Made by a program: the position numbers and the translations under genes. Below are positions 1 to 64,000 of a stretch of 64,000 nt of DNA, piece after piece. This stretch comes from Ornithinibacillus caprae (GTDB lineage Bacteria > Bacillota > Bacilli > Bacillales > Amphibacillaceae), in assembly GCF_009728145.1 (NCBI RefSeq), contig NZ_WOCA01000002.1:62001-126000 (forward strand), given 5' to 3'. How positions within the stretch are numbered: position 1 is the stretch's first letter; the number at the start of each line of letters is the position of its first letter. The notes beneath the pieces were generated by a model. That model did not search any database, was not told the DNA's origin, and saw only the letters and a program-made list of their open reading frames with translations.

Positions 1-369
1 GGTAATATTTACTTGTTTAAGGATGTACCAGAAGAAAATCGTGATGCAGCAATTAAGTTTATTGAGTTTTTAACGGAGCCTGAAAGAGTAGCGCAATGGT
101 CAATCGATACGGGGTATGTAGCAACTAGGGAATCAGCATATGAAACAGATAAGTTAAAAAAGTATGTGGAGGAATTTCCAGCAGCACTGGTTGCGAGAGA
201 ACAGCTAGAATACTCCGATAGTGAGCTTGCTACTTATCAAAATGGTGAGGTGCAAAAAATCTTAAACGATAATATCCAATCCATTTTAACTGGAGATCGT
301 ACAGTTGATGAAGCACTGGAAAGAGCACAGCAACAAGCAGAAGAAGTGCTTGAGCCATTTCAAGATTAA
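1..369 (+). CDS. ugpB: UgpB-like ABC transporter substrate-binding protein, C-terminal 122 residues only
   Basis: The reading frame is open from the first base, so the gene begins outside the window and only its C-terminal part is present. The visible segment has the closing pattern of UgpB-type family 1 extracellular binding proteins: a TGYVATR stretch followed by an aromatic/alanine helix, and an ALERAQQQAEEVL helix ending in EPF. Two permease genes follow directly, as in ugp operons. The protein would be a lipoprotein that captures a phosphorylated or polyol solute outside the membrane. Glycerol-3-phosphate or glycerophosphodiesters are the best guess because GlpP and phosphate-handling genes follow in the same direction. 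The substrate itself is inferred. Confidence 0.8.
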   Translation, partial: GNIYLFKDVPEENRDAAIKFIEFLTEPERVAQWSIDTGYVATRESAYETDKLKKYVEEFPAALVAREQLEYSDSELATYQNGEVQKILNDNIQSILTGDRTVDEALERAQQQAEEVLEPFQD

Positions 370-464
370 TGACTTTAAAGTAGATATGGAGAAGCTCTGT
401 TTCTGGTCATAAACTGAGCTTCTCTCTTTACATACACCACCGATTGGAGGTTATACATAATCTA

Positions 465-1370
465 ATGAAAACAACGAATCAGAAATCATTCAAACAGAGG
501 TTTAGTCGGTCATTTCGGCAAAATATTTTTGCATATACGCTGTTACTTCCATCTTTTATTTTTCTAACTTTATTTACGTTTTATCCAACCATTAAGTCGA
601 TTCAGCTCAGTTTTTATAGTGGCCCAATGACCAGGCTGCAATTTTCAGGGCTGGATCAATATAAAGATGTTTTTACGGATGAAATTTTTAGGAAGGTGTT
701 ATGGAATAATATCATTTTTATGATTGGTACGGTACCAGCTAGTCTTTTTTTAGCAATGTACTTGGCCATTTGGTTAAACAAGAGAATGAAGGGGAGTGCA
801 TTACTTCGAACATCATTTTTTTATCCGACAGTTATTCCATTAATTGCGGTAGCGAATATCTGGCTATTTATTTATACCCCTCAATACGGACTATTGGATC
901 GTTTCTTGGATGTATTTGGAGGAAGTGGACCGAACTGGTTAGGTGATCCGAATACCGTTATGATTGCGATGATCATAATGATTATTTGGAAAGATGCTGG
1001 ATTCTTTATGATTTTTTACTTGGCAGGGTTGCAAAATTTACCGAGGGATGTTTATGAAGCGGCAACTATTGAGGGAGCAAAACCGTTTCAAATGTTTCGG
1101 AATATTACATTTCCATTATTGATGCCGACGACATTATTTGTTCTAATTGTTGCTATCACCAATTCATTTAAGAACGTGGATCACTTATATATCATGACAA
1201 AAGGCGGACCAGATAATGCTAGTAATCTATTACTTTACTATATTTATGAAGTAGCCTTTACGAATTGGGATTTAGGGAAGGCAGCTGTGTTAACTGTCAT
1301 TTTAATTGTTATTTTATTAAGTGTGACCGCATTTAACTATCTATATTTAGACCGGAAAATTCATTATTAG
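465..1370 (+). CDS. ugpA: ABC transporter permease, UgpA type
   Basis: A 301-residue inner-membrane permease with about six hydrophobic segments and the EAA loop that contacts the ATPase at about residues 198-222 (EAATIEGA...ITFPLL). A GGAGG box at 446-450 lies 14 nt before the ATG at 465. An upstream TTG at 444 would overlap that box, so 465 is preferred, although the spacing is long. The gene pairs with the UgpE-type permease 14 nt downstream. No ATP-binding subunit is present in the visible part, so the transporter must use a shared MsmX/UgpC-type ATPase encoded elsewhere. Substrate specificity is inferred from context. Confidence 0.85.
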   Translation: MKTTNQKSFKQRFSRSFRQNIFAYTLLLPSFIFLTLFTFYPTIKSIQLSFYSGPMTRLQFSGLDQYKDVFTDEIFRKVLWNNIIFMIGTVPASLFLAMYLAIWLNKRMKGSALLRTSFFYPTVIPLIAVANIWLFIYTPQYGLLDRFLDVFGGSGPNWLGDPNTVMIAMIIMIIWKDAGFFMIFYLAGLQNLPRDVYEAATIEGAKPFQMFRNITFPLLMPTTLFVLIVAITNSFKNVDHLYIMTKGGPDNASNLLLYYIYEVAFTNWDLGKAAVLTVILIVILLSVTAFNYLYLDRKIHY

Positions 1371-1384
1371 AGAGGAGAAAATAA

Positions 1385-2197
1385 ATGAGTCGTTATATTA
1401 ATTATTCCATTATGATTATACTCGGATTGGTATTTTTTGCACCGTTACTTTGGATCTTTATAACTTCTTTTTCTCCTCCTGGTGAAGTTATTAATGGTTC
1501 GAACCCGTTTTGGGTGTCTAACCCAACGTTTCAAAACTATATCGATGCATGGAATGCTGCACCGTTTTTACGGTATTATTTAAATACATTTATTATCGTT
1601 TTTGGTGTTTTAATCGTACAGTTATTTACGATTACCTTAGCAGCATATGCATTTGCCAGACTAGATTTTAAGGGGAAAAATGTTCTATTTATCTTATTTT
1701 TATTACAACTTATGATTCAACCAGAAATTCTATTATTTCCGAACTATCAAGTGATGAGCCAGTTAGGCTTAGTAGATACGAAGCTAGCAGTTATGCTTCC
1801 ATATTGGGCATCTGCGTTTGGAGTGTTTTTGCTACGACAAACGTTTAAGCAGGTTCCATATGAATTAGACGAGGCTTCAAAAATGGATGGAAGTAAATGG
1901 TACCAGACATTGAGACATGTTTACATACCAGCAGCAAAGCCAACCTATGTTGCTTTTGCCCTCGTATCGGTAAGTACACACTGGAGTAATTTCATGTGGC
2001 CATTAATCATTACAGATTCCGTTACGAACCGTCCACTTACAGTGGGGATGGCGTTATTCGCACAATCCTATGAAACTGGTGCACAGTGGGGGATGGTAAC
2101 TGCAGGTACGATGATGGTGATCTTCCCATTACTCATTGCGTTCTTTATTTTCCAAAAGCAGTTTGTATCTAGTTTTATGCATTCTGGTATTAAGTAG
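1385..2197 (+). CDS. ugpE: ABC transporter permease, UgpE type
   Basis: A 270-residue permease, the usual size for the second subunit of carbohydrate-type ABC importers (CUT1). It has six predicted membrane helices and an EAA loop at about residues 160-182 (LDEASKMDGS...IPAAKP). The start has a clear AGAGGAG ribosome site 6 nt upstream. It forms the heterodimeric channel with the preceding UgpA-like subunit and sits 11 nt before the metallo-hydrolase gene, so the three are co-transcribed. Confidence 0.86.
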   Translation: MSRYINYSIMIILGLVFFAPLLWIFITSFSPPGEVINGSNPFWVSNPTFQNYIDAWNAAPFLRYYLNTFIIVFGVLIVQLFTITLAAYAFARLDFKGKNVLFILFLLQLMIQPEILLFPNYQVMSQLGLVDTKLAVMLPYWASAFGVFLLRQTFKQVPYELDEASKMDGSKWYQTLRHVYIPAAKPTYVAFALVSVSTHWSNFMWPLIITDSVTNRPLTVGMALFAQSYETGAQWGMVTAGTMMVIFPLLIAFFIFQKQFVSSFMHSGIK

Positions 2198-2208
2198 GTG
2201 GTGACAAA

Positions 2209-2949
2209 ATGTACATTCATTTTTTAGGAACTGGGAGTGCTTATCCGGGCGAGACAAGAGATAATACTTCTTTAAATATCTCGAATAATGGATATCATGT
2301 GCTAGTTGATGTAAGTGGAAACCCTTGTAAAAAGTTAAAACAGCTAAAAATAGGACTAGATGAAGTGGATGCGGTTATTTTCACGCATTTCCATATTGAT
2401 CATATATATGGATTGCCTTCATTATTGTGGGGAATGTGGTTGGAGCATCGTAAAGAGTCCCTAACGATTTATGTTGATTCACGTAATGAGGAAAAGTTAA
2501 ATGAGTGGCTACAGACGATGAATGTAAAAGAATGGGGAATAGAATTTCCGATACATATCGTTACATTTCAAGGTGATAAGACGGGACAGATTCTAAAGGA
2601 GAAAGATTTAGAAATATCCTGTTTCCCTGCCATACATTCTGTGCCAACCATTGGCCTAGAAATAAGGAGTAAAGATAAAATAATTGTTTACTCTGGTGAT
2701 TCGGAAATAAATGCGCATATTCAATCATATAATGGGATTGATGTACTAATTCATGAGGCAACATCTGCTAGAACATCAGCCAGGTACCACTCCAGCCTAG
2801 AGGGAATTAGTAAAGCTTATAACATGGAAAGGATTGGGGAAGTAGTTGCGGTACATTTATCCGATAATGAACCGTATGAGGAAGTGCTAGCTACGTTACC
2901 AAGAGGTAAATTTACGGTAGCAGAAGATTTGATGACAATAAAAATTTAA
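2209..2949 (+). CDS. metallo-beta-lactamase-fold hydrolase (RNase Z/PhnP-like)
   Basis: A 246-residue protein of the MBL superfamily. The zinc motif HxHxDH is intact (H60, H62, D64, H65). Further candidate ligands are H145, D166 in GDS and H218, giving the RNase Z/PhnP-like two-metal arrangement. Members of this branch cleave phosphodiesters such as tRNA precursors or cyclic nucleotides. Its place in a ugp-type operon suggests it may open an imported glycerophosphodiester or cyclic phosphate, but that is inference. It has no signal peptide, so it is cytoplasmic. A ribosome site GGTGGTGA precedes the ATG. Confidence 0.75.
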   Translation: MYIHFLGTGSAYPGETRDNTSLNISNNGYHVLVDVSGNPCKKLKQLKIGLDEVDAVIFTHFHIDHIYGLPSLLWGMWLEHRKESLTIYVDSRNEEKLNEWLQTMNVKEWGIEFPIHIVTFQGDKTGQILKEKDLEISCFPAIHSVPTIGLEIRSKDKIIVYSGDSEINAHIQSYNGIDVLIHEATSARTSARYHSSLEGISKAYNMERIGEVVAVHLSDNEPYEEVLATLPRGKFTVAEDLMTIKI

Positions 2950-2976
2950 TTTCATAAACAGGGTAGAGATTAGGAG

Positions 2977-3039
2977 ATCCCTTGAGCAATATGTATATCC
3001 AGTGGTAATCATTGGATACTGTCATAATGCTCAAGGGAT
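2977..3039 (+). terminator. large stem-loop between the ugp genes and the HAD gene
   Basis: A perfect 12-bp outer stem (atcccttgagca at 2977-2988 with tgctcaagggat at 3028-3039) encloses a second 6-bp stem (2996-3001 with 3013-3018). Only a weak T tract follows. It may be a terminator or attenuator, or an RNA processing or protein-binding site. GlpP is encoded about 3 kb downstream and acts on leader stem-loops, so regulation by it is possible but not shown. Confidence 0.45.
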
Positions 3040-3078
3040 TTCTCATATATTTATACTTATATACATTTGGAGGAACCT

Positions 3079-3915
3079 ATGGAAGAGATCAAAGGATTTA
3101 TTTTTGATTTAGATGGAACAATTTATCTTGGGGATCAAGTTATAGATGGAGCAGATACGGTAATCAATACACTACAACAACTTGGAAAAAAGGTGTTATT
3201 TCTCACCAATAAAACGATCGAGTCACGAGAGAAATATGCGAAGAAGCTGCAACAATTTAATATTCATGCATCGGTTGAAAATATTTTAAACCCTACAGTA
3301 ACCCTAATTAATTATTTGCAAGAAAGTGATCCGACAGCCTGTTTATACGTAATTGGGGAGCAAATTATTAAAGACGAACTATCAAAAGCGGGATTTTTAC
3401 AAGCTCAAACACCAGAAGAGACGGATATTGTCATCATATCCTGGGACCGTGACTTCCATTATGATCATCTCAATTTTGCCTATCAGGCTGTAAAGCGAGG
3501 GGCTAAAATGATTGCAACCAACCCGGACAGGACGTGTCCTATCGAAAATGGAGATGTACCAGATTGTGCTGGAATGATTGGTGCCTTAGAAGGAGTTTCA
3601 GGAAGAAAGATAGATCTTCAAATTGGAAAGCCATCCATTATAACTTTAGATGCAGCTTTAAAAATTCTTGAATTAGACTCGCATCAATGCATTATGATTG
3701 GAGACCGATTGGAGACGGATATTCGCATGGGCAATGAAGCGGATATGAAGACCGCGTTGGTTCTTACCGGCATTACGACAATGGAGGATCTAAAAACATC
3801 AGATTGGGAGCCTGAATTTGTGCTTTCTTCCATAAATGAAATCATTTCTAGTGGAAAGCTAGGAAAATTCACATTGGGAAGTGATAACGATTCTAGTGAG
3901 GAAAAATTATTATGA
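3079..3915 (+). CDS. HAD-superfamily class IIA sugar/polyol phosphatase
   Basis: A 278-residue NagD/AraL-type hydrolase. Motif I is D10-L-D12-G-T, motif II is T43-N44, K184 is motif III, and motif IV is GDRLETD with D209 and D214. A C2 cap lies between residues 70 and 180. ATG 3079 has GGAGG 5 nt upstream, whereas an in-frame TTG at 3067 overlaps that box. Relatives dephosphorylate small phosphorylated metabolites, including glycerol phosphates and sugar phosphates. The genes around it concern glycerol phosphate and phosphate, so a glycerol-phosphate or overflow phosphatase is plausible. Its 3' end overlaps the next gene by about 20 nt, implying translational coupling. Confidence 0.82.
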   Translation: MEEIKGFIFDLDGTIYLGDQVIDGADTVINTLQQLGKKVLFLTNKTIESREKYAKKLQQFNIHASVENILNPTVTLINYLQESDPTACLYVIGEQIIKDELSKAGFLQAQTPEETDIVIISWDRDFHYDHLNFAYQAVKRGAKMIATNPDRTCPIENGDVPDCAGMIGALEGVSGRKIDLQIGKPSIITLDAALKILELDSHQCIMIGDRLETDIRMGNEADMKTALVLTGITTMEDLKTSDWEPEFVLSSINEIISSGKLGKFTLGSDNDSSEEKLL

Positions 3916-4528
3916 TGAGAAAGTGAATGAAGTAAAAGGGGATTTTGGAAATTTGTTTGCCACCTTATTTGAGATGCTTTATTACACGAATGAGTATATA
4001 TCATCTGGTGAAAAAGAAACGAAAAATCAACTTTATTTACTAGAAGACCAAGTAGATGATCTAGATGAAAAAATTGAGCAGCATATTATAGAATTGCTAA
4101 TGATCAAGCAGCCAGAAGTGAATTATATGAAACTGTTTTTGTGCTTACTTCGCGCAATAAAGGATCTAGAAAGAATAGGTGATCAAACAATTAATTTTGT
4201 TAACATGGTAGACCGGATTTCAGAACAACCACAAGTGTTTAAAAATGCAATCTCAAAAATGAATACGACGCATACAAAAATGCTCCAAAGCTGTTGGGAG
4301 GGTATTCAAAAAAGAGAACGTAGTCTACTAGATGACTGTATTCTCATGGATGAACAAATTGATTACCTGCATATTAAAACAAATGAACTAATTGTCGATG
4401 CGATGGATGAACATAGCATTGAAAGTTCGAATGGAACTAAGATGATTGTGATGATCCGCTTTTTAGAAAGGCTAGGTGATAATATTGTAAATGTTTGTGA
4501 AACCTATATTGATTATTTTTATAAATAA
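3896..4528 (+). CDS. PhoU-domain protein
   Basis: About 210 residues of all-helical PhoU/DUF47-like sequence with the repeated signature ERIGDQTINF near residue 90 and ERLGDNIVNV near the C-terminus. Those E-x-x-x-D pairs bind metal clusters in PhoU proteins. The start is uncertain. GTG 3896 gives an N-terminus that fits PhoU proteins, while an in-frame GTG at 3881 is also possible. No strong ribosome site is seen, in keeping with coupling to the overlapping HAD gene. It precedes a Na/Pi symporter and probably modulates phosphate entry. Confidence 0.75.
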   Translation: MRKNYYDEKVNEVKGDFGNLFATLFEMLYYTNEYISSGEKETKNQLYLLEDQVDDLDEKIEQHIIELLMIKQPEVNYMKLFLCLLRAIKDLERIGDQTINFVNMVDRISEQPQVFKNAISKMNTTHTKMLQSCWEGIQKRERSLLDDCILMDEQIDYLHIKTNELIVDAMDEHSIESSNGTKMIVMIRFLERLGDNIVNVCETYIDYFYK

Positions 4529-4546
4529 ACTAGGAGGGGCGTACTG

Positions 4547-6154
4547 TTGGAATATGTAAATATTATCATAGGTCTGCTTGGTGGAATTGGTATTTTCCTT
4601 TATGGTATGCACCTGACTAGTCGCGGAATGCAGAAGTTAGCGGTTAATAAGATGAAGGAATACATTAGTCAATTTACAAATAATCGAATTCGAGGATTAT
4701 TGGTTGGGATTGTTGCGACATTCTTCATGCAAAGTAGTACCGCAACCTCGATTATTGTTGTTGGACTAGTAAGTGGTTCGGTTTTAACCCTGTGGCAAGC
4801 ACTTGGGGTTATATTAGGTTCTTCGATTGGTACGACTTTGACCGTGCAAATCCTTGCCTTTGATGTGACGAAGTATGCTAGTTTGTTTATTTTCATAGGT
4901 GTTATTTTCATTATTTTTACACGAGCAAATAAGCTAAAATTACTTGGTCAAGCGATGCTAGGGATTGGTTTTTTATTTTTTGGAATTGGTGTCATTTCCT
5001 CCTCTTTAGAACCTCTAGGAAAGGATCCTAGTTTTATAGAATTCATGGTTCAATATGAAAATATCCCATTTGTTTTATTTCTTCTAAGTGTTGTTTTTAC
5101 ACTTCTTATGCACAGTAGTGCTGCGACGATTGTGCTCTGTATGACGCTTGTTACAACTGGGGTACTGTCATTTGAGTCATCGATCTCGATTGTGCTTGGT
5201 GCGAATCTTGGTGCAACTATTCCAGCATTAATATCAAGTCTTGCTTCATCAAGAGAAGGAAAGAAGGTTGCATTATCTTACTTTCTATTTAAATCGATCG
5301 CTGTTACAGTTGCTTTTATTTGTTATGGACTAATTGTTAATGGTATTGCCTATCTACCTGGGGATTTAGAGCGACAAATTGCCAATTTGCATACAGTCTT
5401 TAATGTATTAACCGCAGCAATCTTCCTACCGATTTTGTACCATGTTTCGAAACTAATGGAGCGGATACTTCCTTCAAAGGAGGAACAATCTGTCATTCAA
5501 CTAGATAACCGATTACTAGAGCTTCCAGATGAAGCCTTGCACACTGCTAAAAAAGAAATTGCTAAAGCAAGTGTTAAAGTGGAGAAAAACATGATCAATC
5601 AGCTCATCCCTTTACTTCAGGATCAAGATTACTGGAAATGCGTAGATCTGATTGAAGGAGCTGAGCGAGATTTAGATCGTGACTATTTAATTATTTTGCA
5701 GTTTTTACTAAAACTTGGACAACAGGATTTATCCCAGAAGCAATCGGATAAAGAAGTGAAATGTTTATATGTTTTAAATGATTTGGAGCATATTGGGGAT
5801 ATTGTTAATCAAATTGCCAAGATTTTCACGAAAATGGAACAAGAAGATATTTTATTAAATGAAGCGGATAAACAGGAACTCCTAGCTATGACGAATCGGA
5901 TTAGTAACACATATAAAAAATCCTTAACAGCATTTGCAAAGCAAGATTTTGACTTGGCAAAAGAAGTGATCAATGAACAAGGAACGTATTCAACAATCCA
6001 AAATGATTTAATCTTTAACCATTTTAATCACTTAATAGAAGAGAAAAAATATAATTCTACGATGAGCGCTAACCATTTAGAGTTGATCAATCAGCTGTTT
6101 CGTGTTCACCAACATTCCGTTCATATATCGCAAACCGTTCTCGGTGTTGTATAA
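4547..6154 (+). CDS. Na+/phosphate cotransporter with C-terminal PhoU-like domain
   Basis: A 535-residue NptA/PNaS-family protein. The two inverted membrane repeats carry the diagnostic motifs QSSTATS (62-68) and HSSAATI (189-195). After about residue 310 the chain becomes a helical PhoU-like cytosolic domain with DLEHIGDIVNQ around residue 415. A TTG start at 4547 is supported by AGGAGGGG 7 nt upstream. Together with the separate PhoU protein just before it, this gives a low-affinity sodium-driven phosphate uptake or balance system next to genes that would release phosphate from glycerol phosphates. Confidence 0.88.
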   Translation: MEYVNIIIGLLGGIGIFLYGMHLTSRGMQKLAVNKMKEYISQFTNNRIRGLLVGIVATFFMQSSTATSIIVVGLVSGSVLTLWQALGVILGSSIGTTLTVQILAFDVTKYASLFIFIGVIFIIFTRANKLKLLGQAMLGIGFLFFGIGVISSSLEPLGKDPSFIEFMVQYENIPFVLFLLSVVFTLLMHSSAATIVLCMTLVTTGVLSFESSISIVLGANLGATIPALISSLASSREGKKVALSYFLFKSIAVTVAFICYGLIVNGIAYLPGDLERQIANLHTVFNVLTAAIFLPILYHVSKLMERILPSKEEQSVIQLDNRLLELPDEALHTAKKEIAKASVKVEKNMINQLIPLLQDQDYWKCVDLIEGAERDLDRDYLIILQFLLKLGQQDLSQKQSDKEVKCLYVLNDLEHIGDIVNQIAKIFTKMEQEDILLNEADKQELLAMTNRISNTYKKSLTAFAKQDFDLAKEVINEQGTYSTIQNDLIFNHFNHLIEEKKYNSTMSANHLELINQLFRVHQHSVHISQTVLGVV

Positions 6155-6184
6155 TAGATCAAAATAGTCGAAAGGGTTGATACA

Positions 6185-6754
6185 GTGAAACAATATATGG
6201 TTGATTTATTTGAATCACAAATCATTGCTACCATTACTACACCAGAACAGATTCCACTTGCAATAGAAAGTCATTCAAATGTAACGTTTTTACTTGCAGG
6301 TGATCTACTAACCAGCCCTTCATACATCAACGAATTAAAAGACGCCGGCATGATCGTTTTTATCCACCTAGATTTAATAGAAGGACTTGCAAATGATAGA
6401 AGTGCCATTCGATACGTAGCGAAAAATTGGAAGCCAGATGGCATTATCACGACTAAAACACATTTAATTAAATTTGCTAAAGATGAAGGTATGCTAACCG
6501 TGCAGCGGCTATTCCTCATTGACCAGCATGCCGTTCAAAAAGGAATTGAAATAGCAAACAAGTGCCAACCAGATGCAATCGAGGTACTGCCTGGCATCAT
6601 GCCACGAGTCACCTATGAAATCACCGAAAAAACTAGATTACCAGTTATTGTCGGTGGTCTAATTAAATATGAAGATGAAATTCATGCTGCTTTACGAGCA
6701 GGAGCACTAGCAGCTTCCTTGAGTGATCAGAAATTGTGGAATTTGGGGATTTAG
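6185..6754 (+). CDS. glpP: glycerol-3-phosphate-responsive antiterminator GlpP
   Basis: A 189-residue protein matching the GlpP family over its full length, including a VLPGIMPRV segment and the closing VGGLI...EIHAALRAGA segment typical of its phosphate-binding TIM-barrel-like fold. In Bacillus, GlpP binds glycerol-3-phosphate and suppresses termination in the leaders of the glpFK and glpD transcripts. GTG 6185 follows an AAAGGG ribosome site. Its presence as the last gene of this cluster is the main reason for assigning glycerol phosphate as the cluster's substrate. No glpF, glpK or glpD gene is in the window. Confidence 0.87.
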   Translation: MKQYMVDLFESQIIATITTPEQIPLAIESHSNVTFLLAGDLLTSPSYINELKDAGMIVFIHLDLIEGLANDRSAIRYVAKNWKPDGIITTKTHLIKFAKDEGMLTVQRLFLIDQHAVQKGIEIANKCQPDAIEVLPGIMPRVTYEITEKTRLPVIVGGLIKYEDEIHAALRAGALAASLSDQKLWNLGI

Positions 6755-6794
6755 GTGGATGGGTGTTTGAACATGGGAGGAGCACATGCGATGA

Positions 6795-7075
6795 AAGCGA
6801 GCGCACCAAGTTTTGTAATAAGCGCACGGAGTTGTAATTAATCGCACCACTCCGAGGGCGAGCGCGCCAATATGAAAATAAACGCACCACCCATAAGTGC
6901 GAGCGCACGCGAAACAAAATAAGCGCACCACTTTCAAGGGTGAGCGCACCAAAATAAAAATAAGTGCACCACCCATAAGTGCGAGCGCACCAAACAAAAA
7001 ATAACCGCACCAAACCCAAGTACAACCGCACCAAACCCAAAACAACCGCACCACACCCCAGCGTAAAACGCAGCA
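6795..7075 (+). repeat. degenerate tandem repeat with GCGCACCA core
   Basis: About twelve imperfect copies of an 18-25 bp unit built on (a)gcGCACCA followed by an A/T-rich spacer fill this stretch between the glpP stop and a terminator. All copies point the same way. Because the terminator lies downstream, the repeats would form the 3' untranslated tail of the glpP transcript. Long ORFs here on the minus strand are by-products of the stop-poor repeat and have no ribosome sites. The function is unknown. Confidence 0.75.
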
Positions 7076-7086
7076 AGCTAAACGAC

Positions 7087-7125
7087 AAGACCTCTTATAA
7101 AAATGAAGAGGTCTTTCATTTTTTC
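7087..7125 (+). terminator. Rho-independent terminator of the ugp-glpP region
   Basis: A perfect 10-bp stem (7087-7096 with 7106-7115) and a 9-nt loop are followed by a T-rich run. It lies more than 330 nt after the glpP stop, beyond the repeat tract. Confidence 0.85.
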
Positions 7126-7135
7126 TCCTACAATT

Positions 7136-7153
7136 CGACAAGTGACAGGCACC
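7136..7153 (+). repeat. dispersed 18-bp element, copy 1
   Basis: The 18-mer cgacaagtgacaggcacc recurs exactly, in inverse orientation, at 18808-18825. The two copies bracket the first two operons of the catabolic locus. It is intergenic and of unknown function. Confidence 0.6.
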
Positions 7154-7170
7154 GACAAAACAAAATAATC

Positions 7171-7201
7171 TCTACAAATCTTTTTTATGTAGTGGTATAA
7201 T
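7171..7201 (+). promoter_or_regulatory. extended -10 promoter of the Gfo/Idh/MocA operon
   Basis: TGGTATAAT at 7193-7201 is a perfect extended -10 element (TGnTATAAT). The upstream -35 is weak (TCTACA at 7171-7176, 19-nt spacer), as is common when TGn is present. Transcription would start near 7208 and lead into the gene at 7286. Confidence 0.7.
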
Positions 7202-7214
7202 GAAATCGATTACA
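7201..7214 (+). promoter_or_regulatory. perfect cre site (CcpA operator)
   Basis: TGAAATCGATTACA matches the catabolite-responsive element consensus TGWAANCGNTNWCA at all positions. It shares its first base with the last base of the -10 box and covers the expected start of transcription, so CcpA binding should block initiation. This places the downstream operon under carbon catabolite repression. Confidence 0.85.
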
Positions 7215-7285
7215 ATTGAAGGAATAATCCACTTTTTCTAATATATTTGAACATTAATTCCTTCTTGTTAAGAAAGGTGATGTTG

Positions 7286-8347
7286 ATGTTGGAACAAGTT
7301 AGAGTAGGTATTATTGGGATTGGGGCGATTGCTGAGGCAACTCATTTAACGTTTTTGAAGCAACATCCGGAAGCCTTGGTAAAGGCAGTAGTAGACCTAT
7401 CTATTGACCGAGCGAAGGAAATGGCTGATAAACACAATATACCCCATTATTTTAAAACGGTTGAAGAAATGTTTGCCAAGACTGTAGTAGATGCTGTCAT
7501 TATCTGTACTCCTAACCAGACTCATATGCAAATTGCTAAGAAAGCAGCTGAGCATGGTGTCCATGTTCTGGTTGAAAAGCCGATTGGTACTTCGTTGCAA
7601 GAGGTAGATGAGTATTTAAAAACAGCTAAGAAAGCAAACACCATAACCATGGTAGGGATGACACATCGGTTTCGTAATGATGCAGCGATCGTAAAGCGTT
7701 ATGTCGAAAAGAAAGAATTTGGAGAGCTGTACTATGCGAAGGCAAAATTATTTCGTCGTCGTGGTGCGCCTAAGGGCTGGTTTACGAACAAGGAATTAGC
7801 TGGTGGTGGAGCAATGATGGATATTGGTGTTCATGCCCTTGATCTTGCCTGGTGGCTACTAGGGAGTCCAAGTGTTCAATCTGTATCTGGACAAACAACG
7901 AAAGCGTTAGGTGCATATCAAACAAAGCATGTTTCTACATGGGAATCGAAAAATAAAGAATTAAATGCTCAGCACGTATTTGATGTAGAGGACTTTGGTG
8001 CGGCATGGATTCGTTTTACAAATGGGATCGTTTTATCCTTGGAAATTGCATGGGCAGTTAACGGTGAACAGGATGACGGGATTCAGTTAGAGATATTAGG
8101 TAATAAAGGTGGAGCAAAACTTGCTCCTTTAACCATCTATAAGGAAGAACAAGATGGATTGTTTATGACATCTCATCCGCAGCATGACAACAATGATCCA
8201 TTTAAGGCGGAGATCGATCATTTTATCGATTGTATCCGTTTGAATAAAACCCCTTTGATTACTGGGGAGAATGGATATGAAATTCTAAGGATGCTTCAAG
8301 CAATCTATGAGTCTTCTGAGAAACAAAAGGAAATATACTTTAACTAA
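7286..8347 (+). CDS. Gfo/Idh/MocA-family NAD(P)-dependent oxidoreductase 1
   Basis: A 353-residue sugar or inositol dehydrogenase-type enzyme. The Rossmann motif GIGAIA is at residues 11-16, the nicotinamide-site EKP is at 97-99, and the catalytic DIGVHALD block (D179, H183, D186) follows GGG at 173-175. ATG 7286 is chosen because AAAGGTG lies 6 nt upstream. An in-frame TTG at 7247 has no ribosome site. It is the first gene of a seven-gene operon controlled by the cre site. Its substrate is unknown; the family oxidises or reduces hydroxyl groups on sugars, sugar acids and inositols. Confidence 0.88.
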   Translation: MLEQVRVGIIGIGAIAEATHLTFLKQHPEALVKAVVDLSIDRAKEMADKHNIPHYFKTVEEMFAKTVVDAVIICTPNQTHMQIAKKAAEHGVHVLVEKPIGTSLQEVDEYLKTAKKANTITMVGMTHRFRNDAAIVKRYVEKKEFGELYYAKAKLFRRRGAPKGWFTNKELAGGGAMMDIGVHALDLAWWLLGSPSVQSVSGQTTKALGAYQTKHVSTWESKNKELNAQHVFDVEDFGAAWIRFTNGIVLSLEIAWAVNGEQDDGIQLEILGNKGGAKLAPLTIYKEEQDGLFMTSHPQHDNNDPFKAEIDHFIDCIRLNKTPLITGENGYEILRMLQAIYESSEKQKEIYFN

Positions 8348-8362
8348 AAAGGAGAGATGATC

Positions 8363-9415
8363 ATGTTAAGAGTAGGTGTTATTGGAATAGGTTCCATATC
8401 TGACTTACATATTAAGTCGTACTTACAAAATGAAGAGGTACAGTTAGTAGCATTTTGTGATAAGAATGAACAGCGACTACGGGAGAAGAGCGATACGTAT
8501 GATGTAGATCGCCGCTATGACAATTATCAAGATTTACTACGTGATCAAACCATTGATGCAGTTAGTATTTGCACCTGGAATAATTCGCATGCTGAGATTG
8601 CCATTGCTGCTTTGGAAGCGGGAAAACATGTCTTGGTGGAGAAGCCTTTAAGTATGACAGTGGAAGAAGCGGAAGCAGTTGAAGCAGCTGTGCAAAGGAC
8701 GGGGAAGGTTCTTCAAGTAGGGTTTGTACGCAGGCATGGAAATAATGTGAAGCTACTAAAAAAATTTATAGAACACGGAGAACTTGGGGAAATTTATTAT
8801 GCTAAAGCATCCTGTTTACGTAGACTAGGAAACCCTGGTGGTTGGTTTAGTGATATTACTAAATCTGGTGGTGGACCGTTAATTGATTTAGGTGTGCATA
8901 TGATTGATATTTGCTGGTATTTAATGGGGAAACCGCGTCCTGTTTCGGTAAGTGGTAATACGTATAAAAAATTAGGTAATCGAAGTCATATAGAAAATCT
9001 TTCATTCTATAAGGCTGCTGATTATGATCCATCGGTTAATGATGTGGAGGATTTAACGAACGCGATGGTTCGGTTTGAAAACGGTGCTTCATTACTAGTG
9101 GATGTTAGTTTTACCCTACAAGCAAAAGAAGATGAGATTTCTGTGAAGCTTTTTGGTGATAAAGGTGGTGCTGAAATAGAGCCTGAACTAGCGATCATTA
9201 CGGAAAAGTATCAAACGATATTGAATGTAACACCTCAAATTGATCAACTGGGATTTGATTTTAATCAGGCATTTGGTAGTGAAATTAATCATTTTGTTGC
9301 TTGTTGTCTTCACGGAAAAGAAACGATTGCACCAGTAGAGGATGGCGTTCAGGTGATGCGTATGTTAAACGGGATCTATGAATCTGCTAAAACCGGTAAA
9401 GAAATATACCTATAA
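8363..9415 (+). CDS. Gfo/Idh/MocA-family oxidoreductase 2
   Basis: A 350-residue paralogue of the preceding enzyme, with GIGSIS at residues 8-13, EKP at 93-95 and the DLGVHMID catalytic block (D175, H179, D182). ATG 8363 has AAGGAG 8 nt upstream; an ATG two codons earlier is too close to that box. Both enzymes share the W-F and SGGG(P/A) surroundings of the active site, so they probably act on related substrates, perhaps in an oxidation-isomerisation-reduction route like those in inositol or anhydro-sugar metabolism. That route is inference. Confidence 0.88.
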   Translation: MLRVGVIGIGSISDLHIKSYLQNEEVQLVAFCDKNEQRLREKSDTYDVDRRYDNYQDLLRDQTIDAVSICTWNNSHAEIAIAALEAGKHVLVEKPLSMTVEEAEAVEAAVQRTGKVLQVGFVRRHGNNVKLLKKFIEHGELGEIYYAKASCLRRLGNPGGWFSDITKSGGGPLIDLGVHMIDICWYLMGKPRPVSVSGNTYKKLGNRSHIENLSFYKAADYDPSVNDVEDLTNAMVRFENGASLLVDVSFTLQAKEDEISVKLFGDKGGAEIEPELAIITEKYQTILNVTPQIDQLGFDFNQAFGSEINHFVACCLHGKETIAPVEDGVQVMRMLNGIYESAKTGKEIYL

Positions 9416-9427
9416 GGAGATGTGGTC

Positions 9428-10261
9428 ATGAAAGTTAGTGTAAGTATGTACAGTGTCAATAAAACAGTTAAACAAGAAAATTGGTCAGTACTTGATTTTA
9501 TTGAGTTTGCAAGTGACACAGGTTTGGAAGGTGTTGAACTACTTGATATTTATTGGAAGGATAAAGAACAGGAATTGGAGCTAGTGAAGGATGCTTTAGA
9601 AAAAAATAACGTAGAGGTTTCTGCGTATGATGTAACGAATAATTTTGTAAGTGAAGATCCGAAACAACGTGCCCTTGCAGTAGATAAAGTGATTGACGGG
9701 ATAAAAGTAGCTAAGGAGCTAGGAACAAATATAGTCCGAGTATTTTGTGGAGATTTGCACGGGGATTTAACGTATGAAGATGGACAAGGATGGATTGTTA
9801 GTGGACTGAAATCCTGTGCAAAAGTAGCGGAGGAAGCAGAGGTTTATTTAGCGATTGAGAATCATGGATTATTAGCAGGTAGAAGTGAACAGGTAGAGGA
9901 AATCATACATCAAGTGGATAGTCCATTTGTTAGATCAACATTTGATACAGGAAATTTTTTACTCGTCCATCAAGATCCTAAACAATCATTTGACCGCCTT
10001 AAAGAAAAAATAGTTCATGTTCATTTCAAAGATTTTCGCATGAAGGAACCGAGTGAAGATGTGAATGGATTTCGATCTATTAAAGGAAAAGAATTGATTG
10101 GAACGATTCCTGGGGATGGGCAAGTGGATTTAGATTATATTGTTAATGGCTTGAAGGAAATTGGGTATCATGGGTGGCTGTCGATTGAATACGAGGGCTT
10201 AGATGAACCGATAGAGGCAAATAAAGAAGCAGTTAATCGTCTAAGAAAACTACTAGATTAG
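9428..10261 (+). CDS. sugar phosphate isomerase/epimerase-type TIM-barrel protein
   Basis: A 277-residue xylose-isomerase-like TIM barrel (AP endonuclease family 2 superfamily, as in IolE, IolI and IolH). Four metal ligands are recognisable: E144 in AIENH, D173 in FDTGN, H199 in VHFKD and E253 in SIEYEG. ATG 9428 is preceded by AAGGAGATG; an earlier in-frame GTG at 9422 is too close to it. Placement between Gfo/Idh/MocA genes is the typical pairing in pathways that oxidise a sugar and then isomerise or dehydrate the keto product. Confidence 0.82.
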   Translation: MKVSVSMYSVNKTVKQENWSVLDFIEFASDTGLEGVELLDIYWKDKEQELELVKDALEKNNVEVSAYDVTNNFVSEDPKQRALAVDKVIDGIKVAKELGTNIVRVFCGDLHGDLTYEDGQGWIVSGLKSCAKVAEEAEVYLAIENHGLLAGRSEQVEEIIHQVDSPFVRSTFDTGNFLLVHQDPKQSFDRLKEKIVHVHFKDFRMKEPSEDVNGFRSIKGKELIGTIPGDGQVDLDYIVNGLKEIGYHGWLSIEYEGLDEPIEANKEAVNRLRKLLD

Positions 10262-10273
10262 GAGGTGATCTGT

Positions 10274-10951
10274 GTGAGAAAGCTGATTATTGGGGATTTG
10301 GATAAATTTACGTTAGAAGTCAATCAAATGAAGGAAAAAGAGGATACCTACTTAATCCGTTCCTTAAATGATGTCGACCATCTCGTTTTATCCCATGATG
10401 ACCAAGTGTTTTTTCCAATGTCAAAGTTACCACAGGTAAAGTCAGTGGACGATCCATACGTATATTTTGATCTAGAAAGCTATCCATTCTTTCAAAAAGC
10501 AAAAGAGATTATCACAAGTGACCCGCACCCACAAGGTGTATTTCGGTTACGAAGGAAAACTCGATCGACAACGACGAATGATCCTATAATCGTAGATGAT
10601 TTATTTGTGGTTTCTTCAATGTTTGGCAGTCCTAAAATGGTTTACGTCAAACGAACTGCTAAGGATCAATCTCCACTTCATATTATTGTGACTGTTACAT
10701 TTAACTGCGGTACAATGGCACATCTTGACTATACGTTTATGGATGAGGAAGTTATCGAACTAGAATGGAGTGGGAATAAGAAAATTATTGAATTTACTAG
10801 CATGGAGGCAGATCCTTTTGCTACTAAAAAAGATCATACATTAATCTACAGTATAGATTCCGTATTGGATCATTCCCATCCGGTGAATGATAGTCTATTA
10901 AAACGTCTTGATGACATTCGAAATCTAGTGACTAGAGGTGATCAACGGTGA
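10274..10951 (+). CDS. uncharacterised protein resembling a stand-alone Gfo/Idh/MocA C-terminal domain
   Basis: A 225-residue protein I cannot assign to a named family. It has no Rossmann GxGxxG and no EKP motif. The segment from about residue 85 onward (GVFRLRRKTRS, then VDDLFVVSSMFG, beta-rich stretches and VIELEWSGNKK) follows the order seen in the C-terminal substrate-binding half of the neighbouring oxidoreductases. GTG 10274 is supported by AGGAGGTGAT 8 nt upstream. Its stop overlaps the start of the next oxidoreductase (GTGA), so the two are translationally coupled. It may be an accessory or decayed subunit acting with that enzyme. Confidence 0.65.
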   Translation: MRKLIIGDLDKFTLEVNQMKEKEDTYLIRSLNDVDHLVLSHDDQVFFPMSKLPQVKSVDDPYVYFDLESYPFFQKAKEIITSDPHPQGVFRLRRKTRSTTTNDPIIVDDLFVVSSMFGSPKMVYVKRTAKDQSPLHIIVTVTFNCGTMAHLDYTFMDEEVIELEWSGNKKIIEFTSMEADPFATKKDHTLIYSIDSVLDHSHPVNDSLLKRLDDIRNLVTRGDQR

Positions 10952-11934
10952 AAATAGGTATCATGAGTTTTGCCCATATGCATGCATATAGTTATTCGGA
11001 TTGCATCATGAAACTACCTAACGTGGAACTGATCGGTGTTTTTGATGATGATCAAAAACGTGGCAATGAAGTGGCTGAACAATATCACATCCCTTTTTAT
11101 CCGGATCAAGCTGCTTTTCTATCGGAAGAAATGGACGCTGTCATTATTTGTAGTGAAAATATTCATCATAAGGAAATGGTCATAAATGCTGCAAAAGCAA
11201 AGAAGCATATTCTATGTGAAAAACCAATTGCGACGTCAGTAGAGGATGCACAGGAAATGATAGATATTTGTAAGGAGAATGATGTTATCCTGCAAATTGC
11301 TTTTCCGGTACGGTTTAGTTCACCAATTAGAAAACTAAAGGAATTAATTGATAACGGAGAGTTAGGGGAAATCGTTGCATTTCGTACCACCAACAGAGGA
11401 CAAAATCCAGGAGGATGGTTTATTGATGAAAAACTGTCTGGTGGTGGCGCGGTATTAGATCACACCGTACATATGGTGGATATAATGCGCTGGTATGTAG
11501 GAAAAGAAGTAACGGAAGTATATGCGATAGTTGATTCATTTTTTCACGACATCCCAATTGATGATGCGGGTCTTGTTACACTGGAATTTGAAAATGGAGT
11601 AATTGCCTCCCATGATGCGAGTTGGTCTAGGTTTTCGGAATATCCAACCTGGGGAGATGTAACGATTGAAGTAGTGGGAACCAAACAAACGATTAAAGTC
11701 GATGCATTAAAAGAGCATGTACGGTTATTTTCAAGTGAGGGTAAAACTTTATCTCATGAATTTTTTGGAAATGATATGGATTTAGGTTTAATTCAGGACT
11801 TTATAGCGTGTGTTGAACAAGGTAGGGAGCCATCTATTACTGGATTTGATGGGCTGAAGGCTATGCAGGTTGCTCTGGCAGCCTATAAATCTAGTAGGCT
11901 AAACGAGAAGGTCATGATTGAACGAGTAGAATAG
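10948..11934 (+). CDS. Gfo/Idh/MocA-family oxidoreductase 3 with altered nucleotide-binding loop
   Basis: A 328-residue family member with CEKP (90-93) and the GGGAVLDHTVHMVD catalytic block (D171, H175, D178). Unlike its two neighbours, the N-terminal loop reads GIMSFAHMH rather than GxGxIA, so the glycine-rich NAD loop is missing its second and third glycines. This variant exists in some family branches and may change the cofactor or its binding. The GTG start overlaps the stop of the orphan-domain gene before it. Confidence 0.83.
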   Translation: MKIGIMSFAHMHAYSYSDCIMKLPNVELIGVFDDDQKRGNEVAEQYHIPFYPDQAAFLSEEMDAVIICSENIHHKEMVINAAKAKKHILCEKPIATSVEDAQEMIDICKENDVILQIAFPVRFSSPIRKLKELIDNGELGEIVAFRTTNRGQNPGGWFIDEKLSGGGAVLDHTVHMVDIMRWYVGKEVTEVYAIVDSFFHDIPIDDAGLVTLEFENGVIASHDASWSRFSEYPTWGDVTIEVVGTKQTIKVDALKEHVRLFSSEGKTLSHEFFGNDMDLGLIQDFIACVEQGREPSITGFDGLKAMQVALAAYKSSRLNEKVMIERVE

Positions 11935-11945
11935 GAGCAAAAAAT

Positions 11946-12683
11946 ATGACTAAAATTATTGCACATAGAGGAAGTGCGGGGACACATCCTGAAAATACGA
12001 TGGCAGCCTTTCGGGAAGCAGAACGTGTAGGTGCAGATGGAATCGAGCTGGACGTACATCTAACGAAAGATGGTAAGTTAGCAGTGATTCATGATGAAAC
12101 TGTGGATCGAACGACAAATGGGAGTGGCCATGTGAAGGATTTTTCGCTAACTGAGTTGCAACGGCTAGATGCTGGAAGTTCATTTAGTAAGCAATTTACC
12201 GGTGAAAGAATACCAGAGTTAGCTGACGTATTATCTTGGGTGAAGGAAAAGAATTTGCTCGTGAATATTGAGTTGAAAAATGTATTTTATTTAGAGTATC
12301 CAGGATTAGAAGAAAAGGTGCTAGCTGAAGTAGAGCGATTTAACGTAAAGGGTCAAACAATTATTTCATCGTTTAATCATGTAGGGCTAAACAAAGTTAG
12401 AGAGTTAGATCAAGATATAGATATCGCTATTTTGTACTCGGCGAAATTGTATCAGCCATGGCAATATGCTGGTTCGCTTGGAGCAACGAGTATACATCCG
12501 CATTTCTATAGCATAACAGAAGACATGATACGTACTTCCGAACGGAAAGGAATCCCAACCCGCCCATACACCATTAATGAAGTACCCTTAATGGAGAAAC
12601 TTATAAAGGCAGGGTGTACGGCGATCATTACAGATTTTCCTGCACGTGCTATCGAGGTGAGGAAGAGACTAAATCGTTCATAA
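11946..12683 (+). CDS. glycerophosphodiester phosphodiesterase
   Basis: A 245-residue cytoplasmic GDPD with every family landmark: HRG (7-9), PENT, ELDVH (E34, D36, calcium ligands), TKDG and the catalytic HDETVDRTTNG (H49). It hydrolyses glycerophosphodiesters to glycerol-3-phosphate plus an alcohol. It has no signal peptide, so the substrate must first be imported. Lying between sugar oxidoreductases and an esterase, it suggests that the substrate of this locus carries a glycerophosphate substituent or backbone. Confidence 0.9.
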   Translation: MTKIIAHRGSAGTHPENTMAAFREAERVGADGIELDVHLTKDGKLAVIHDETVDRTTNGSGHVKDFSLTELQRLDAGSSFSKQFTGERIPELADVLSWVKEKNLLVNIELKNVFYLEYPGLEEKVLAEVERFNVKGQTIISSFNHVGLNKVRELDQDIDIAILYSAKLYQPWQYAGSLGATSIHPHFYSITEDMIRTSERKGIPTRPYTINEVPLMEKLIKAGCTAIITDFPARAIEVRKRLNRS

Positions 12684-12699
12684 AGGGAGATATAGGAAA

Positions 12700-13407
12700 A
12701 TGGAGAAGCGATATTTTCATAGTACCATTTTGAATAAAGCGTTTGAATACCATGTAGTAGCTCCAGATCATCCAATTACAGAAGGAAATATCCTCTATGT
12801 ACAGGATGGGAATGACTATTTAGAGTTAGGAAAATTTTTAGAGGCATTCCATGGCCTAAAAAGTAAAGGACTAGTCCCTAATGATAATTGGATAATTGTA
12901 TTCATACATCCAGGAACGTCAGAAGAAAGATGGCATTCCTACAATAGAAAGGGAAGCTATTTTCATAGCTATATACAAATGATGCATACCGAATTTATCC
13001 CATTTGTAGAGAAAGAGTTGTCTGTTAGAAACGTAATAAAAAGAGGATTGCTTGGAGATTCACTCGCAGCCAACATTAGTTTAAACATTGCAGCTAAACA
13101 ACCTAGCATGTGGACGCATCTCCTATTACAATCAGCAGCTATTAGTCAACAGGATTTGGATGAAATATATAATATGGACCAACCGCTACATTGGAAGGTT
13201 TATCAAACCGTTGGAATATATGAAGATGAATTTGTATCACCAATTACAAATGAAAGGTTATATATCTATACGAGAAACCGGGAGCTAGCAGAAGTTTTCC
13301 GGAAAAAAGGTGCAAGCGTACAATTGACAGAATTCGAGGAACATCATTTATGGGTGGTTTGGGAACGAGATTTACCAAATGCACTTAAGTTTCTCTTTCA
13401 TTCGTGA
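12700..13407 (+). CDS. alpha/beta-hydrolase, esterase D/Fes-like
   Basis: A 235-residue esterase-family hydrolase. The nucleophile elbow is GDSLA with S121, and the catalytic histidine is probably H216 in EEHHLW. An acidic residue in the IYEDE segment (about 174-177) could complete the triad. It lacks a signal peptide. Relatives remove acyl or carboxyl esters from sugars, siderophores or thioesters. As the last gene of the cre-controlled operon, a sugar de-esterification role would fit but is inferred. Confidence 0.75.
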   Translation: MEKRYFHSTILNKAFEYHVVAPDHPITEGNILYVQDGNDYLELGKFLEAFHGLKSKGLVPNDNWIIVFIHPGTSEERWHSYNRKGSYFHSYIQMMHTEFIPFVEKELSVRNVIKRGLLGDSLAANISLNIAAKQPSMWTHLLLQSAAISQQDLDEIYNMDQPLHWKVYQTVGIYEDEFVSPITNERLYIYTRNRELAEVFRKKGASVQLTEFEEHHLWVVWERDLPNALKFLFHS

Positions 13408-13415
13408 AAGGTGAG

Positions 13416-13464
13416 TTGACTGTCAATTTTGAATAGAATATAATTAAAATTGGAGAATATCTCC
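13416..13464 (+). promoter_or_regulatory. promoter plus operator-like 13-mer before the ROK kinase operon
   Basis: TTGACT (13416-13421), a 17-nt spacer and TATAAT (13439-13444) make a strong SigA promoter. Seven nt downstream lies GGAGAATATCTCC (13452-13464), an interrupted palindrome. Its reverse complement recurs with one mismatch (GGAGATATTCTTC, 18927-18939) at the same place relative to the -10 box of the importer operon. It is a likely repressor site, perhaps for the RpiR-family regulator encoded at 25497-26330. Confidence 0.75.
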
Positions 13465-13514
13465 TAATTTAATTCATTAAGAGAAAAAAATATTCATAGA
13501 ATAGAGGTATCTTC

Positions 13515-14486
13515 GTGAAGGAATGTAGTTTAGGGATAGATATTGGCGGAACTAAAATAGCTGCTGGGCTAGTTGATCGTAGTGGCCATGTGTTAAAGCA
13601 ACAAACCTATTCAACTCCAAAAGAATCAAAGGATCGTATATTAGATGTTTTGCGGGAAACCGTCATTACATTTTCCAATTTAGCCAAGGAAGCTGGGTAT
13701 AACATAAATGGTGTAGGGATTGGTACAGCTGGTCAAGTAAACTATGACATAGGTCGAATTATCTCGGGAACATCGAATATAACAGATTGGAATAATATAC
13801 CGATCATTGATTATCTAAAACAGTATACATCCCTTCCAATTTATCTTGATAATGATGCAAATACCTTTGCTATTGCGGAATATGTGTTTGGAGAGGCACG
13901 GGGTACAGATAACTTAATCGGTCTTACATTAGGGACTGGAGTTGGAGGAGGGGTTATCTCACAAGGGGATCTCATCCGTGGGGAATGGGGCGGAGCAGGA
14001 GAGCTTGGCCATATGACGGTAAATATGAATGGCCCCGATTGTAACTGTGGTTCAAAAGGATGTATCGAAGTTTATGCGTCCGGAACGGGAATTGCGAATC
14101 GAATGAAGGAACGTTTAGAAAACTTGGAATCAACAGATCTTACAGAAGAGCTAAAAGTGTATCAAGGAAATCGTAATCAGCTTACGAGTAAGGAAGTGTT
14201 TTCTTGGTATGAAGCAGAAATGCCAGTAGCTAAGGAAACAATTAATCTAGCAATCCTGGCACTTTCTTATGGGATCGTAAATATGATACATACCTTTAAT
14301 CCATCTGTCATTGTGCTAGGTGGTGGCTTAGTTCGAGAAAGGGAATGGATTGCCACAACTATTCAAGAGCACATCCAACACAAGGGGATGTCTTCTCTTA
14401 TCGGAACGGTTGATATACGTCTTTCCAAGCTTGGCTATGATGCAGGATTAATCGGCGCATCCAGTCAGGTATGGTTTCAAAAATAA
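13515..14486 (+). CDS. ROK-family sugar kinase
   Basis: A 323-residue ROK kinase with the ATP loop DIGGTK (9-14), catalytic D114 in DNDAN, the ExGH motif E163-H166 and the zinc motif CNCGxxGCIE (C176, C178, C183). GTG 13515 follows a GAGG box. ROK kinases phosphorylate glucose, N-acetylglucosamine or N-acetylmannosamine. Because NanE, which acts on N-acetylmannosamine-6-phosphate, is encoded in the co-regulated operon downstream, an N-acetylmannosamine kinase is the most coherent assignment. Glucokinase remains possible. Confidence 0.87.
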   Translation: MKECSLGIDIGGTKIAAGLVDRSGHVLKQQTYSTPKESKDRILDVLRETVITFSNLAKEAGYNINGVGIGTAGQVNYDIGRIISGTSNITDWNNIPIIDYLKQYTSLPIYLDNDANTFAIAEYVFGEARGTDNLIGLTLGTGVGGGVISQGDLIRGEWGGAGELGHMTVNMNGPDCNCGSKGCIEVYASGTGIANRMKERLENLESTDLTEELKVYQGNRNQLTSKEVFSWYEAEMPVAKETINLAILALSYGIVNMIHTFNPSVIVLGGGLVREREWIATTIQEHIQHKGMSSLIGTVDIRLSKLGYDAGLIGASSQVWFQK

Positions 14487-14500
14487 GGAGGAATGCTGGT

Positions 14501-15697
14501 ATGAGTTTTACATTTGATGAAAACGCTAACATTTTATGGGTGGATTTTTTAGCGAATGGAAAGCGATTAGCTGATGATGGAGAACAAGTAAATTTACTTG
14601 AAAATGCAGTTGATACAGGGGTGACTCACCTGATCATTGATGCTAAAGTTCCTTTTGGACAAACCACCTACCCTAGTAAGTACGGCTATCATGTTAGTAG
14701 CTGGTCTGATGGTCGTTTTAGCATGTGGAAAAATCGTGATTTTTTGGAGGAGTTTTTATCTAAGGCTAAAAACTATGATGTGAAGGTATTGGCTAATGTA
14801 GATGTTTTCTCCGAGGGAACGACAGAATCTCGAGATGGGCTCGCATATGATAAGGAACATTGGAAGGTTACGTTTTATAATGATGCCGTTGCATCCGAAT
14901 CGAATGCGGCAGAATATAAGGATGCTGATACGATCTTCGTGAACCCTATTCATCCAGAAGTGGAGGACCATGAGTTACGTATTATACAAGAAGTGTGTAC
15001 ATATGACTTGGATGGAGTGGTTATAGATCGTTGTCGCTATCCAAATGTTTACGGTGATTTTAGTGAGCTAAGCCGAAACAGCTTTGAGGCGTATGTGGGA
15101 GAGAAGGTTTCAAATTGGCCAGAGGATATTTATACGATTAATGATGAGAAGGAAATTGAATTCGGTCCGTATTTTCCAATGTGGACGGAGTGGAGAGCAA
15201 ATAATATTAAACACTTCGTGAAAAAAGCAAGATCAGTTGTTAAACAACATTTCCCACTATTTGCTGATTATGTTGGTTCATGGTACCCGCTCTATTATAG
15301 TGAAGGCGTTAATTGGGGCAGTGAAACATATCGTCCGACCTTAAAGTGGACTTCTGATACATACCAGGTTTCAGGTCTTGCAGAGCAATTAGATTTCTTA
15401 ATGACAGGTTGTTATTACTATGACGTTACTAGAGATGAAGCAAAGAACAATGAGAAGCCAGCATATTGGTACAGTGTAGAAGGGGCAGCAGATATAAGCT
15501 TAGAAGCAATTAATGGGGCAACACCGTTTATTGCAAGCTTATTCCTAAAGAACTATGTCAATGATCCGGAGCAATTTAGAAAAGCTATTCGAATGTGCAA
15601 GCAGAAATCTGCTGGTGTCATGCTGTTTGATACGGTTTATGTAGAGGAATATCAATGGTGGAACATTTTAAAAGAAGAATTAGGGAAGCGGGAATGA
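14501..15697 (+). CDS. cytoplasmic GHL10-like protein (glycoside hydrolase-like TIM barrel)
   Basis: A 398-residue protein of the family-10-like glycosyl hydrolase group (GHL10/DUF4015-like). It contains an LDGVVIDRCRYPN strand-end motif (about 170-182, D176) and the block DYVGSWYPLYYSEGVNWGS. It is a close paralogue of the secreted protein at 23717-25390, sharing those blocks and the LDFLMTG and YWYSVEGAAD segments, but it lacks the signal peptide and the roughly 110-residue insertion. ATG 14501 has AAGGAGG 9 nt upstream. It probably cleaves the imported oligosaccharide in the cytoplasm. No reaction is proven for this branch. Confidence 0.72.
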   Translation: MSFTFDENANILWVDFLANGKRLADDGEQVNLLENAVDTGVTHLIIDAKVPFGQTTYPSKYGYHVSSWSDGRFSMWKNRDFLEEFLSKAKNYDVKVLANVDVFSEGTTESRDGLAYDKEHWKVTFYNDAVASESNAAEYKDADTIFVNPIHPEVEDHELRIIQEVCTYDLDGVVIDRCRYPNVYGDFSELSRNSFEAYVGEKVSNWPEDIYTINDEKEIEFGPYFPMWTEWRANNIKHFVKKARSVVKQHFPLFADYVGSWYPLYYSEGVNWGSETYRPTLKWTSDTYQVSGLAEQLDFLMTGCYYYDVTRDEAKNNEKPAYWYSVEGAADISLEAINGATPFIASLFLKNYVNDPEQFRKAIRMCKQKSAGVMLFDTVYVEEYQWWNILKEELGKRE

Positions 15698-15698
15698 C

Positions 15699-17210
15699 AT
15701 GAATAGAAAATTAGCACTCATACCTGTTGATGCTAGGCCAGTTACCTATGATTTACCAAAGGATTTAGCAAAATTAACCGGTTGGGAAGTGATCATGCCA
15801 CAGAAAGAAATGTTAGGTTTTTTAAAACAGCCAGCTGATTTAGAGAATCTTTTCCAATGGATAGATGAGGTAATACCAAACGTTGAGGGATTTGTTGTTT
15901 CTATCGATATGCTGTTATATGGTGGTCTCGTTCCTTCGAGAGTAAATACAGACGGGGAAATGATTTTAAAAGAACGATTGGAAAAGCTAGTATCTATGAA
16001 GCAAAAATATCCAGATAAAAAAATCATGGCTTTTAGTTCTACGATGCGGCTATCCAATAGCTATGTAAATCAAGAAGAGAAGGAGTACTGGAATCAGTAT
16101 GGTAAGGAAATATGGAAGTTTTCCTACCACTCGCACCGGTTTGAGAAGCATGGTGATCCAGCTGATCTTGATATTGTGAAAGCAATGGAGCTAGAAATTC
16201 CTACAGATATTTTAGAGGATTATATCCAAACTCGAAAACGAAACTTTTCTATTAATCTATCGATGATCGATCAAGTGGAAAAGGGATGTCTTGATTTGTT
16301 AGTTTTTCCACAGGACGATACGAGTGAATACGGCTTAAATATCCAAGAACAGGAAAACTTAGTCGAGGAATCAAGACGAAGAGATTTATTAGATTCGATT
16401 TATATTTATCCTGGTGCTGACGAGGTAGCAAGTACGTTAATTGCCCGAATGATTTATCTGTTGGAAGAGGAAACCTATCCTACTTTTTATCCGATATATA
16501 GTGGATTAAAAGGTTCCCTTTCGATGGCGATGTATGAGGATCGGGCTTTACAAGAATCGGTAAAAGGACAAATCTTTGCATTTGGCAGTCATACAGTGGA
16601 AACACCTCAAGAAGCAGACATCATCCTCGGTGTAAATGTTCCAGGTAAGCGGCAAGGGGATCTGGCCTTACAGCTTTATTTGGATGGAGTAGATACGAAC
16701 GACCGAAATATCGGTGAATGGACGAGAAAGTTACGTTATTATGCCAGCAATGGCAAATCAATTGCGATAGCTGATGTTGCTTATGCAAATGGGGCAGACC
16801 CGGCTATGGTGCCAATGCTCTTTCAGGCATTCCAACTAAATGAGATTTACGGGTTTGCTGCATGGAATACGGCAGGAAATACGCTTGGAACCACCGTTGC
16901 ACAAGCTGCCTGTGTGCATTTAGCAGAAAGGAAAGGTCTTCCCATACGTGAGGAAAAAGCTAGGCAGTTTTTGGTGCGTTATTTAGATGATTATGTCTAT
17001 CAAACTATTGTTAGGCAGCAAGTGAGGACAGAAATAGAAAATGAAAGCGAAAGCGAACATGAATTATTGCTAGAAAAAGTGGAAGCGTTATTCATGAAAA
17101 AAGCTGTAGAGGTGAAGAAGGACGTTCAAATTAATTTTATAGTAGATCGCATTTATTTACCTTGGAAGCGAACATTCGAAATTGGCATGGAAATAAGGAT
17201 TCAAAGATAA
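15699..17210 (+). CDS. DUF4127-family protein
   Basis: A 503-residue protein matching DUF4127 from its opening (LALIPVDARPVTYDLP) through a DMLLYGGLVPSR segment and a D-D-T/G-A-D region near residues 205-240. No catalytic mechanism is known to me for the family. The start lies one base after the preceding stop, so translation is coupled. DUF4127 genes next to glycoside-hydrolase-like and FAD-oxidoreductase genes suggest a shared carbohydrate pathway. A deacetylase-, hydrolase- or lyase-type step is possible but unsupported by motifs. Confidence 0.8.
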   Translation: MNRKLALIPVDARPVTYDLPKDLAKLTGWEVIMPQKEMLGFLKQPADLENLFQWIDEVIPNVEGFVVSIDMLLYGGLVPSRVNTDGEMILKERLEKLVSMKQKYPDKKIMAFSSTMRLSNSYVNQEEKEYWNQYGKEIWKFSYHSHRFEKHGDPADLDIVKAMELEIPTDILEDYIQTRKRNFSINLSMIDQVEKGCLDLLVFPQDDTSEYGLNIQEQENLVEESRRRDLLDSIYIYPGADEVASTLIARMIYLLEEETYPTFYPIYSGLKGSLSMAMYEDRALQESVKGQIFAFGSHTVETPQEADIILGVNVPGKRQGDLALQLYLDGVDTNDRNIGEWTRKLRYYASNGKSIAIADVAYANGADPAMVPMLFQAFQLNEIYGFAAWNTAGNTLGTTVAQAACVHLAERKGLPIREEKARQFLVRYLDDYVYQTIVRQQVRTEIENESESEHELLLEKVEALFMKKAVEVKKDVQINFIVDRIYLPWKRTFEIGMEIRIQR

Positions 17211-17223
17211 GGGAGGTGTTTTT

Positions 17224-18783
17224 TTGAAAAAGGATATCGCAATTATTGGCGGGGGAATTGGTGGCTGTTTAGCAGCTCTTACTGCTGCAAAGCTAGGAAA
17301 CTATGTTGTTTTAACGGAGGAAACCGATTGGATAGGTGGACAGTTAACGACTCAGGCAGTGCCACCAGATGAGCATCCGTGGATTGAACAATTTGGCTGT
17401 ACCCAAACGTACCGACAGTTTCGTAATGAGGTAAGGGATTATTACAGACGAAATTATCCACTCAACGAAGAGGCATTAAACAATGAATTACTTAATCCAG
17501 GGAATGCTTGGGTAAGTCGAATTGCACATGAACCAAGAGTGGCCTTGAAAATATTGTATGATTTTTTACAGCCTTACCTTTCTAATGGAAGGATTGAAAT
17601 TCTATTAAATCATAAGGCGGTTCGAGCAGATGTGGTAGAAGAATCAGTAGCAAAAGTATATGTTTCGAATCTGAAGACAGGTGATGAAATTGAGATCGAG
17701 GCGGCGTATTTCTTGGATGCAACTGAATTAGGTGATTTATTGCCTTTAGCACATGTGGAATATGTAGTTGGTGCAGAAGCTAGTGAACAGACAGGAGAGC
17801 CAAATGCGTTGGCAGAGGCATACCCACAAGATGTACAGTCGATTACCAATGTGTTTGCCTTAGACTATATTCCCGGTGGTGATTACACGATTGCTAAGCC
17901 AGACATGTATGATTTTTGGCGTAATTATCAAGCATCATTTTTAGATCATATGCAGCTAAGTGAGTATATTCCGCAAGCACATACGGGAGAGTCGAAAAAA
18001 ATGCCGTTTTTCTCGACTGATCAGTCTCTTGGAATGTGGGAATACAGGCGGATTATTGACAAAAGGCAATTTGCAGATGGGTTTTATGATGGAGATATTT
18101 CCTTGATTAATTGGCCGCAAAATGATTATTGGTTAGGATCGATCATTGATGTGAGTGAGGCAGAAAAGAAAAAGCATCTAGAAGAAGCACGTCAGTTAAG
18201 CTTGTCTACGCTTTACTGGCTCCAAAGTGAAGCGCCAAGGCCAGATGGAGGTAAAGGATACCCGGGGTTTCGTTTGCGACCAGATGTCGTGGGAACTAAG
18301 GACGGTCTTGCCATGCATCCGTATATTCGAGAGTCGAGGAGAATTAAGGCAATGCATACGGTAACCGAGAATGATATCAATGCAGATCTTCGCGGGGAGC
18401 AAGGTGTTTGTAAATTGGAGGATTCAGTAGGAATTGGGGCTTATCGAATTGATCTACACCCAACGACCGTAAAAAATCGCTTGTTTTATGCGAAGAGCTA
18501 TCCATTTGAAATACCCTTAGGAAGTTTAATTCCTATAAAAGTGAAAAATGTATTGCCTGCTTGTAAAAATATTGGAACAACCCAGCTGACGAATGGATGT
18601 TTTCGAGTGCATCCAGTGGAATGGAATATTGGGGAATCTGCAGGGGCATTAGCATCCTTTGCAATAAGCAATAACGTTAAGCCTGCTGCTGTTCATGCAG
18701 ACAGGCAATTAACCAAAGCATTTCAACACACACTAACCAACATAGGCATCCAGCTCCACTGGCCAGAAATCAAAGCATTTTAA
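17224..18783 (+). CDS. FAD-dependent oxidoreductase (FAD_oxidored family)
   Basis: A 519-residue flavoprotein. The dinucleotide-binding motif GGGIGG is at residues 9-14, followed by an acidic beta-2 end (TEETDWIGGQ), and a late NIGESAGALASF segment closes the FAD fold. TTG 17224 is supported by GGGAGGTG 5 nt upstream. Members of this family occur in polysaccharide-use loci and are thought to oxidise sugars or related alcohols with FAD. It has no signal peptide. It is the fourth and last gene of the operon starting at 13515. Confidence 0.83.
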   Translation: MKKDIAIIGGGIGGCLAALTAAKLGNYVVLTEETDWIGGQLTTQAVPPDEHPWIEQFGCTQTYRQFRNEVRDYYRRNYPLNEEALNNELLNPGNAWVSRIAHEPRVALKILYDFLQPYLSNGRIEILLNHKAVRADVVEESVAKVYVSNLKTGDEIEIEAAYFLDATELGDLLPLAHVEYVVGAEASEQTGEPNALAEAYPQDVQSITNVFALDYIPGGDYTIAKPDMYDFWRNYQASFLDHMQLSEYIPQAHTGESKKMPFFSTDQSLGMWEYRRIIDKRQFADGFYDGDISLINWPQNDYWLGSIIDVSEAEKKKHLEEARQLSLSTLYWLQSEAPRPDGGKGYPGFRLRPDVVGTKDGLAMHPYIRESRRIKAMHTVTENDINADLRGEQGVCKLEDSVGIGAYRIDLHPTTVKNRLFYAKSYPFEIPLGSLIPIKVKNVLPACKNIGTTQLTNGCFRVHPVEWNIGESAGALASFAISNNVKPAAVHADRQLTKAFQHTLTNIGIQLHWPEIKAF

Positions 18784-18807
18784 CAGGAATACCCTCGGAT
18801 TTCGAGC

Positions 18808-18825
18808 GGTGCCTGTCACTTGTCG
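18808..18825 (-). repeat. dispersed 18-bp element, copy 2 (inverse orientation)
   Basis: This is the reverse complement of the 18-mer at 7136-7153, with related TGTCGAA(T) flanks. It lies in the gap between the FAD oxidoreductase stop and the next promoter. Confidence 0.6.
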
Positions 18826-18890
18826 GGTTTTGTCGAATGGGAGGGGCTTGGTTTAATTTTTACAATATTAATATATTTTGAAAAATATAA

Positions 18891-18974
18891 TTGACAAAAT
18901 ATTTCTTCTAGGTCTATAATTGTGGTGGAGATATTCTTCAAAACATAAATCCAAAAAGGAAGTGAATCTCCACC
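18891..18974 (+). promoter_or_regulatory. promoter, operator-like site and leader hairpin of the importer operon
   Basis: TTGACA (18891-18896), an 18-nt spacer and TATAAT (18915-18920) form a near-consensus promoter. The 13-mer GGAGATATTCTTC (18927-18939) matches 12 of 13 bases of the inverse of the site at 13452-13464 and sits six nt after the -10. The same sequence is the left arm of a leader stem whose right arm is GAATCTCCACC (18964-18974), so both DNA-level and RNA-level control are possible. Confidence 0.78.
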
Positions 18975-19005
18975 ATAAAATGATTAGTAATTGGAGGGGA
19001 AAAGG

Positions 19006-20316
19006 TTGGAAAAGGTAAAGGGTAAGTTATTATTCATAAGTCTCTTAGGTATTATGTTATTTCTATTTGCTGCTTGCTCGAATGATAGTGGTTCCGAGTC
19101 TGATGGAGATCAGGGCAGTGGCAATGACAATGAGGGTACAGATAGTGGCGAGTTAGCTGGTGAAGTAGAATTCATGACGATTTCATTACTACCAGCATTT
19201 GAAGATTACTTAAATAATTTAAAGGATGAGTTTGAAAGTATGCATCCAGATGTAACCGTTACCATTAATGATGTACCTTACGATCAAGTGGAGCAAATCA
19301 TCCTTACATCTGCATCAAGTGGAGATTTACCTGATGTAATGAACTTAAATACAGAATTTGTTAAGAAAATCGGTGCGATGGGTGCACTAGTAAACATGGA
19401 TGAAGCAGCTGCTGATGTTAAGGATACATTCTTTGAAGGGTTATGGAACACTGGGGGCGTAAACGGAACGGTATACGCATTACCATGGTACACCACTACA
19501 AGTGGTTTAATTTATAACCCAGATATTCTAGCTGAAGCAGGTTTTGATGCACCACCAACAACGTTTGAAGAGGCATGGGAAATGTCAAAAGTAATTTATG
19601 AAGAAACTGGTGCATATGGGGAAGTTATTCAAGGTGAAATGCATCTATTATTCCCGAAAAATGGTATTCCGATCTTGAACGAAGATAATACTGCTGCAGC
19701 ATTTAATACCCCTGAAGCAGTTGAATTATGGACGAACCTAAAAGAATACTATGACCAAGGTTTATATGAACTAGATGTTATGTTAAATCAGGTTTCCATG
19801 GCAGAATTATATGCTACAGAAAAAGTAGCTTGGTGGGCAACAGGTCCACAATTATTCCGTCAAGTAAATGATTTATCACCAGAAGTGTACGAAAAATCAC
19901 TAGGTGGTGCTGCATTAGAAGGAACAGCTGGTAAACAACATGCGAACCCAATGAACATAGCAGTTTCTGCAAATAGTGAGTCATTAGATGCAGCAGTTGA
20001 ATTTGCTAAATTCGTAACGAATGCAGAAAATCAATTAGAATTCGGTAAAGAAGCAGCTGTATTACCTCCAGTGGAAGAGGCTGCAAATGACGAATTCTTT
20101 GCTCAAGGTGAAGATTCTGAGGATGCTACAGAACGTGGACGTTACTATGCTGCACAATCTTTAGCAACTGCTGAAAATATGAGTCCACAAGTAGAAAACG
20201 TATCACAAGTCATTGAAGCAATTCAAGAAGCATTCCAGCAAGTGATCCTAAATGACGTTGATCCAGCGGATGCATTATCCCAAGCAGAACAAGAAGTTAA
20301 CAGTGTATTAGAATAG
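19006..20316 (+). CDS. ABC transporter sugar-binding lipoprotein
   Basis: A 436-residue family 1 extracellular solute-binding protein. The signal peptide ends in the lipobox FAAC, with lipidated C24, followed by a Ser/Asp/Gly-rich linker to about residue 50. The C-terminus closes with a DPADALSQAEQEVNSVLE-type helix. TTG 19006 has GGAGGGG 6 nt upstream; the in-frame TTG at 18991 overlaps that box. It captures the sugar or oligosaccharide for the two permeases downstream. The substrate is inferred to be an amino-sugar-containing glycan fragment because NanE follows. Confidence 0.88.
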   Translation: MEKVKGKLLFISLLGIMLFLFAACSNDSGSESDGDQGSGNDNEGTDSGELAGEVEFMTISLLPAFEDYLNNLKDEFESMHPDVTVTINDVPYDQVEQIILTSASSGDLPDVMNLNTEFVKKIGAMGALVNMDEAAADVKDTFFEGLWNTGGVNGTVYALPWYTTTSGLIYNPDILAEAGFDAPPTTFEEAWEMSKVIYEETGAYGEVIQGEMHLLFPKNGIPILNEDNTAAAFNTPEAVELWTNLKEYYDQGLYELDVMLNQVSMAELYATEKVAWWATGPQLFRQVNDLSPEVYEKSLGGAALEGTAGKQHANPMNIAVSANSESLDAAVEFAKFVTNAENQLEFGKEAAVLPPVEEAANDEFFAQGEDSEDATERGRYYAAQSLATAENMSPQVENVSQVIEAIQEAFQQVILNDVDPADALSQAEQEVNSVLE

Positions 20317-20323
20317 TTGATGT

Positions 20324-20392
20324 TAAGGGCCAGTCCCCCTACGATGTTCAAGCATCACCTCCATTCCATGGTAGTAGAGGGGGTGGCCCTTA
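20324..20392 (+). promoter_or_regulatory. intercistronic stem-loop between binding protein and permeases
   Basis: A long GC-rich hairpin pairs taagggcca (20324-20332) with tggccctta (20384-20392), continuing with ccccct/aggggg. No U-run follows, so it is better read as an mRNA-stabilising or partial-termination element. Such elements raise binding-protein expression above that of the permeases, as is known for mal-type operons. Confidence 0.65.
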
Positions 20393-20508
20393 TTTGCAAG
20401 AAGAAAAAGTAACATTTCCCAATTCTGCATCCCTAAAATGAAAATAACCTGGCTAAGCCTAGGGCTAGTTACTAACTGATAAGTTCTTCTCTTAAAGGAG
20501 GTAAGAAT

Positions 20509-21363
20509 ATGTATAAGGCGAGGCATGCGTGGGGGTTTCTTGCCATCCCTCTACTATTGTTACTATTATTCACATTTATCCCTAGTATTGCAGCGTTTGT
20601 ACTAAGTTTTACAAACTACAATGTATTTACACCAATAGAATTTTTAGGTTTAGAGAATTACCTAAAAGCATTTCAGGATAGCGACTTTAAGAAGGCTATG
20701 TTCAACACCATCTATTACTGGTTGTTAGTTACCCCAGCACTAGTTGTTCTTCCGATTTTAGTTGCTATCCTAGTTAATCAGAAATTAAGAGGGATCAAAG
20801 TATTTCGTTTAATTTACTATTTCCCTGTATTAGTATCTGTTGTTATAACGGCTATCTTATGGAAATGGATGTTTGCCAAAGAAGGAATTGTAAATTACTT
20901 TCTAAGTTGGTTTGGAATCGAACCTACTGGCTGGTTAATGGATACATCTACCGTTATGATCGCATTAGCATTCGTTACCATTTGGCAAGGTTTTGGTTAT
21001 TATATGTTATTTTATTTGGCTGCCTTGCAAGGTGTACCAAAGGACTTGTATGAAGCTAGTGAGTTAGATGGTGCGAACTTTTGGAAAAAACATCTTTATG
21101 TAACAGTCCCAATGATCAAACCAATGATATTTTTTGTTGCGGTTATTTCCACAATGGGAGCATTCAAGGAATTCACCTTAATGTTAACGATGACAGATGG
21201 TGGACCATTAAAAGCATCCACGACGGTGGTATTGTTAGTGTTTAAGGAAGCATTTACGAACTTAGATATGGGATATGCAAGTGCAATCTCCTTCATCCTA
21301 TTCGTAATCATCCTTATTATTACGTTAATAAATCAAAAATTGCTAGATAACCCCAATACATAA
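20509..21363 (+). CDS. ABC sugar transporter permease 1
   Basis: A 284-residue CUT1-type permease with six membrane segments. The EAA loop near residues 183-206 reads YEASELDGANFWKKH...PMIKP. ATG 20509 has AAAGGAGG upstream. It partners with the permease that begins 14 nt after its stop. No ATPase gene is in this operon, so a shared MsmX-like ATPase is implied. Confidence 0.88.
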   Translation: MYKARHAWGFLAIPLLLLLLFTFIPSIAAFVLSFTNYNVFTPIEFLGLENYLKAFQDSDFKKAMFNTIYYWLLVTPALVVLPILVAILVNQKLRGIKVFRLIYYFPVLVSVVITAILWKWMFAKEGIVNYFLSWFGIEPTGWLMDTSTVMIALAFVTIWQGFGYYMLFYLAALQGVPKDLYEASELDGANFWKKHLYVTVPMIKPMIFFVAVISTMGAFKEFTLMLTMTDGGPLKASTTVVLLVFKEAFTNLDMGYASAISFILFVIILIITLINQKLLDNPNT

Positions 21364-21377
21364 AGGAGGGGAATACG

Positions 21378-22247
21378 TTGTCTAAATCCGTAGCGGCAAA
21401 TCCATCTAAACAAGGATTTAATCGTAAAAAACTAATCAGTAAATTCATTTCCTATTTCTTTTTACTTCTATTAACGTGTATTACGATTGTTCCATTTATT
21501 TGGACAGTCTCGATCTCGTTAAAAGGACAAAATGACGTTATCTTTTCGATACCGCCACAATTCATTCCAAATACATTTACATTAGAGAACTTTATAACGG
21601 TGTGGAATACGTTACCGATTCCTAGATATCTACTTAACACCGTATTTCTTACCTTTTTTGGAGTGGTATTACCGTTAATATTCTGTTCCTTTGCTGCTTA
21701 TCCGTTAGCGAGAATGAAATTTAAAGGAATGAATTTAATTTTTATCTTAATTATTGCAACGATGATGATCCCAAATGAGGTAACGATGATTCCGGTGTAT
21801 CTTGTTATTGATAAGTTAGGTTTAATGGGAACCTATACAGGTATTATTATCACCGGAGCGATTACACCATTAGGGATATTCTTAATGAGGCAAGGATTTA
21901 AGGAAATTCCTAGGGAAATAGAAGAATCAGCCGTTATTGATGGAGCAAATGTATGGCAGATTTTTTGGAAGCTGATGTTTCCAATGGTAAAACCAATGCT
22001 AGGAGTGCTTGCGATTTTATGTTTTATTTCATCCTGGAATAACTTCCTATGGCCATTACTAATCCTAGATGATCCTAATAAATATCCTATTACATTAGGA
22101 CTCTATCAATTGCAAGGCGCGTTTTCAGCGAATACCAGATTAATAGCTGCTGGAGCATTGATTGCATTAATCCCTGTCATTGTTGTGTTCATTGCATTCC
22201 AGCGTTACTTTATTGAAGCTGCATATTCAAGTTCTGTGAAAGGTTAA
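21378..22247 (+). CDS. ABC sugar transporter permease 2
   Basis: A 289-residue MalG/UgpE-type permease with six membrane helices and an EAA loop at about residues 176-198 (EESAVIDGANVW...PMVKP). The TTG start is preceded by GGAGGGG with 8-nt spacing. It is the second half of the importer channel. Confidence 0.88.
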   Translation: MSKSVAANPSKQGFNRKKLISKFISYFFLLLLTCITIVPFIWTVSISLKGQNDVIFSIPPQFIPNTFTLENFITVWNTLPIPRYLLNTVFLTFFGVVLPLIFCSFAAYPLARMKFKGMNLIFILIIATMMIPNEVTMIPVYLVIDKLGLMGTYTGIIITGAITPLGIFLMRQGFKEIPREIEESAVIDGANVWQIFWKLMFPMVKPMLGVLAILCFISSWNNFLWPLLILDDPNKYPITLGLYQLQGAFSANTRLIAAGALIALIPVIVVFIAFQRYFIEAAYSSSVKG

Positions 22248-22268
22248 ATGGAGAAGGTTGTGAGATGA

Positions 22269-22895
22269 ATGAATCTAGTAACGACTATATTTGAGGCTTT
22301 TGAATGGTTCATGCGCTTGGTTAAATTAAATGTAATCTTGTTGTTGGCTAGTATAAGTGGTCTTGTTTTATTTAGTTTGTTTCCTGCTGTTGCAGCTTCA
22401 TTTGCAGTAGCAGATCAATGGACTAAAGGAAATACGGATATATCCGTTTGGAAGGAATTCTGGAAAAACTTTAAGGCTTATTATGTCCGATCACAGATAG
22501 TAGGGTATCTGATTGGTAGTTTCGTTCTAATTATTTCTGTTGACTTAAAATTTTTTAATCAAGTAGATGTGTTCATGATTAAAATTCCAGTCATGACCGT
22601 TTTAGTTATATTACTTATCGGGATAGCAATTACAATTCTTTATATCTATCCAACAATGTTATCCTTCGATCTTACAGTTAAAAAATTGTTTAAAACATCT
22701 TTTTTCACAGGACTGTCTTACATTCATTGGAGCCTCTTTAACTTATTAGGAATTGTTGGAATGTTACTTGTATCCTATAGGTTTCCAGGTGTGCTATTCT
22801 TTTTAACTGGAAGTGGAATCATCCTATGGATGGCATGTATGAATCATATTGTACGAATGAAGTTAGATCGAAGGTATGAAGAATTGACTTCTTGA
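22269..22895 (+). CDS. YesL/DUF624-family membrane protein
   Basis: A 208-residue integral membrane protein with about five hydrophobic segments. It matches the YesL type by its N-terminal EWFMRLVKLN...LLASISGLVLFSLFPA pattern. DUF624 proteins sit beside CUT1 sugar importers in many Bacillota, where they are presumed to assist or regulate the transporter. The biochemical role is unknown. Confidence 0.8.
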   Translation: MNLVTTIFEAFEWFMRLVKLNVILLLASISGLVLFSLFPAVAASFAVADQWTKGNTDISVWKEFWKNFKAYYVRSQIVGYLIGSFVLIISVDLKFFNQVDVFMIKIPVMTVLVILLIGIAITILYIYPTMLSFDLTVKKLFKTSFFTGLSYIHWSLFNLLGIVGMLLVSYRFPGVLFFLTGSGIILWMACMNHIVRMKLDRRYEELTS

Positions 22896-22933
22896 GATAG
22901 AACAATAGAAAATTACAAACTGTGGTGAAGTAT

Positions 22934-23620
22934 ATGGAGAAAACTAAAATTTTAAAGCAAATAAAGGGGAAGCTAATCGTTTCCTGTCAAGCACTCGAGA
23001 ATGAACCATTACATGGATCCGATATCATGGCTAAAATGGCGTTGGCTGCTGACATTGGTGGAGCAGTTGCAATTCGAGCAAACGGGAGTGATGATATTGC
23101 TGCCATTAAACAGGTGACTAAGCTTCCTATTATTGGACTCGTAAAGCGGATTTATTCAGGTAGTGATGTGTATATAACACCAACTAAAAAGGAAGTAGAT
23201 GAGCTCCTCCAAGTTGGAGTGGACATGATTGCAATTGATGCCACTGTGCGAGACAGACCAAATGAGGAATCTCTTCCGGATTTGATTCAGTATATGAAAG
23301 CGCATGACCAACTCATCTTAGCAGATATTTCTACGGTTGAAGAAGGGATCCATGCAATAGATCTTGGTGCTGATTTTGTTTCAACGACTTTATCAGGATA
23401 TACAGAATACACCAAAAGAGAGCAGTCAGGACCCGATATAGAATTAGTGGAAAAGCTAGTACATGCAACGGATGCTCCTGTATTTGCAGAAGGACGTATT
23501 GAGAGTCCAACGGTAGCAAAACAAATGATTCAAAAAGGTGCACATACGGTCGTAGTTGGATCGGCAATAACGAGACCACAGTGTATTACCAAATCCTTTG
23601 TGGATGGGCTTAGTGATTAA
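22934..23620 (+). CDS. nanE: N-acetylmannosamine-6-phosphate 2-epimerase
   Basis: A 228-residue TIM-barrel epimerase with NanE signatures GKLIVSCQALENEPLH near the N-terminus, IGLVKRIYSGSDVYITPT, and ADISTVEEG...GADFVSTTLSGYT. It converts ManNAc-6-phosphate to GlcNAc-6-phosphate, the entry step into amino-sugar catabolism. ATG 22934 gives the N-terminus usual for the family; in-frame GTG codons at 22922 and 22925 are less likely. Sialic-acid lyase (nanA) and the nagA/nagB genes are not in the window. The ManNAc-6-P may come from the ROK kinase rather than from sialic acid. Confidence 0.9.
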   Translation: MEKTKILKQIKGKLIVSCQALENEPLHGSDIMAKMALAADIGGAVAIRANGSDDIAAIKQVTKLPIIGLVKRIYSGSDVYITPTKKEVDELLQVGVDMIAIDATVRDRPNEESLPDLIQYMKAHDQLILADISTVEEGIHAIDLGADFVSTTLSGYTEYTKREQSGPDIELVEKLVHATDAPVFAEGRIESPTVAKQMIQKGAHTVVVGSAITRPQCITKSFVDGLSD

Positions 23621-23716
23621 ATTGTTTAGTACTCCAATACGATATGGGAGGAGGGTAGGGAGTAATTTTTCTGGAGTAGATATATATCAATATAGATTAA
23701 GGAAGTGGTGTAATAA

Positions 23717-25390
23717 ATGAAGAAGAAAAAGATGATGAAGTTTTTTTCAGCAATGATTGTCACCATGGTAGTCCTTTTTACATCTATACCTATTCACGCA
23801 GATAATGGCTCTCCAAAAGATTTAGTAGAAAATATAGTAAAAAACAAAAATATGAAAGCAAGAATTCTGTGGTATGATCTTAGCGCAAATCTAGATAGCC
23901 TAGATACACCGGAAAAAGTAGCTGACATTGTTGCTAAAACAGCACAAGCAAATATTAATACGATCGTACTTGATGTGAAGAATCGGAGCGGTTTTGTACC
24001 ATATCCGAGTGAATATTCCCCGCATTTGAGTGAATCACAAAATCCTAACTATAATTGGTATCCGGAAGATTATGATTTGATTGAAACAGTTTTAGAGGAA
24101 GCAAAAAAGTATGATATTGAGGTTCATTTAAATATAAATGTATTCTCGGCAGGAGACATTGTTTATAATGAAGGTCCAGCAATTGATAATCCAGATTGGC
24201 AAACAATTGTTTATGATGTCAATCGAATTGTTACAGAGGAAAATGGGAATACGTACCCAATCCACGGCTTCGATCAATCTAGGGGCACGAATCAATTAAT
24301 CATCTACACACCAGAAAATAATGACGTTGCTCCTGTTAATCGTTGGGGCATCGATGTAGTGGTTGAGAATGATACAGTTGTCGACATTATTGACCAAGCA
24401 ATTACCGGTGCCGAAGAAGTGCCTGTTCCGGAGAATGGTTACGTCGTGTCTGGCCATGGGGAAGCAAGACAATGGATATTAGATAATGTGGAGGTAGGAG
24501 AACAACTTGATATTGCAAGTGTGGATACCCAGCTGAAGCCAGTATCCGAAACAACAGGACCAGCAGCATTTATGAATCCGATTAACCCAGACGTTAGAGA
24601 TTACACGTGGAATGTCATTGAAGAGTTAGTAGAGAACTATGATATTGATGGAATAACGCTTGATCGTGCAAGATACAATAACATCTATACGGACTTCAGT
24701 GATTTGAGTCGAGAGAAATTTGAAGAATCGATTGGGCAAGAAATCGTGAACTGGCCAGAAGATATTTTTACAGTCGAATTTGAAGGCGATGAGAAAGTTA
24801 TTCAACCTGGGCCATACTATCAAGAGTGGATTAAATGGCGTGCACAAAACATCCATGATTATTTTGAAGCAACCAAGAACTTTTTACGTGATTTAGATTC
24901 TGATGTACTATTTAACACGTATGTCGGTTCGTGGCACCCACTTTACTATAGTGAAGGTGTTAACTGGGGGAGTAAAGATTATCACCCAGAATACGATTGG
25001 GCAGCAGAGAATTACAATGAAACAGGGTACGCAAACCACCTTGACTTCCTCATGACAGGTCTATACTATGGCGATGTTACCATCGATGAACTAGAAGGAA
25101 GATTACCTTATTGGTATAGTGTAGAAGGTGCTGCAGATTTAAGTATGGAAGCAACCCAGTATGATACCTTCGTATATGGAAGTCTGTATTTAATTCAATA
25201 CCAGGATCGACCGGAAGATTTCAAACGGGCTATTGAAATGATTGAAGAAAAAATGCATGGTATTATGCTGTTTGATCTAGTATATATCGAAATGTATGAT
25301 TGGTGGCCATTATTAGAGGAAGTATTTGATAAAGAAACGACCATACCACATTCCGTACCAGGATTTTTACAAAAACTAAGATCCTATTAA
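23717..25390 (+). CDS. secreted GHL10-like glycoside hydrolase-type protein with insertion domain
   Basis: A 557-residue exported protein: residues 1-28 form a signal peptide ending near IHA, with no lipobox. The barrel contains DGITLDRARYNN (about 311-322) and TYVGSWHPLYYSEGVNWGS. Residues about 171-280 are an insertion absent from the cytoplasmic paralogue. Its EVPVPENGYVVSGHGEA and following VGEQLDI resemble a segment shared with phosphodiester-glycosidase (NAGPA/DUF2233) proteins. It would act outside the cell on the polymer whose fragments are imported. The catalytic activity is not established. Confidence 0.75.
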   Translation: MKKKKMMKFFSAMIVTMVVLFTSIPIHADNGSPKDLVENIVKNKNMKARILWYDLSANLDSLDTPEKVADIVAKTAQANINTIVLDVKNRSGFVPYPSEYSPHLSESQNPNYNWYPEDYDLIETVLEEAKKYDIEVHLNINVFSAGDIVYNEGPAIDNPDWQTIVYDVNRIVTEENGNTYPIHGFDQSRGTNQLIIYTPENNDVAPVNRWGIDVVVENDTVVDIIDQAITGAEEVPVPENGYVVSGHGEARQWILDNVEVGEQLDIASVDTQLKPVSETTGPAAFMNPINPDVRDYTWNVIEELVENYDIDGITLDRARYNNIYTDFSDLSREKFEESIGQEIVNWPEDIFTVEFEGDEKVIQPGPYYQEWIKWRAQNIHDYFEATKNFLRDLDSDVLFNTYVGSWHPLYYSEGVNWGSKDYHPEYDWAAENYNETGYANHLDFLMTGLYYGDVTIDELEGRLPYWYSVEGAADLSMEATQYDTFVYGSLYLIQYQDRPEDFKRAIEMIEEKMHGIMLFDLVYIEMYDWWPLLEEVFDKETTIPHSVPGFLQKLRSY

Positions 25391-25395
25391 ATAAG

Positions 25396-25422
25396 AGAAG
25401 GCGAACCTTTTTCGCCTTCTTA
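25396..25422 (+). terminator. hairpin after the secreted GHL10 gene
   Basis: A perfect 10-bp stem (agaaggcgaa at 25396-25405, ttcgccttct at 25411-25420) has a 5-nt loop, but few T residues follow. It is a likely terminator or attenuator ahead of the regulator gene. Confidence 0.7.
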
Positions 25423-25496
25423 CCACTTTACATTGGTACCCCTCGTAAAAAAACTTGTACGATATAGGAAGAATAATTATAGAAAAGGCGGTAAAC

Positions 25497-26330
25497 ATGA
25501 TGAAAAAGCCAATTACTGAGATAATTAATAGTTACTTTCCAAGTCTGACAAACTCAGAACAAAAGGTGGCAACGTTTGTATTGAATAACTTGGAAAATGT
25601 TATATTTTATTCTGTAACGGACTTAGCAGATGAAGCTGGAGTGGGTGAAACAACCGTCCTTCGCTTTTGCCGAAAAATAGGTCTGAAGGGTTATCAAGAA
25701 TTTAAACTAACGATTGCACAAAATCTATCAGAGGAAAAGAAAGATAAGAATGGTTCAGATTCTGGTAATATCATTCAATCCATTGCAAACAATTCGGTTT
25801 ATGCGATAGAAAATACGGCTTCGATGATTAGCGAAGAGGATCTAAACAAAGCTATAGAGCTTTTACAAGGTGCGAAATCCATACATATTTTTGGCGTAGG
25901 AAGTTCAGGTATAACAGCAGTAGATGCAAAAAGTAGATTATTACGAATCGGCATTCAAGCAAGTGCTATTACAGATTCCCATTTACAAGCAATGTCAGCT
26001 GCAACACTATCAGACCAGGATGTCGTTATCGCACTAAGTATTTCTGGTAGTACAAGAGATACGATCGAATCGGTCAAAATTGCCAAGGATAATGGAGCAA
26101 AAATAATTGCAATTACGTATTATTCTCGTTCTCCAATTACACAGTTTGCTGATGTTGTATTAGTTGGCGGTGCTAAAGAATCTCCACTAGAAGGTGGATC
26201 TTTGACAGCTAAAATATCACAGCTATTTGTCGTTGACCTACTATGCACAGGCATGGCACTAATCCAAAAAGATAGATCCCTTGAGATGAAAAATAAGACA
26301 GCGAAGGCAGTTGTTAGTAAGATTTATTAA
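25497..26330 (+). CDS. RpiR/MurR-family transcriptional regulator
   Basis: A 277-residue regulator. The N-terminal HTH_6 domain (residues 1-77) contains LADEAGVGETTVLRFCRKIGLKGYQEFK. A SIS domain (about 120-250), with IHIFGVGSSG and ALSISGSTRDTI, senses a phosphosugar. ATG 25497 follows AAAGGCGG. RpiR proteins near nan and nag genes respond to ManNAc-6-P or GlcNAc-6-P. Its position suggests that it controls the two operons carrying the shared GGAGA-ATA-TCTCC site. That link is inference. Confidence 0.88.
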   Translation: MMKKPITEIINSYFPSLTNSEQKVATFVLNNLENVIFYSVTDLADEAGVGETTVLRFCRKIGLKGYQEFKLTIAQNLSEEKKDKNGSDSGNIIQSIANNSVYAIENTASMISEEDLNKAIELLQGAKSIHIFGVGSSGITAVDAKSRLLRIGIQASAITDSHLQAMSAATLSDQDVVIALSISGSTRDTIESVKIAKDNGAKIIAITYYSRSPITQFADVVLVGGAKESPLEGGSLTAKISQLFVVDLLCTGMALIQKDRSLEMKNKTAKAVVSKIY

Positions 26331-26376
26331 GGGGGGAGTGTACGTGCGTGGCACGGTAACTTCATATATCCTTAGT

Positions 26377-26412
26377 AAAAAACAATCATTTAATAGATGG
26401 TTGTTTTTTGTT
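26377..26412 (+). terminator. Rho-independent terminator of the regulator gene
   Basis: A 13-bp stem (aaaaaacaatcat with atggttgtttttt, one G-T wobble) is followed by TTGTTATTT. It closes the catabolic locus. Confidence 0.85.
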
Positions 26413-26420
26413 ATTTGGGG

Positions 26421-26543
26421 ACGTTTTGGGGGGGAGTATGGTTTAAGTTTGAGGGGGAGTGGATTAAGTTTGGGAGGGTGTGGCTCAAGTTTTGAGGGGA
26501 GTGGGGATCAACATTCGAGCTGTGTCGCTCAACTCTGCAATGT
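26421..26543 (-). repeat. tandem repeat, same family as 31122-31422 in inverse orientation
   Basis: Five or so units of about 21-25 bp, each a G-rich run followed by (g)tggrttaagtttg or tggctcaagttttg. Read on the minus strand they give AAACTT(A/G)A(T/G)CCAC-type units, matching the array at 31122-31422. The rest of the 26331-26784 gap holds a terminator, a promoter and a cre-like site. I see no gene in it; the ORF here lacks a ribosome site. Confidence 0.65.
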
Positions 26544-26648
26544 CTTCATCTTACTCATCTCTTTTTTAATTTGTTTTGCTTTCATAGGGTAGTTATAAAG
26601 AATATTGAAGTACTAAATTCTTTTTATAAGAAATGGGTTCTATTTATA

Positions 26649-26677
26649 TTGTAAAAATATTCTAAAACTTCTATAAT
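26649..26677 (+). promoter_or_regulatory. promoter of the SGNH esterase gene
   Basis: TTGTAA (26649-26654), a 17-nt spacer and TATAAT (26672-26677) predict a transcript with a leader of about 100 nt. Confidence 0.7.
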
Positions 26678-26742
26678 AGGTATTACGAACTATCTAGATT
26701 TTACTTCACTTTTCTCATGTAAAACACAACGGAGGTGAATTT

Positions 26743-26756
26743 TGTAAGCGTTTACT
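26743..26756 (+). promoter_or_regulatory. cre-like site in the leader of the SGNH esterase gene
   Basis: TGTAAGCGTTTACT matches the cre consensus at 13 of 14 positions (last base differs). It lies about 60 nt downstream of the predicted start of transcription, where CcpA would act as a roadblock. Confidence 0.65.
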
Positions 26757-26784
26757 ATTGATAGAATGATAGAGAGGTGCAGAA

Positions 26785-28635
26785 ATGAATCAAGTAAGAA
26801 GAACATGTAGCTTTTTGGTAGTGATAACGTTATTCCTATCTGTATTTATACCGCAAGTAGCATTTGCGGATGAAGGGGAGAAAAACTTATATTATGTAGC
26901 TTTAGGAGATTCCCTCGCAGCTGGAACTGATTATAACAACCAACTTGGAAATGGGTATCCAGATTACATAACGGAAAGTCTAAATGAATACACCGACTTT
27001 GATGTAAATCTAAACAATATGGGTGTTCCAGGATATCGAACAGACCAAGTGTTAGAGCAAATTAGTGATCCAGAAGTGTTAGCAGAATTGGCTGCAGCGG
27101 ACATTATTACGCTAAGTGCTGGTGCGAATGACGTATTACAGGCGGTCAATATTAAGGAAGTTGATTTCAGTGATCCAGAACAGGTTGCAGAAGTGATTCA
27201 AATTGCTACTGAAAAAATGGAACAAGTAGCTGCAAATATTTCCACTACAATTGCAACGATCAAACAAGTTAATCCAGATGTATTGGTCTATGTAATGGGT
27301 TATTACAATGCTTTGCCTTATATGGATGAAGGTGCCCAAGCATATATTCTCACATTAATTGATGGGTTGAATAGCGGAATCGCTGGTGGAGCACAAGCTA
27401 TGGGTGCTACATTTGTACCGACATTTGATGCATTCGATGGAAAATATGAAGACTACCTACCTAACGAAGAAAATATCCACCCGAATGAAGCTGGATATAG
27501 AGCTCTTTCACAACTGTTCCTACCATTTATTTATCAAGATATTGGTGAAGGTGGATGGATATTTAATGCCGGAGAACCGGAAGTACACCATCTAGGAAGC
27601 TCTTATTATGTAGACACAAATACTCTTAATGTCTATGAAAAAGTAGACTACGAATGGCAGCTGGTAGGAAATTATAATGATGGTTCCGGAAAAGTTGGTG
27701 AACTCGAACTACTGTATGGAAGCGGAATTCCACCAAGGGATGCAGGGGAAGTTGGCCAGCTGTACTTAGATGTTGGCCTTAAATATCTTTATGTAAAAGA
27801 AGAAGCTGGCTGGGCTGGTTTAATAGATTTAAATACGATGGAAGCAATTGATAATCCTAGTTATCCCGATCAGATTTTCATAGATCAAGAAAGTCTAGAT
27901 GCTGTAGAAGAAAATGGAGTATTATCTATTGCATTACGTGGACAAGCTACCACGAGTGAGGTCGTTTTAACTCGTGAACAAATCCAGCTATTGAACGAAA
28001 AAAATGCCATGATTACGATTCATAATGGTGAGGTTGCACTCCAAATACCACCATCTGTACTTAACGACACAAAAGAAGAGGCGGTTATTACAGTCGAAAA
28101 CCTCGGTGGGCACTCTGGAAGTTTAAGTGATGTATATGATTTTACGATAAGTATAGACGGCACTACGATCAGTGAGTTTGAAGAGGGAATTGCAGTAGCA
28201 TTCAAGGTTGACGAAGCGAAAGTTACAAATACTGATTATGTAAAAGTTTTCTACTTCAATGAAGACGCTAGTGAATGGGAATTAATTGGTGGCGAATATG
28301 AAGATGGTGCTGTAGTTGCTATAACAAACCACTTCAGCAAATTCGCTGTGTTTGAGCATGAAAAGGAAGATGAAGAAGATACAAACGATGAGAATGAAGA
28401 AGGAAATAATGATCAAAAAGAAAATGAAAATGGTAATGAAGATCCTAAAGAAAAGGAGGAAAAAGAAGGTTCACCTGGAGCAAAAAACAAGAAGTCGAGC
28501 GGAGATAAAAAGGAGCAAACAGGGAAAAAACTTCCAGACACAGCAACCAATATGTATTCCATCCTTTTAGCAGGAGTTCTATTTACCCTTGCTGGACTTG
28601 CACTATATCTCTTTGCACGTAGAAAAGTAGCATAG
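26785..28635 (+). CDS. cell-wall-anchored SGNH/GDSL esterase
   Basis: A 616-residue exported protein with a signal peptide (1-28, ending AFA). The SGNH domain has GDSLAAG with nucleophile S43, SAGAND (N115) and the IHPNEAGY block with H232; the usual Asp three residues before that His is Glu229. Middle segments are beta-rich, and residues about 525-575 form a Glu/Lys/Asn-rich spacer. The C-terminus has LPDTA, a hydrophobic helix and RRKVA, a sortase-anchoring signal with Ala in place of Gly. It probably removes acyl esters at the cell surface. Confidence 0.88.
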   Translation: MNQVRRTCSFLVVITLFLSVFIPQVAFADEGEKNLYYVALGDSLAAGTDYNNQLGNGYPDYITESLNEYTDFDVNLNNMGVPGYRTDQVLEQISDPEVLAELAAADIITLSAGANDVLQAVNIKEVDFSDPEQVAEVIQIATEKMEQVAANISTTIATIKQVNPDVLVYVMGYYNALPYMDEGAQAYILTLIDGLNSGIAGGAQAMGATFVPTFDAFDGKYEDYLPNEENIHPNEAGYRALSQLFLPFIYQDIGEGGWIFNAGEPEVHHLGSSYYVDTNTLNVYEKVDYEWQLVGNYNDGSGKVGELELLYGSGIPPRDAGEVGQLYLDVGLKYLYVKEEAGWAGLIDLNTMEAIDNPSYPDQIFIDQESLDAVEENGVLSIALRGQATTSEVVLTREQIQLLNEKNAMITIHNGEVALQIPPSVLNDTKEEAVITVENLGGHSGSLSDVYDFTISIDGTTISEFEEGIAVAFKVDEAKVTNTDYVKVFYFNEDASEWELIGGEYEDGAVVAITNHFSKFAVFEHEKEDEEDTNDENEEGNNDQKENENGNEDPKEKEEKEGSPGAKNKKSSGDKKEQTGKKLPDTATNMYSILLAGVLFTLAGLALYLFARRKVA

Positions 28636-28644
28636 TTTGAAGTG

Positions 28645-28685
28645 AGAGTCGCCTCCCTATTGTGAAGGGAAGGTGACTCTTTTTG
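28645..28685 (+). terminator. terminator of the SGNH esterase gene
   Basis: A 14-bp stem (agagtcgcctccct with agggaaggtgactct, imperfect) is followed by TTTTTG. Confidence 0.85.
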
Positions 28686-28701
28686 TGTAGGACGAGTATG
28701 A

Positions 28702-28790
28702 ACGGATGGGACAGTGTTCCCGACCCCATGTCCCAAACGGACGGGACAGTGTTCCCGACCCCATGTCCCATTCCCGACCCCCGTGTCCCA
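28702..28790 (+). repeat. 35-bp tandem repeat between convergent genes
   Basis: Two nearly identical 35-bp copies start at 28702 and 28737 (acgga(t/c)gggacag, then tgttcccgacccc, then atgtccca). A third, partial copy lies at 28771-28790. Each copy contains the self-complementary pairs GGGACA and TGTCCC. The array sits between the two convergent terminators. Confidence 0.75.
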
Positions 28791-28821
28791 CAAAAAAAGA
28801 GAACCTTTCCAGGCTCTCTTT
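28791..28821 (-). terminator. terminator of the LysM-NlpC/P60 gene
   Basis: On the minus strand, aaagagagcc pairs with ggttctcttt around a 6-nt loop, followed by seven T residues. Confidence 0.85.
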
Positions 28822-28827
28822 CTAAAT

Positions 28828-29892
28828 TTAATAGAATCTTTTAAATCCTTCAAAATGCTTTTTCCAATAGGAATTGTTTAAGCTTGTCACTTGTACGCCA
28901 CCTGAGCTAGCGTGGATGAATTCGTTATTGCCAATATAAATACCGACATGTGAGATTCCTGCTTTATACGTTCCCTCGAAAAATACGAGGTCACCAATTT
29001 TAGGAGTGTTTACATAATAGGATCGGCTATAGTAGCCCTCACTGGAATAGCGTTTGATATCCATTCCTGCCTGCTTATAGGCATAATAGATGAATCCACT
29101 ACAATCGAATCCAGAAGGAGTGGTTCCTCCCCATGCATAAGATGCACCTACTTGATTCTTCGCTACTTTTACTAGACTATCCACGTTATAGCTAACATCG
29201 GTTGAAGCTGGTGCCTGATCTTTTGGAGTGCTTGTAGCAGGTGTGCTACTACCGATGTTAAGCTTTTGTCCAATTAAGATAAGGTCGGATTTTAAATTGT
29301 TCCAGTTTTTGATTTGAGCAACGGTTACTTTATGTTCGGAGGCAATTCTAGATAATGAATCACCAGATTTTACGGTGTATACAACAGAAGAGCCGACTTT
29401 TTCTGCAGGCTTTTCGGATGTTTTTTTCTCCGTTGAGCTATTTGATTTTTGTTCTGTTGCTGTAGTCTTACTTACAACTAGCTTATTACCAGGGTAAATA
29501 AGTGTTGAATTTAAATTGTTCCATTTCATCAAGTCAGAAAGCGAAATCTTATACTTGGAAGCAATACCACTTAACGTGTCTCCTGATTTAACCGTGTATG
29601 TAGATGTAGAAGTACTATTACTCGATGATGTGCTGCTGTTTGATGAACTGTTCTTAGAAGTAGTAGATTTTTTCTCTGTTTCTAGGACTTGGTTTGGAAA
29701 GATCACATCACTAGTTAAATTGTTGATAGATTTCAGTTGTGAAACGCTAGTGTCAAACTTCTGAGCGATCACCCACAGTGAATCTCCACTTTGGACCTTG
29801 TAACTCGCTGCCTCAGCTTCTTCTGCCCCAAGAAATGCAGAAGCAATAAATGCTGTAGCAGTTACCGACATAAATATTTTCTTATTGGCCAA
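28828..29892 (-). CDS. LysM-NlpC/P60 D,L-endopeptidase (LytE/LytF/CwlS type)
   Basis: A 354-residue exported cell-wall hydrolase. It has a signal peptide (1-29, AEA-A), three LysM repeats (about 30-72, 98-140, 171-213) separated by Ser/Thr/Lys-rich linkers, and a C-terminal NlpC/P60 domain (about 235-354) with catalytic C264 in FDCSGF, H315 in SHVGIYIG and H327 in FIHAS. The TTG start is preceded by AAAGGAGG. It cleaves the D-Glu-diaminopimelate bond of peptidoglycan peptides and acts in cell separation or growth. Confidence 0.93.
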   Translation of the reverse strand: MANKKIFMSVTATAFIASAFLGAEEAEAASYKVQSGDSLWVIAQKFDTSVSQLKSINNLTSDVIFPNQVLETEKKSTTSKNSSSNSSTSSSNSTSTSTYTVKSGDTLSGIASKYKISLSDLMKWNNLNSTLIYPGNKLVVSKTTATEQKSNSSTEKKTSEKPAEKVGSSVVYTVKSGDSLSRIASEHKVTVAQIKNWNNLKSDLILIGQKLNIGSSTPATSTPKDQAPASTDVSYNVDSLVKVAKNQVGASYAWGGTTPSGFDCSGFIYYAYKQAGMDIKRYSSEGYYSRSYYVNTPKIGDLVFFEGTYKAGISHVGIYIGNNEFIHASSGGVQVTSLNNSYWKKHFEGFKRFY

Positions 29893-30173
29893 TAAAAGTA
29901 CCTCCTTTAAGGGAATCTATTATTTTCTATATTATACTACAACCCTTGTAGAAATTAGTAGATTTTTGGCAGAAATTGGTCAAAAATTAACAATCTATCT
30001 TTTTATGTTTATAAACGGGAAAAACATTTATTATCTAGTTGGTAATTTTCGTTATTTAATTTTTGCATAGGCAAAGCAAAGCTTTATTCATACTTCCACC
30101 CAATAAAATGAATTTTTCCTTATTGGAAGGAATTTTTAATTCGTTGTATCTTTAGAAATAAAGGAGGATTTCC

Positions 30174-31130
30174 ATGAATATTCGAACTCGTCAAGTACCA
30201 TTACCACTGCAAAAATTACAAGCAGTAATTCCACGCTTGCAACCAGGGTTCCAAAATTATGCTGCTTTATGCTATGAGGAGAGAAACAGGTTAAGAGGCT
30301 TTGAAGGGGAGAAGGAGATAGACTATTATTTAAACTTACTAGCCAATCGCTGTACCATCCTTCAAGATGTCTATTTGAAAGTCAATGGAAAATCATTTCA
30401 ATTGGATTCAGTACTTGCAACAAGACGTGCTTGCTACTTAATTGAAAGCAAAAATTACAGTAAAAGAGTTTTGCTTGATACTGTACTAAAACAATGCATT
30501 CTTTCTAATGGAAAAGTAGAAACTGGAGTTAACTATCCTATTACCCAAGCAGAAAACCATAAAATCCAGTTCGAGAATTTTCTGGCGAAGCATAATTTGC
30601 CTGATGTTCCAGTATATTTCTTTGTCGCTTTAAGTGACCCAGGAACGATTATTGAAGTAAAAGGAGATGATCAAGAGATTGTCAATAAAGTCACCCACGG
30701 AGAACAACTACCAAAAATGATATTGGATATTGATAGTAAGCTAGAAGATAGATTCCAGGATTACAAACTAGGTAAAACCATTCTGAGAGAATGTGGAGAA
30801 TTCGACTTTGACATACTTAATAAATATGGTGTTAAAACGACAGATATCATGCCAGGTGTTCAATGCCCTAAATGTGGACATATTGGAATGGCTCGCACCT
30901 ATGCTTACTGGGAATGTCAAAGTTGCAAATGCCGCTCAAAAAATGCCCATGTAAAAGCAGTCAGCGATTATCTGCTACTTATAAATCCTTATATAACAAA
31001 CAAAGAATGCAGGCGTTTTTTACGAATTACCTCCAAAAGCCTAGCAACGAGAATACTTAAAGAGTGCAATTTAATTTATCAAAAACAACATAAAAGATGG
31101 TATCAACATCCTTCACATACTATAACTTGA
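30174..31130 (+). CDS. NERD-domain protein with C-terminal zinc ribbon
   Basis: A 318-residue protein. The NERD (nuclease-related) domain spans about residues 40-150, with EGEKEIDYYL, QLDSVL (D78) and the IESKNY motif (E91, K93), equivalent to the D...ExK site of restriction-like nucleases. A four-cysteine zinc ribbon follows (C231, C234, C248, C251), and the last 65 residues are basic and helical. AAGGAGG precedes the ATG. The role is unproven; such architecture suggests DNA or RNA handling. Confidence 0.85.
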   Translation: MNIRTRQVPLPLQKLQAVIPRLQPGFQNYAALCYEERNRLRGFEGEKEIDYYLNLLANRCTILQDVYLKVNGKSFQLDSVLATRRACYLIESKNYSKRVLLDTVLKQCILSNGKVETGVNYPITQAENHKIQFENFLAKHNLPDVPVYFFVALSDPGTIIEVKGDDQEIVNKVTHGEQLPKMILDIDSKLEDRFQDYKLGKTILRECGEFDFDILNKYGVKTTDIMPGVQCPKCGHIGMARTYAYWECQSCKCRSKNAHVKAVSDYLLLINPYITNKECRRFLRITSKSLATRILKECNLIYQKQHKRWYQHPSHTIT

Positions 31131-31422
31131 GCAACACCCCAAAAAAGTTAATCCACCACACTCCAAAGTTGAGCGACCCTCACCAAAAGTTGATCCACCA
31201 CACCCCAAAGTTGAGCGCCCCCCACCAAAAGTTGATCCACCACACTCCAAAGTTGATCCACCACACCCGAAAGTTGAGCGCCCCCCACCAAAAGTTGATC
31301 CACCATCCCCCAAAGTTGAGCGCCCCCCACCAAAAGTTAATCCATCACACTCCAAAGTTGATCCGCCCCCACCAAAAGTTGATCCACACCCCCCCAAAAG
31401 TTGAGCGCCACCCGCCAAAACA
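31122..31422 (+). repeat. 21-bp tandem repeat array (about 14 units)
   Basis: About fourteen head-to-tail 21-bp units start at the NERD stop codon. Two unit types alternate irregularly: AGTTGATCCACCACAC(C/T)CC and AGTTGAGCGCCCCCCACC, each followed by AA(A). The period is a multiple of three and the units lack stops, so ORFs on both strands are by-products. The rest of the 31131-31554 gap holds the promoter of the next operon. The function is unknown. Confidence 0.85.
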
Positions 31423-31489
31423 ACCTCCCACCCCCTCCTAGTAATTCGACACTATTTTCCAAAAAGTGATACTACATTTGACCTAGTTA

Positions 31490-31498
31490 TGTTATAAT
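31490..31498 (+). promoter_or_regulatory. extended -10 promoter of the exopolysaccharide regulator genes
   Basis: TGTTATAAT is a perfect TGnTATAAT extended -10 element 57 nt before the wzz-type gene. No good -35 is seen at the right distance. Confidence 0.55.
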
Positions 31499-31554
31499 TT
31501 CCTTTGTATTATTAAATAAAATTATAATGGTTTTATATATTTGGGGGTTAAGTA

Positions 31555-32292
31555 ATGGAAGAAACGATTTCCTTGAAGGAAATATTTGAGGTTCTTAAGA
31601 AGCGTGTTGGTCTGATTATTGGTTTGATCATTGGGGCTGCGTTGATTAGTGGTGTGGTTACTTATTTCTTTATTACGCCTACCTATCAATCTAGTTCACA
31701 GTTTATTGTTAACCAGCAGCAACAGGATCCGAATATGCAGTATAGTGTGAATGATGTGCGTTTGAATGTTGAATTGATTAATACTTATAATGAAATTATT
31801 AGAAGCCCTCGTATTCTTGATTTGGTTATTGAGGAGTTGAATTTGTCTTTATCTAGTGGACAGTTGCAAGATAAGATGCAGGTTGCTACTTCAAATAATT
31901 CACAGGTGGTGACCGTAACTGCTACTGATACGGATCCTGAGCTTGCGACGGAGATTGCGAATACGACGGTTCAGGTGTTCCAGGATGAGATTCCTGATTT
32001 AATGAATGTGGATAATGTGCATGTTTTATCGCCTGCTGTGACTCCTGCAAATCCTTCTCCGGTTAATCCGAAGCCGATGCTTAATATTGCGATTGCGATT
32101 GTGCTTGGAGCTATGGTTGGTGTTGGGATTGCTTTCTTATTAGAGTATCTTGATACGACGGTTAAGACGGAAGATGATATTGAGAAGCGTTTGGGTGTAC
32201 CGGTGCTTGGTACGATAAGTCATGTTGATGATTCGGATCTTCGTGTAGAAAGCTTGCATAAAAAAGCTTCTAGAAGACAGAGGGGAGCGTAA
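31555..32292 (+). CDS. polysaccharide chain-length regulator / kinase modulator (Wzz, CpsC/YwqC type)
   Basis: A 245-residue membrane protein with the Wzz layout: membrane helix at about 17-39, an extracytoplasmic alpha-helical region, a PxxP-containing segment (VTPANPSPVNPKP, about 161-173) and a second helix at about 175-195, then a cytosolic tail. In Gram-positive bacteria this subunit activates the separate tyrosine kinase encoded next and sets polymer length. Confidence 0.9.
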   Translation: MEETISLKEIFEVLKKRVGLIIGLIIGAALISGVVTYFFITPTYQSSSQFIVNQQQQDPNMQYSVNDVRLNVELINTYNEIIRSPRILDLVIEELNLSLSSGQLQDKMQVATSNNSQVVTVTATDTDPELATEIANTTVQVFQDEIPDLMNVDNVHVLSPAVTPANPSPVNPKPMLNIAIAIVLGAMVGVGIAFLLEYLDTTVKTEDDIEKRLGVPVLGTISHVDDSDLRVESLHKKASRRQRGA

Positions 32293-32296
32293 TGGT

Positions 32297-32995
32297 ATGG
32301 TACGTAGAAAAAAACAGTCTAAATTAAGTAGTGCTCGTCATTTAATAGCCAAATTAAATCCGAAGTCTCCAATTTCTGAGCAATACCGGACGTTACGTAC
32401 GAACTTGGATTTTTCTTCTGTTGATGAAAAGTTACAAACGATTCTTGTTACGTCAGCTGGGCCGAGCGAGGGGAAATCATCTACGATTTCGAATTTGGCA
32501 GTTGTTTATGCGCAGCAAGGGAAACGAGTCCTCCTTGTTGATGCAGATTTGCGTAAGCCGACCATGCATTATACGTTCCGAATGGATAACTTACGTGGGT
32601 TAAGTAATATTTTAGTAGGTGATACCACTATTGAAGATGCGACCGCTGATGGTGGTGTAGCAGGTTTAGATATCATCGGATGTGGTCCGATTCCTCCTAA
32701 TCCATCTGAACTTCTAGGTTCTAAACGTATGGAAAAATTCATAGCGGATGCGCGCGAGAGATATGATGTGATACTGTTTGATGCACCCCCAGTACTTGCG
32801 GTAACCGATGCGCAAATTCTTGCTAACAACTGTGATGGATCCCTGCTAGTAATCCGTAGTAAAAAGACAGATATCGAAGGTGCGAAGAAATCGATCGAAG
32901 CATTAAAACCTGCTAAAGCGAAGCTGCTTGGTACGGTTCTGAATGATAGGGAGAAAAAAGCAGCGAACTATTATTACTATTATGGTAATAACTAG
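32297..32995 (+). CDS. bacterial tyrosine kinase (CpsD/YwqD type)
   Basis: A 232-residue BY-kinase with Walker A SAGPSEGKSS (K60), Walker A' VDADLR (81-86), Walker B ILFDAPP (159-165) and a C-terminal tyrosine cluster of five Tyr (225-229), the autophosphorylation tail. It works with the preceding membrane modulator and is reversed by CpsB-type phosphatases, two of which are encoded downstream. It controls exopolysaccharide polymerisation and export. Confidence 0.93.
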   Translation: MVRRKKQSKLSSARHLIAKLNPKSPISEQYRTLRTNLDFSSVDEKLQTILVTSAGPSEGKSSTISNLAVVYAQQGKRVLLVDADLRKPTMHYTFRMDNLRGLSNILVGDTTIEDATADGGVAGLDIIGCGPIPPNPSELLGSKRMEKFIADARERYDVILFDAPPVLAVTDAQILANNCDGSLLVIRSKKTDIEGAKKSIEALKPAKAKLLGTVLNDREKKAANYYYYYGNN

Positions 32996-33036
32996 TGATT
33001 AACCACTATGACCATTTGAATATATTCTTTATAAAG

Positions 33037-33071
33037 AACTGTCCAGTTTTATAACTTGGGCAGTTTTTTTC
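33037..33071 (+). terminator. terminator after the tyrosine kinase gene
   Basis: Stem aactgtcc (33037-33044) with gggcagtt (33058-33065), followed by a run of T residues. It separates the kinase pair from the phosphatase genes. Confidence 0.8.
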
Positions 33072-33116
33072 TATTTTCCCTTTAAAACCCTTGATAAACA
33101 CAAAAGTTTAATTATG

Positions 33117-33226
33117 TATACTTTTTCCATTTTATCTGCTATAATGAACAATATAGTTAAAATTAACTAGTACAATTGTAGGTATTTGTCGAACGGTTTT
33201 GTGCTAATATTCTGTTAGTTCGACAA
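33117..33226 (+). promoter_or_regulatory. promoter and inverted repeat upstream of the first CpsB-like gene
   Basis: TGCTATAAT (33137-33145) is an extended -10 element with TATACT at the -35 position (17-nt spacer). In the leader, ttgtcgaac (33186-33194) and gttcgacaa (33218-33226) are perfect 9-bp inverted repeats that could form a hairpin or bind a dimeric regulator. Confidence 0.6.
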
Positions 33227-33274
33227 TGTTACTAGGTTACATATGATAGTGTTACTTGAAAAAGGGGTGGGAAT

Positions 33275-34048
33275 ATGATTGATATACATTGTCACATTTT
33301 GCCTGGTGTAGATGATGGGGCTAGGACAATTACGGAAAGCATTGCGATGGCACGTGAGGCAAACATACAAGGTATACAAAAAATAATTGCTACACCACAC
33401 CATCAGAATGGAGCTTTTACGAATTCGGCATTGGATGTTATGGAAGCAGTGAATCTATTAAATGAACAGCTACAATCTACAAATATCCCAGTAGAAATTT
33501 TACCTGGACAGGAAACGAGAATCTATGGGGATATGGTGAAAGGATTAAAAACGGGTGATGTGTTACCGCTCAATGAGACAAGCCGATATGTGTTTGTGGA
33601 ACTGCCTGAGAGTCATGTGCCACAATACACGTCACAATTACTATTTGATATTCAAATAGTAGGGTATATCCCAATTATTTCAAATGTGGAACGAAATCAA
33701 GAGTTATTTGAGAATCCGGACAAGCTTTATCGACTCGTCAAAAATGGCGCGGTAACAGAAATGAATGCAGCGAGTGTTGTTGGGAAGGCTGGAAAAAAGG
33801 TACAAAAATTCACCCAGCAGTTACTACAAGCAAATTTAGCTCACTTTATTGGATCTAATGCACATAACTTAAAAAAACGTGGCTTTTATTTACGTGATGC
33901 ATTCGAGGAGATCGGAAGGACATTTGGAAGTACGTATTCCTATCAACTAATGGAAAATAGTGAAGCGGTTGTAAGTGGGCTTGCATTACATAAAGAGGAA
34001 CCAGAACGGATTGCTAGTCAAAAAATATGGAAGATATTTAGCAGATAA
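33275..34048 (+). CDS. CpsB/YwqE-type PHP phosphatase homologue with lost metal ligands
   Basis: A 257-residue PHP-domain tyrosine-phosphatase homologue. Ligands H5, H7, D14, H42, E80, E109 and H197 are kept. The HPERN motif reads NVERN (His to Asn at 137), and SDAH reads SNAH (Asp to Asn at 195). Both positions coordinate the trinuclear metal centre in CpsB enzymes, so catalysis should be impaired. A second, intact copy is encoded at 35558-36322. The reading frame is otherwise complete, with a good ribosome site, so it may have become a binding or regulatory protein. Confidence 0.88.
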   Translation: MIDIHCHILPGVDDGARTITESIAMAREANIQGIQKIIATPHHQNGAFTNSALDVMEAVNLLNEQLQSTNIPVEILPGQETRIYGDMVKGLKTGDVLPLNETSRYVFVELPESHVPQYTSQLLFDIQIVGYIPIISNVERNQELFENPDKLYRLVKNGAVTEMNAASVVGKAGKKVQKFTQQLLQANLAHFIGSNAHNLKKRGFYLRDAFEEIGRTFGSTYSYQLMENSEAVVSGLALHKEEPERIASQKIWKIFSR

Positions 34049-34054
34049 ATAGAG

Positions 34055-34096
34055 AGCTAGATACGTGATCAAGGGGGAGCGGTATCTAGCTTTTTT
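34055..34096 (+). terminator. terminator of the first CpsB-like gene
   Basis: A perfect 10-bp stem (agctagatac at 34055-34064, gtatctagct at 34082-34091) is followed by TTTTT. Confidence 0.85.
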
Positions 34097-34209
34097 AATG
34101 CACAAAAGCATTCAATGGCTACACTTGGTTACCAATTGCTCCGATTGTAAAACAAGCATAAAAAACTATATTGAATGTACCTCCTCACCCAAAACAACAA
34201 TTCAATTTC

Positions 34210-34238
34210 TAGATAAAAATAAGCCACTAGACTATAAT
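34210..34238 (+). promoter_or_regulatory. probable promoter of the YeiH-type gene
   Basis: TATAAT (34233-34238) with TAGATA 17 nt upstream (34210-34215). The gene follows 73 nt later. Confidence 0.5.
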
Positions 34239-34311
34239 TGTAGAGTAAAAAGTCCCCACATGCCTGGTGACGTAGGTATTTGGGCTTTCGATTGTAAGAG
34301 GAGGTGTTCGG

Positions 34312-35352
34312 TTGCAAACAACAGGATGGGAACGAACAAGTAAAAAGGAACCGAGGCAATACTCCGCTAACGTATTATGGGTAACTGGTGTGGCATTTAC
34401 CTTTCTAATCGCAGCATTCGGTTATATGCTTGCGCTAGTACCAGGGTTTACGTATGTTGGACAGTTAGGGAGTGCGATTATCCTAGCGATTGTTTACCGG
34501 CAAATCTTTGGTTACCCTGAGGCGATTCGGTCCGGGGTTACGTTTTCGGCTAAGAAGTTATTACGTTTAGCTATTATATTATATGGTTTACGGTTAAATA
34601 TCGGCATTGTACTTAGTGATGGGTTAGGCTTATTGCTACGGGATGCTATTATCATTTTCCTGTCGATCATGCTCACGATTTGGCTTGCTAAAGTAATGAA
34701 GGCTAATGCGAATATTTCATTATTACTTGGTGTTGGAACAGGTGTGTGTGGAGCGGCTGCGATTGCTGCTGTTGCACCAATCATTAAAGCCAAGGATGAG
34801 GATACAGCAATTGGTGTTGGTATCATCGCATTAATGGGAACTATTTTTTCTATTATCTATACGATCATCCGTCCAATCCTGCCAATGACTGATGTGGACT
34901 ATGGGATCTGGTCGGGGATGAGTTTACATGAATTAGCACATGTTGCCTTAGCGGCGGCACCTGCTGGTGAGGACGCGCTTGCGATGGCACTGCTTGCGAA
35001 GCTAGGTCGTGTGTTTCTACTCGTTCCACTGTGTTTCATCCTCATCTATATGATGAAACGGAAAAAAAGTGCTAATGATGAAGATCAAACAAAAATTGCT
35101 TTCCCATGGTTTCTCATCGGTTTTATTGTTATGAGTATTTTAGGAAGTTATGTTTTCGGTCCGGTAGTACCAGTATCAGAAGCTGGTTTAGAAACGGTAT
35201 ATACGTTAACGACATGGCTATTAACGGCGGCGATGGTTGGATTAGGTTTAAGTGTTAGTCTCGACGAAGTTCGTAAAAAAGCGATGAAACCGCTTATTGC
35301 GATGACTTTGGTTTCAATCGTTGTATCGCTGTTAGCATTTGTACTCGTATAG
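34312..35352 (+). CDS. YeiH/UPF0324-family membrane transporter
   Basis: A 346-residue membrane protein with about ten hydrophobic segments. It matches the YeiH (putative sulfate exporter) family, including GVGTGVCGAAAIAA and SGMSLHELAHVALAAAPAGEDAL. TTG 34312 has AGGAGGTG upstream. The true substrate is not settled; sulfate or sulfonate is proposed for relatives. It has its own promoter and terminator and simply lies between the two phosphatase genes, so a link to the polysaccharide genes is not implied. Confidence 0.85.
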   Translation: MQTTGWERTSKKEPRQYSANVLWVTGVAFTFLIAAFGYMLALVPGFTYVGQLGSAIILAIVYRQIFGYPEAIRSGVTFSAKKLLRLAIILYGLRLNIGIVLSDGLGLLLRDAIIIFLSIMLTIWLAKVMKANANISLLLGVGTGVCGAAAIAAVAPIIKAKDEDTAIGVGIIALMGTIFSIIYTIIRPILPMTDVDYGIWSGMSLHELAHVALAAAPAGEDALAMALLAKLGRVFLLVPLCFILIYMMKRKKSANDEDQTKIAFPWFLIGFIVMSILGSYVFGPVVPVSEAGLETVYTLTTWLLTAAMVGLGLSVSLDEVRKKAMKPLIAMTLVSIVVSLLAFVLV

Positions 35353-35362
35353 TATTTTTCAT

Positions 35363-35392
35363 GCCCCTCATGTAAATGGAGGGGGCTTTCTA
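35363..35392 (+). terminator. terminator of the YeiH-type gene
   Basis: Stem gcccctc with gaggggggc-type right arm around a 9-nt loop, followed by TTTCTATTT. Confidence 0.75.
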
Positions 35393-35518
35393 TTTAACAG
35401 TATTCATATAAAAATTTTAACAGATTTTCCCTATAAAACACATTAAATCTTCAATAACCTACGAAAATAATGAGAATTTTCCCACTTTTAAATAAGTATG
35501 TAAAATTATGTAGTTTTT

Positions 35519-35527
35519 TGATATACT
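35519..35527 (+). promoter_or_regulatory. extended -10 promoter of the second CpsB gene
   Basis: TGATATACT fits TGnTATAAT with one mismatch, 31 nt before the start codon. Confidence 0.5.
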
Positions 35528-35557
35528 AGAACTACCAATTAACAGGAAGTGAACCTT

Positions 35558-36322
35558 TTGATAGATATTCATAGTCATATATTACCTGGTATTGATGATG
35601 GCGCGAAAACATTTACAGATAGCTTAGTGATGGCTCAAGCAGCAGTGAAACAGGGGATCCACACTATCCTTGCGACACCTCATCATCAAAATGGTAAATA
35701 TATCAATGAAAAACCTGATATTACTTCTTTAGTCAAGAAATTGAATGAAGAATTACAGAAGGAAAGTATCCCATTAACCGTTCTGGTAGGGCAGGAAACT
35801 CGTATTCATGGGGACATGATTCACGAACTAGAAACGGGGAAAATGGCTACATTAAATGATACAAAATATGTATTCGTTGAATTTCCTTCTAGCCAAGTAC
35901 CACGATATGCGAAGCAGATGCTATTTGACATGCAGGTTGCTGGCTACACTCCGATTATTGTTCACCCGGAGAGAAATCAACAGATCATGGAGCAACCGTC
36001 GATATTATTTGATTTTGTTCAAAAAGGGGCACTTACCCAGGTAACCGCTGCGAGTATTGTTGGGAAATTTGGGAAAAATATTAAGAAATTTTCTCATCAA
36101 TTAGTAGATGCAAATCTAACTCACTTTCTTGCATCGGATGCACATAATACGACATCAAGAGGCTTTGTCATGCGGGAAGCCTACCAAGTACTTCGAAATG
36201 AGCATGGAAATGCAGCGTTCTATATGTTTATGGAAAACACTCAGTTTCTAATTGAAGGTCAAAACGTCATCCGAGAACAACCAGAAATGATCAAGAAGAA
36301 AAAGTTTCTTGGGATATTTTAG
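35558..36322 (+). CDS. CpsB/YwqE-type manganese-dependent tyrosine-protein phosphatase
   Basis: A 254-residue PHP phosphatase with the complete ligand set, including IDIHSH, GIDDG, TPHH, GQE, VEFP, HPERN and SDAH. TTG 35558 is preferred over the in-frame GTG 35549 because AGGAAGTG lies just upstream of it and the N-terminus then matches the paralogue (MIDIH). It would dephosphorylate the CpsD-type kinase encoded at 32297. It is about 60 percent similar to the defective copy by eye. Confidence 0.9.
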   Translation: MIDIHSHILPGIDDGAKTFTDSLVMAQAAVKQGIHTILATPHHQNGKYINEKPDITSLVKKLNEELQKESIPLTVLVGQETRIHGDMIHELETGKMATLNDTKYVFVEFPSSQVPRYAKQMLFDMQVAGYTPIIVHPERNQQIMEQPSILFDFVQKGALTQVTAASIVGKFGKNIKKFSHQLVDANLTHFLASDAHNTTSRGFVMREAYQVLRNEHGNAAFYMFMENTQFLIEGQNVIREQPEMIKKKKFLGIF

Positions 36323-36343
36323 CGCTTAGAAAAAGTGTAACTA

Positions 36344-36380
36344 AGGCATCACCATAAAGGCTTGGTGAATGCCTGGTTTT
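36344..36380 (+). terminator. hairpin after the second CpsB gene
   Basis: aggcatcacca (36344-36354) pairs with tggtgaatgcct (36363-36374) with one bulged base, followed by GGTTTTC. Confidence 0.65.
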
Positions 36381-36409
36381 CTATATTGTATATTCATGTA
36401 TGTATGCTT

Positions 36410-36500
36410 AATCAGTGGGAATAATAAAATCCTCACTGATTTCATGTTATATTGCACATAATCCTAAAGGAGTAGTTAATTTTCACTGATGAAATCAGTG
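36410..36500 (+). promoter_or_regulatory. cluster of CACTGAT inverted repeats upstream of a LuxR-type regulator
   Basis: Four half-sites occur within 91 bp: aatcagtg (36410-36417) facing cactgatt (36434-36441), then cactgat (36484-36490) facing atcagtg (36494-36500). Two palindromes of the same half-site ahead of a regulator gene suggest an operator, possibly autoregulatory. No clear SigA promoter is visible between them. Confidence 0.6.
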
Positions 36501-36603
36501 CGTGAACATGTGAAATATACCAACGTGTTTATTTTTCTTTATTCAATTTCGGTGTTTGCTTTAATGCTCTAACGTTATAAAAATAGAAATAAGGGTGTCA
36601 TAC

Positions 36604-37272
36604 ATGATAAAGGTTTTACTAGTGGAAAAGCAGCGTTTATTCCGTAGGGGGATAGAGGCGTTAATCAGCGCAGAGCAAGACATGAAAGTCGTTGGCATGG
36701 CAGAAGACGGAAATTCAGCGCTAGAACAGGTTGCTACATTAAATCCTGATGTTGTTTTAATCGATATTCATATGCCGAATTTGAGTGGGATCCACACTGC
36801 TGCACGAATTAAACAACAATTTAGTGGGGTAAGAGTAGTATTTCTTACTTCCGAGGTGGAAAAGGAACTAATTATTCGAGCGATTACAATAGGTGATGGA
36901 TTCTTATTAAAGGATCTTTATCCGGATAACTTATATCAAGCAATCCGGGATGCTTATCGTGGACAAGTGGTGCTTTCAGGGGATGTAGCTACAATTTTAG
37001 TGAACACAATCCGTGAGCTAACCATGGATTCTAAGAATGTACTTTCAATTAGACTTCAAAATAGAGGGATTCATTTAACGCCTAGGGAATTAGATATAGC
37101 TATATTGTTAATAGAAGGAAAAACAAATAAACAGATTGCTCATACTTTCCATTTATCCGGTGGTACGGTTAAAAATTATATTAGTGACCTTTATATGAAG
37201 CTTGATATCCGAAATCGTAATGAAGTGATCAAATACTTAACGGGTCTTATCGATGGTGGAGTACCCAGATGA
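36604..37272 (+). CDS. NarL/LuxR-type response regulator
   Basis: A 222-residue protein with an N-terminal receiver domain (phosphoacceptor D54 in LIDIHMP, K in LLKD) and a C-terminal LuxR helix-turn-helix (LTPRELDIAILLIEGKTNKQIAHTFHLSGGTVKNY). The acidic pair near residues 8-9 reads EK rather than DD, so phosphorylation may be altered. ATG 36604 fits AAGGG 9 nt upstream better than GTG 36595. No sensor kinase is adjacent. Its location at the head of the exopolysaccharide genes suggests it controls them. Confidence 0.85.
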   Translation: MIKVLLVEKQRLFRRGIEALISAEQDMKVVGMAEDGNSALEQVATLNPDVVLIDIHMPNLSGIHTAARIKQQFSGVRVVFLTSEVEKELIIRAITIGDGFLLKDLYPDNLYQAIRDAYRGQVVLSGDVATILVNTIRELTMDSKNVLSIRLQNRGIHLTPRELDIAILLIEGKTNKQIAHTFHLSGGTVKNYISDLYMKLDIRNRNEVIKYLTGLIDGGVPR

Positions 37273-37541
37273 AAGTGATTTTTAGATAATGACTTACTTT
37301 TTATTAGTGCATAATTTTTTAATTCCGACAAACTTCTACGGATTTATGACTTTTTCTGAAAAAAGTCACTATTACACATGATTGGGTATTTAGTATGATT
37401 GTTTTGTGACTAGATCGGTATAACATTTTAGGTGAAAATACCTATTATATTATAACTTTTTAGTTGTGATGTGATAACATTTTGAGCTTAAACAGAAAGT
37501 TGTCCAAGCTATAACTTACAGAGTGGGTGGTTTGGGATTGA

Positions 37542-38174
37542 ATGATAGAGATAATATTAATGAATCAAACGCCTTTTATGCGGTTGATTCAAGAGCGAAT
37601 TAGTTTACTAGAAGGTATTCAAGTTCTTGCGTTTCAAGAAATTAGCATGGAACTGATTCACTATGTTCATGCTGATATTGTTGTGTTTGATTTAGATGAA
37701 TATATAGACAAACGGGAAAAACCCCATATCCCAGCAGTTAACAATCAGATGATTGTAGGTGTTACGGAGAGTGTAGATCAGCTACAGTTGTTAGGGTGGC
37801 TAGAGGCTGGAATGGATAGTTTATTATTTAAAGAGGATCAGACATTAGAAAATTTGGATGGTATTTTTCATTCGATAACAGTTGGGAATTGCTATATTCC
37901 ACCTTTTGTGGTTTCCACTCTTTTGATGGAAATGGACAAGCTAAAGTCAATTGATCATGGAAAGTTTCGTACAGAATTACAGAACAATAAATACCACCTA
38001 ACTCCAAAAGAAGCAGAAATTGCTTATTTAATGAAACGAGATTTAACAAATAATGAGATTGCTAGAGTGATAGGGATTTCAGAAGGAACCGTAAAAGTAC
38101 ATATTAGTCATATTTATAAGAAGTTAGGGATGAAAAAAAGAAAAGCAGTTGTGGAGCTGTTAAGGACAATATAA
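37542..38174 (+). CDS. LuxR-family regulator with degenerate receiver-like domain
   Basis: A 210-residue protein whose C-terminus (about 145-210) is a clear LuxR HTH (LTPKEAEIAYLMKRDLTNNEIARVIGISEGTVKVHISHIYKKLG). The N-terminal 130 residues keep the receiver-like length and a DLDEY segment but lack the acidic pair and the canonical phosphoacceptor neighbourhood. The gap before it (37273-37541) is AT-rich, with one GACTTTTT/AAAAAAGTC hairpin at about 37348-37367. It ends 31 nt before the dehydratase gene and is probably co-transcribed with it. Confidence 0.78.
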   Translation: MIEIILMNQTPFMRLIQERISLLEGIQVLAFQEISMELIHYVHADIVVFDLDEYIDKREKPHIPAVNNQMIVGVTESVDQLQLLGWLEAGMDSLLFKEDQTLENLDGIFHSITVGNCYIPPFVVSTLLMEMDKLKSIDHGKFRTELQNNKYHLTPKEAEIAYLMKRDLTNNEIARVIGISEGTVKVHISHIYKKLGMKKRKAVVELLRTI

Positions 38175-38205
38175 CTCCACAACTGATAGGAAAGGGGTGT
38201 CTATC

Positions 38206-40041
38206 ATGAGCTATAAAAAAAGATTGTTATTTTTAATTCTCCTCGATTCAATAATTGTCATGTTTGCTATCTTTGCTGCCTCGTGGATTGTTTATCCTAA
38301 TACTCCAGTAAATGCTGAGAATTTATTCGTTTTAATTGTCACTTCGATATCATTATTATTTTTCCATCATTTTTATGCATTTATTTATAAGTTATATAAC
38401 AAGGTTTGGGCGTATGCGAGTGTTGGGGAATTATTAACAATTGTAAGAGCTGTTACATTGTCAATTGTGACAACAGGTGTAATTCAGTATCTGGCAAATG
38501 GCTTCGATTTGTATCGACGAGCATTAATTGTGACCTGGTTATTGCATATTATTTTGATTGGTGGCTCACGTTTTGTGTGGCGGGTTTATCGTGATCGTTA
38601 TATCACAACGGATAAGGATAAAAAGCGCACTTTAATTGTAGGAGCAGGTGCTGCTGGTACAATGATCGCTCGACAGTTACATCAAAATCATGATAACAAT
38701 GAGCTTCTTCCGGTTGCGTTTGTTGATGATGATATGGGTAAGTGGAGAATGGAAATTTATGGTTTACCAGTTTTAGGCAGTGTGAGGGATATTGGAAGGA
38801 TCGTAGAAAATCACCAAATTGATCATGTGGTAATTGCTATTCCTTCCTTGAAAAACGGGGAACTGCAACAAATTGTTGCCAAATGTAATGAAACAAAAGC
38901 AGTAGTTCAGATGATCCCAAAAATTGAGGATTTAATGACTGGAAAAGTGTCTGTAAGTAACCTGAAAAATGTTGAAGTAGAAGATGTTCTTGGACGTGAG
39001 CCTGTTGAGCTAGACATTCATGCGATCTCAGAGTATGTTACAGAGAATACCGTGATGGTAACTGGTGCTGGTGGATCGATTGGATCAGAGATTTGTAGAC
39101 AGTTAATGAATTTCACACCGAAAAAGATAGTCCTTGTTGGTCATGGGGAATTCAGTATTTATACGATCGATATGGAGCTTCGTGAAAAATATAGTACGAC
39201 TAATATTGAGATTGTTCCTGTGATTGGGGATGTTCAAGATCGTAAACGAATGTTTGATGTGATAAAAGAACATCAACCTACGATCATCTACCATGCTGCA
39301 GCACATAAGCATGTGCCGTTGATGGAATATAATCCGCATGAGGCTGTTAAAAACAATGTGATTGGTACGAGAAATGTTGCTCATGCAGCTGATGCTGGTG
39401 GTGTGGGTACTTTTGTTCTCGTTTCTACGGATAAAGCTGTTAATCCTACCAATGTGATGGGTGCTACGAAGCGCGTTGCTGAAATGGTAGTACAGGATAT
39501 GGCGAAGCATAGTGATACGAAATTTGTAGCTGTTCGTTTTGGTAATGTACTCGGTAGCCGTGGTAGTGTTATTCCCCTTTTTAAAAAGCAGATTGAAAAA
39601 GGTGGTCCTGTAACGGTTACTCATCCAGAAATGACAAGGTATTTTATGACGATACCTGAAGCTTCTCGGCTTGTGATACAGGCTGGTACGCTTGCTCGTG
39701 GTGGAGAGATCTTTGTACTAGATATGGGAGAGCCAGTTAAAATAGTAGATTTGGCTAGGAATCTGATTAGGTTGTCCGGATACTCAGAAGATGAGATTCC
39801 AATTGAGTTTAGTGGAATACGGCCTGGGGAGAAGATGTATGAGGAGCTTCTGAATGAGAAGGAAGTTCATCCAGGGGCGGTTTATGAGAAAATTTATGTT
39901 GGTAAGACGGTTGATGTGGATTCACGTGCACTTGATCGTTTGGTAGATAGTTTTGGAGAGTATGATTCTGTTCAGCTTAAGAATGAGTTGATGGGAATTG
40001 TGTTTGCGGAGCGGGAAGTATTGGCTGCGAGAGGGTCTTAA
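38206..40041 (+). CDS. membrane-bound nucleotide-sugar 4,6-dehydratase/epimerase (CapD/EpsC type)
   Basis: A 611-residue protein. Four N-terminal membrane helices (within about 1-130) are followed by a CoA-binding-like Rossmann fold (GAGAAGTMIAR) and a second NAD-binding catalytic domain (VTGAGGSIGSEICRQ; STDKAVNPTNVMGATK, with Met in place of the usual Tyr of YxxxK, as normal for this family). It makes a 4-keto-6-deoxy UDP-sugar, usually from UDP-GlcNAc. ATG 38206 has GGAAAGGGG upstream. Confidence 0.9.
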   Translation: MSYKKRLLFLILLDSIIVMFAIFAASWIVYPNTPVNAENLFVLIVTSISLLFFHHFYAFIYKLYNKVWAYASVGELLTIVRAVTLSIVTTGVIQYLANGFDLYRRALIVTWLLHIILIGGSRFVWRVYRDRYITTDKDKKRTLIVGAGAAGTMIARQLHQNHDNNELLPVAFVDDDMGKWRMEIYGLPVLGSVRDIGRIVENHQIDHVVIAIPSLKNGELQQIVAKCNETKAVVQMIPKIEDLMTGKVSVSNLKNVEVEDVLGREPVELDIHAISEYVTENTVMVTGAGGSIGSEICRQLMNFTPKKIVLVGHGEFSIYTIDMELREKYSTTNIEIVPVIGDVQDRKRMFDVIKEHQPTIIYHAAAHKHVPLMEYNPHEAVKNNVIGTRNVAHAADAGGVGTFVLVSTDKAVNPTNVMGATKRVAEMVVQDMAKHSDTKFVAVRFGNVLGSRGSVIPLFKKQIEKGGPVTVTHPEMTRYFMTIPEASRLVIQAGTLARGGEIFVLDMGEPVKIVDLARNLIRLSGYSEDEIPIEFSGIRPGEKMYEELLNEKEVHPGAVYEKIYVGKTVDVDSRALDRLVDSFGEYDSVQLKNELMGIVFAEREVLAARGS

Positions 40042-40118
40042 TTTTATTTCTTAATAATTATAAATATAGTATCTGAACCTTTCGGTTCTTTGTTAATATG
40101 ATGATGGGGGATTATGTT

Positions 40119-40997
40119 ATGAGAACAGTAAAAAAAGCTATTATACCAGCTGCTGGATTGGGGACTAGATTCTTGCCAGCTACAAAAGCAATGCCAAAGG
40201 AAATGTTACCGATAGTAGATAAGCCTACGATTCAATATATTGTGGAGGAAGCGATTGAGTCTGGTATTGAAGATATTATTATTGTTACTGGTAAAGGGAA
40301 GCGTGCGATTGAGGATCATTTTGATCATAATTTTGAACTAGAGGATAATTTAGTTAAAAAAGAGAAGTTTGAGATGCTAGAAAAAGTTCGTCATGCTTCA
40401 GATGTTGACATTCATTATATTCGTCAAAAAGATCCTAAAGGATTAGGTCATGCTGTTTGGTGTGCGCGTAAGTTTATAGGAAATGAACCATTTGCAGTGT
40501 TGTTAGGTGATGACATTGTTCAAGCTGAAACTCCAGGACTAAGACAGTTGATTCAGCAGTTTGAAGAGACGCAACGTTCTGTTGTAGGTGTTCAGCAGGT
40601 ATCTGAAGATGAAACTCATCGTTATGGAATTGTTGACCCTAGTACGGTTGAAGGACGTCGGTATAGAGTTAATAACTTTGTAGAAAAGCCTGCACAGGGT
40701 ACTGCTCCTTCTAATTTGGCTATTATGGGTAGGTATGTGTTTACACCAGAAATCTTCGATTTCTTAGATAGACAAGAGATTGGTGCTGGTGGAGAGATTC
40801 AATTAACGGATGCAATTCAGATGTTAAATGAATTGCAGAGTGTGTATGCTTATGATTTTGAAGGTAAGCGATATGATGTTGGGGAGAAGTTAGGATTTGT
40901 GAAGACGAATATTGAGATGGCATTGGAGAATGAAGAGATTCGGGATGATTTGTTGGAGTATTTGAGTGGGTTGGTTAGTAATAGGGTTGGGGGATAG
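40119..40997 (+). CDS. galU: UTP-glucose-1-phosphate uridylyltransferase
   Basis: A 292-residue nucleotidyltransferase with [19 protein letters not shown] near the N-terminus, [14 protein letters not shown], and GDD and VEKP motifs. It makes UDP-glucose for polysaccharide and lipid glycosylation. ATG 40119 follows GGGGGAT, and the ATG at 40098 precedes that box. A GAACCTTTCGGTTC hairpin with TTT at about 40074-40090 lies between this gene and the dehydratase. Confidence 0.93.
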
Positions 40998-41301
40998 TTT
41001 TTTATCCTACTACTGGTTTAATTGCAAAATTTGTGGAACCTTGCGGTTCATTAGTGATTTTTAGATGTGGCTTCTTACGAAGTCTATATTATAGGTGATG
41101 TCTCTTTACCTTTATCAATAGGGGCACTCGGCTATGCTGTGGGTTGAAGGACCTTAGACACCTGTTGTCATTAGTGTGGTGTGAGGTGGGGTTAGATGCC
41201 CTGTATTTTTATTACAATTTTTAAATGCACCTAGAAGGTATGACAAAAATGGCTTCATTGGAAATAAGCTATTATAACTGTTGTTTGAGGTGCTTGAGAT
41301 C
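40998..41301 (+). other. gene-free stretch with possible RNA structure
   Basis: No credible ORF. A hairpin gaacc-ttgc-ggttc lies near 41038-41051, related to the one before galU. Further on, aggtg(at)gtct at about 41093-41102 can pair with agacacct (about 41157-41164), enclosing some 55 nt of mostly G-rich sequence. This could be a structured leader for the prepilin-like gene that follows. I do not recognise a known riboswitch with confidence. Confidence 0.3.
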
Positions 41302-41582
41302 ATGTGGAAGTTTTGGATAAATAAATTAAAGTTAATATTGGATTTACTTTAATAGAGGCCCTAGCTGTGTTAGCGATATTAAGTATGATTTTATTAATTG
41401 CAATTTCAACTATTTTATCAAGTGTTGAGAACGCTGAAGCAGAAGTGTGTAATGCTAATGAAACTATCTGCCATATAGATGGAATAATCTCATATGTGGA
41501 TGGAGGTGTTATTTGTAGTGAGCATTCTAGTGGAGAACAAGTTGAAGATAATAATGATGGTGTGGATGTTCCGTTTTTGTGA
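41302..41582 (+). pseudogene. prepilin-like protein, frameshifted and internally shortened
   Basis: From 41340 the frame reads GFTLIEALAVLAILSMILLIAI, the class III prepilin cleavage site and hydrophobic helix of ComGC/type IV pilin-like proteins. The C-terminal part has C-x-I-D-G-x-I-S-Y-V-D-G-G-V-I-C-S-E-H, the cysteine pair typical of the tails of such proteins. A plausible start (ATG 41302 after GAGGTG) reads MWKFWINKLKLI and would join only if one base is gained or lost near 41338. It is about half the usual length. The gene is probably dead. Confidence 0.6.
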
Positions 41583-41771
41583 AGTGTGTCAAAAGGTTGG
41601 ATAGTTGAAAGATGAGTGGGGAGAGAGTATGCACTTGTTACTGAAACAGTGGCCTGTTTTTATTTACGAAATTTGAAAACTTGAATGGTTTATATAATAG
41701 GAAGAAACTCGGTTTAGAGTGCTGGATTAGTGAATATCTATTTTGTATTTGCTTGGTGATTGAATAGATAC

Positions 41772-42057
41772 TACGAGGTGGCTATCGGATATAGATAAAC
41801 ACGATATGTATTGTTGAATTATGCGAAAAAGTATAAATTAAACACAATATTTGATTTTGTCTATTTTGTATAATCATACTAAATACTAATATATTAAATG
41901 GATTAAAAAAGCTGACGCAAATTTAATGAATAGTTAAAAAACGCAATATATAGTATTAAAACTCAATTAATCATATCAAATGATACAACATATTGATTTT
42001 TTTATCTATTTCTCATAGTGAGGGTAAAATACGAGGTGGCTATCAGAAGTAGATAAC
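41772..42057 (+). repeat. two copies of a 28-bp element upstream of the glycosyltransferase cluster
   Basis: TACGAGGTGGCTATC followed by RGAWRTAGATAA occurs at 41772-41799 and 42029-42056. The intervening 230 bp are extremely AT-rich. A related sequence (GAGTAGCTATCGAAATTTGGAA) lies at 53459-53480, before the UDP-glucose dehydrogenase remnant. The whole 41583-42153 stretch has no credible gene. These may be leader or antitermination elements of polysaccharide operons. Confidence 0.6.
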
Positions 42058-42153
42058 AATTTTAGTGATTTAGTAGTTGGTTGGAAATAAGGATTCGGAT
42101 AGTTCCAATTAAGTCCTAACTCACTAAATAACTTTTCAAGGAGTGTTATAGGC

Positions 42154-42789
42154 ATGTATATGAAAATTAAAAGATTGATAGATATTATCCTCTCTTTAAT
42201 TGGACTTTTAGTATTATCACCGATTTATTTAATTCTTATTGTTGCTATTAAACTTGATTCAAGAGGTCCGGTACTATTTAAGCAAAAACGTGTTGGAATA
42301 AACAAAACTCATTTCAACATATTGAAGTTCCGTACTATGCGCATAGATACGCCTAAGGACACTCCAACTCATTTATTAGAGAACCCAGAACAATACATTA
42401 CTAATATGGGGAAGTTCTTGAGAAAGACTTCTCTTGATGAGCTACCTCAAATTTGGAATATCTTTGTTGGTCAGATGAGTATTATTGGTCCCCGCCCTGC
42501 ATTGTGGAATCAATATGACTTGATCGCTGAACGTGATAAATATGGAGCCAATGATGTTCCACCAGGGCTAACCGGCTGGGCACAGATTAACGGTCGTGAT
42601 GAGCTTCCGATTGAGGTAAAGTCCAAGTTAGATGGAGAGTACGTTGAAAGGATTAGTCTCTGGATGGATATAAAGTGCTTCTTTGGGACCATCGTTAGTG
42701 TTGTCAAAAGTGACGGTGTTGTTGAAGGTGGGACTGGAACTACAGCGAAGAAAGAAATCGCGAGTAGTAAGGAGAGTATTTCCAAATGA
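42154..42789 (+). CDS. undecaprenyl-phosphate sugar phosphotransferase (bacterial sugar transferase family)
   Basis: A 211-residue initiating transferase with one N-terminal membrane hairpin (about 8-32), then KQKRVG, FRTMR, LRKTSLDELPQIWNI, GQMSIIGPRPAL and PGLTGWAQINGRD, all diagnostic of the PglC/WcaJ C-terminal family. It loads the first sugar-1-phosphate of the repeat unit onto the lipid carrier. AGGAGTG precedes ATG 42154. It overlaps the next gene by four bases. Confidence 0.92.
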   Translation: MYMKIKRLIDIILSLIGLLVLSPIYLILIVAIKLDSRGPVLFKQKRVGINKTHFNILKFRTMRIDTPKDTPTHLLENPEQYITNMGKFLRKTSLDELPQIWNIFVGQMSIIGPRPALWNQYDLIAERDKYGANDVPPGLTGWAQINGRDELPIEVKSKLDGEYVERISLWMDIKCFFGTIVSVVKSDGVVEGGTGTTAKKEIASSKESISK

Positions 42790-43583
42790 AAAAAATACTG
42801 ATAACAGGTAAAAATAGTTATGTGGGTATGAGTCTGGAAAAATGGCTTGGAAACAATCCTGATAGTTATTCAATGGATTCGATTAGTTTAAGAGATGATT
42901 CGTGGAAGGAAAAAGACTTCTCAGAGTATGATGTGGTGTTTCATGTGGCTGCTGTAGTTCACAAAAAAGAAAGGCCTGAGATGGAAACTTTGTACTTTGA
43001 AGTAAATAGGGATTTGTCTGTAGAAGTGGCAAAGAGAGCAAAAGTAGCAGGAGTAAAACAGTTTATTTTCATGAGTACTATGGCAGTTTATGGTGAAGAA
43101 GGTAAGCTTGGACAAGAAGTAGTCATTAATCGGAAAACACCGGTTAATCCGAAGACTTTCTATGGATTCAGTAAGGTAGAGGCTGAGGCAGAACTCAATA
43201 AGTTAAATGTTGATAATTTCAGAGTTGTTGTATTAAGGCCACCAATGGTATATGGGCCTAACTGTCCTGGAAACTATGCTATGTTAGAAAAAATAGCAGA
43301 AAAATCACCAGTGTTTCCAATGATAGAGAATAAGCGGAGCATGCTTCATATAGACAAACTTTGTCAGTCTATTAAGGAATATATTGATAATGAAGTCGAA
43401 GGACTATATTTCCCTCAAGATGATGAGTATGTAAATACATGCCTAATGGTAAAAGAGCTAGCAGGGAAGAATGGCAAGTCGATTCATTTATCAAGAGTTG
43501 CTGGAATGGTTATAGAGGTAATCGGTAAAAGGGTTAATTTAATCAATAAGGTTTTTGGTAATTTGGTTTATGAAAAAGAGTGA
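42786..43583 (+). CDS. NAD-dependent epimerase/dehydratase (SDR family)
   Basis: A 265-residue extended SDR with TGKNSYVG (glycine loop), HVAAVVHK, MSTMAVYG and the catalytic Y-G-F-S-K. It is shorter than GalE (about 330), as in the WbpK/WcaG-like reductases that act on 4-keto sugars. It follows the initiating transferase by an ATGA overlap, so it likely makes the sugar that the transferase uses, taking the 4-keto product of the CapD-type dehydratase. Confidence 0.85.
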   Translation: MKKILITGKNSYVGMSLEKWLGNNPDSYSMDSISLRDDSWKEKDFSEYDVVFHVAAVVHKKERPEMETLYFEVNRDLSVEVAKRAKVAGVKQFIFMSTMAVYGEEGKLGQEVVINRKTPVNPKTFYGFSKVEAEAELNKLNVDNFRVVVLRPPMVYGPNCPGNYAMLEKIAEKSPVFPMIENKRSMLHIDKLCQSIKEYIDNEVEGLYFPQDDEYVNTCLMVKELAGKNGKSIHLSRVAGMVIEVIGKRVNLINKVFGNLVYEKE

Positions 43584-43601
43584 AGATAGGAGTATCTATT
43601 T

Positions 43602-44378
43602 ATGGAGCAAATTGATTTGACATTAGCAATTGTTACTTATAACAACTCAAGCATTATTGAAGATACAGTGAAGAGCGTCGTGGAAAACATCCCTACTAAC
43701 TATTCGTATAAACTGTATATTATCGATAATGATTCAATAGACAATACACTTGATTTAGTTAGAAAAAATAAAGGAAATATTGAAATTGTTGAACTTGGAG
43801 TTAATAAAGGGTTTGGCTATGGGCACAATGCAATTCTTGATATTATAAATTCTAAATATCACTTTATTATTAATCCAGATATTAAAATAGAAAACTCTGA
43901 TCAAATAAAAAAGATAGTTGAATATCTCGATAATAACCAAGATGTAGGAATGCTATCTCCTTTGATATTAAGTCCAGATCTTTCAATTCAATACTTATGT
44001 AAGATTAATCCTACTGTCTTTGATATGTTAATTAGAAGAATATCACCTAACCTTTTTAAGCAGAGACAGAACAAATATGTTATGAAGGAATCTGGTTATA
44101 ATCGTATTATGAGACTTGATTATGCAACTGGTTCTTTTATGGTTTTTAGAACTGACATTTATAAAAAATTAAAAGGCTTCGATGATGCTTTTTTTATGTA
44201 CTTAGAAGATGCAGATATAACGAGAAGGGTAAATCAAATATCTAAAGCAATCTTCTATCCTGAAGCAAGAGTTATTCATGCTTGGGAGAGAAGTGGTCAT
44301 AAAAGTTTTAAGTTTGCAAGAATAACAGTACAATCTATGATTATCTATTTTAATAAATGGGGATGGAAATTATTTTAG
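43602..44378 (+). CDS. GT2 glycosyltransferase (rhamnosyltransferase-like)
   Basis: A 258-residue family 2 glycosyltransferase: AIVTYNN at the N-terminus, IIDNDSID, GVNKGFGYGHN, NPDI in place of DxD, and FFMYLEDADITRR. The last motif is typical of WbbL-like rhamnosyltransferases, and the cluster also makes dTDP-rhamnose. It is the first gene of the very AT-rich block that runs to 50039. Confidence 0.85.
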   Translation: MEQIDLTLAIVTYNNSSIIEDTVKSVVENIPTNYSYKLYIIDNDSIDNTLDLVRKNKGNIEIVELGVNKGFGYGHNAILDIINSKYHFIINPDIKIENSDQIKKIVEYLDNNQDVGMLSPLILSPDLSIQYLCKINPTVFDMLIRRISPNLFKQRQNKYVMKESGYNRIMRLDYATGSFMVFRTDIYKKLKGFDDAFFMYLEDADITRRVNQISKAIFYPEARVIHAWERSGHKSFKFARITVQSMIIYFNKWGWKLF

Positions 44379-44426
44379 ATAGTCATTAAGTTTGAAGGAT
44401 AATCCTGTGAAAGGGGAAGTTTTGGT

Positions 44427-45281
44427 GTGGGAAATAAAGTAAGTGTTGTTATACCAACTTATAAGAGAACTGGTGAACGGCTAACAAAAACAATACAAAG
44501 TGTTTTACAACAGACATATAAAAATTTGGAGATTATAGTTGTTGATGATAATGGCAATCCAGAGTATTCAAAGGAATTAGTAAATGCATTAAAAATGTAT
44601 CCTGAAATTAAATATATCGCTCATAGGGAAAATAGAGGAGCTTGTGAAGCTAGAAACACAGGTATATTAAATAGTGAAGGTGAATTTATTGCTTTTTTGG
44701 ATGATGATGATACATGGGAGTCAAATAAAATTGAAAAACAGCTTGATAAATTTAACAAGCCAAACATAGGGCTAGTATATTGTGGAATTAAATACTACTA
44801 TGAGAAAAATGATAAGGTAGAATATAAAAGTGCAATTAAGTATGATGATCCTTGTAGGGAATTGCTAATGCATAATTATATTGGGTCTACTTCCTGTGGA
44901 ATAGTTAGAAAGACCTGTGCTATAGCAGTAGGAATGTTTGACAAAAATCTCAAGTCAGGTCAGGATCTTGACTTTTGGTATAGAATAGCTGAAAAATACG
45001 AGGTTGACTGTGTTGAGGAGTGTCTCCTTAATTATACAATATATACTGAAGATACTATTACTTCTAATATAAATAATAGATTGGAAAGTAATCTTTATTT
45101 AAAAGAAAAGTACGGTTCAAGGATTAAACATGACACAGAGTTAATAACAATTTACAACTTGAAGATTTTGAAAGCTTACCTAAAATTAAAACAGCCGATT
45201 AAGGCCGCTAAACATATAAAAAAATCTATCATTGAACGAGAGCTTTCATTAAAACATGCTCTTCAATCGATTCTCAGATAG
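44427..45281 (+). CDS. GT2 glycosyltransferase
   Basis: A 284-residue GT-A enzyme with SVVIPTYKR, VVDDNGN, NRGACEARNTG and FLDDDDTW (the DxD metal site), followed by SGQDLDFWYRIAEKY. GTG 44427 is supported by AAAGGGGAAG upstream. It has no membrane segment. The donor and acceptor sugars cannot be told from the sequence. Confidence 0.85.
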   Translation: MGNKVSVVIPTYKRTGERLTKTIQSVLQQTYKNLEIIVVDDNGNPEYSKELVNALKMYPEIKYIAHRENRGACEARNTGILNSEGEFIAFLDDDDTWESNKIEKQLDKFNKPNIGLVYCGIKYYYEKNDKVEYKSAIKYDDPCRELLMHNYIGSTSCGIVRKTCAIAVGMFDKNLKSGQDLDFWYRIAEKYEVDCVEECLLNYTIYTEDTITSNINNRLESNLYLKEKYGSRIKHDTELITIYNLKILKAYLKLKQPIKAAKHIKKSIIERELSLKHALQSILR

Positions 45282-45319
45282 CCTTCTGTAATTTTATATA
45301 AAAGAGGTTTATAAAAAAT

Positions 45320-46384
45320 ATGATTATTTATTACTTTTTACTCGCAATTACTTATTTTTTTTATATTACTAAACTAAATAACTATAAAATTAATAACACA
45401 AATGTATTTCTTTTTATCTTTAGTATTATTTTATTAGTAATTAGCGGCATGAGATACGGAGTAGGAACCGATTTTTTTTCTTATTATAATTATTATTTAA
45501 ATTTCACTCTTTTGGACGGGGTCTTTGAACCTTTTTATAATATCTTGAATTATTTAAGTTATAGGATTTCTGACAATCCGCAATTTTTAATTTTCATTAC
45601 TAGTTTCATTATTATAGGATTAGTATATATTTCTATAAACAGATTCTCAATTAATTCAAGCATGAGTGTTGTAATTTTTGTGTTTGGTTTTTTTTACTTT
45701 GATTCAATGAATGTAATCAGACAATATATTGCAGCTGTAATTATATTATTTGCAGCACACCAGTACTTACTTAGAAATAAAAATCTATTTTTTATATTTA
45801 GTGTTGTTTTAGCTACATTGTTCCACTACAGTGCTGCATTTTCAATTATTATGTTGTTGTTTAAAAAAATAAAATTTAAGAGATATTTTGCAGTACCATA
45901 TTTAGTTATTGTTGTTATATTAGTTCCTTTTTTGGGACGTATCCAGAATTTTCTTTTTAGCATAGTAAATGAGTTGCCTATTGTTAATGAATATATAGTT
46001 TATGATCAGTTTCGAATTAATTTAAATGCTTCACCTTATGATTTTATTCTTTACTCACTGATATTTTTAATAGCTGCATACGCTTTTAATGGGAATTATA
46101 TAAATGAAAAAAAAGCAGAATATAATTTTTATCTTAATTCAATGGCAGTAGTGGTAGCACTTAAAGCACTATCATTAGAGAATAAATTTTTTGATAGATT
46201 AACCCTTTACTTCACTATCTTTATCATATTTTTATTACCATTAACTATTAAAGCGTTAGGTATTAAAGAAAGAAAGAGTATTGAGGTTTTGATAATTGTA
46301 TTTTTTATGATTTATGCTTTTGTAAGAATATATACAGGTCAAGCAGGTGTTATTAATTACGACATTTTCATAAACCATAAATAA
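45320..46384 (+). CDS. EpsG-family polysaccharide polymerase
   Basis: A 354-residue, very hydrophobic protein with about ten membrane segments. It has the EpsG landmarks RYGVGTDFFSYYNYY near residue 46, NVIRQYIAA and LFHYSAA. Such proteins act as Wzy-like polymerases that join repeat units on the outer face of the membrane. It is placed between glycosyltransferases, as usual. Confidence 0.85.
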   Translation: MIIYYFLLAITYFFYITKLNNYKINNTNVFLFIFSIILLVISGMRYGVGTDFFSYYNYYLNFTLLDGVFEPFYNILNYLSYRISDNPQFLIFITSFIIIGLVYISINRFSINSSMSVVIFVFGFFYFDSMNVIRQYIAAVIILFAAHQYLLRNKNLFFIFSVVLATLFHYSAAFSIIMLLFKKIKFKRYFAVPYLVIVVILVPFLGRIQNFLFSIVNELPIVNEYIVYDQFRINLNASPYDFILYSLIFLIAAYAFNGNYINEKKAEYNFYLNSMAVVVALKALSLENKFFDRLTLYFTIFIIFLLPLTIKALGIKERKSIEVLIIVFFMIYAFVRIYTGQAGVINYDIFINHK

Positions 46385-46425
46385 TCTGTTGTGATCTTTC
46401 ACAAAAAATATGTGAGGTTTTAAAA

Positions 46426-47319
46426 ATGTATAATTTTTGTTTTGTAATTTTGCACTACAATGTACTACAAGATACCATCGAATGTGTGGACTCTATAATA
46501 AAAATTGCTAGAGATAAAAAAATAGAAATAGTAGTAGTTGATAATAATTCACCAAATAAAAGTGGAAGAGAATTAAAAACAATTTATAAAGAGTATAAAA
46601 ATGTTCATATAATTGTAAACGCTGAAAATTTGGGCTTTGCAAAAGGAAATAATATTGGGTATGATTTTGCCAAAAATCAACTCAAAGCAGATTTTGTAGC
46701 CATAATAAACAATGACACTATGATGATAGATGAGTATTTCGTTGATAAAATTATGACTCTTTTTTTAGAAGAAGAATTTCATATAATGGGACCAGACATA
46801 ATTACTAAAAACGGTGAACATCAAAACCCTTATAAAGAGAAAGCAGTAAGTTTAGAAGAGGTTGAAAAATTCCTGAAAAATTATAAAATGATTAAAAAAA
46901 TTAGCAAAGTTAAAATAATGATTAAAAGAATTTTATTTAAAAGTAAATTTTTAATTAATTTAATTAAATCAATAAAAAAAGATAAAAACAAAATTTTTGA
47001 TTATAAAATATCATATCATAACGTTGTTTTACACGGTTCAGCAATAGTTTATTCTCCTTTATATATTAAAAATGAAAAATATGCTTTTCATCCAGATACC
47101 TTTATGTATGTAGAAGAGGATATTTTGTATCATTTATGTTTAATGAAAAATTATATCATAAAATATAACCCTATAACCAAAATATACCATAAGGAAGATT
47201 CAGCGACCGATTCTTTATTGAACTCTGATGAGAAAAAACAAGAATTCATTCTAGAAAATCACAAGACTTCATATAAAGTTTTAAGAGACTTATTAAAAAA
47301 TTCAAAAAATGAGGGGTAA
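46426..47319 (+). CDS. GT2 glycosyltransferase with basic insertion
   Basis: A 297-residue GT2 protein: VILHYN, VVDNNSPN, NAENLGFAKGNNIGY, INNDTMM and FMYVEEDILYHL. A lysine-rich segment at about residues 145-195 interrupts the usual fold and may touch the membrane. GC content is very low, like the rest of the block. Confidence 0.82.
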   Translation: MYNFCFVILHYNVLQDTIECVDSIIKIARDKKIEIVVVDNNSPNKSGRELKTIYKEYKNVHIIVNAENLGFAKGNNIGYDFAKNQLKADFVAIINNDTMMIDEYFVDKIMTLFLEEEFHIMGPDIITKNGEHQNPYKEKAVSLEEVEKFLKNYKMIKKISKVKIMIKRILFKSKFLINLIKSIKKDKNKIFDYKISYHNVVLHGSAIVYSPLYIKNEKYAFHPDTFMYVEEDILYHLCLMKNYIIKYNPITKIYHKEDSATDSLLNSDEKKQEFILENHKTSYKVLRDLLKNSKNEG

Positions 47320-47331
47320 GTGTATATTATA

Positions 47332-48534
47332 ATGAATAAAGAACTGTTATTGTTAGGAGCCTTTGATAGATATAATTACGGGGATTTATTATTTCCTATT
47401 ATATTCAAAAAATATATAGAGGTATATAGAAATGATATATATAATCATTATTCAAAAATAATTCCTACAGCGCTGGAAAACTCGGATTTGAGCAAAGTTG
47501 GAGGTTTACCCACTGTTGCGTGGAAAGATCTAAATAAAAATACTAATAAGGATGTTATAGTGGTTGGTGGAGATGTGCTAGGGGCAACAACTTCTGGTTT
47601 ATACCTTGATTCACTTGATTCATTCTACAAACAAATTGTTATGAAAATAGTAAAAAAATATATTAATAAAAACTATATACAGTATAAAGCCGATAAAAAG
47701 TTTCAAGTAAATAACATTCTTCCCTATGTACCTAACTATTCTGAAGAAAATATTAAAAACATTACTTACAATGCTGTGAGTGGATCTGGATTAATTTCTC
47801 AGAAAATAGACGATGAGCATAAAAAAATAATAATCAATAGACTTGAAAAATCTAGTTATGTCTCAGTCAGAGATAATAAATCTCAAGAAGCTTTAGTTAG
47901 TGCAGGCATAGATGTTAAATTATCGCCTGACTCTGCAGCTGTAATGTCCGACTTCTTTCCGTTATCTGAACTATCTAAAGAAGTTAGTGATAAAAATATT
48001 TTATCATTACAAGAAAAAAAATATGTAGTACTTCAGGTTGGGTATTGGAAAAGTAAAAATAACATTAATGAAATAGTCGAACAGTTGAAATTAATATACT
48101 CGACTGGAAATGTTGAAGTTGTTCTGTTACCAATTGGGTTTGCATCCAATCATGATGATTTAATTGCTTTAAATAAAATTTCAAATAAATTGGATTTTAA
48201 ACATTATTATTTTAAAGATATATCAATATGGGACATCATGTTCATAATTGGAAGTGCTAGCTTCTTCTTGGGTACTAGTTTACATGGAAACATAACGGCT
48301 ATGTCCTTCGGAGTTCCAAATATGGGGTTGAACAAAAATATTTATAAATTAGATAAATATTTAAATTCATGGGGAACAAAGCCATTTAACAAATGTATAA
48401 ACTTTAATGAAATTTATGATCAATATATTAAAAGTAAGGACTTTGACAAAGAGGCTTTACAAGTGAATCAAATGAACACACGAAAATTAGTTTATGAAAA
48501 TAATAATAATTTATTGAATATGTTACTAAGTTAA
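47332..48534 (+). CDS. polysaccharide pyruvyl transferase-family protein
   Basis: A 400-residue protein opening with LLLLGAFDRYNYGDLLFPIIF and ending with SASFFLGTSLHGNITAMSFGVPN, the hallmark blocks of the pyruvyltransferase (CsaB/EpsO/WcaK) family. It adds ketal-linked pyruvate to sugars, which gives the polymer charge. The start is uncertain: GTG 47320 is too close to the GAGGGG box, and ATG 47332 is far from it but gives the expected N-terminus. Confidence 0.82.
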   Translation: MNKELLLLGAFDRYNYGDLLFPIIFKKYIEVYRNDIYNHYSKIIPTALENSDLSKVGGLPTVAWKDLNKNTNKDVIVVGGDVLGATTSGLYLDSLDSFYKQIVMKIVKKYINKNYIQYKADKKFQVNNILPYVPNYSEENIKNITYNAVSGSGLISQKIDDEHKKIIINRLEKSSYVSVRDNKSQEALVSAGIDVKLSPDSAAVMSDFFPLSELSKEVSDKNILSLQEKKYVVLQVGYWKSKNNINEIVEQLKLIYSTGNVEVVLLPIGFASNHDDLIALNKISNKLDFKHYYFKDISIWDIMFIIGSASFFLGTSLHGNITAMSFGVPNMGLNKNIYKLDKYLNSWGTKPFNKCINFNEIYDQYIKSKDFDKEALQVNQMNTRKLVYENNNNLLNMLLS

Positions 48535-48593
48535 TAGTTAATAAATGAATTTAAATTTATGAAAATAATACATTACTTTTAAGAAGGGTAGCA

Positions 48594-50039
48594 ATGAAAA
48601 ATAAAATTTTAAAGTTTAAAGCAACGGGTCCTTTATTTTTATTATTTGCACAGTATACATCTAAAATAGTAGGACCCTTAGTTAGTCTTTTGGTTGTGAG
48701 GTATTTAGGACCTGAAGAATATGGGTTTTACGCTGCAGCACTTGCGATAGTTGCATTGTTAAGCTTTCTTCCGGATTTTGGTTTGCAACAATCGGCATTG
48801 AAAATTTCAGCAAATAATGATTTTACCTTGTCGAAAATTATTAAAAGTACAATTATTACAAGTGTAACTTACTCATTGATTACTTTTCTAATAATGATTA
48901 TATGGTTAAATATATTTGATTATGAAAGAAAAGTGTACTTGCTATCATTAATATTAGCTTTTAATTTCTTTCGTACTTCCTTTTTAATAGTTTCAACTAC
49001 TATGTTACAAATAAGATTGGAGTACATGCGATTAGGGGTATGGAATCTAATTGTTAATTCATCACAATGGATGTTAACGATATTGGCGATTCTTTTGAAA
49101 GCTGAAATATACTCCTTAATTTTTTGGCCAGTATTTATATCATTTTTATTATCCTTATTTATGTTCTTAAAAGAGGGAGCTCGGCTAAGAATTTTTAGAA
49201 GAGAAGGTTTTTTATCCCAAAGTATACTAACAAACCTTGTTGGTCAATCAATGGAGTTTGGTGCTGGGGGATCTATGCAACAGTTATATCATAGATCAGA
49301 TGCTGCTATTTTATCTGCAACACGAAATCCTATTGAAGTGGGGTACTTTACCGTTGCTTATAAAATTACAGATTTAATAAACTTCTTGCCTTCAGTTTTA
49401 TTCAATCAAGTCTTGTACCCAAAATTATTTAGTTGGAGTAAAAACGATAGGGAAAAATATCTTGTAAGCTATAAAATCCTTAATAATACAATGATATTTA
49501 TTGGAGCTTCAGCATGTTCGTTTATATTACTTTTTTCTGAAGAGATTACTTATTTGATTTTCGGAACTAGAGAAGATTTTCTAAGCACTCTTCTAAACAT
49601 TATGGTGTTGGCTATTCCATTTAGGTTTCTTGCTAGCTCTACCGGTGCAATATTAACAACAGACAATTTAATTAGAAAAAAAATAAAATTTCAATTTATT
49701 ATTGCATTTATTAATGTAGGGCTTAATGCTATTTTTATTCCAATTTACGGTGCAATATCAGCGGCGATATTAATGTTTTTTACAGATATTCTATTGTTAC
49801 TCGGGTACCTATTATTGGTAAACAAGTTTGTGACTCAGTCACACTTTAATAGAAAAATATTTTTCCAGATACCAATAATTGTGATTTTAGTTTCTTGTTC
49901 AGTTTTATTTAGCGATTATAATTTAGGTTTTCGGTTTTTTATAATTATTTTAATTTTAAGCCTATTTGGTTTTACGTACTGGATTTCATTAGGAAATAAA
50001 GAAAAGGGTCAAATTGATCAATTTTTATTTAAGAGATAA
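48594..50039 (+). CDS. Wzx-type polysaccharide flippase
   Basis: A 481-residue membrane protein with about 12-14 helices. The N-terminal VRYLGPEEYGFYAAALAIVALLSFLPDFGLQQ pattern is typical of the MOP/PST flippases. It moves lipid-linked repeat units across the membrane for EpsG polymerisation. It is the last gene of the AT-rich block. GC content rises at the next gene. Confidence 0.88.
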   Translation: MKNKILKFKATGPLFLLFAQYTSKIVGPLVSLLVVRYLGPEEYGFYAAALAIVALLSFLPDFGLQQSALKISANNDFTLSKIIKSTIITSVTYSLITFLIMIIWLNIFDYERKVYLLSLILAFNFFRTSFLIVSTTMLQIRLEYMRLGVWNLIVNSSQWMLTILAILLKAEIYSLIFWPVFISFLLSLFMFLKEGARLRIFRREGFLSQSILTNLVGQSMEFGAGGSMQQLYHRSDAAILSATRNPIEVGYFTVAYKITDLINFLPSVLFNQVLYPKLFSWSKNDREKYLVSYKILNNTMIFIGASACSFILLFSEEITYLIFGTREDFLSTLLNIMVLAIPFRFLASSTGAILTTDNLIRKKIKFQFIIAFINVGLNAIFIPIYGAISAAILMFFTDILLLLGYLLLVNKFVTQSHFNRKIFFQIPIIVILVSCSVLFSDYNLGFRFFIIILILSLFGFTYWISLGNKEKGQIDQFLFKR

Positions 50040-50085
50040 CTATTAAATTAGGGTTATGGAATAATTAGAAAAGGAGTTTTTTTAC

Positions 50086-50964
50086 ATGAAAGGTATTATT
50101 CTAGCAGGGGGAAGTGGCACTCGCTTATATCCCTTAACGATGGTAACAAGTAAACAACTATTACCAGTTTATGATAAACCTATGATTTTTTACCCTTTAT
50201 CGACTCTAATGTTAGCGGGTATTAAGGATATATTAATTATTTCAACGCCAGAAGACACCCCACGATTTAGGGAATTACTTGGAGATGGGTCTCAGTTTGG
50301 AATAGATCTTGAGTATAAAGTTCAGCCGAGGCCGGATGGGTTAGCCCAGGCTTTTTTAATTGGAGAAGAGTTTATAGGCGATGACTCTGTTGCTATGATT
50401 CTGGGAGATAATATTTATTATGGTAGCGGAATGAGAAAAATTCTTCAAAGAGCAGCAATGAAGGAAAGCGGAGCAACAGTATTTGGATATCATGTACAAG
50501 ATCCTCAACGATTCGGTGTTGTAGAGTTTAATGAGGACGGGAAGGTAATTAGTGTTGAAGAAAAGCCAGAAGTACCAAAATCTAATTATGCTATTACTGG
50601 CTTATATTTTTATGATAATCGTGTAGTTGATATTGCCAAAAATGTGAAACCTTCTGCACGTGGTGAACTTGAAATTACTTCAGTAAACGAAGCATATTTG
50701 AAACTGGGAGATTTGGAAGTAGAATTATTAGGTAGAGGATTTACTTGGCTGGATACAGGGACCCATCAAAGCTTAGTCGAGGCAACAAATTTTGTTAAAA
50801 CAGTTGAAGAACATCAAGGCATTAAGATTGCAGCTCCAGAGGAAGTTGCCTTTATAAATGGCTGGATTACTAAGGATCAATTGTGGGATTGTGGTGAAAA
50901 ACTTAACAAAACCGGATATGGTCAATATTTATTGAAAGTGGCAAATGGAGAAATACAATATTAA
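50086..50964 (+). CDS. rfbA: glucose-1-phosphate thymidylyltransferase
   Basis: A 292-residue RmlA with [32 protein letters not shown] and [18 protein letters not shown]. It makes dTDP-glucose, the first step to dTDP-L-rhamnose. It heads the rmlACDB set. AAAGGAG precedes the ATG. Confidence 0.95.
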
Positions 50965-50984
50965 GACTGGAAAGAAGTGAAAGA

Positions 50985-51548
50985 ATGATGAAACTTACTA
51001 AAACTAATTTAGATGGTGTCGTTATAGTTGAGCCAAACGTATTTGGTGACCATCGTGGCTGGTTTATGGAGACATATAATGAAGCAAATTTGTTGGAAGC
51101 TGGAATCAATATAAAATTTGTTCAAGATAATCAATCATTTTCAGCTGCTAAGGGTACATTAAGAGGATTACATTACCAACTTGAGCCTAAAGCCCAAACG
51201 AAACTGGTACGTTGTACTAGGGGGGCAATTTATGATGTTGCTGTAGATATTCGAAAAGGTAGTCCTACTTATGGACAGTGGTTTGGGATTGATTTAACAG
51301 AACAAAATAAAAAGCAATTACTAATTCCAAAAGGATTTGCTCATGGGTTTATGACCATAACTGAAAATGTAGAAGTACAATATAAAGTGGATGAGCTATA
51401 CGCACCAGAGTGTGATCGAGGTATTATCTGGAATGACCCTATAATTGGAATCAAATGGCCTATGGATATAAAGCCAATTTTATCCGAAAAAGATGAAAAG
51501 GCACCGGTACTAAAGGATGCTGAGAATAACTTCAGCTATGAGGAGTAG
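50985..51548 (+). CDS. rfbC: dTDP-4-dehydrorhamnose 3,5-epimerase
   Basis: A 187-residue cupin-fold RmlC with the substrate block FVQDNQSFS...GTLRGLHYQ (catalytic base H63) and PKGFAHGF. It inverts C3 and C5 of the 4-keto sugar. The start may be either of two adjacent ATG codons (50985, 50988). Its stop is 4 nt before the next start. Confidence 0.94.
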   Translation: MMKLTKTNLDGVVIVEPNVFGDHRGWFMETYNEANLLEAGINIKFVQDNQSFSAAKGTLRGLHYQLEPKAQTKLVRCTRGAIYDVAVDIRKGSPTYGQWFGIDLTEQNKKQLLIPKGFAHGFMTITENVEVQYKVDELYAPECDRGIIWNDPIIGIKWPMDIKPILSEKDEKAPVLKDAENNFSYEE

Positions 51549-51552
51549 TCAT

Positions 51553-52407
51553 ATGAGGGTATTAGTAACTGGATATACTGGTCAGCTAGGTTACGATGTC
51601 GTACAAATTGGTTCGGAAATCGGTTTAAACATGTTGGGAATAGGTTCCAAGGATTTAGATATTACGAACGAAGCTGCAGTTGCTTATTACGTTAAAGAAT
51701 TGCATCCTGATGCAATTATTCACTGTGCTGCGTATACAGCAGTTGATAAAGCAGAAGATGATAAGAAGATGTGTTGGAATGTAAACGTTGAAGGAACAAA
51801 GCACTTAGCTAAAGCTGCAAGAGAGATAGATGCAAAGTTTTTATATATAAGTACTGATTATGTGTTTAACGGAGAAGGGGAATTACCATTCCTAGAAACA
51901 GATAAAATAAATCCTATAGGATATTATGGATTTACAAAATTTGAAGGTGAAAAAGTAGTTAAACAACTGTTAGATCAATGGTTTATTTTACGTATCTCTT
52001 GGGTTTTTGGTATAAATGGAAATAATTTCGTTAAAACGATGCTTAGATTAGCGGAAACAGGAAATGAATTAAATGTTGTAGGTGACCAAGTGGGTTCTCC
52101 TACTTATACATTCGATTTAGCACGATTGATTATTGAAATGATCCAAAGCGATAAATATGGAGTTTATCATGCTTCAAACGAAGGGTTTTGTAGTTGGGCA
52201 GAGTTTGCTCAGGAAATATTCAGACAAGCTAATGCAGATGTAAAAGTTAATTCAATATCTACTGAAGAGTATCCAACTCGTGCCGTCCGTCCAAAAAATT
52301 CACGGATGTCTAAGCAAAAGCTGATCGAAAATGGTTTTCGTCCCTTACCAAAATGGCAAGATGCACTAGAACATTATATAAATGAAATAAAAAAAGAGGT
52401 GAAATAA
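51553..52407 (+). CDS. rfbD: dTDP-4-dehydrorhamnose reductase
   Basis: A 284-residue RmlD with VTGYTGQLGYDV, HCAAYTAVDKAE, STDYVF and the catalytic YGFTK. It makes dTDP-L-rhamnose. ATG 51553 has GAGGAGT upstream. The longer in-frame reading from 51517 would overlap rfbC and lacks a ribosome site. Confidence 0.94.
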   Translation: MRVLVTGYTGQLGYDVVQIGSEIGLNMLGIGSKDLDITNEAAVAYYVKELHPDAIIHCAAYTAVDKAEDDKKMCWNVNVEGTKHLAKAAREIDAKFLYISTDYVFNGEGELPFLETDKINPIGYYGFTKFEGEKVVKQLLDQWFILRISWVFGINGNNFVKTMLRLAETGNELNVVGDQVGSPTYTFDLARLIIEMIQSDKYGVYHASNEGFCSWAEFAQEIFRQANADVKVNSISTEEYPTRAVRPKNSRMSKQKLIENGFRPLPKWQDALEHYINEIKKEVK

Positions 52408-53433
52408 GTGTCTAGAAAGAAGATTCTCGTAACAGGTGGAGCCGGTTTTATTGGCGGTAATTTTGTACAATATATGGTGGATAAGTATCCTCAATATGAC
52501 ATATATAATATGGATTTATTAACTTATGCAGGTGACTTAACAAAGCATAAGTATATAGAAACGAAAGATAATTATTTTTTTATAAAAGCAGACATAGCTG
52601 ACCGTGAAACAATATTGGAACTGTTTAAAAAAGAGCAGTTTGACTATGTTGTCCATTTTGCAGCAGAAAGTCATGTTGATCGTTCAATTACTGATCCAGG
52701 AATCTTCGTTCAAACGAATGTACTTGGAACACAAGTTTTATTAGATTCGTCAAGAGCAGTTGAAGTAACGAAATTTGTACACGTATCTACAGATGAGGTA
52801 TATGGTGAATTAGATTTTGATCCAGATACATTTTTCACAGAAGAAACACCTTTACAACCAAATAGCCCTTATAGTGCGAGTAAAGCCTCATCTGATTTAT
52901 TAGTTAGGGCGTATCACGAAACATATGGATTACCAGTAAACATCACTCGTTGTTCTAATAATTATGGACCATATCACTTCCCGGAAAAGTTAATTCCATT
53001 AACAATTTCTCGTGTCTTAAATGACCAAAAGGTTCCAGTTTATGGTGATGGGAAAAATATTCGCGATTGGTTACACGTAATTGATCACTGTGCTGCGATT
53101 GATTTAGTTCTTCATGAAGGTGTAAATGGAGAAGTTTATAATGTTGGTGGTCATAATGAAAAAACAAATTTAGAGGTTGTAAAAACGATTATTAAAACGC
53201 TAGATAAATCTAAAGAGTTAATAGAGTTCGTAAAGGATCGCTTAGGTCATGATAAGCGTTATGCAATTGATCCTACTAAATTGGAGGGGTTAGGTTGGCA
53301 ACCAACTTATACTTTTGAAACAGGTATCGCCCAGACTATTCAATGGTATCTTGATAACAAAGAATGGTGGGAGCAAATTATTAGTGGTGATTATCAGAAC
53401 TATTTTGAGAAGCAATACAGCATTAATAAATAG
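52408..53433 (+). CDS. rfbB: dTDP-glucose 4,6-dehydratase
   Basis: A 341-residue RmlB with TGGAGFIGGNFV, HFAAESHVDRSI, STDEVYGEL, YSASKASSD and NNYGPYHFPEKLIP. It makes the 4-keto-6-deoxy intermediate. GTG 52408 directly abuts the rfbD stop and has AAGAGGTGA upstream. The gene order A-C-D-B is common in Bacillota. Confidence 0.95.
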   Translation: MSRKKILVTGGAGFIGGNFVQYMVDKYPQYDIYNMDLLTYAGDLTKHKYIETKDNYFFIKADIADRETILELFKKEQFDYVVHFAAESHVDRSITDPGIFVQTNVLGTQVLLDSSRAVEVTKFVHVSTDEVYGELDFDPDTFFTEETPLQPNSPYSASKASSDLLVRAYHETYGLPVNITRCSNNYGPYHFPEKLIPLTISRVLNDQKVPVYGDGKNIRDWLHVIDHCAAIDLVLHEGVNGEVYNVGGHNEKTNLEVVKTIIKTLDKSKELIEFVKDRLGHDKRYAIDPTKLEGLGWQPTYTFETGIAQTIQWYLDNKEWWEQIISGDYQNYFEKQYSINK

Positions 53434-53452
53434 GGTATTAACAACAATAAAT

Positions 53453-53483
53453 GTGGCGAGTAGCTATCGAAATTTGGAAGAGG
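53453..53483 (+). repeat. GAGTAGCTATCG element before the ugd remnant
   Basis: GTGGCGAGTAGCTATCGAAA followed by TTTGGAAGAGG resembles the pair of elements at 41772-41799 and 42029-42056 (GAGGTGGCTATCRGA...TAGA). Here it immediately precedes the start codon and supplies part of the ribosome site. Confidence 0.45.
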
Positions 53484-53493
53484 TAATGTTCAG

Positions 53494-54156
53494 ATGAAAA
53501 TTACAATCGCTGGAACAGGTTATGTAGGCTTATCAAATGCTATATTACTGGCTCAACACAACGAGGTAATTGCGTTAGATATTATTCAAGAAAAAGTAGA
53601 TATGATTAATAATAAAAGATCTCCGATTATTGATAATGAGGAGGTAAGAGGATTAGACAGTTAGCAAATTATTGATGGTGTAGGTCTGGATCCGCGAATT
53701 GGTAATCATTATAATAATCCTTCCTTTGGCTATGGTGGATACTGTTGTCTGCCTAAAGATACAAAACAGCTATTAGCTAATTATGAAGATGTTCCAAATA
53801 ATATAATGACAGCTATTGTAGATGCAAACAGAACAAGAAAAGATCATGTTGCCGAAATGATTATTAAGAAGAATCCAAAAATAGTTGGCATCTATAGGCT
53901 TACAATGAAAATGGACTCAGACAACTTTAGACAATCAGCTATTCAAGGTGTCACGAAGCGAATTAAAGCTAATGGTATTGAAGTTGTTGTATATGAACCT
54001 GCCCTTCATGAAGAGACATTCTATAATTCAAGAGTAATAAATGACTTTGAAGAATTTAAGAGGGTTTCAAATGTAATTGTTACAAATCGATTGTCTGATG
54101 ATTTACGTGATGTAAAGGACAAGGTATATACAAGGGATTTGTTTAGTAGAGATTAA
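53494..54156 (+). pseudogene. UDP-glucose 6-dehydrogenase, internally deleted
   Basis: The first 54 codons encode an intact N-terminus ([21 protein letters not shown], then [12 protein letters not shown]). A TAG stop at 53662 follows. The frame then continues with [22 protein letters not shown], the catalytic-cysteine region, through to a normal C-terminus ending DLFSRD. About 150-170 codons between them, covering the rest of the NAD domain, are missing. Both parts are in one frame. The enzyme would have supplied UDP-glucuronate and cannot be functional here. Confidence 0.88.
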
Positions 54157-54179
54157 TAGATAACCCGCTGGTCCAATTT

Positions 54180-54985
54180 GAACTGCCCCCTGTCAAGTTT
54201 GAAGGGCCATAAATGATTCTTGTTCTAGTCGATCTCTTCCTTGCATAATTCTTTCATCAGCTGTTTTTAAATTATCAAAAAGACCTTCGGTTGGAACTCC
54301 TCCAAAAACTCAAACACATGAACAAAACAATCTAAAAAAGCCTCTTGTTTCTCATGTAGGTAGGCTCTTACAAATTGAACACGACTTGCAGAAAGCTGAA
54401 TACAAAAGAGGAAAACACTCTTCGTTCAACCCTGTAGAATAATATCCGCCTCTCCCCAGTCGAATTGGAATTTGTGGCCAAGTTGAAAATCAAGAGGAAT
54501 GAAGACTTCCTGTAGTTTTTTCTTACGTTTAGCTACAACCTTACGTATATTGGATTCAGATCCTTTGAAATTATATTCATCTATTAATCATTTATAGATT
54601 CTAGCAGCTGTATGTTTTTGTTTTCCCCAACGCTTGAGATCGTCCTCATGCCATTGATCAATAATCGGTAAAACACGCTTAGTCTCGTCAGAGTACTCCT
54701 TACCACTATATGTATATGTACGATTTACAGTAGTTGAAGCTTCATTTTGTTTAATATATTTGCTTACAGTATTTCTAGAGATTCCAAGTTTTTTAGCTAT
54801 TTGCCTTTGGGGTAGTCCTTCAACCTCCTTCAAGAATTTGATATGATGGTATTGAGCCATATTGATCATCCTTTTTTATCCTCTCTCATTGATAGTTTGG
54901 TCACTTTCAATAATAAGAGAGGTTATTAAATTTGGGAATTCAGTGTCTCATTTTTTATATGATCGAAGTCCTTAAAAGTGGCTCA
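54180..54985 (-). mobile_element. remnant of an IS21-family insertion sequence
   Basis: The stretch contains a decayed istA on the minus strand. At its upstream end are two copies of GTG(T/G)CTCATTTTTT (54943-54956 and 54978-54992), like the multiple terminal repeats of IS21 elements. No istB is present and the 3' part of istA is missing, so the element is inactive. Its left boundary near 54180-54210 is unclear. Confidence 0.7.
54208..54869 (-). pseudogene. istA transposase remnant (IS21 family)
   Basis: The minus strand begins with a typical IstA HTH (HHIKFLKEVEGLPQRQIAKKLGISRNTVSKYIK). After TAARIYK an in-frame TGA (54585-54587) replaces an expected codon, and the same frame resumes with EYNFKGSESNIRKV...FQFDWGEADIILQG. 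It then hits another stop and continues in shifted frames (a LFDNLKTA-like block, then GRDRLEQESFMALQT). There are several disablements and the C-terminal integrase part is lost. Confidence 0.8.
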
Positions 54986-54987
54986 TT

Positions 54988-55109
54988 TTTTTCAAAAGCA
55001 GATTCCCCAGTATAATCTTTTGTCAAATTAGTAAAATATTCAGGATTCACCTCTAGTGCTTCTGATAAAGCAAAAATTTTATCATATGGAATATTTTTGA
55101 TACCCCCCC
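54988..55109 (-). pseudogene. fragment of an XRE-type regulator, cut by the IS21 end
   Basis: Minus-strand translation gives KNIPYDKIFALSEALEVNPEYF and then TNLTKDYTG, the C-terminal half of a Cro/CI-type HTH domain. Upstream it runs into a tract of ten C residues (55103-55112 on the plus strand) and loses homology. Downstream it is truncated by the IS21 terminal repeat. It is not functional. Confidence 0.6.
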
Positions 55110-55210
55110 CCCGTTTCATTATTGGAAAGGTAGCAAAGAATGTATCTGAGAATATAAAACTCTACTCTTTCTACCATTGAATTTACTTTTGTTAAATCGA
55201 ATCTAATTAT

Positions 55211-55239
55211 TTGAAATTAATTACAATTATTTGTATAAT
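55211..55239 (+). promoter_or_regulatory. promoter of the noncoding leader of the reverse transcriptase locus
   Basis: TTGAAA (55211-55216), a 17-nt spacer and TATAAT (55234-55239) form a strong SigA promoter in an otherwise AT-rich gap. Transcription would start at about 55246, some 275 nt before the reverse transcriptase start codon, giving a long untranslated RNA. Confidence 0.78.
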
Positions 55240-55245
55240 TAATTT

Positions 55246-55505
55246 AATTCAACATTGTTGAAGGTGTCTTGCAAAAATGGTTGCAAGAGAGATAAGTTTC
55301 AACTTGTCAAGCCCTTGATAATAATCAAGCTGAACAAGGTACCAGACCAGAATCAACAATTCCATGATACACATACAACAAGCGTCTGCTAAACTTAAAC
55401 TTATCACAGTTATAATCTCCTTAGTGTTATTATAATTGATTTGTTTAACGGAGTCAGTGGTCACCGGGCAATTCCACACTTCTGGAATCCCAAAAACGAA
55501 TGCTA
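55246..55505 (+). ncRNA. structured RNA upstream of the reverse transcriptase, probable reverse-transcription template
   Basis: The RNA would begin with a hairpin (55248-55253 with 55257-55262) and a perfect 8-bp stem (tcttgcaa 55267-55274 with ttgcaaga 55281-55288). Next comes gataagttt (55291-55299), which pairs perfectly with aaacttatc (55397-55405). A cttgat/atcaag hairpin lies at 55314-55329, and attcca/tggaat closes the 3' side (55471-55476 with 55483-55488). The plus strand has no credible ORF here. Leaders of this size and position are the template RNAs in DRT2 systems. The 3' end is uncertain. Confidence 0.68.
55291..55440 (-). other. predicted endless (neo-type) ORF template, 147-nt unit
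   Basis: On the minus strand 55440-55291 reads as 50 codons without a stop, from ATC (55440-55438) to ATC (55293-55291). Joining these two ATC codons gives a circular 147-nt, 49-codon unit that stays in frame forever; the other two minus-strand frames stop within it. The junction places TTGACA (55310-55305) exactly 17 nt before TATAAT (55434-55429). AAGGAG (55422-55417) and a GTG start (55407-55405) follow. The encoded repeat is mostly hydrophobic and helix-prone (IMELLILVWYLVQL). This is a prediction, not a genomic CDS. Confidence 0.6.
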
Positions 55506-55519
55506 GGAGGTTTTCTGTT

Positions 55520-56905
55520 ATGGAACAGAGTAATAGGCCACAACAATTACATAACCTCCCTAGCTCTTCGGTAATTGATTGGTCTAAGTATGAACCTAAA
55601 TTTTATTTGCATCTTGATGACCGTGTACATATAGAGCATGTAAAAAGTAAAATCCAGGATCCGAACTGGGTTTCTTCACATGCTTTTTTCCCTTCTATTC
55701 ACTTTAATATAACTTTCAATAAGTATGTTACGACCTCAAATGACAAGAAATTACCAAAAGAACAACGTAAACAAAAAAAGAAAAAAGTGAGAGAAATTTA
55801 TTATGCTGCACATAAAGATAGATTTATATATAAATACTATGGCGACATTTTAAATTCTTCTTACAATGAATATGCCCAAAATAATGGTATTAATGAAATT
55901 GCTATAGCATATCGAAATAACAAATCTGGTAGAAATAACATAGATTTTGCTTATGAAGTATTTGATTTTCTCCTTAGTCAGAATCAAGCAATAGTCATTT
56001 CTATCGATTTTACAAGTTTCTTTGATTATATTGATCATCGAAATCTTAAGCAGAATATTAAGTCGGTCTTAGGAGTAAAAGAATTACCAACAGATTGGTA
56101 TAAAGTTTTTAAGAATTTAACACAGTTTACTTATGTAAATAAGTCTGATATAGATGAATTTTTAAAGAATAAGTATGGTGTGAAGAAACTAAAAAAGCTT
56201 ATCAAAACCCAAAAATTAACTAAAATTATGAGCCCAAAAGAGTTTCGATCCTTTAAGAAGGAGCATTTGTATAAAAATAAAAAAACATATGGAATACCCC
56301 AAGGGTCAGGAATGAGTGCGGTCTGTTCGAATGTACATCTGATTCATTTTGATCAAGAAATGATTAAATGGGCATCAGAGTATAATGCTTTATATCGTAG
56401 ATACTGTGATGATTTAATATTAGTCATTCCAGTAGATAGAGCAAACACACAGAAAGTAGAGCTACTAAAAGAAGAAGTAATTCAAATTATCAATAGTTAT
56501 CAATCGCACGGTTTAAAGATTCAAGAGGAAAAAACAGAAATACGTTTGTATTCTGAAGGAAAAGTTTTTGATGAAAATCAATTACAAAGTACCCTTGATT
56601 ATTTAGGATTTGTTACCGATGGACATACAATTAAAATACGAGAGAAGAGTCTCTTTAAATACTATTCTAGAGCATATAGGAAAGCGAACACTAGTAAAAG
56701 AACTGCATATGTAACAAAACGAAAAGGTCCTAGAAAAAAATTGTATAAAATATACTCTCATTTGGGTTTTAATTATAAGGGAAGGGGAAACTTTATTACA
56801 TATGCTTATAGAGCACATGATAAAATGAAGAATTTGAAGGCGAAAAGTATTATTCGAAATCAGGTTAAAAGACATTGGAATAAGATTCATAGGCGGTTGG
56901 AGTAG
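55520..56905 (+). CDS. defence-type reverse transcriptase (probable DRT2)
   Basis: A 461-residue reverse transcriptase without maturase or endonuclease domains. Motif A is SIDFTSFFDYIDH (D163), motif B GIPQGSGMSA (258-267), motif C YCDD (295-298), motif D includes EEKTE, and motif E is LDYLGF. The first 100 residues carry an REIYYAAHKDRFIYKYYG segment seen in unknown-group defence RTs, and the C-terminal 90 residues are very basic. ATG 55520 has GGAGG 9 nt upstream. Its noncoding leader and lone-gene organisation fit DRT2 rather than a retron or group II intron. Subfamily assignment is from memory. Confidence 0.8.
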   Translation: MEQSNRPQQLHNLPSSSVIDWSKYEPKFYLHLDDRVHIEHVKSKIQDPNWVSSHAFFPSIHFNITFNKYVTTSNDKKLPKEQRKQKKKKVREIYYAAHKDRFIYKYYGDILNSSYNEYAQNNGINEIAIAYRNNKSGRNNIDFAYEVFDFLLSQNQAIVISIDFTSFFDYIDHRNLKQNIKSVLGVKELPTDWYKVFKNLTQFTYVNKSDIDEFLKNKYGVKKLKKLIKTQKLTKIMSPKEFRSFKKEHLYKNKKTYGIPQGSGMSAVCSNVHLIHFDQEMIKWASEYNALYRRYCDDLILVIPVDRANTQKVELLKEEVIQIINSYQSHGLKIQEEKTEIRLYSEGKVFDENQLQSTLDYLGFVTDGHTIKIREKSLFKYYSRAYRKANTSKRTAYVTKRKGPRKKLYKIYSHLGFNYKGRGNFITYAYRAHDKMKNLKAKSIIRNQVKRHWNKIHRRLE

Positions 56906-56926
56906 ATTTGAATTAAATGGCATTTT

Positions 56927-56961
56927 GGAAGCATGGGGACGGTTCTCACGCTTCCTTTTTA
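56927..56961 (+). terminator. terminator of the reverse transcriptase gene
   Basis: ggaagcatg (56927-56935) pairs with cacgcttcc (56947-56955), one mismatch, followed by TTTTT. The loop carries ggggacggttct. Confidence 0.8.
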
Positions 56962-57200
56962 CATTAAATACCAAGTTTTGCTTGCTCAGGATATGAGTGC
57001 TCTATGTCTCAGTTTCCCTTAATTAAATCGTATGTATAACCTCAAGAGGATATTTGCTCAGAATATAACTTCCATGGGTTATTATGTACTTGTTAAAGCG
57101 GATGAAATTTTTGATAGAATAGAAGAGAGGAGTGTTGGTGCAATGACGTATTAGACTATGGATGGAACTCAACCTGAGATGTTGGGTTCTTTTTTGTCTG
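56962..57200 (+). other. gene-free stretch with a vestigial expression signal and terminator
   Basis: No credible protein gene. GAGAGGAGTG with ATG 57143 opens a three-codon frame (ATG ACG TAT TAG). Just after it, gaactcaac (57165-57173) pairs with gttgggttc (57181-57189), followed by six T residues, a good terminator. It looks like the two ends of a lost small gene or a leader-peptide attenuator without its operon. Confidence 0.45.
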
Positions 57201-57233
57201 TCTTTTTATGGTAGAACCCCTTGAATTTAACAA

Positions 57234-57270
57234 AAACACCTCCAACAGATAATTTCGGCTGGAGGTGTTT
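57234..57270 (-). terminator. terminator of the amidase gene
   Basis: A perfect 11-bp stem (57234-57244 with 57260-57270), with a T-rich tail on the minus-strand side (tttttgttaaattc). It lies 18 nt past the amidase stop. Confidence 0.85.
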
Positions 57271-57287
57271 CTTAAAAAATACTTATT

Positions 57288-58664
57288 TTATAAAGCATTA
57301 TCAATAAGGTAAGCTGATTGATAAAGCATTTCTTCCTGGTTGCAGCCACCTATGAGCTGCATCCCAATCGGTAATCCTTCTGTTGATTTACCACACGGGA
57401 TACTAATACTTGGAACTCCGATATAATTCGAAATAAAGGTAAGTCGCATTAACGCTTGACGTACATTATGTGTCTTCCCATGAATATGAACGGTTTCTTG
57501 ACCAAATTCTGGTGGCAGGATAGGGATGGTTGGTGTTAGTAACACATTCACATCTTGAAATGCCTTTTCAAAAGTCTTAGATAGTTTTACTTTTAACTCT
57601 TGTGCGAGCAAGAATTCATAGGCCTTATATTTTGCCCCGATTAGGATTCTTTTCCTAGTTTCTTCACCTAAATCGTTTGAATCTTCATGAACAATTTCTC
57701 GATTAATTAAGTATGCTTCTGCTTGGTCAATCGCACTACTAATGTACATTGTTTCGTTCATATCTGGTAGATTTAAATCAACCTCAACAACAGTATAACC
57801 AAGATTTTCCAGGTGGTTCATCATTTTCATAAGGCGTGCTTCCACTTCAGGATCCAGGTCAACGTAATAGTCTGTTGGGATCCCAATTTTAAAGGAGCTT
57901 ATTTTCGGTAATATACCCGTTGCTAATTTTTTGTATATGGAGTCTGAAGTACCTAACGTCCCACAGAGTCCATCGTACAAAATGGCGTTATCTGTTACTG
58001 TTCGCGTAATTAGGCCAACATGATCCATGGTCCAGCTAAGTGGATGGATACCCTCTAAATCTAGTTTCCCATACGTTGGTTTCATTCCCACAACCCCACA
58101 AATAGATGCTGGTATCCTTATTGAGCCACTCGTGTCTGTACCAATCGAACCCCAGCATAGTTGAGCTGCAGTAGCAGCGGCAGATCCACTACTAGATCCG
58201 CCAGCTATTTTACTGGAGTCGTGTGGATTACGAGTTGGACCAAAATATGAATCATCTCCTGTGGTACCATAAGCTAATTCATGTAAATTTTGCTTTCCAA
58301 TTAGTATTGATCCCATGTTTAATAACGTCTTTACTAATGCAGCATCCTCGTTTGGAATAAAGTCTTGATACACACCTGATGCCATAGTTGTTTTGATTCC
58401 TTTAGTATGGATTAGATCTTTTAAACCGATAGGAATACCAAGTAACATGCTATTAGAATCATTGTTTTTGTATAATTTTTCTGCATGACGTGCTTGTTCC
58501 AATGCATCATCCTTACATAGGGTTATAAATGCATTAAGGTCGCGATGGTTTTCAATTCGTTTATATAATAGTTCGGTAACTTCTACAGGGGATATTGTGC
58601 GTTTCTTGTACTCCATATGAAGCTCCGCTATCCCTAAATGCAATAATTCTTGTTCGAGTTGCAT
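57288..58664 (-). CDS. amidase signature-family hydrolase
   Basis: A 458-residue amidase with the full signature: catalytic K82 in GLKDLIHTKG, GGSSSGSAAATAA (155-167, the cis-Ser region) and the nucleophile S181 in GTDTSGSIRIPAS. It resembles GatA, but no gatB or gatC is nearby, so it is a metabolic amidase. It lies 15 nt after the symporter gene on the same strand and is probably co-transcribed, suggesting that it hydrolyses the imported compound. Beyond the symporter lie an ectoine synthase and an M24 hydrolase. Confidence 0.88.
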   Translation of the reverse strand: MQLEQELLHLGIAELHMEYKKRTISPVEVTELLYKRIENHRDLNAFITLCKDDALEQARHAEKLYKNNDSNSMLLGIPIGLKDLIHTKGIKTTMASGVYQDFIPNEDAALVKTLLNMGSILIGKQNLHELAYGTTGDDSYFGPTRNPHDSSKIAGGSSSGSAAATAAQLCWGSIGTDTSGSIRIPASICGVVGMKPTYGKLDLEGIHPLSWTMDHVGLITRTVTDNAILYDGLCGTLGTSDSIYKKLATGILPKISSFKIGIPTDYYVDLDPEVEARLMKMMNHLENLGYTVVEVDLNLPDMNETMYISSAIDQAEAYLINREIVHEDSNDLGEETRKRILIGAKYKAYEFLLAQELKVKLSKTFEKAFQDVNVLLTPTIPILPPEFGQETVHIHGKTHNVRQALMRLTFISNYIGVPSISIPCGKSTEGLPIGMQLIGGCNQEEMLYQSAYLIDNAL

Positions 58665-58679
58665 GGTTTGTTTCTCCTT

Positions 58680-60152
58680 TTAATTGACGCTTTCCACTAA
58701 TTCCTCGTCTTTTTGTTCTTGTTTTTTCTCCGGATACAATAGACTGAAAATAATACCAAATGCAGTTGCTATGAAGAACGTTGTAAAGCGTGAACTGATT
58801 AATTCCTCTAAAGGTGAGTTAATCCAGATTAATGTACCAATGAAACCGGATAGAATGGTTGCCAGAACTCCTGCACCAGAATAACGTTTCCAGAAGAATG
58901 TCATTAAAATTGCTGGTGATAATGTTGATCCAATTCCTGCCCATGCCCAACTAACCACACTATAAACAAGTGATTCGGAGGTTAAGGCAATGGTTAAACC
59001 TAGTAATCCTGCACCAACGACAACAATCCGAGAAACGGTAACCCAGTTCTTTTCACTTAAATTCATTTTCAGGCCTTTATGCATAATGTCTTCACTGACA
59101 GAACTTGCGATAACCATAATCTGTGAATTAGCTGTTGTAATCATCGCAGCCAAGATACCGGACAATAATATACCTGCAATCCATGGAGGTGTTAGGTCTA
59201 AAATCATTGTTGGTAGAATTGTTTCTACATCAGCGAAGTCTGCAGAGTTGTATAAGGCAATACCTGTTATACCAATAAAGAATGCGCCAAAGAATGCGAT
59301 AAGCATCCAAGTAATTGCTGTGTAACTAGCTACTTTTGCTTCTTTACTATTTTTTAATGCCATGAATCGGGAACTTAGTTGTGGTTGACCACCTAGATAT
59401 CCAAAGAACCAGGTGAAGTTATTGAAGAATAATAGAGCAAATGCAAATCCAGTCACACCACCAGTCCAAGATCCTGCTCCATTCCCGGCAGTGCTTAGTG
59501 CATTTGTAAGGGAAATATCATTTGTACTAATTTGAATGAATGCTAGAATTGGAATAACTCCAAGGGCTAGTAGCATCATGATACTTTGTACCATATCCGT
59601 CCATACAACGGAAATAAAACCACCTAAGAAAGCGATTAAGATAATTGCTGCTGCACATAGGAGGATCCCAGTTATTGGATTAAGGTTAAACGTAGTTAAC
59701 AACGTTTTTCCAACCCCAGCTAGTTGAGCTCCTAGGTAAAAGGTAAAGAATACTAGAATAAGCCCAGTTGCTAAGTAACGAATACGATTGCCATGCACAG
59801 GGAAGCGGACAGCAAGATAATCTGGAAGGGTAAGTACTTTATACTTATCGGTTTCTTCCATAAATCTACGTGCCAAGAATAGCCAAGAAAAAATAATCCC
59901 TAATCCCATACCTGCTATGACCCAAATGGATGAGAGCCCATTTACAAATACAAACCCAGTAAACCCGAGTAAGAGCCAGGATGATTCTCCGGTTGCACGT
60001 TCGGAAAACGCAAGTGCCCATCCAGGTAATTTTTTCCCGCCAAGTAGAAAATCTGATTGTGTCATCTTTTTACGACTGAAGTAAAATCCTACTCCAAATA
60101 CAACTAAAAAGTACAGGACCAATTCGACGATAAGAATCGTGTTTGAATTCAT
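58680..60152 (-). CDS. sodium/solute symporter (PutP/OpuE type)
   Basis: A 490-residue SSS-family protein with about 13 membrane helices. It has the N-terminal SDFLLGGKKLPGWALAFSERATGESSWLLLGFTG and a TTANSQIMVIASSVSEDI segment, both typical of the proline/compatible-solute branch. It imports a solute with sodium. Given the osmolyte context, proline, ectoine or a relative is likely. AGGTGG-type ribosome site precedes the minus-strand ATG. Confidence 0.87.
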   Translation of the reverse strand: MNSNTILIVELVLYFLVVFGVGFYFSRKKMTQSDFLLGGKKLPGWALAFSERATGESSWLLLGFTGFVFVNGLSSIWVIAGMGLGIIFSWLFLARRFMEETDKYKVLTLPDYLAVRFPVHGNRIRYLATGLILVFFTFYLGAQLAGVGKTLLTTFNLNPITGILLCAAAIILIAFLGGFISVVWTDMVQSIMMLLALGVIPILAFIQISTNDISLTNALSTAGNGAGSWTGGVTGFAFALLFFNNFTWFFGYLGGQPQLSSRFMALKNSKEAKVASYTAITWMLIAFFGAFFIGITGIALYNSADFADVETILPTMILDLTPPWIAGILLSGILAAMITTANSQIMVIASSVSEDIMHKGLKMNLSEKNWVTVSRIVVVGAGLLGLTIALTSESLVYSVVSWAWAGIGSTLSPAILMTFFWKRYSGAGVLATILSGFIGTLIWINSPLEELISSRFTTFFIATAFGIIFSLLYPEKKQEQKDEELVESVN

Positions 60153-60194
60153 GTAATTCCACCTCGTTTTAATATGTGAAATAACATCCCGAAA

Positions 60195-60208
60195 TGAAAG
60201 CGCTTTAT
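60195..60208 (+). promoter_or_regulatory. cre-like site between divergent symporter and ectC genes
   Basis: TGAAAGCGCTTTAT matches the cre consensus at 12 of 14 positions and is nearly palindromic. It lies 43 nt from the minus-strand symporter start and 80 nt from ectC, so it could serve either gene. Confidence 0.45.
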
Positions 60209-60287
60209 ATTGAAAATTATAAAACCTTATTGTAAAATTGTCTATAGTCTAAATAAATAAAAAATTATAAAAAAGGGACTGATTTCA

Positions 60288-60689
60288 ATGATTGTTAGAA
60301 AACTAGAAGATGTTCTAAATACGAAGTACGATGTGTCTGGAGATAATTGGAGAAGCAGAAGGATATTATTGAAATCAGATGGTATGGGTTACTCGCTCAA
60401 CGATACCATTGTCAAAAAGGGAACGGAAACTTATATATGGTATAAGCATCATCTTGAGGCTTGTTATTGTATCGAGGGAGAAGGGGAGCTAGAAGTAGCA
60501 GATGATGAGGGAAATAAAACAGGTGAGATCTATAAAATTGAACCTGGAACTGTCTATGCATTAAATAAACATGAACGCCATTACTTGCGCGCAACAACTG
60601 CTGATATGCGACTTATTTGTGTATTTAATCCACCACTTACAGGGAAGGAGGTACATGATGAGGAGGGTACTTACCAGGTGGTGGAATAA
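60288..60689 (+). CDS. ectC: ectoine synthase, orphan
   Basis: A 133-residue cupin matching EctC along its length: LLLKSDGMGYSLNDT-like block, IWYKHHLEACYCIEGEGE, GTVYALNKHERHYLRA and VCVFNPPLTGKEVHDEEG. Iron ligands expected for the family are present (E57, Y90, H98). There is a roughly five-residue longer loop after residue 70. It cyclises N-acetyl-diaminobutyrate to ectoine. No ectA, ectB or ask_ect gene is within the window. A hydrolysis-direction or salvage role, or distant partners, are possible. Confidence 0.93.
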   Translation: MIVRKLEDVLNTKYDVSGDNWRSRRILLKSDGMGYSLNDTIVKKGTETYIWYKHHLEACYCIEGEGELEVADDEGNKTGEIYKIEPGTVYALNKHERHYLRATTADMRLICVFNPPLTGKEVHDEEGTYQVVE

Positions 60690-60724
60690 TATTCGTGAGA
60701 AAAACTGACACAATTAAAGAATGT

Positions 60725-60763
60725 AAAAAAGCTGCTAGGATAATAGTATCGTCTGGCTTTTTT
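60725..60763 (+). terminator. terminator of ectC
   Basis: aaaaaagc (from about 60725) pairs with gcttttttg (to about 60763) around an imperfect middle stem, ending in a T run. Confidence 0.75.
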
Positions 60764-60861
60764 GCTATATAAATAAGGGGAAGGGATTAATTAGTTCTAT
60801 TACCCATATTCTTGAGATTTAAACTTTATATTTATAGACTATTCTAATTGTATTGATTTAA

Positions 60862-60890
60862 TTGACGATTCAAAAACCAAGTATTAATAT
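60862..60890 (+). promoter_or_regulatory. possible promoter of the second symporter operon
   Basis: TTGACG (60862-60867) and TAATAT (60885-60890) are separated by 17 nt, in the 357-bp gap before the gene at 61048. The gap holds no other gene. The match is modest. Confidence 0.4.
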
Positions 60891-61047
60891 ATATAATATA
60901 AAATTATTTAGTGCTTCGAAGTAATTTATTCACATCTTAGAAATGCTGTGTAAATCTAACATAAAGGGGGATAGATTAAATAGCCAAGCATTTGTCACTT
61001 TAATTTTTGGAGAAAGCTAAAAATAAGGCAAAGGGAGCTGAAATACA

Positions 61048-62472
61048 TTGGAGCTTATACACAACGATAATTTTCTATGGTTTGTAATAGGTTATGGAAT
61101 GGTTATTTTAATTCTTGGAGCGTTTTACTCAAAGAAGGTATCTTCAAGTGACGATTTTATACTCGCAGGAAGGTCTTTAGGGCCAGTTGTATTAATGGGG
61201 ACTTTACTTGCTACTTGGGTAGGTAGTGGAACTGTAACAGGTGGACCAAACTCATTAGCTTATTCACATGGATTATGGCCTGCAATTGGATACGCTATCC
61301 CAAGCTTAATAGGAATTACAGTTCTCTTATTAATTTCAGCTAAAATTCGTAACTATGGCAAGTATACAGTATCTGAAATATTGGAGATTAAATATGGTCC
61401 TGTTGCTAAAGTTATTGCAATGGTTATTATTGTGCTTGCATTTGTTGGAATCGTTTCTTATCAGTATCAAGGTCTTGGTTTTATCTTACACGTATCAACG
61501 GGAGTGTCGGTAGAAACAGGTACAATAATTGGTGCTGTTCTTATTATCTTTCTAGCAACAATTGGAGGATTGATGGCAGTTGCTCCTACCGATACACTAA
61601 GTGCGTTAGTAATTTTTATTGGATTAATAATAGCTGTTCCTGTTGTTCTTGGAAATATTGGTGGTTTTGATCAACTTGCTGCTAGTGTGGATGCTGAAAG
61701 CTTAAATTTATTCGGTAATTTAAATTTCTTACAAGTGTTAGGATTTTACGTACCTGTCCTTTTCCTGCTGCTCGGAGACCAGAATATGTATCAAAGAATT
61801 TCTGCTTCAGGAAGTGATAAGTCAACAAAATTTGGTATTTCTGGATGGATTGTTGGTATGATTATTTTTACTCCTTTAGTGGCCACATTAGCATTTGCTG
61901 CTAAATATTATTTTCCAGATCTTGATCCTGGTATGGCATTAATTTCTACATCATTAGTATTGCCAACTGCAGTCGGAGGTTTATTGATTGCTGCAGTTAC
62001 TTCATTTATTGTAACAACTGGTAACTCCTATTTATTATCGTCTGCCACAAATATTACCTATGACATTTATGGAAGATATATTAATCCTAATGCATCGGAT
62101 AAACAAAAATTAGTCTTTACAAGAATGTTGATTCCAGTGCTTGGTTTAATTGCATATCTCTTAACAACATATTTCCCAACTGTTTTAGCTGTACAGATGT
62201 ATTCATATACTGTATATGGTGCTGGTATAACACCGGCATTATTAGGAGTATTTTTATGGAAAAGAGTTACAAAACAAGCAGGAATTGCATCGATGCTTGC
62301 TGGAGTAATCACTACTTTGATATTGGAGTTGTCAAACAATCCATTCGGTGTTAATAGTTCTTTGATTTCTATTCCCGTAGCTATAGTAGTTCTTATTGTA
62401 GTAACTTTATTAACCTCTAAAAAAGAAAATGCTATTGATTTCAGAAAGGATGATTTAGTTGCAAATAAGTAA
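61048..62472 (+). CDS. sodium/solute symporter 2 (SSS family)
   Basis: A 474-residue SSS protein with about 13 helices and the early block SSSDDFILAGRSLGPVVLMGTLLATWVGSGTVTGG. It differs from the symporter at 58680 in these blocks, so it belongs to another branch and probably carries another substrate. TTG 61048 follows AAAGGGAGC with 10-nt spacing. Its last 14 bases overlap the start of the M24 hydrolase, so the two are translationally coupled and the hydrolase likely processes the imported solute. Confidence 0.87.
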   Translation: MELIHNDNFLWFVIGYGMVILILGAFYSKKVSSSDDFILAGRSLGPVVLMGTLLATWVGSGTVTGGPNSLAYSHGLWPAIGYAIPSLIGITVLLLISAKIRNYGKYTVSEILEIKYGPVAKVIAMVIIVLAFVGIVSYQYQGLGFILHVSTGVSVETGTIIGAVLIIFLATIGGLMAVAPTDTLSALVIFIGLIIAVPVVLGNIGGFDQLAASVDAESLNLFGNLNFLQVLGFYVPVLFLLLGDQNMYQRISASGSDKSTKFGISGWIVGMIIFTPLVATLAFAAKYYFPDLDPGMALISTSLVLPTAVGGLLIAAVTSFIVTTGNSYLLSSATNITYDIYGRYINPNASDKQKLVFTRMLIPVLGLIAYLLTTYFPTVLAVQMYSYTVYGAGITPALLGVFLWKRVTKQAGIASMLAGVITTLILELSNNPFGVNSSLISIPVAIVVLIVVTLLTSKKENAIDFRKDDLVANK

Positions 62473-63589
62473 TAGAGTAGAAAAATTACGTGAGTTTATG
62501 AGTGAAAACAAAATTGATTTATCCATTATTATGAACTTCGAAAATCAATATTATTTTAGTGGGTTAAAAGCTATTACTTATTCGAGACCAATTGTACTTG
62601 CTATTGATTCAATGGAGTTAAATTTAATTATTCCTTCATTGGAAGAAAGTCATGCGAAGGAAAAAACGAAAGCAAATAATTTGTATATTTATCATGAAAC
62701 TCATTTACGTGGTAGCGAAGGGAAGTCCCACCTTGAACATTTACAAGCTTTAATTTCTACCTATCCGTCTGGTACACGGGTTGGGGTTGAATTTTCATCC
62801 TTGCCTATAAAAATGGGAAATATCTTAAGAGAAGCTGGTTTTGAGCTTGTAAATTTGGATAGCCAAATCTCTGAAATGCGCTATGTGAAAGATGAAGAAG
62901 AGATTAAACTTGTTACCGAAGCTGGAAAACTTGTAAGTCTTGCACTTAAACAATCCTTGGAAAGTACCAAACCGGGTATTACTGAAATGGAAATTGATCG
63001 ACATGGTACCCAACTTTTATTCGAAGAGATGGATAATTATCCAAATGCTACGTTAGATTATTTTGCGATGTCACCATCCGGTCTAAAAAGAACCAATATG
63101 CCACATGTGTTTTCTAATACTAGAAAACTAGATGAAAATGATATTGTAGTCCATAGTAGACAAGTGGCTCTAAATGGCTATAGAGCAGAATGTGAGAGAA
63201 CATTCTTTGTGGGGAAACCAACGGATAAACAGGTAGATGCTTTTAATGCTGCTTATGAAGCACAATTAGCAGCATTGGACAAAATTAAAGTAGGTATAAG
63301 TGCGAAAGAGGTTGATGAAGTAGCCCGTAAAGTGTTTCAAAAGGCAGGATATGAAGAATTCAGTATTCATAGAACAGGACACGGAATAGGAATTGGGTTA
63401 CATGAAGAGCCATCCCTTCGTTTTGATAATGATCTTGTATTAAAAGAAGGAATGATTTTTACCATCGAACCAGGAATTTATATTCCAGGAGTTGGAGGTT
63501 TTCGCCATTCAGATACAGTTATTCTAACGAAGGAAGGAACCAAATTAGTCACGGAATATCCTAGAGAATTAGAAAAATTAATTTATTGA
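62459..63589 (+). CDS. M24/creatinase-fold hydrolase with non-canonical metal site
   Basis: A 376-residue protein: creatinase N-terminal domain (1-140), then a pita-bread M24 domain. H308 in TGHGIG and E337 in IEPGIY are kept. The first Asp site reads SRQVALNGY, the second is E244 in AECERTFF, and the last Glu is H350 in GGFRHSD. This pattern, with E-x-E-R-T-F, is like creatinase and ectoine hydrolase (DoeA) rather than Xaa-Pro peptidases. TTG 62459 has AAAGGATG upstream. Cleavage of an imported C-N ring or amidino compound is likely; ectoine is one candidate. Confidence 0.82.
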   Translation: MQISNRVEKLREFMSENKIDLSIIMNFENQYYFSGLKAITYSRPIVLAIDSMELNLIIPSLEESHAKEKTKANNLYIYHETHLRGSEGKSHLEHLQALISTYPSGTRVGVEFSSLPIKMGNILREAGFELVNLDSQISEMRYVKDEEEIKLVTEAGKLVSLALKQSLESTKPGITEMEIDRHGTQLLFEEMDNYPNATLDYFAMSPSGLKRTNMPHVFSNTRKLDENDIVVHSRQVALNGYRAECERTFFVGKPTDKQVDAFNAAYEAQLAALDKIKVGISAKEVDEVARKVFQKAGYEEFSIHRTGHGIGIGLHEEPSLRFDNDLVLKEGMIFTIEPGIYIPGVGGFRHSDTVILTKEGTKLVTEYPRELEKLIY

Positions 63590-63604
63590 GAACATAAAAC
63601 TCAT

Positions 63605-63645
63605 AAAAAACAACCTGGATCCTAAGAACAGAGGTTGTTTTTTAC
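63605..63645 (+). terminator. terminator of the symporter-M24 operon
   Basis: A perfect 12-bp stem (aaaaaacaacct 63605-63616 with aggttgtttttt 63632-63643). The following 63646-63946 stretch holds no gene I can support. Confidence 0.88.
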
Positions 63646-63946
63646 TTATCGAGAGTTAAAGGGATGTGGAACGGTATTTGGCAGGACGTTAGTATTTATA
63701 AGGAGTATAAACTTTCCTATCTTTATAAGTACAACAAAGGAATTTACCATAAATGCAAAGTAAATACTAATTTTTCTTAGATTAAATGTCTGAGTTTCCA
63801 AAACGAACTTTGGAGACGTTATGGAATTCAACAAAAAGGTTACGATTAGTCGTGTTACTTCAACGGAGATAAATTGGTGCGATTAAGCCATGTACTTGTG
63901 GTATCCAGGCTCTCCTTAGAAAAAGTTAATCTAGGTACAGAGCTAT

Positions 63947-64000
63947 CTAAAAATCAAAATACCGTTCCTTATATTCTTTAATCATTTCTTTGTTTTCTGA
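63947..64000 (-). CDS. C-terminal end of an unidentified protein, truncated by the window
   Basis: The minus strand reads 17 codons from the window edge to a TAG at 63949-63947, ending SENKEMIKEYKERYFDF. The charged helical sequence looks like a real C-terminus, but it is too short to identify or confirm. Confidence 0.3.
   Translation of the reverse strand, partial: SENKEMIKEYKERYFDF

Follow-up and report, generated by a model that had tools for sequence, protein, structure and literature searches.

Two studies published in 2024 reported that the DRT2 enzyme of Klebsiella pneumoniae (KpnDRT2) assembles a gene by copying a non-coding RNA (PMC11100668, PMC12039810). In the parts of these papers on which we draw, the template of KpnDRT2 comprises bases 29–148 of a 280-nt ncRNA, leaving a 3' domain of 132 nt, and carries TTGACA and TATAAT out of order, two elements that concatemer formation brings together at a spacing of 17 nt (PMC12039810), and one nucleotide is added per jump (PMC11100668). 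In the same parts, Wilkinson et al. ascribed most of the conserved residues of the product, Neo, to the ACA elements and those of the promoter, noting also its hydrophobic bias (PMC12039810), and Tang et al. remarked that Neo annotation is harder in divergent DRT2 clades (PMC11100668). Telomerase and DRT10, too, add repeats by letting the end of the product anneal again at another copy of a short motif in the template, a comparison drawn both by the authors of PMC12632851 and by Wilkinson et al. (PMC12039810); the repeats of telomerase and DRT10 are much shorter, and a protein-coding product is absent from the account in PMC12632851, as far as the parts used here extend. Firmicutes go unmentioned in the searched parts of PMC12596737 and PMC12632851, and no paper on a Gram-positive DRT2/Neo system was among the literature matches listed, the scope of which stopped short of subscription papers and supplements.

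We analysed a window of 64,000 nt, to whose full length all coordinates refer, and conclude that it very probably encodes an anti-phage DRT2 system of a Bacillota clade, which makes 147-nt tandem cDNA by way of the motif GTTT and thereby encodes an endless Neo protein. The enzyme is encoded as follows.

55520–56905, plus strand: DRT2 reverse transcriptase (RT) of 461 residues with an intact YCDD active site, from profile and structure-chain matches

The RT belongs to the DRT2 (UG2) family. It matches RVT_1 of Pfam and scores 475 bits against PADLOC Drt2 (E 8.7e-143), with a further Drt2 match at 310 bits and the next family at 66, and its best PDB matches are DRT2 chains (E 5.6e-54), the match starting only at RT residue 21. 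Its score of 367 bits against the NCBIfam model NF041746 (Drt2) misses the cut-off of 390, and we therefore count it as a divergent member of the family. The catalytic residues are intact, and Y295, D297, D298 and D163 are invariant across 13 aligned RT sequences; we take the aspartates to be those of the YxDD motif and the motif A Asp. The RT is the sole match of its kind in its own genome (E 0.001). That it might act like DRT9 or DRT10 on a short or homopolymeric template, with the long unit described below not being the product, has next to no probability in our estimation. DRT9 and DRT10 are likewise class 2 RTs with an ncRNA, and UG17 is DRT10 (both from the consulted parts of PMC12632851), but the RT scores only 62 bits against PADLOC RT_UG17, compared with its 475 as Drt2, and the handle, template edges and junction promoter are arranged as in DRT2.

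The template and the elements encoded on its opposite strand lie upstream of the RT gene.

55296–55299, plus strand: 5' jump motif GTTT, the predicted end of each cDNA round, repeated at the unit period and 9 nt 5' of the -35 element
55443–55446, plus strand: 3' jump motif GTTT, the predicted re-annealing site of the cDNA end, 147 nt from the 5' copy and conserved
55296–55442, plus strand: predicted reverse-transcription template of 147 nt, one concatemer unit, bounded by GTTT, a multiple of three, with one open minus-strand frame
55305–55310, minus strand: -35 element TTGACA of the junction promoter, by sequence and by conservation in homologues
55429–55434, minus strand: -10 element TATAAT of the junction promoter, 17 nt past TTGACA only in head-to-tail units
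55417–55422, minus strand: Shine-Dalgarno-like AAGGAG for Neo, by sequence
55405–55407, minus strand: GTG that probably starts Neo, 9 nt past AAGGAG and in frame with the open reading

Like KpnDRT2/Neo as described in the parts consulted, the window has a DRT2 RT, a predicted ncRNA upstream of the gene that comprises a 5' handle, a template and a 3' domain, a unit that is a multiple of three, a cDNA-strand frame without stops across the junction, and a hydrophobic Neo. Two hallmarks of DRT2/Neo, the stop-less multiple-of-three unit and the junction promoter with a 17-nt spacer, are thus present, and a third, a structured upstream ncRNA carrying a 5' handle and template, is predicted from the sequence. 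Where KpnDRT2 has ACA edges and a 120-nt unit in those accounts, the window has GTTT and 147 nt. The ACA-1/ACA-2 arrangement of the Klebsiella-type subgroup was not found, none of the ACA pairs listed being 147 nt apart; because the template edges are GTTT and not ACA, we file the locus in DRT2, outside that subgroup. The RT itself is distant: gammaproteobacterial plasmid DRT2 proteins, used in place of KpnDRT2, match it at 31–33% and fall in a separate clade.

The initial annotation of this region had started from GAT at 55291–55293 and 55438–55440, 147 nt apart, and from the minus-strand frame of the resulting concatemer. Both copies are present as claimed, the concatemer has one stop-free frame of 49 codons and many stops in the other two, and the peptide quoted is correct for a GAT-to-GAT jump. 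An open frame as sole evidence was nevertheless rejected as being at chance level: in 55246–55519, 84 of 249 pairs of three-base repeats lying 90–200 nt apart yield a concatemer that is free of stops and has a unit divisible by three; when 200 stretches of 274 nt were drawn at random from the window, 191 contained one or more pairs of this kind, with a mean of 64. What lifts the open unit above chance is the perfect junction promoter, together with the conservation of the layout in homologues. Head-to-tail joining creates TTGACA-17-TATAAT on the minus strand, a 12/12 match to the sigma-A type, followed by AAGGAG and, after a further 9 nt, by a GTG that is in the open frame; a CTCC-type counterpart of AAGGAG is present, judged by eye, in many relatives. 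Among 600 random 274-nt draws, of which slightly fewer were tested because those on the locus were skipped, none combined a 12/12 junction promoter with an open multiple-of-three unit and a repeat of 4 nt; the combination was found once with at most one promoter mismatch and 26 times with at most two. The linear minus strand also bears a weaker promoter-like sequence, CTGACT-17-TATAAT (55457–55429, 10/12), which could allow leaky antisense transcription of the template without reverse transcription.

To compare homologues, we took 14 loci from the same order, the window's own included (13 of 397 genomes had a match), and 78 loci from the best 80 of 160 relatives; 81 non-redundant loci were left once 11 duplicates had been dropped, and since only these genomes were drawn, the set is a sample. 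A blind scan ranked all unit lengths by the quality of the -10 element and the length of the repeat, using no frame information. At RT identities of at least 36%, a line that we chose, there are 59 loci, 56 of them scored; the others are L049 and L067, which have short upstream DNA with no handle or -35 element, and L058, which has no -10 element. The initial annotation had suggested examining homologues for a multiple-of-three unit with an open minus-strand frame, and this frame-blind version came out in its favour: the top unit is a multiple of three in 45 of the 56 scored loci, all 45 being free of stops, and among the 41 loci with a score of at least 9 the agreement is 40 (the exception is L056), although these counts are not independent trials, the loci being related by descent. 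The 40 passing units have 14 different lengths, from 129 to 192. When the sequence downstream of the -35 element was shuffled, 10 of 5600 passed, and some open frame was found in 1544 of 12000 trials on shuffled templates. The score of 9 was reached by 41 loci with a spacer of 17 nt, and by 16, 7, 7, 14, 8 and 12 loci with spacers of 14, 15, 16, 18, 19 and 20 nt, respectively. Eleven of the 56 fail the blind rule, eight of which were given the unit of their clade by hand and are then open; L040 and L082 do not fit the rule, and L091, a faulty extraction whose contig starts inside the RT, was counted as a failure. Below 36% identity there are 22 loci, of which nine could be scored and six of the nine pass, one of these (L073) having a closed unit if the jump is set 9 nt from the -35 element. 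Among viral contigs, 115 stretches matched a pattern and none encoded a relative.

It could be argued that the open frame and repeat are coincidental, and that the upstream region is just a scaffold, of a regulatory kind or for an ncRNA, or else contains an unrelated antisense gene. Chance does indeed often produce an open multiple-of-three unit flanked by a 3-nt repeat, as the counts above demonstrate. A 12/12 junction promoter is not readily produced by chance, however, nor is the agreement of 40 of 41 among high-scoring homologues; coincidence would be favoured if, in most homologues from this RT clade, the unit were not a multiple of three or not open, and the opposite was found. In the linear genome the -35 and -10 elements are in the wrong order, so that a conventional antisense gene would not use the TTGACA/TATAAT pair. 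We consider this explanation very improbable. The junction promoter and the homologue scan lend strong support to the initial proposal, namely that the RNA upstream in this DRT2 locus is the template of a tandem gene without stops. Computation establishes the RT family, the repeat geometry, the promoter, the open frame, their conservation and the hydrophobic bias.

With regard to that bias, the GTTT-bounded Neo unit of the window reads INYNNTKEIITVISLSLADACCMCIMELLILVWYLVQLDYYQGLDKLKQ and has a GRAVY value of 0.59; the mean over the units of 53 loci is 0.78, compared with 0.14 (sd 0.39) for shuffled units. Pairs of Neo units that were compared had no clear excess of substitutions at third codon positions, the changes being spread over all three. 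We therefore do not use the substitution pattern as proof of coding, and it lends no support to selection at the level of residues.

In an RT tree of 81 rows, 61 cluster in a group made up mainly of Bacillota (support 100/99); gammaproteobacterial, Verrucomicrobiota, Bacteroidota and other rows fall outside it. The classes of jump motif broadly track the RT clades, with GTTT and GTAT also occurring outside their main clades. One genome (G371:C1) contains two DRT2 systems about 14 kb apart, L002 and L014, which belong to different clades and have GTTT and GTGA. We also observed a Bacillota-type DRT2 with GTTT (L021) on a Bacteroidota (Lutibacter) MAG contig, reflecting either horizontal transfer or a binning error.

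The position of the jump is where our reading departs from the initial annotation. Within the window, GTTT lies 9 nt before the -35 element and 8 nt after the -10, and in relatives it lies 9–10 nt from the -35. Among the 19 loci with RT identities of at least 50%, the window included, 15 have all 4 nt of GTTT repeated at the unit period, and the remaining four have GT. GAT was rejected as the jump motif because it is not conserved: GAT-GAT at the unit period occurs in one of these 19 loci, the window itself. In L018 (= L003), both GATs are present but lie 148 nt apart with an 18-nt spacer, so that a GAT jump would break the frame, whereas GTTT gives 147 and 17; in L018, L019 and L020 alike, GAT or GA pairs give 148 nt and GTTT gives 147 nt with a 17-nt spacer. 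The GAT at 55291 falls within a template helix (GAUAAGUUU pairs with AAACUUAUC), which can explain its frequency in close relatives. A concatemeric cDNA of the DRT2 type that jumps at GAT or elsewhere, giving another unit or Neo sequence, is in our view improbable on these counts. The window alone cannot separate the two sites, since GAT-GAT and GTTT-GTTT are both 147 nt apart; four loci of the GTTT clade (L004, L022, L023 and L024) have just GT in their 3' copy; and the one nucleotide added per jump by KpnDRT2, as given in the part of PMC11100668 consulted, means that the exact ends may be offset. With the jump moved to GTTT, the template becomes 55296–55442 and the junction reads K-Q-I in place of K-L-I. 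The 147-nt length of the Neo unit first proposed therefore stands, while its template edges and one residue do not.

GT-type motifs extend beyond the closest relatives. In the 53 loci with an assigned unit (45 from the blind scan and 8 by hand from clade position), GT is present at both ends in 47, a 3-nt match in 38 and a 4-nt match in 26. The G and T positions match at 0.91–0.92, and all shifted registers are lower; because the 5' anchor was placed on a nearby GT where one was present, it is the 3' copy that provides the actual test. The GTGA clade mostly has a GTG repeat with the same split of 9 and 8 nt. A unit set by the best TATAAT alone is 145 nt in much of that clade and fails; the conserved TATACT with the GTG repeat gives 150. 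In three clostridial loci (L063, L069 and L072), the open frame is one base off relative to the -10, compared with most loci, and the repeat is GATTG. The sequence comparison indicates that the Bacillota relatives use GT-type jump motifs, not ACA. Those with GTGA, GTAT or GTT (e.g. L005–L014, L044–L050 and L052–L057) have the handle, the 17-nt spacer and the open frame as in the window, and in most the jump motif lies 8–10 nt before the -35. They differ in having units of 129 to 189, a -10 that is often TATACT or TACAAT, and Neo sequences that, judged by eye, have little in common beyond the residues encoded by the promoter.

Control loci were examined with a slightly different scan, which had no handle requirement. 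In both E. coli drt2 loci (L096 and L097), an open unit of 117 nt ranks first, with ACA at either edge and a 17-nt spacer; ACA is the published jump motif, and the scan recovered it unprompted. These two loci share with the window an open unit, a 17-nt junction spacer and the -10 TATAAT, and differ in their ACA-ACA repeat, which sits 6 nt from the -35 (GTTT in the window, 9 nt), and, in L096, in a -35 of TGGACA. A gene annotated as a RipA family octameric membrane protein lies directly 3' of drt2 in L096. The Photobacterium locus L094 has an open top unit of 111 nt with TTGACA-17-TATAAT and a repeat of AGAT rather than ACA, and the Clostridioides phage locus L095 has an open top unit of 132 nt with GTAT. 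In the Psychrobacter locus L093, no unit was found under the first rule; under a looser rule a closed unit came out on top and an open 138-nt unit third.

The template is predicted to be part of a structured ncRNA, for which the following features were identified.

55211–55239, plus strand: predicted promoter of the ncRNA/RT transcript, TTGAAA-17-TATAAT, 11/12 consensus matches
55248–55262, plus strand: inverted repeat TTCAACATTGTTGAA in the leader, 5'-terminal in the predicted ncRNA, by sequence
55267–55288, plus strand: 5' handle hairpin of the predicted ncRNA, TCTTGCAA-loop-TTGCAAGA, from compensatory changes
55291–55299, plus strand: 5' arm GATAAGTTT of the template helix, pairing with AAACTTATC at 55397–55405 and including the GAT at 55291–55293, from the alignment

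The putative promoter is the best plus-strand match in 54900–57300; over the entire region, promoter-like sites number 10 against an expected 12.3, and so are not enriched. Several relatives have, judged by eye, similar inverted repeats at the position equivalent to that of the leader. Our analysis of stems, which was of nested stems, found that four of the eight pairs of the handle hairpin have changed on both sides with pairing kept in a 10-row alignment. The nine pairs of the template helix are formed in all 10 rows, with one-sided changes only, and so the helix has no support from covariation. As a whole, 55246–55519 folds better than 200 of 200 shuffles (z -2.69). At the gathering threshold, Rfam matched nothing at the RT locus.

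Downstream of the template, the predicted ncRNA appears to continue into the RT gene.

55443–55575, plus strand: predicted 3' scaffold of the ncRNA, extending over approximately the first 17 RT codons, with a tentative 3' end, from the KpnDRT2 analogy and synonymous constraint
55502–55512, plus strand: predicted 5' arm GCTAGGAGGTT of a stem occluding the RT ribosome-binding site (RBS), pairing with 55553–55564
55553–55564, plus strand: predicted 3' arm AACCTCCCTAGC of the same stem, in RT codons 12–15, from the alignment

When RT codons 2–17 of the window were compared with those of ten relatives, 108 of the 121 comparisons with an identical residue also had an identical codon (0.89), as against 0.43–0.61 in seven other parts of the gene. 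The RBS stem has 11 of 11 pairs in 13 of 14 alignment rows and 10 in the remaining row; only one pair has changed on both sides, so covariation is thin. Only 77 nt separate the 3' jump motif from the RT start codon in the window, and, unlike in KpnDRT2 as consulted, constrained RNA enters the RT gene. Because the 3' domain of KpnDRT2 is 132 nt (in the same parts of the source), and because the -10 lies 162–163 nt from the RT start in E. coli L096 and L097 and 86 nt from it in the window, we infer that the ncRNA enters the RT gene. In the clade of the window, therefore, the RT start codon probably falls within the ncRNA. We propose, at slightly less than even odds, that the Bacillota DRT2 systems are a neo-synthesis lineage of their own with a GT-type motif, and that in the window's clade a 3' domain holding the RBS, start and approximately 17 codons of the RT feeds back on RT translation. 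With these parts inside the 3' domain, a transcript could be template RNA or RT message, never both.

The surroundings of the locus contain several other features. Rfam matched the window only once, identifying an epsC RNA (RF01735, 105 bits, 41093–41202, plus strand), consistent with polysaccharide genes close by. That polysaccharide cluster closes with fragments of a broken gene (53494–54156, plus strand), which, judging from the gene's start, presumably encoded a UDP-glucose/nucleotide-sugar dehydrogenase. Adjoining the RT locus is an ORF of 93 residues (54588–54869, minus strand) with a helix-turn-helix at its start, which we take to be a remnant resembling an N-terminal fragment of an IS21-type transposase. 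A run of ten C residues (55103–55112) lies 5' of the ncRNA promoter and is absent from 13 other upstream stretches that were compared.

Template jumping, second-strand synthesis, transcription, translation, toxicity and defence are the steps that we infer for this system. One promoter (approximately 55211–55239) would produce a transcript that includes the RT message as well as the structured ncRNA. The RT would copy the template from 55442 back to 55296, whereupon the cDNA end (...GAAAC) would leave GTTT at 55296–55299 and re-anneal at GTTT 55443–55446 to start the next round. A GTTT jump would give the junction GAAAC|AAATCAAT, and a GAT jump would give CTTATC followed by AATTAT. Repeated rounds would yield 147-nt head-to-tail repeats, whose double-stranded junction would form the strong promoter TTGACA-17-TATAAT. 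From the GTG behind AAGGAG, the repeats would encode a stop-less hydrophobic Neo of 49 residues per unit, which, by analogy with KpnDRT2, may arrest the infected cell.

The Bacillota clades thus appear to share neo-gene synthesis with a different jump motif. The features that they have in common suggest a rule for finding hidden neo genes, namely a handle hairpin, a short edge repeat, reversed TTGACA and TATAAT elements, and a 17-nt junction spacer; because this rule needs no reading frame, the open frame provides an independent check. Junctions, unit lengths and Neo sequences become testable for the 40 loci that passed the blind scan at a high score. If the proposed overlap with the RT gene is true, folding of the ncRNA or binding of the RT would shut off RT translation, constituting a built-in feedback loop; such a loop was not found described in the parts of the DRT2 papers that we consulted. 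Copied round and round, the template would give rise to a promoter and an endless gene, neither of which the chromosome contains.
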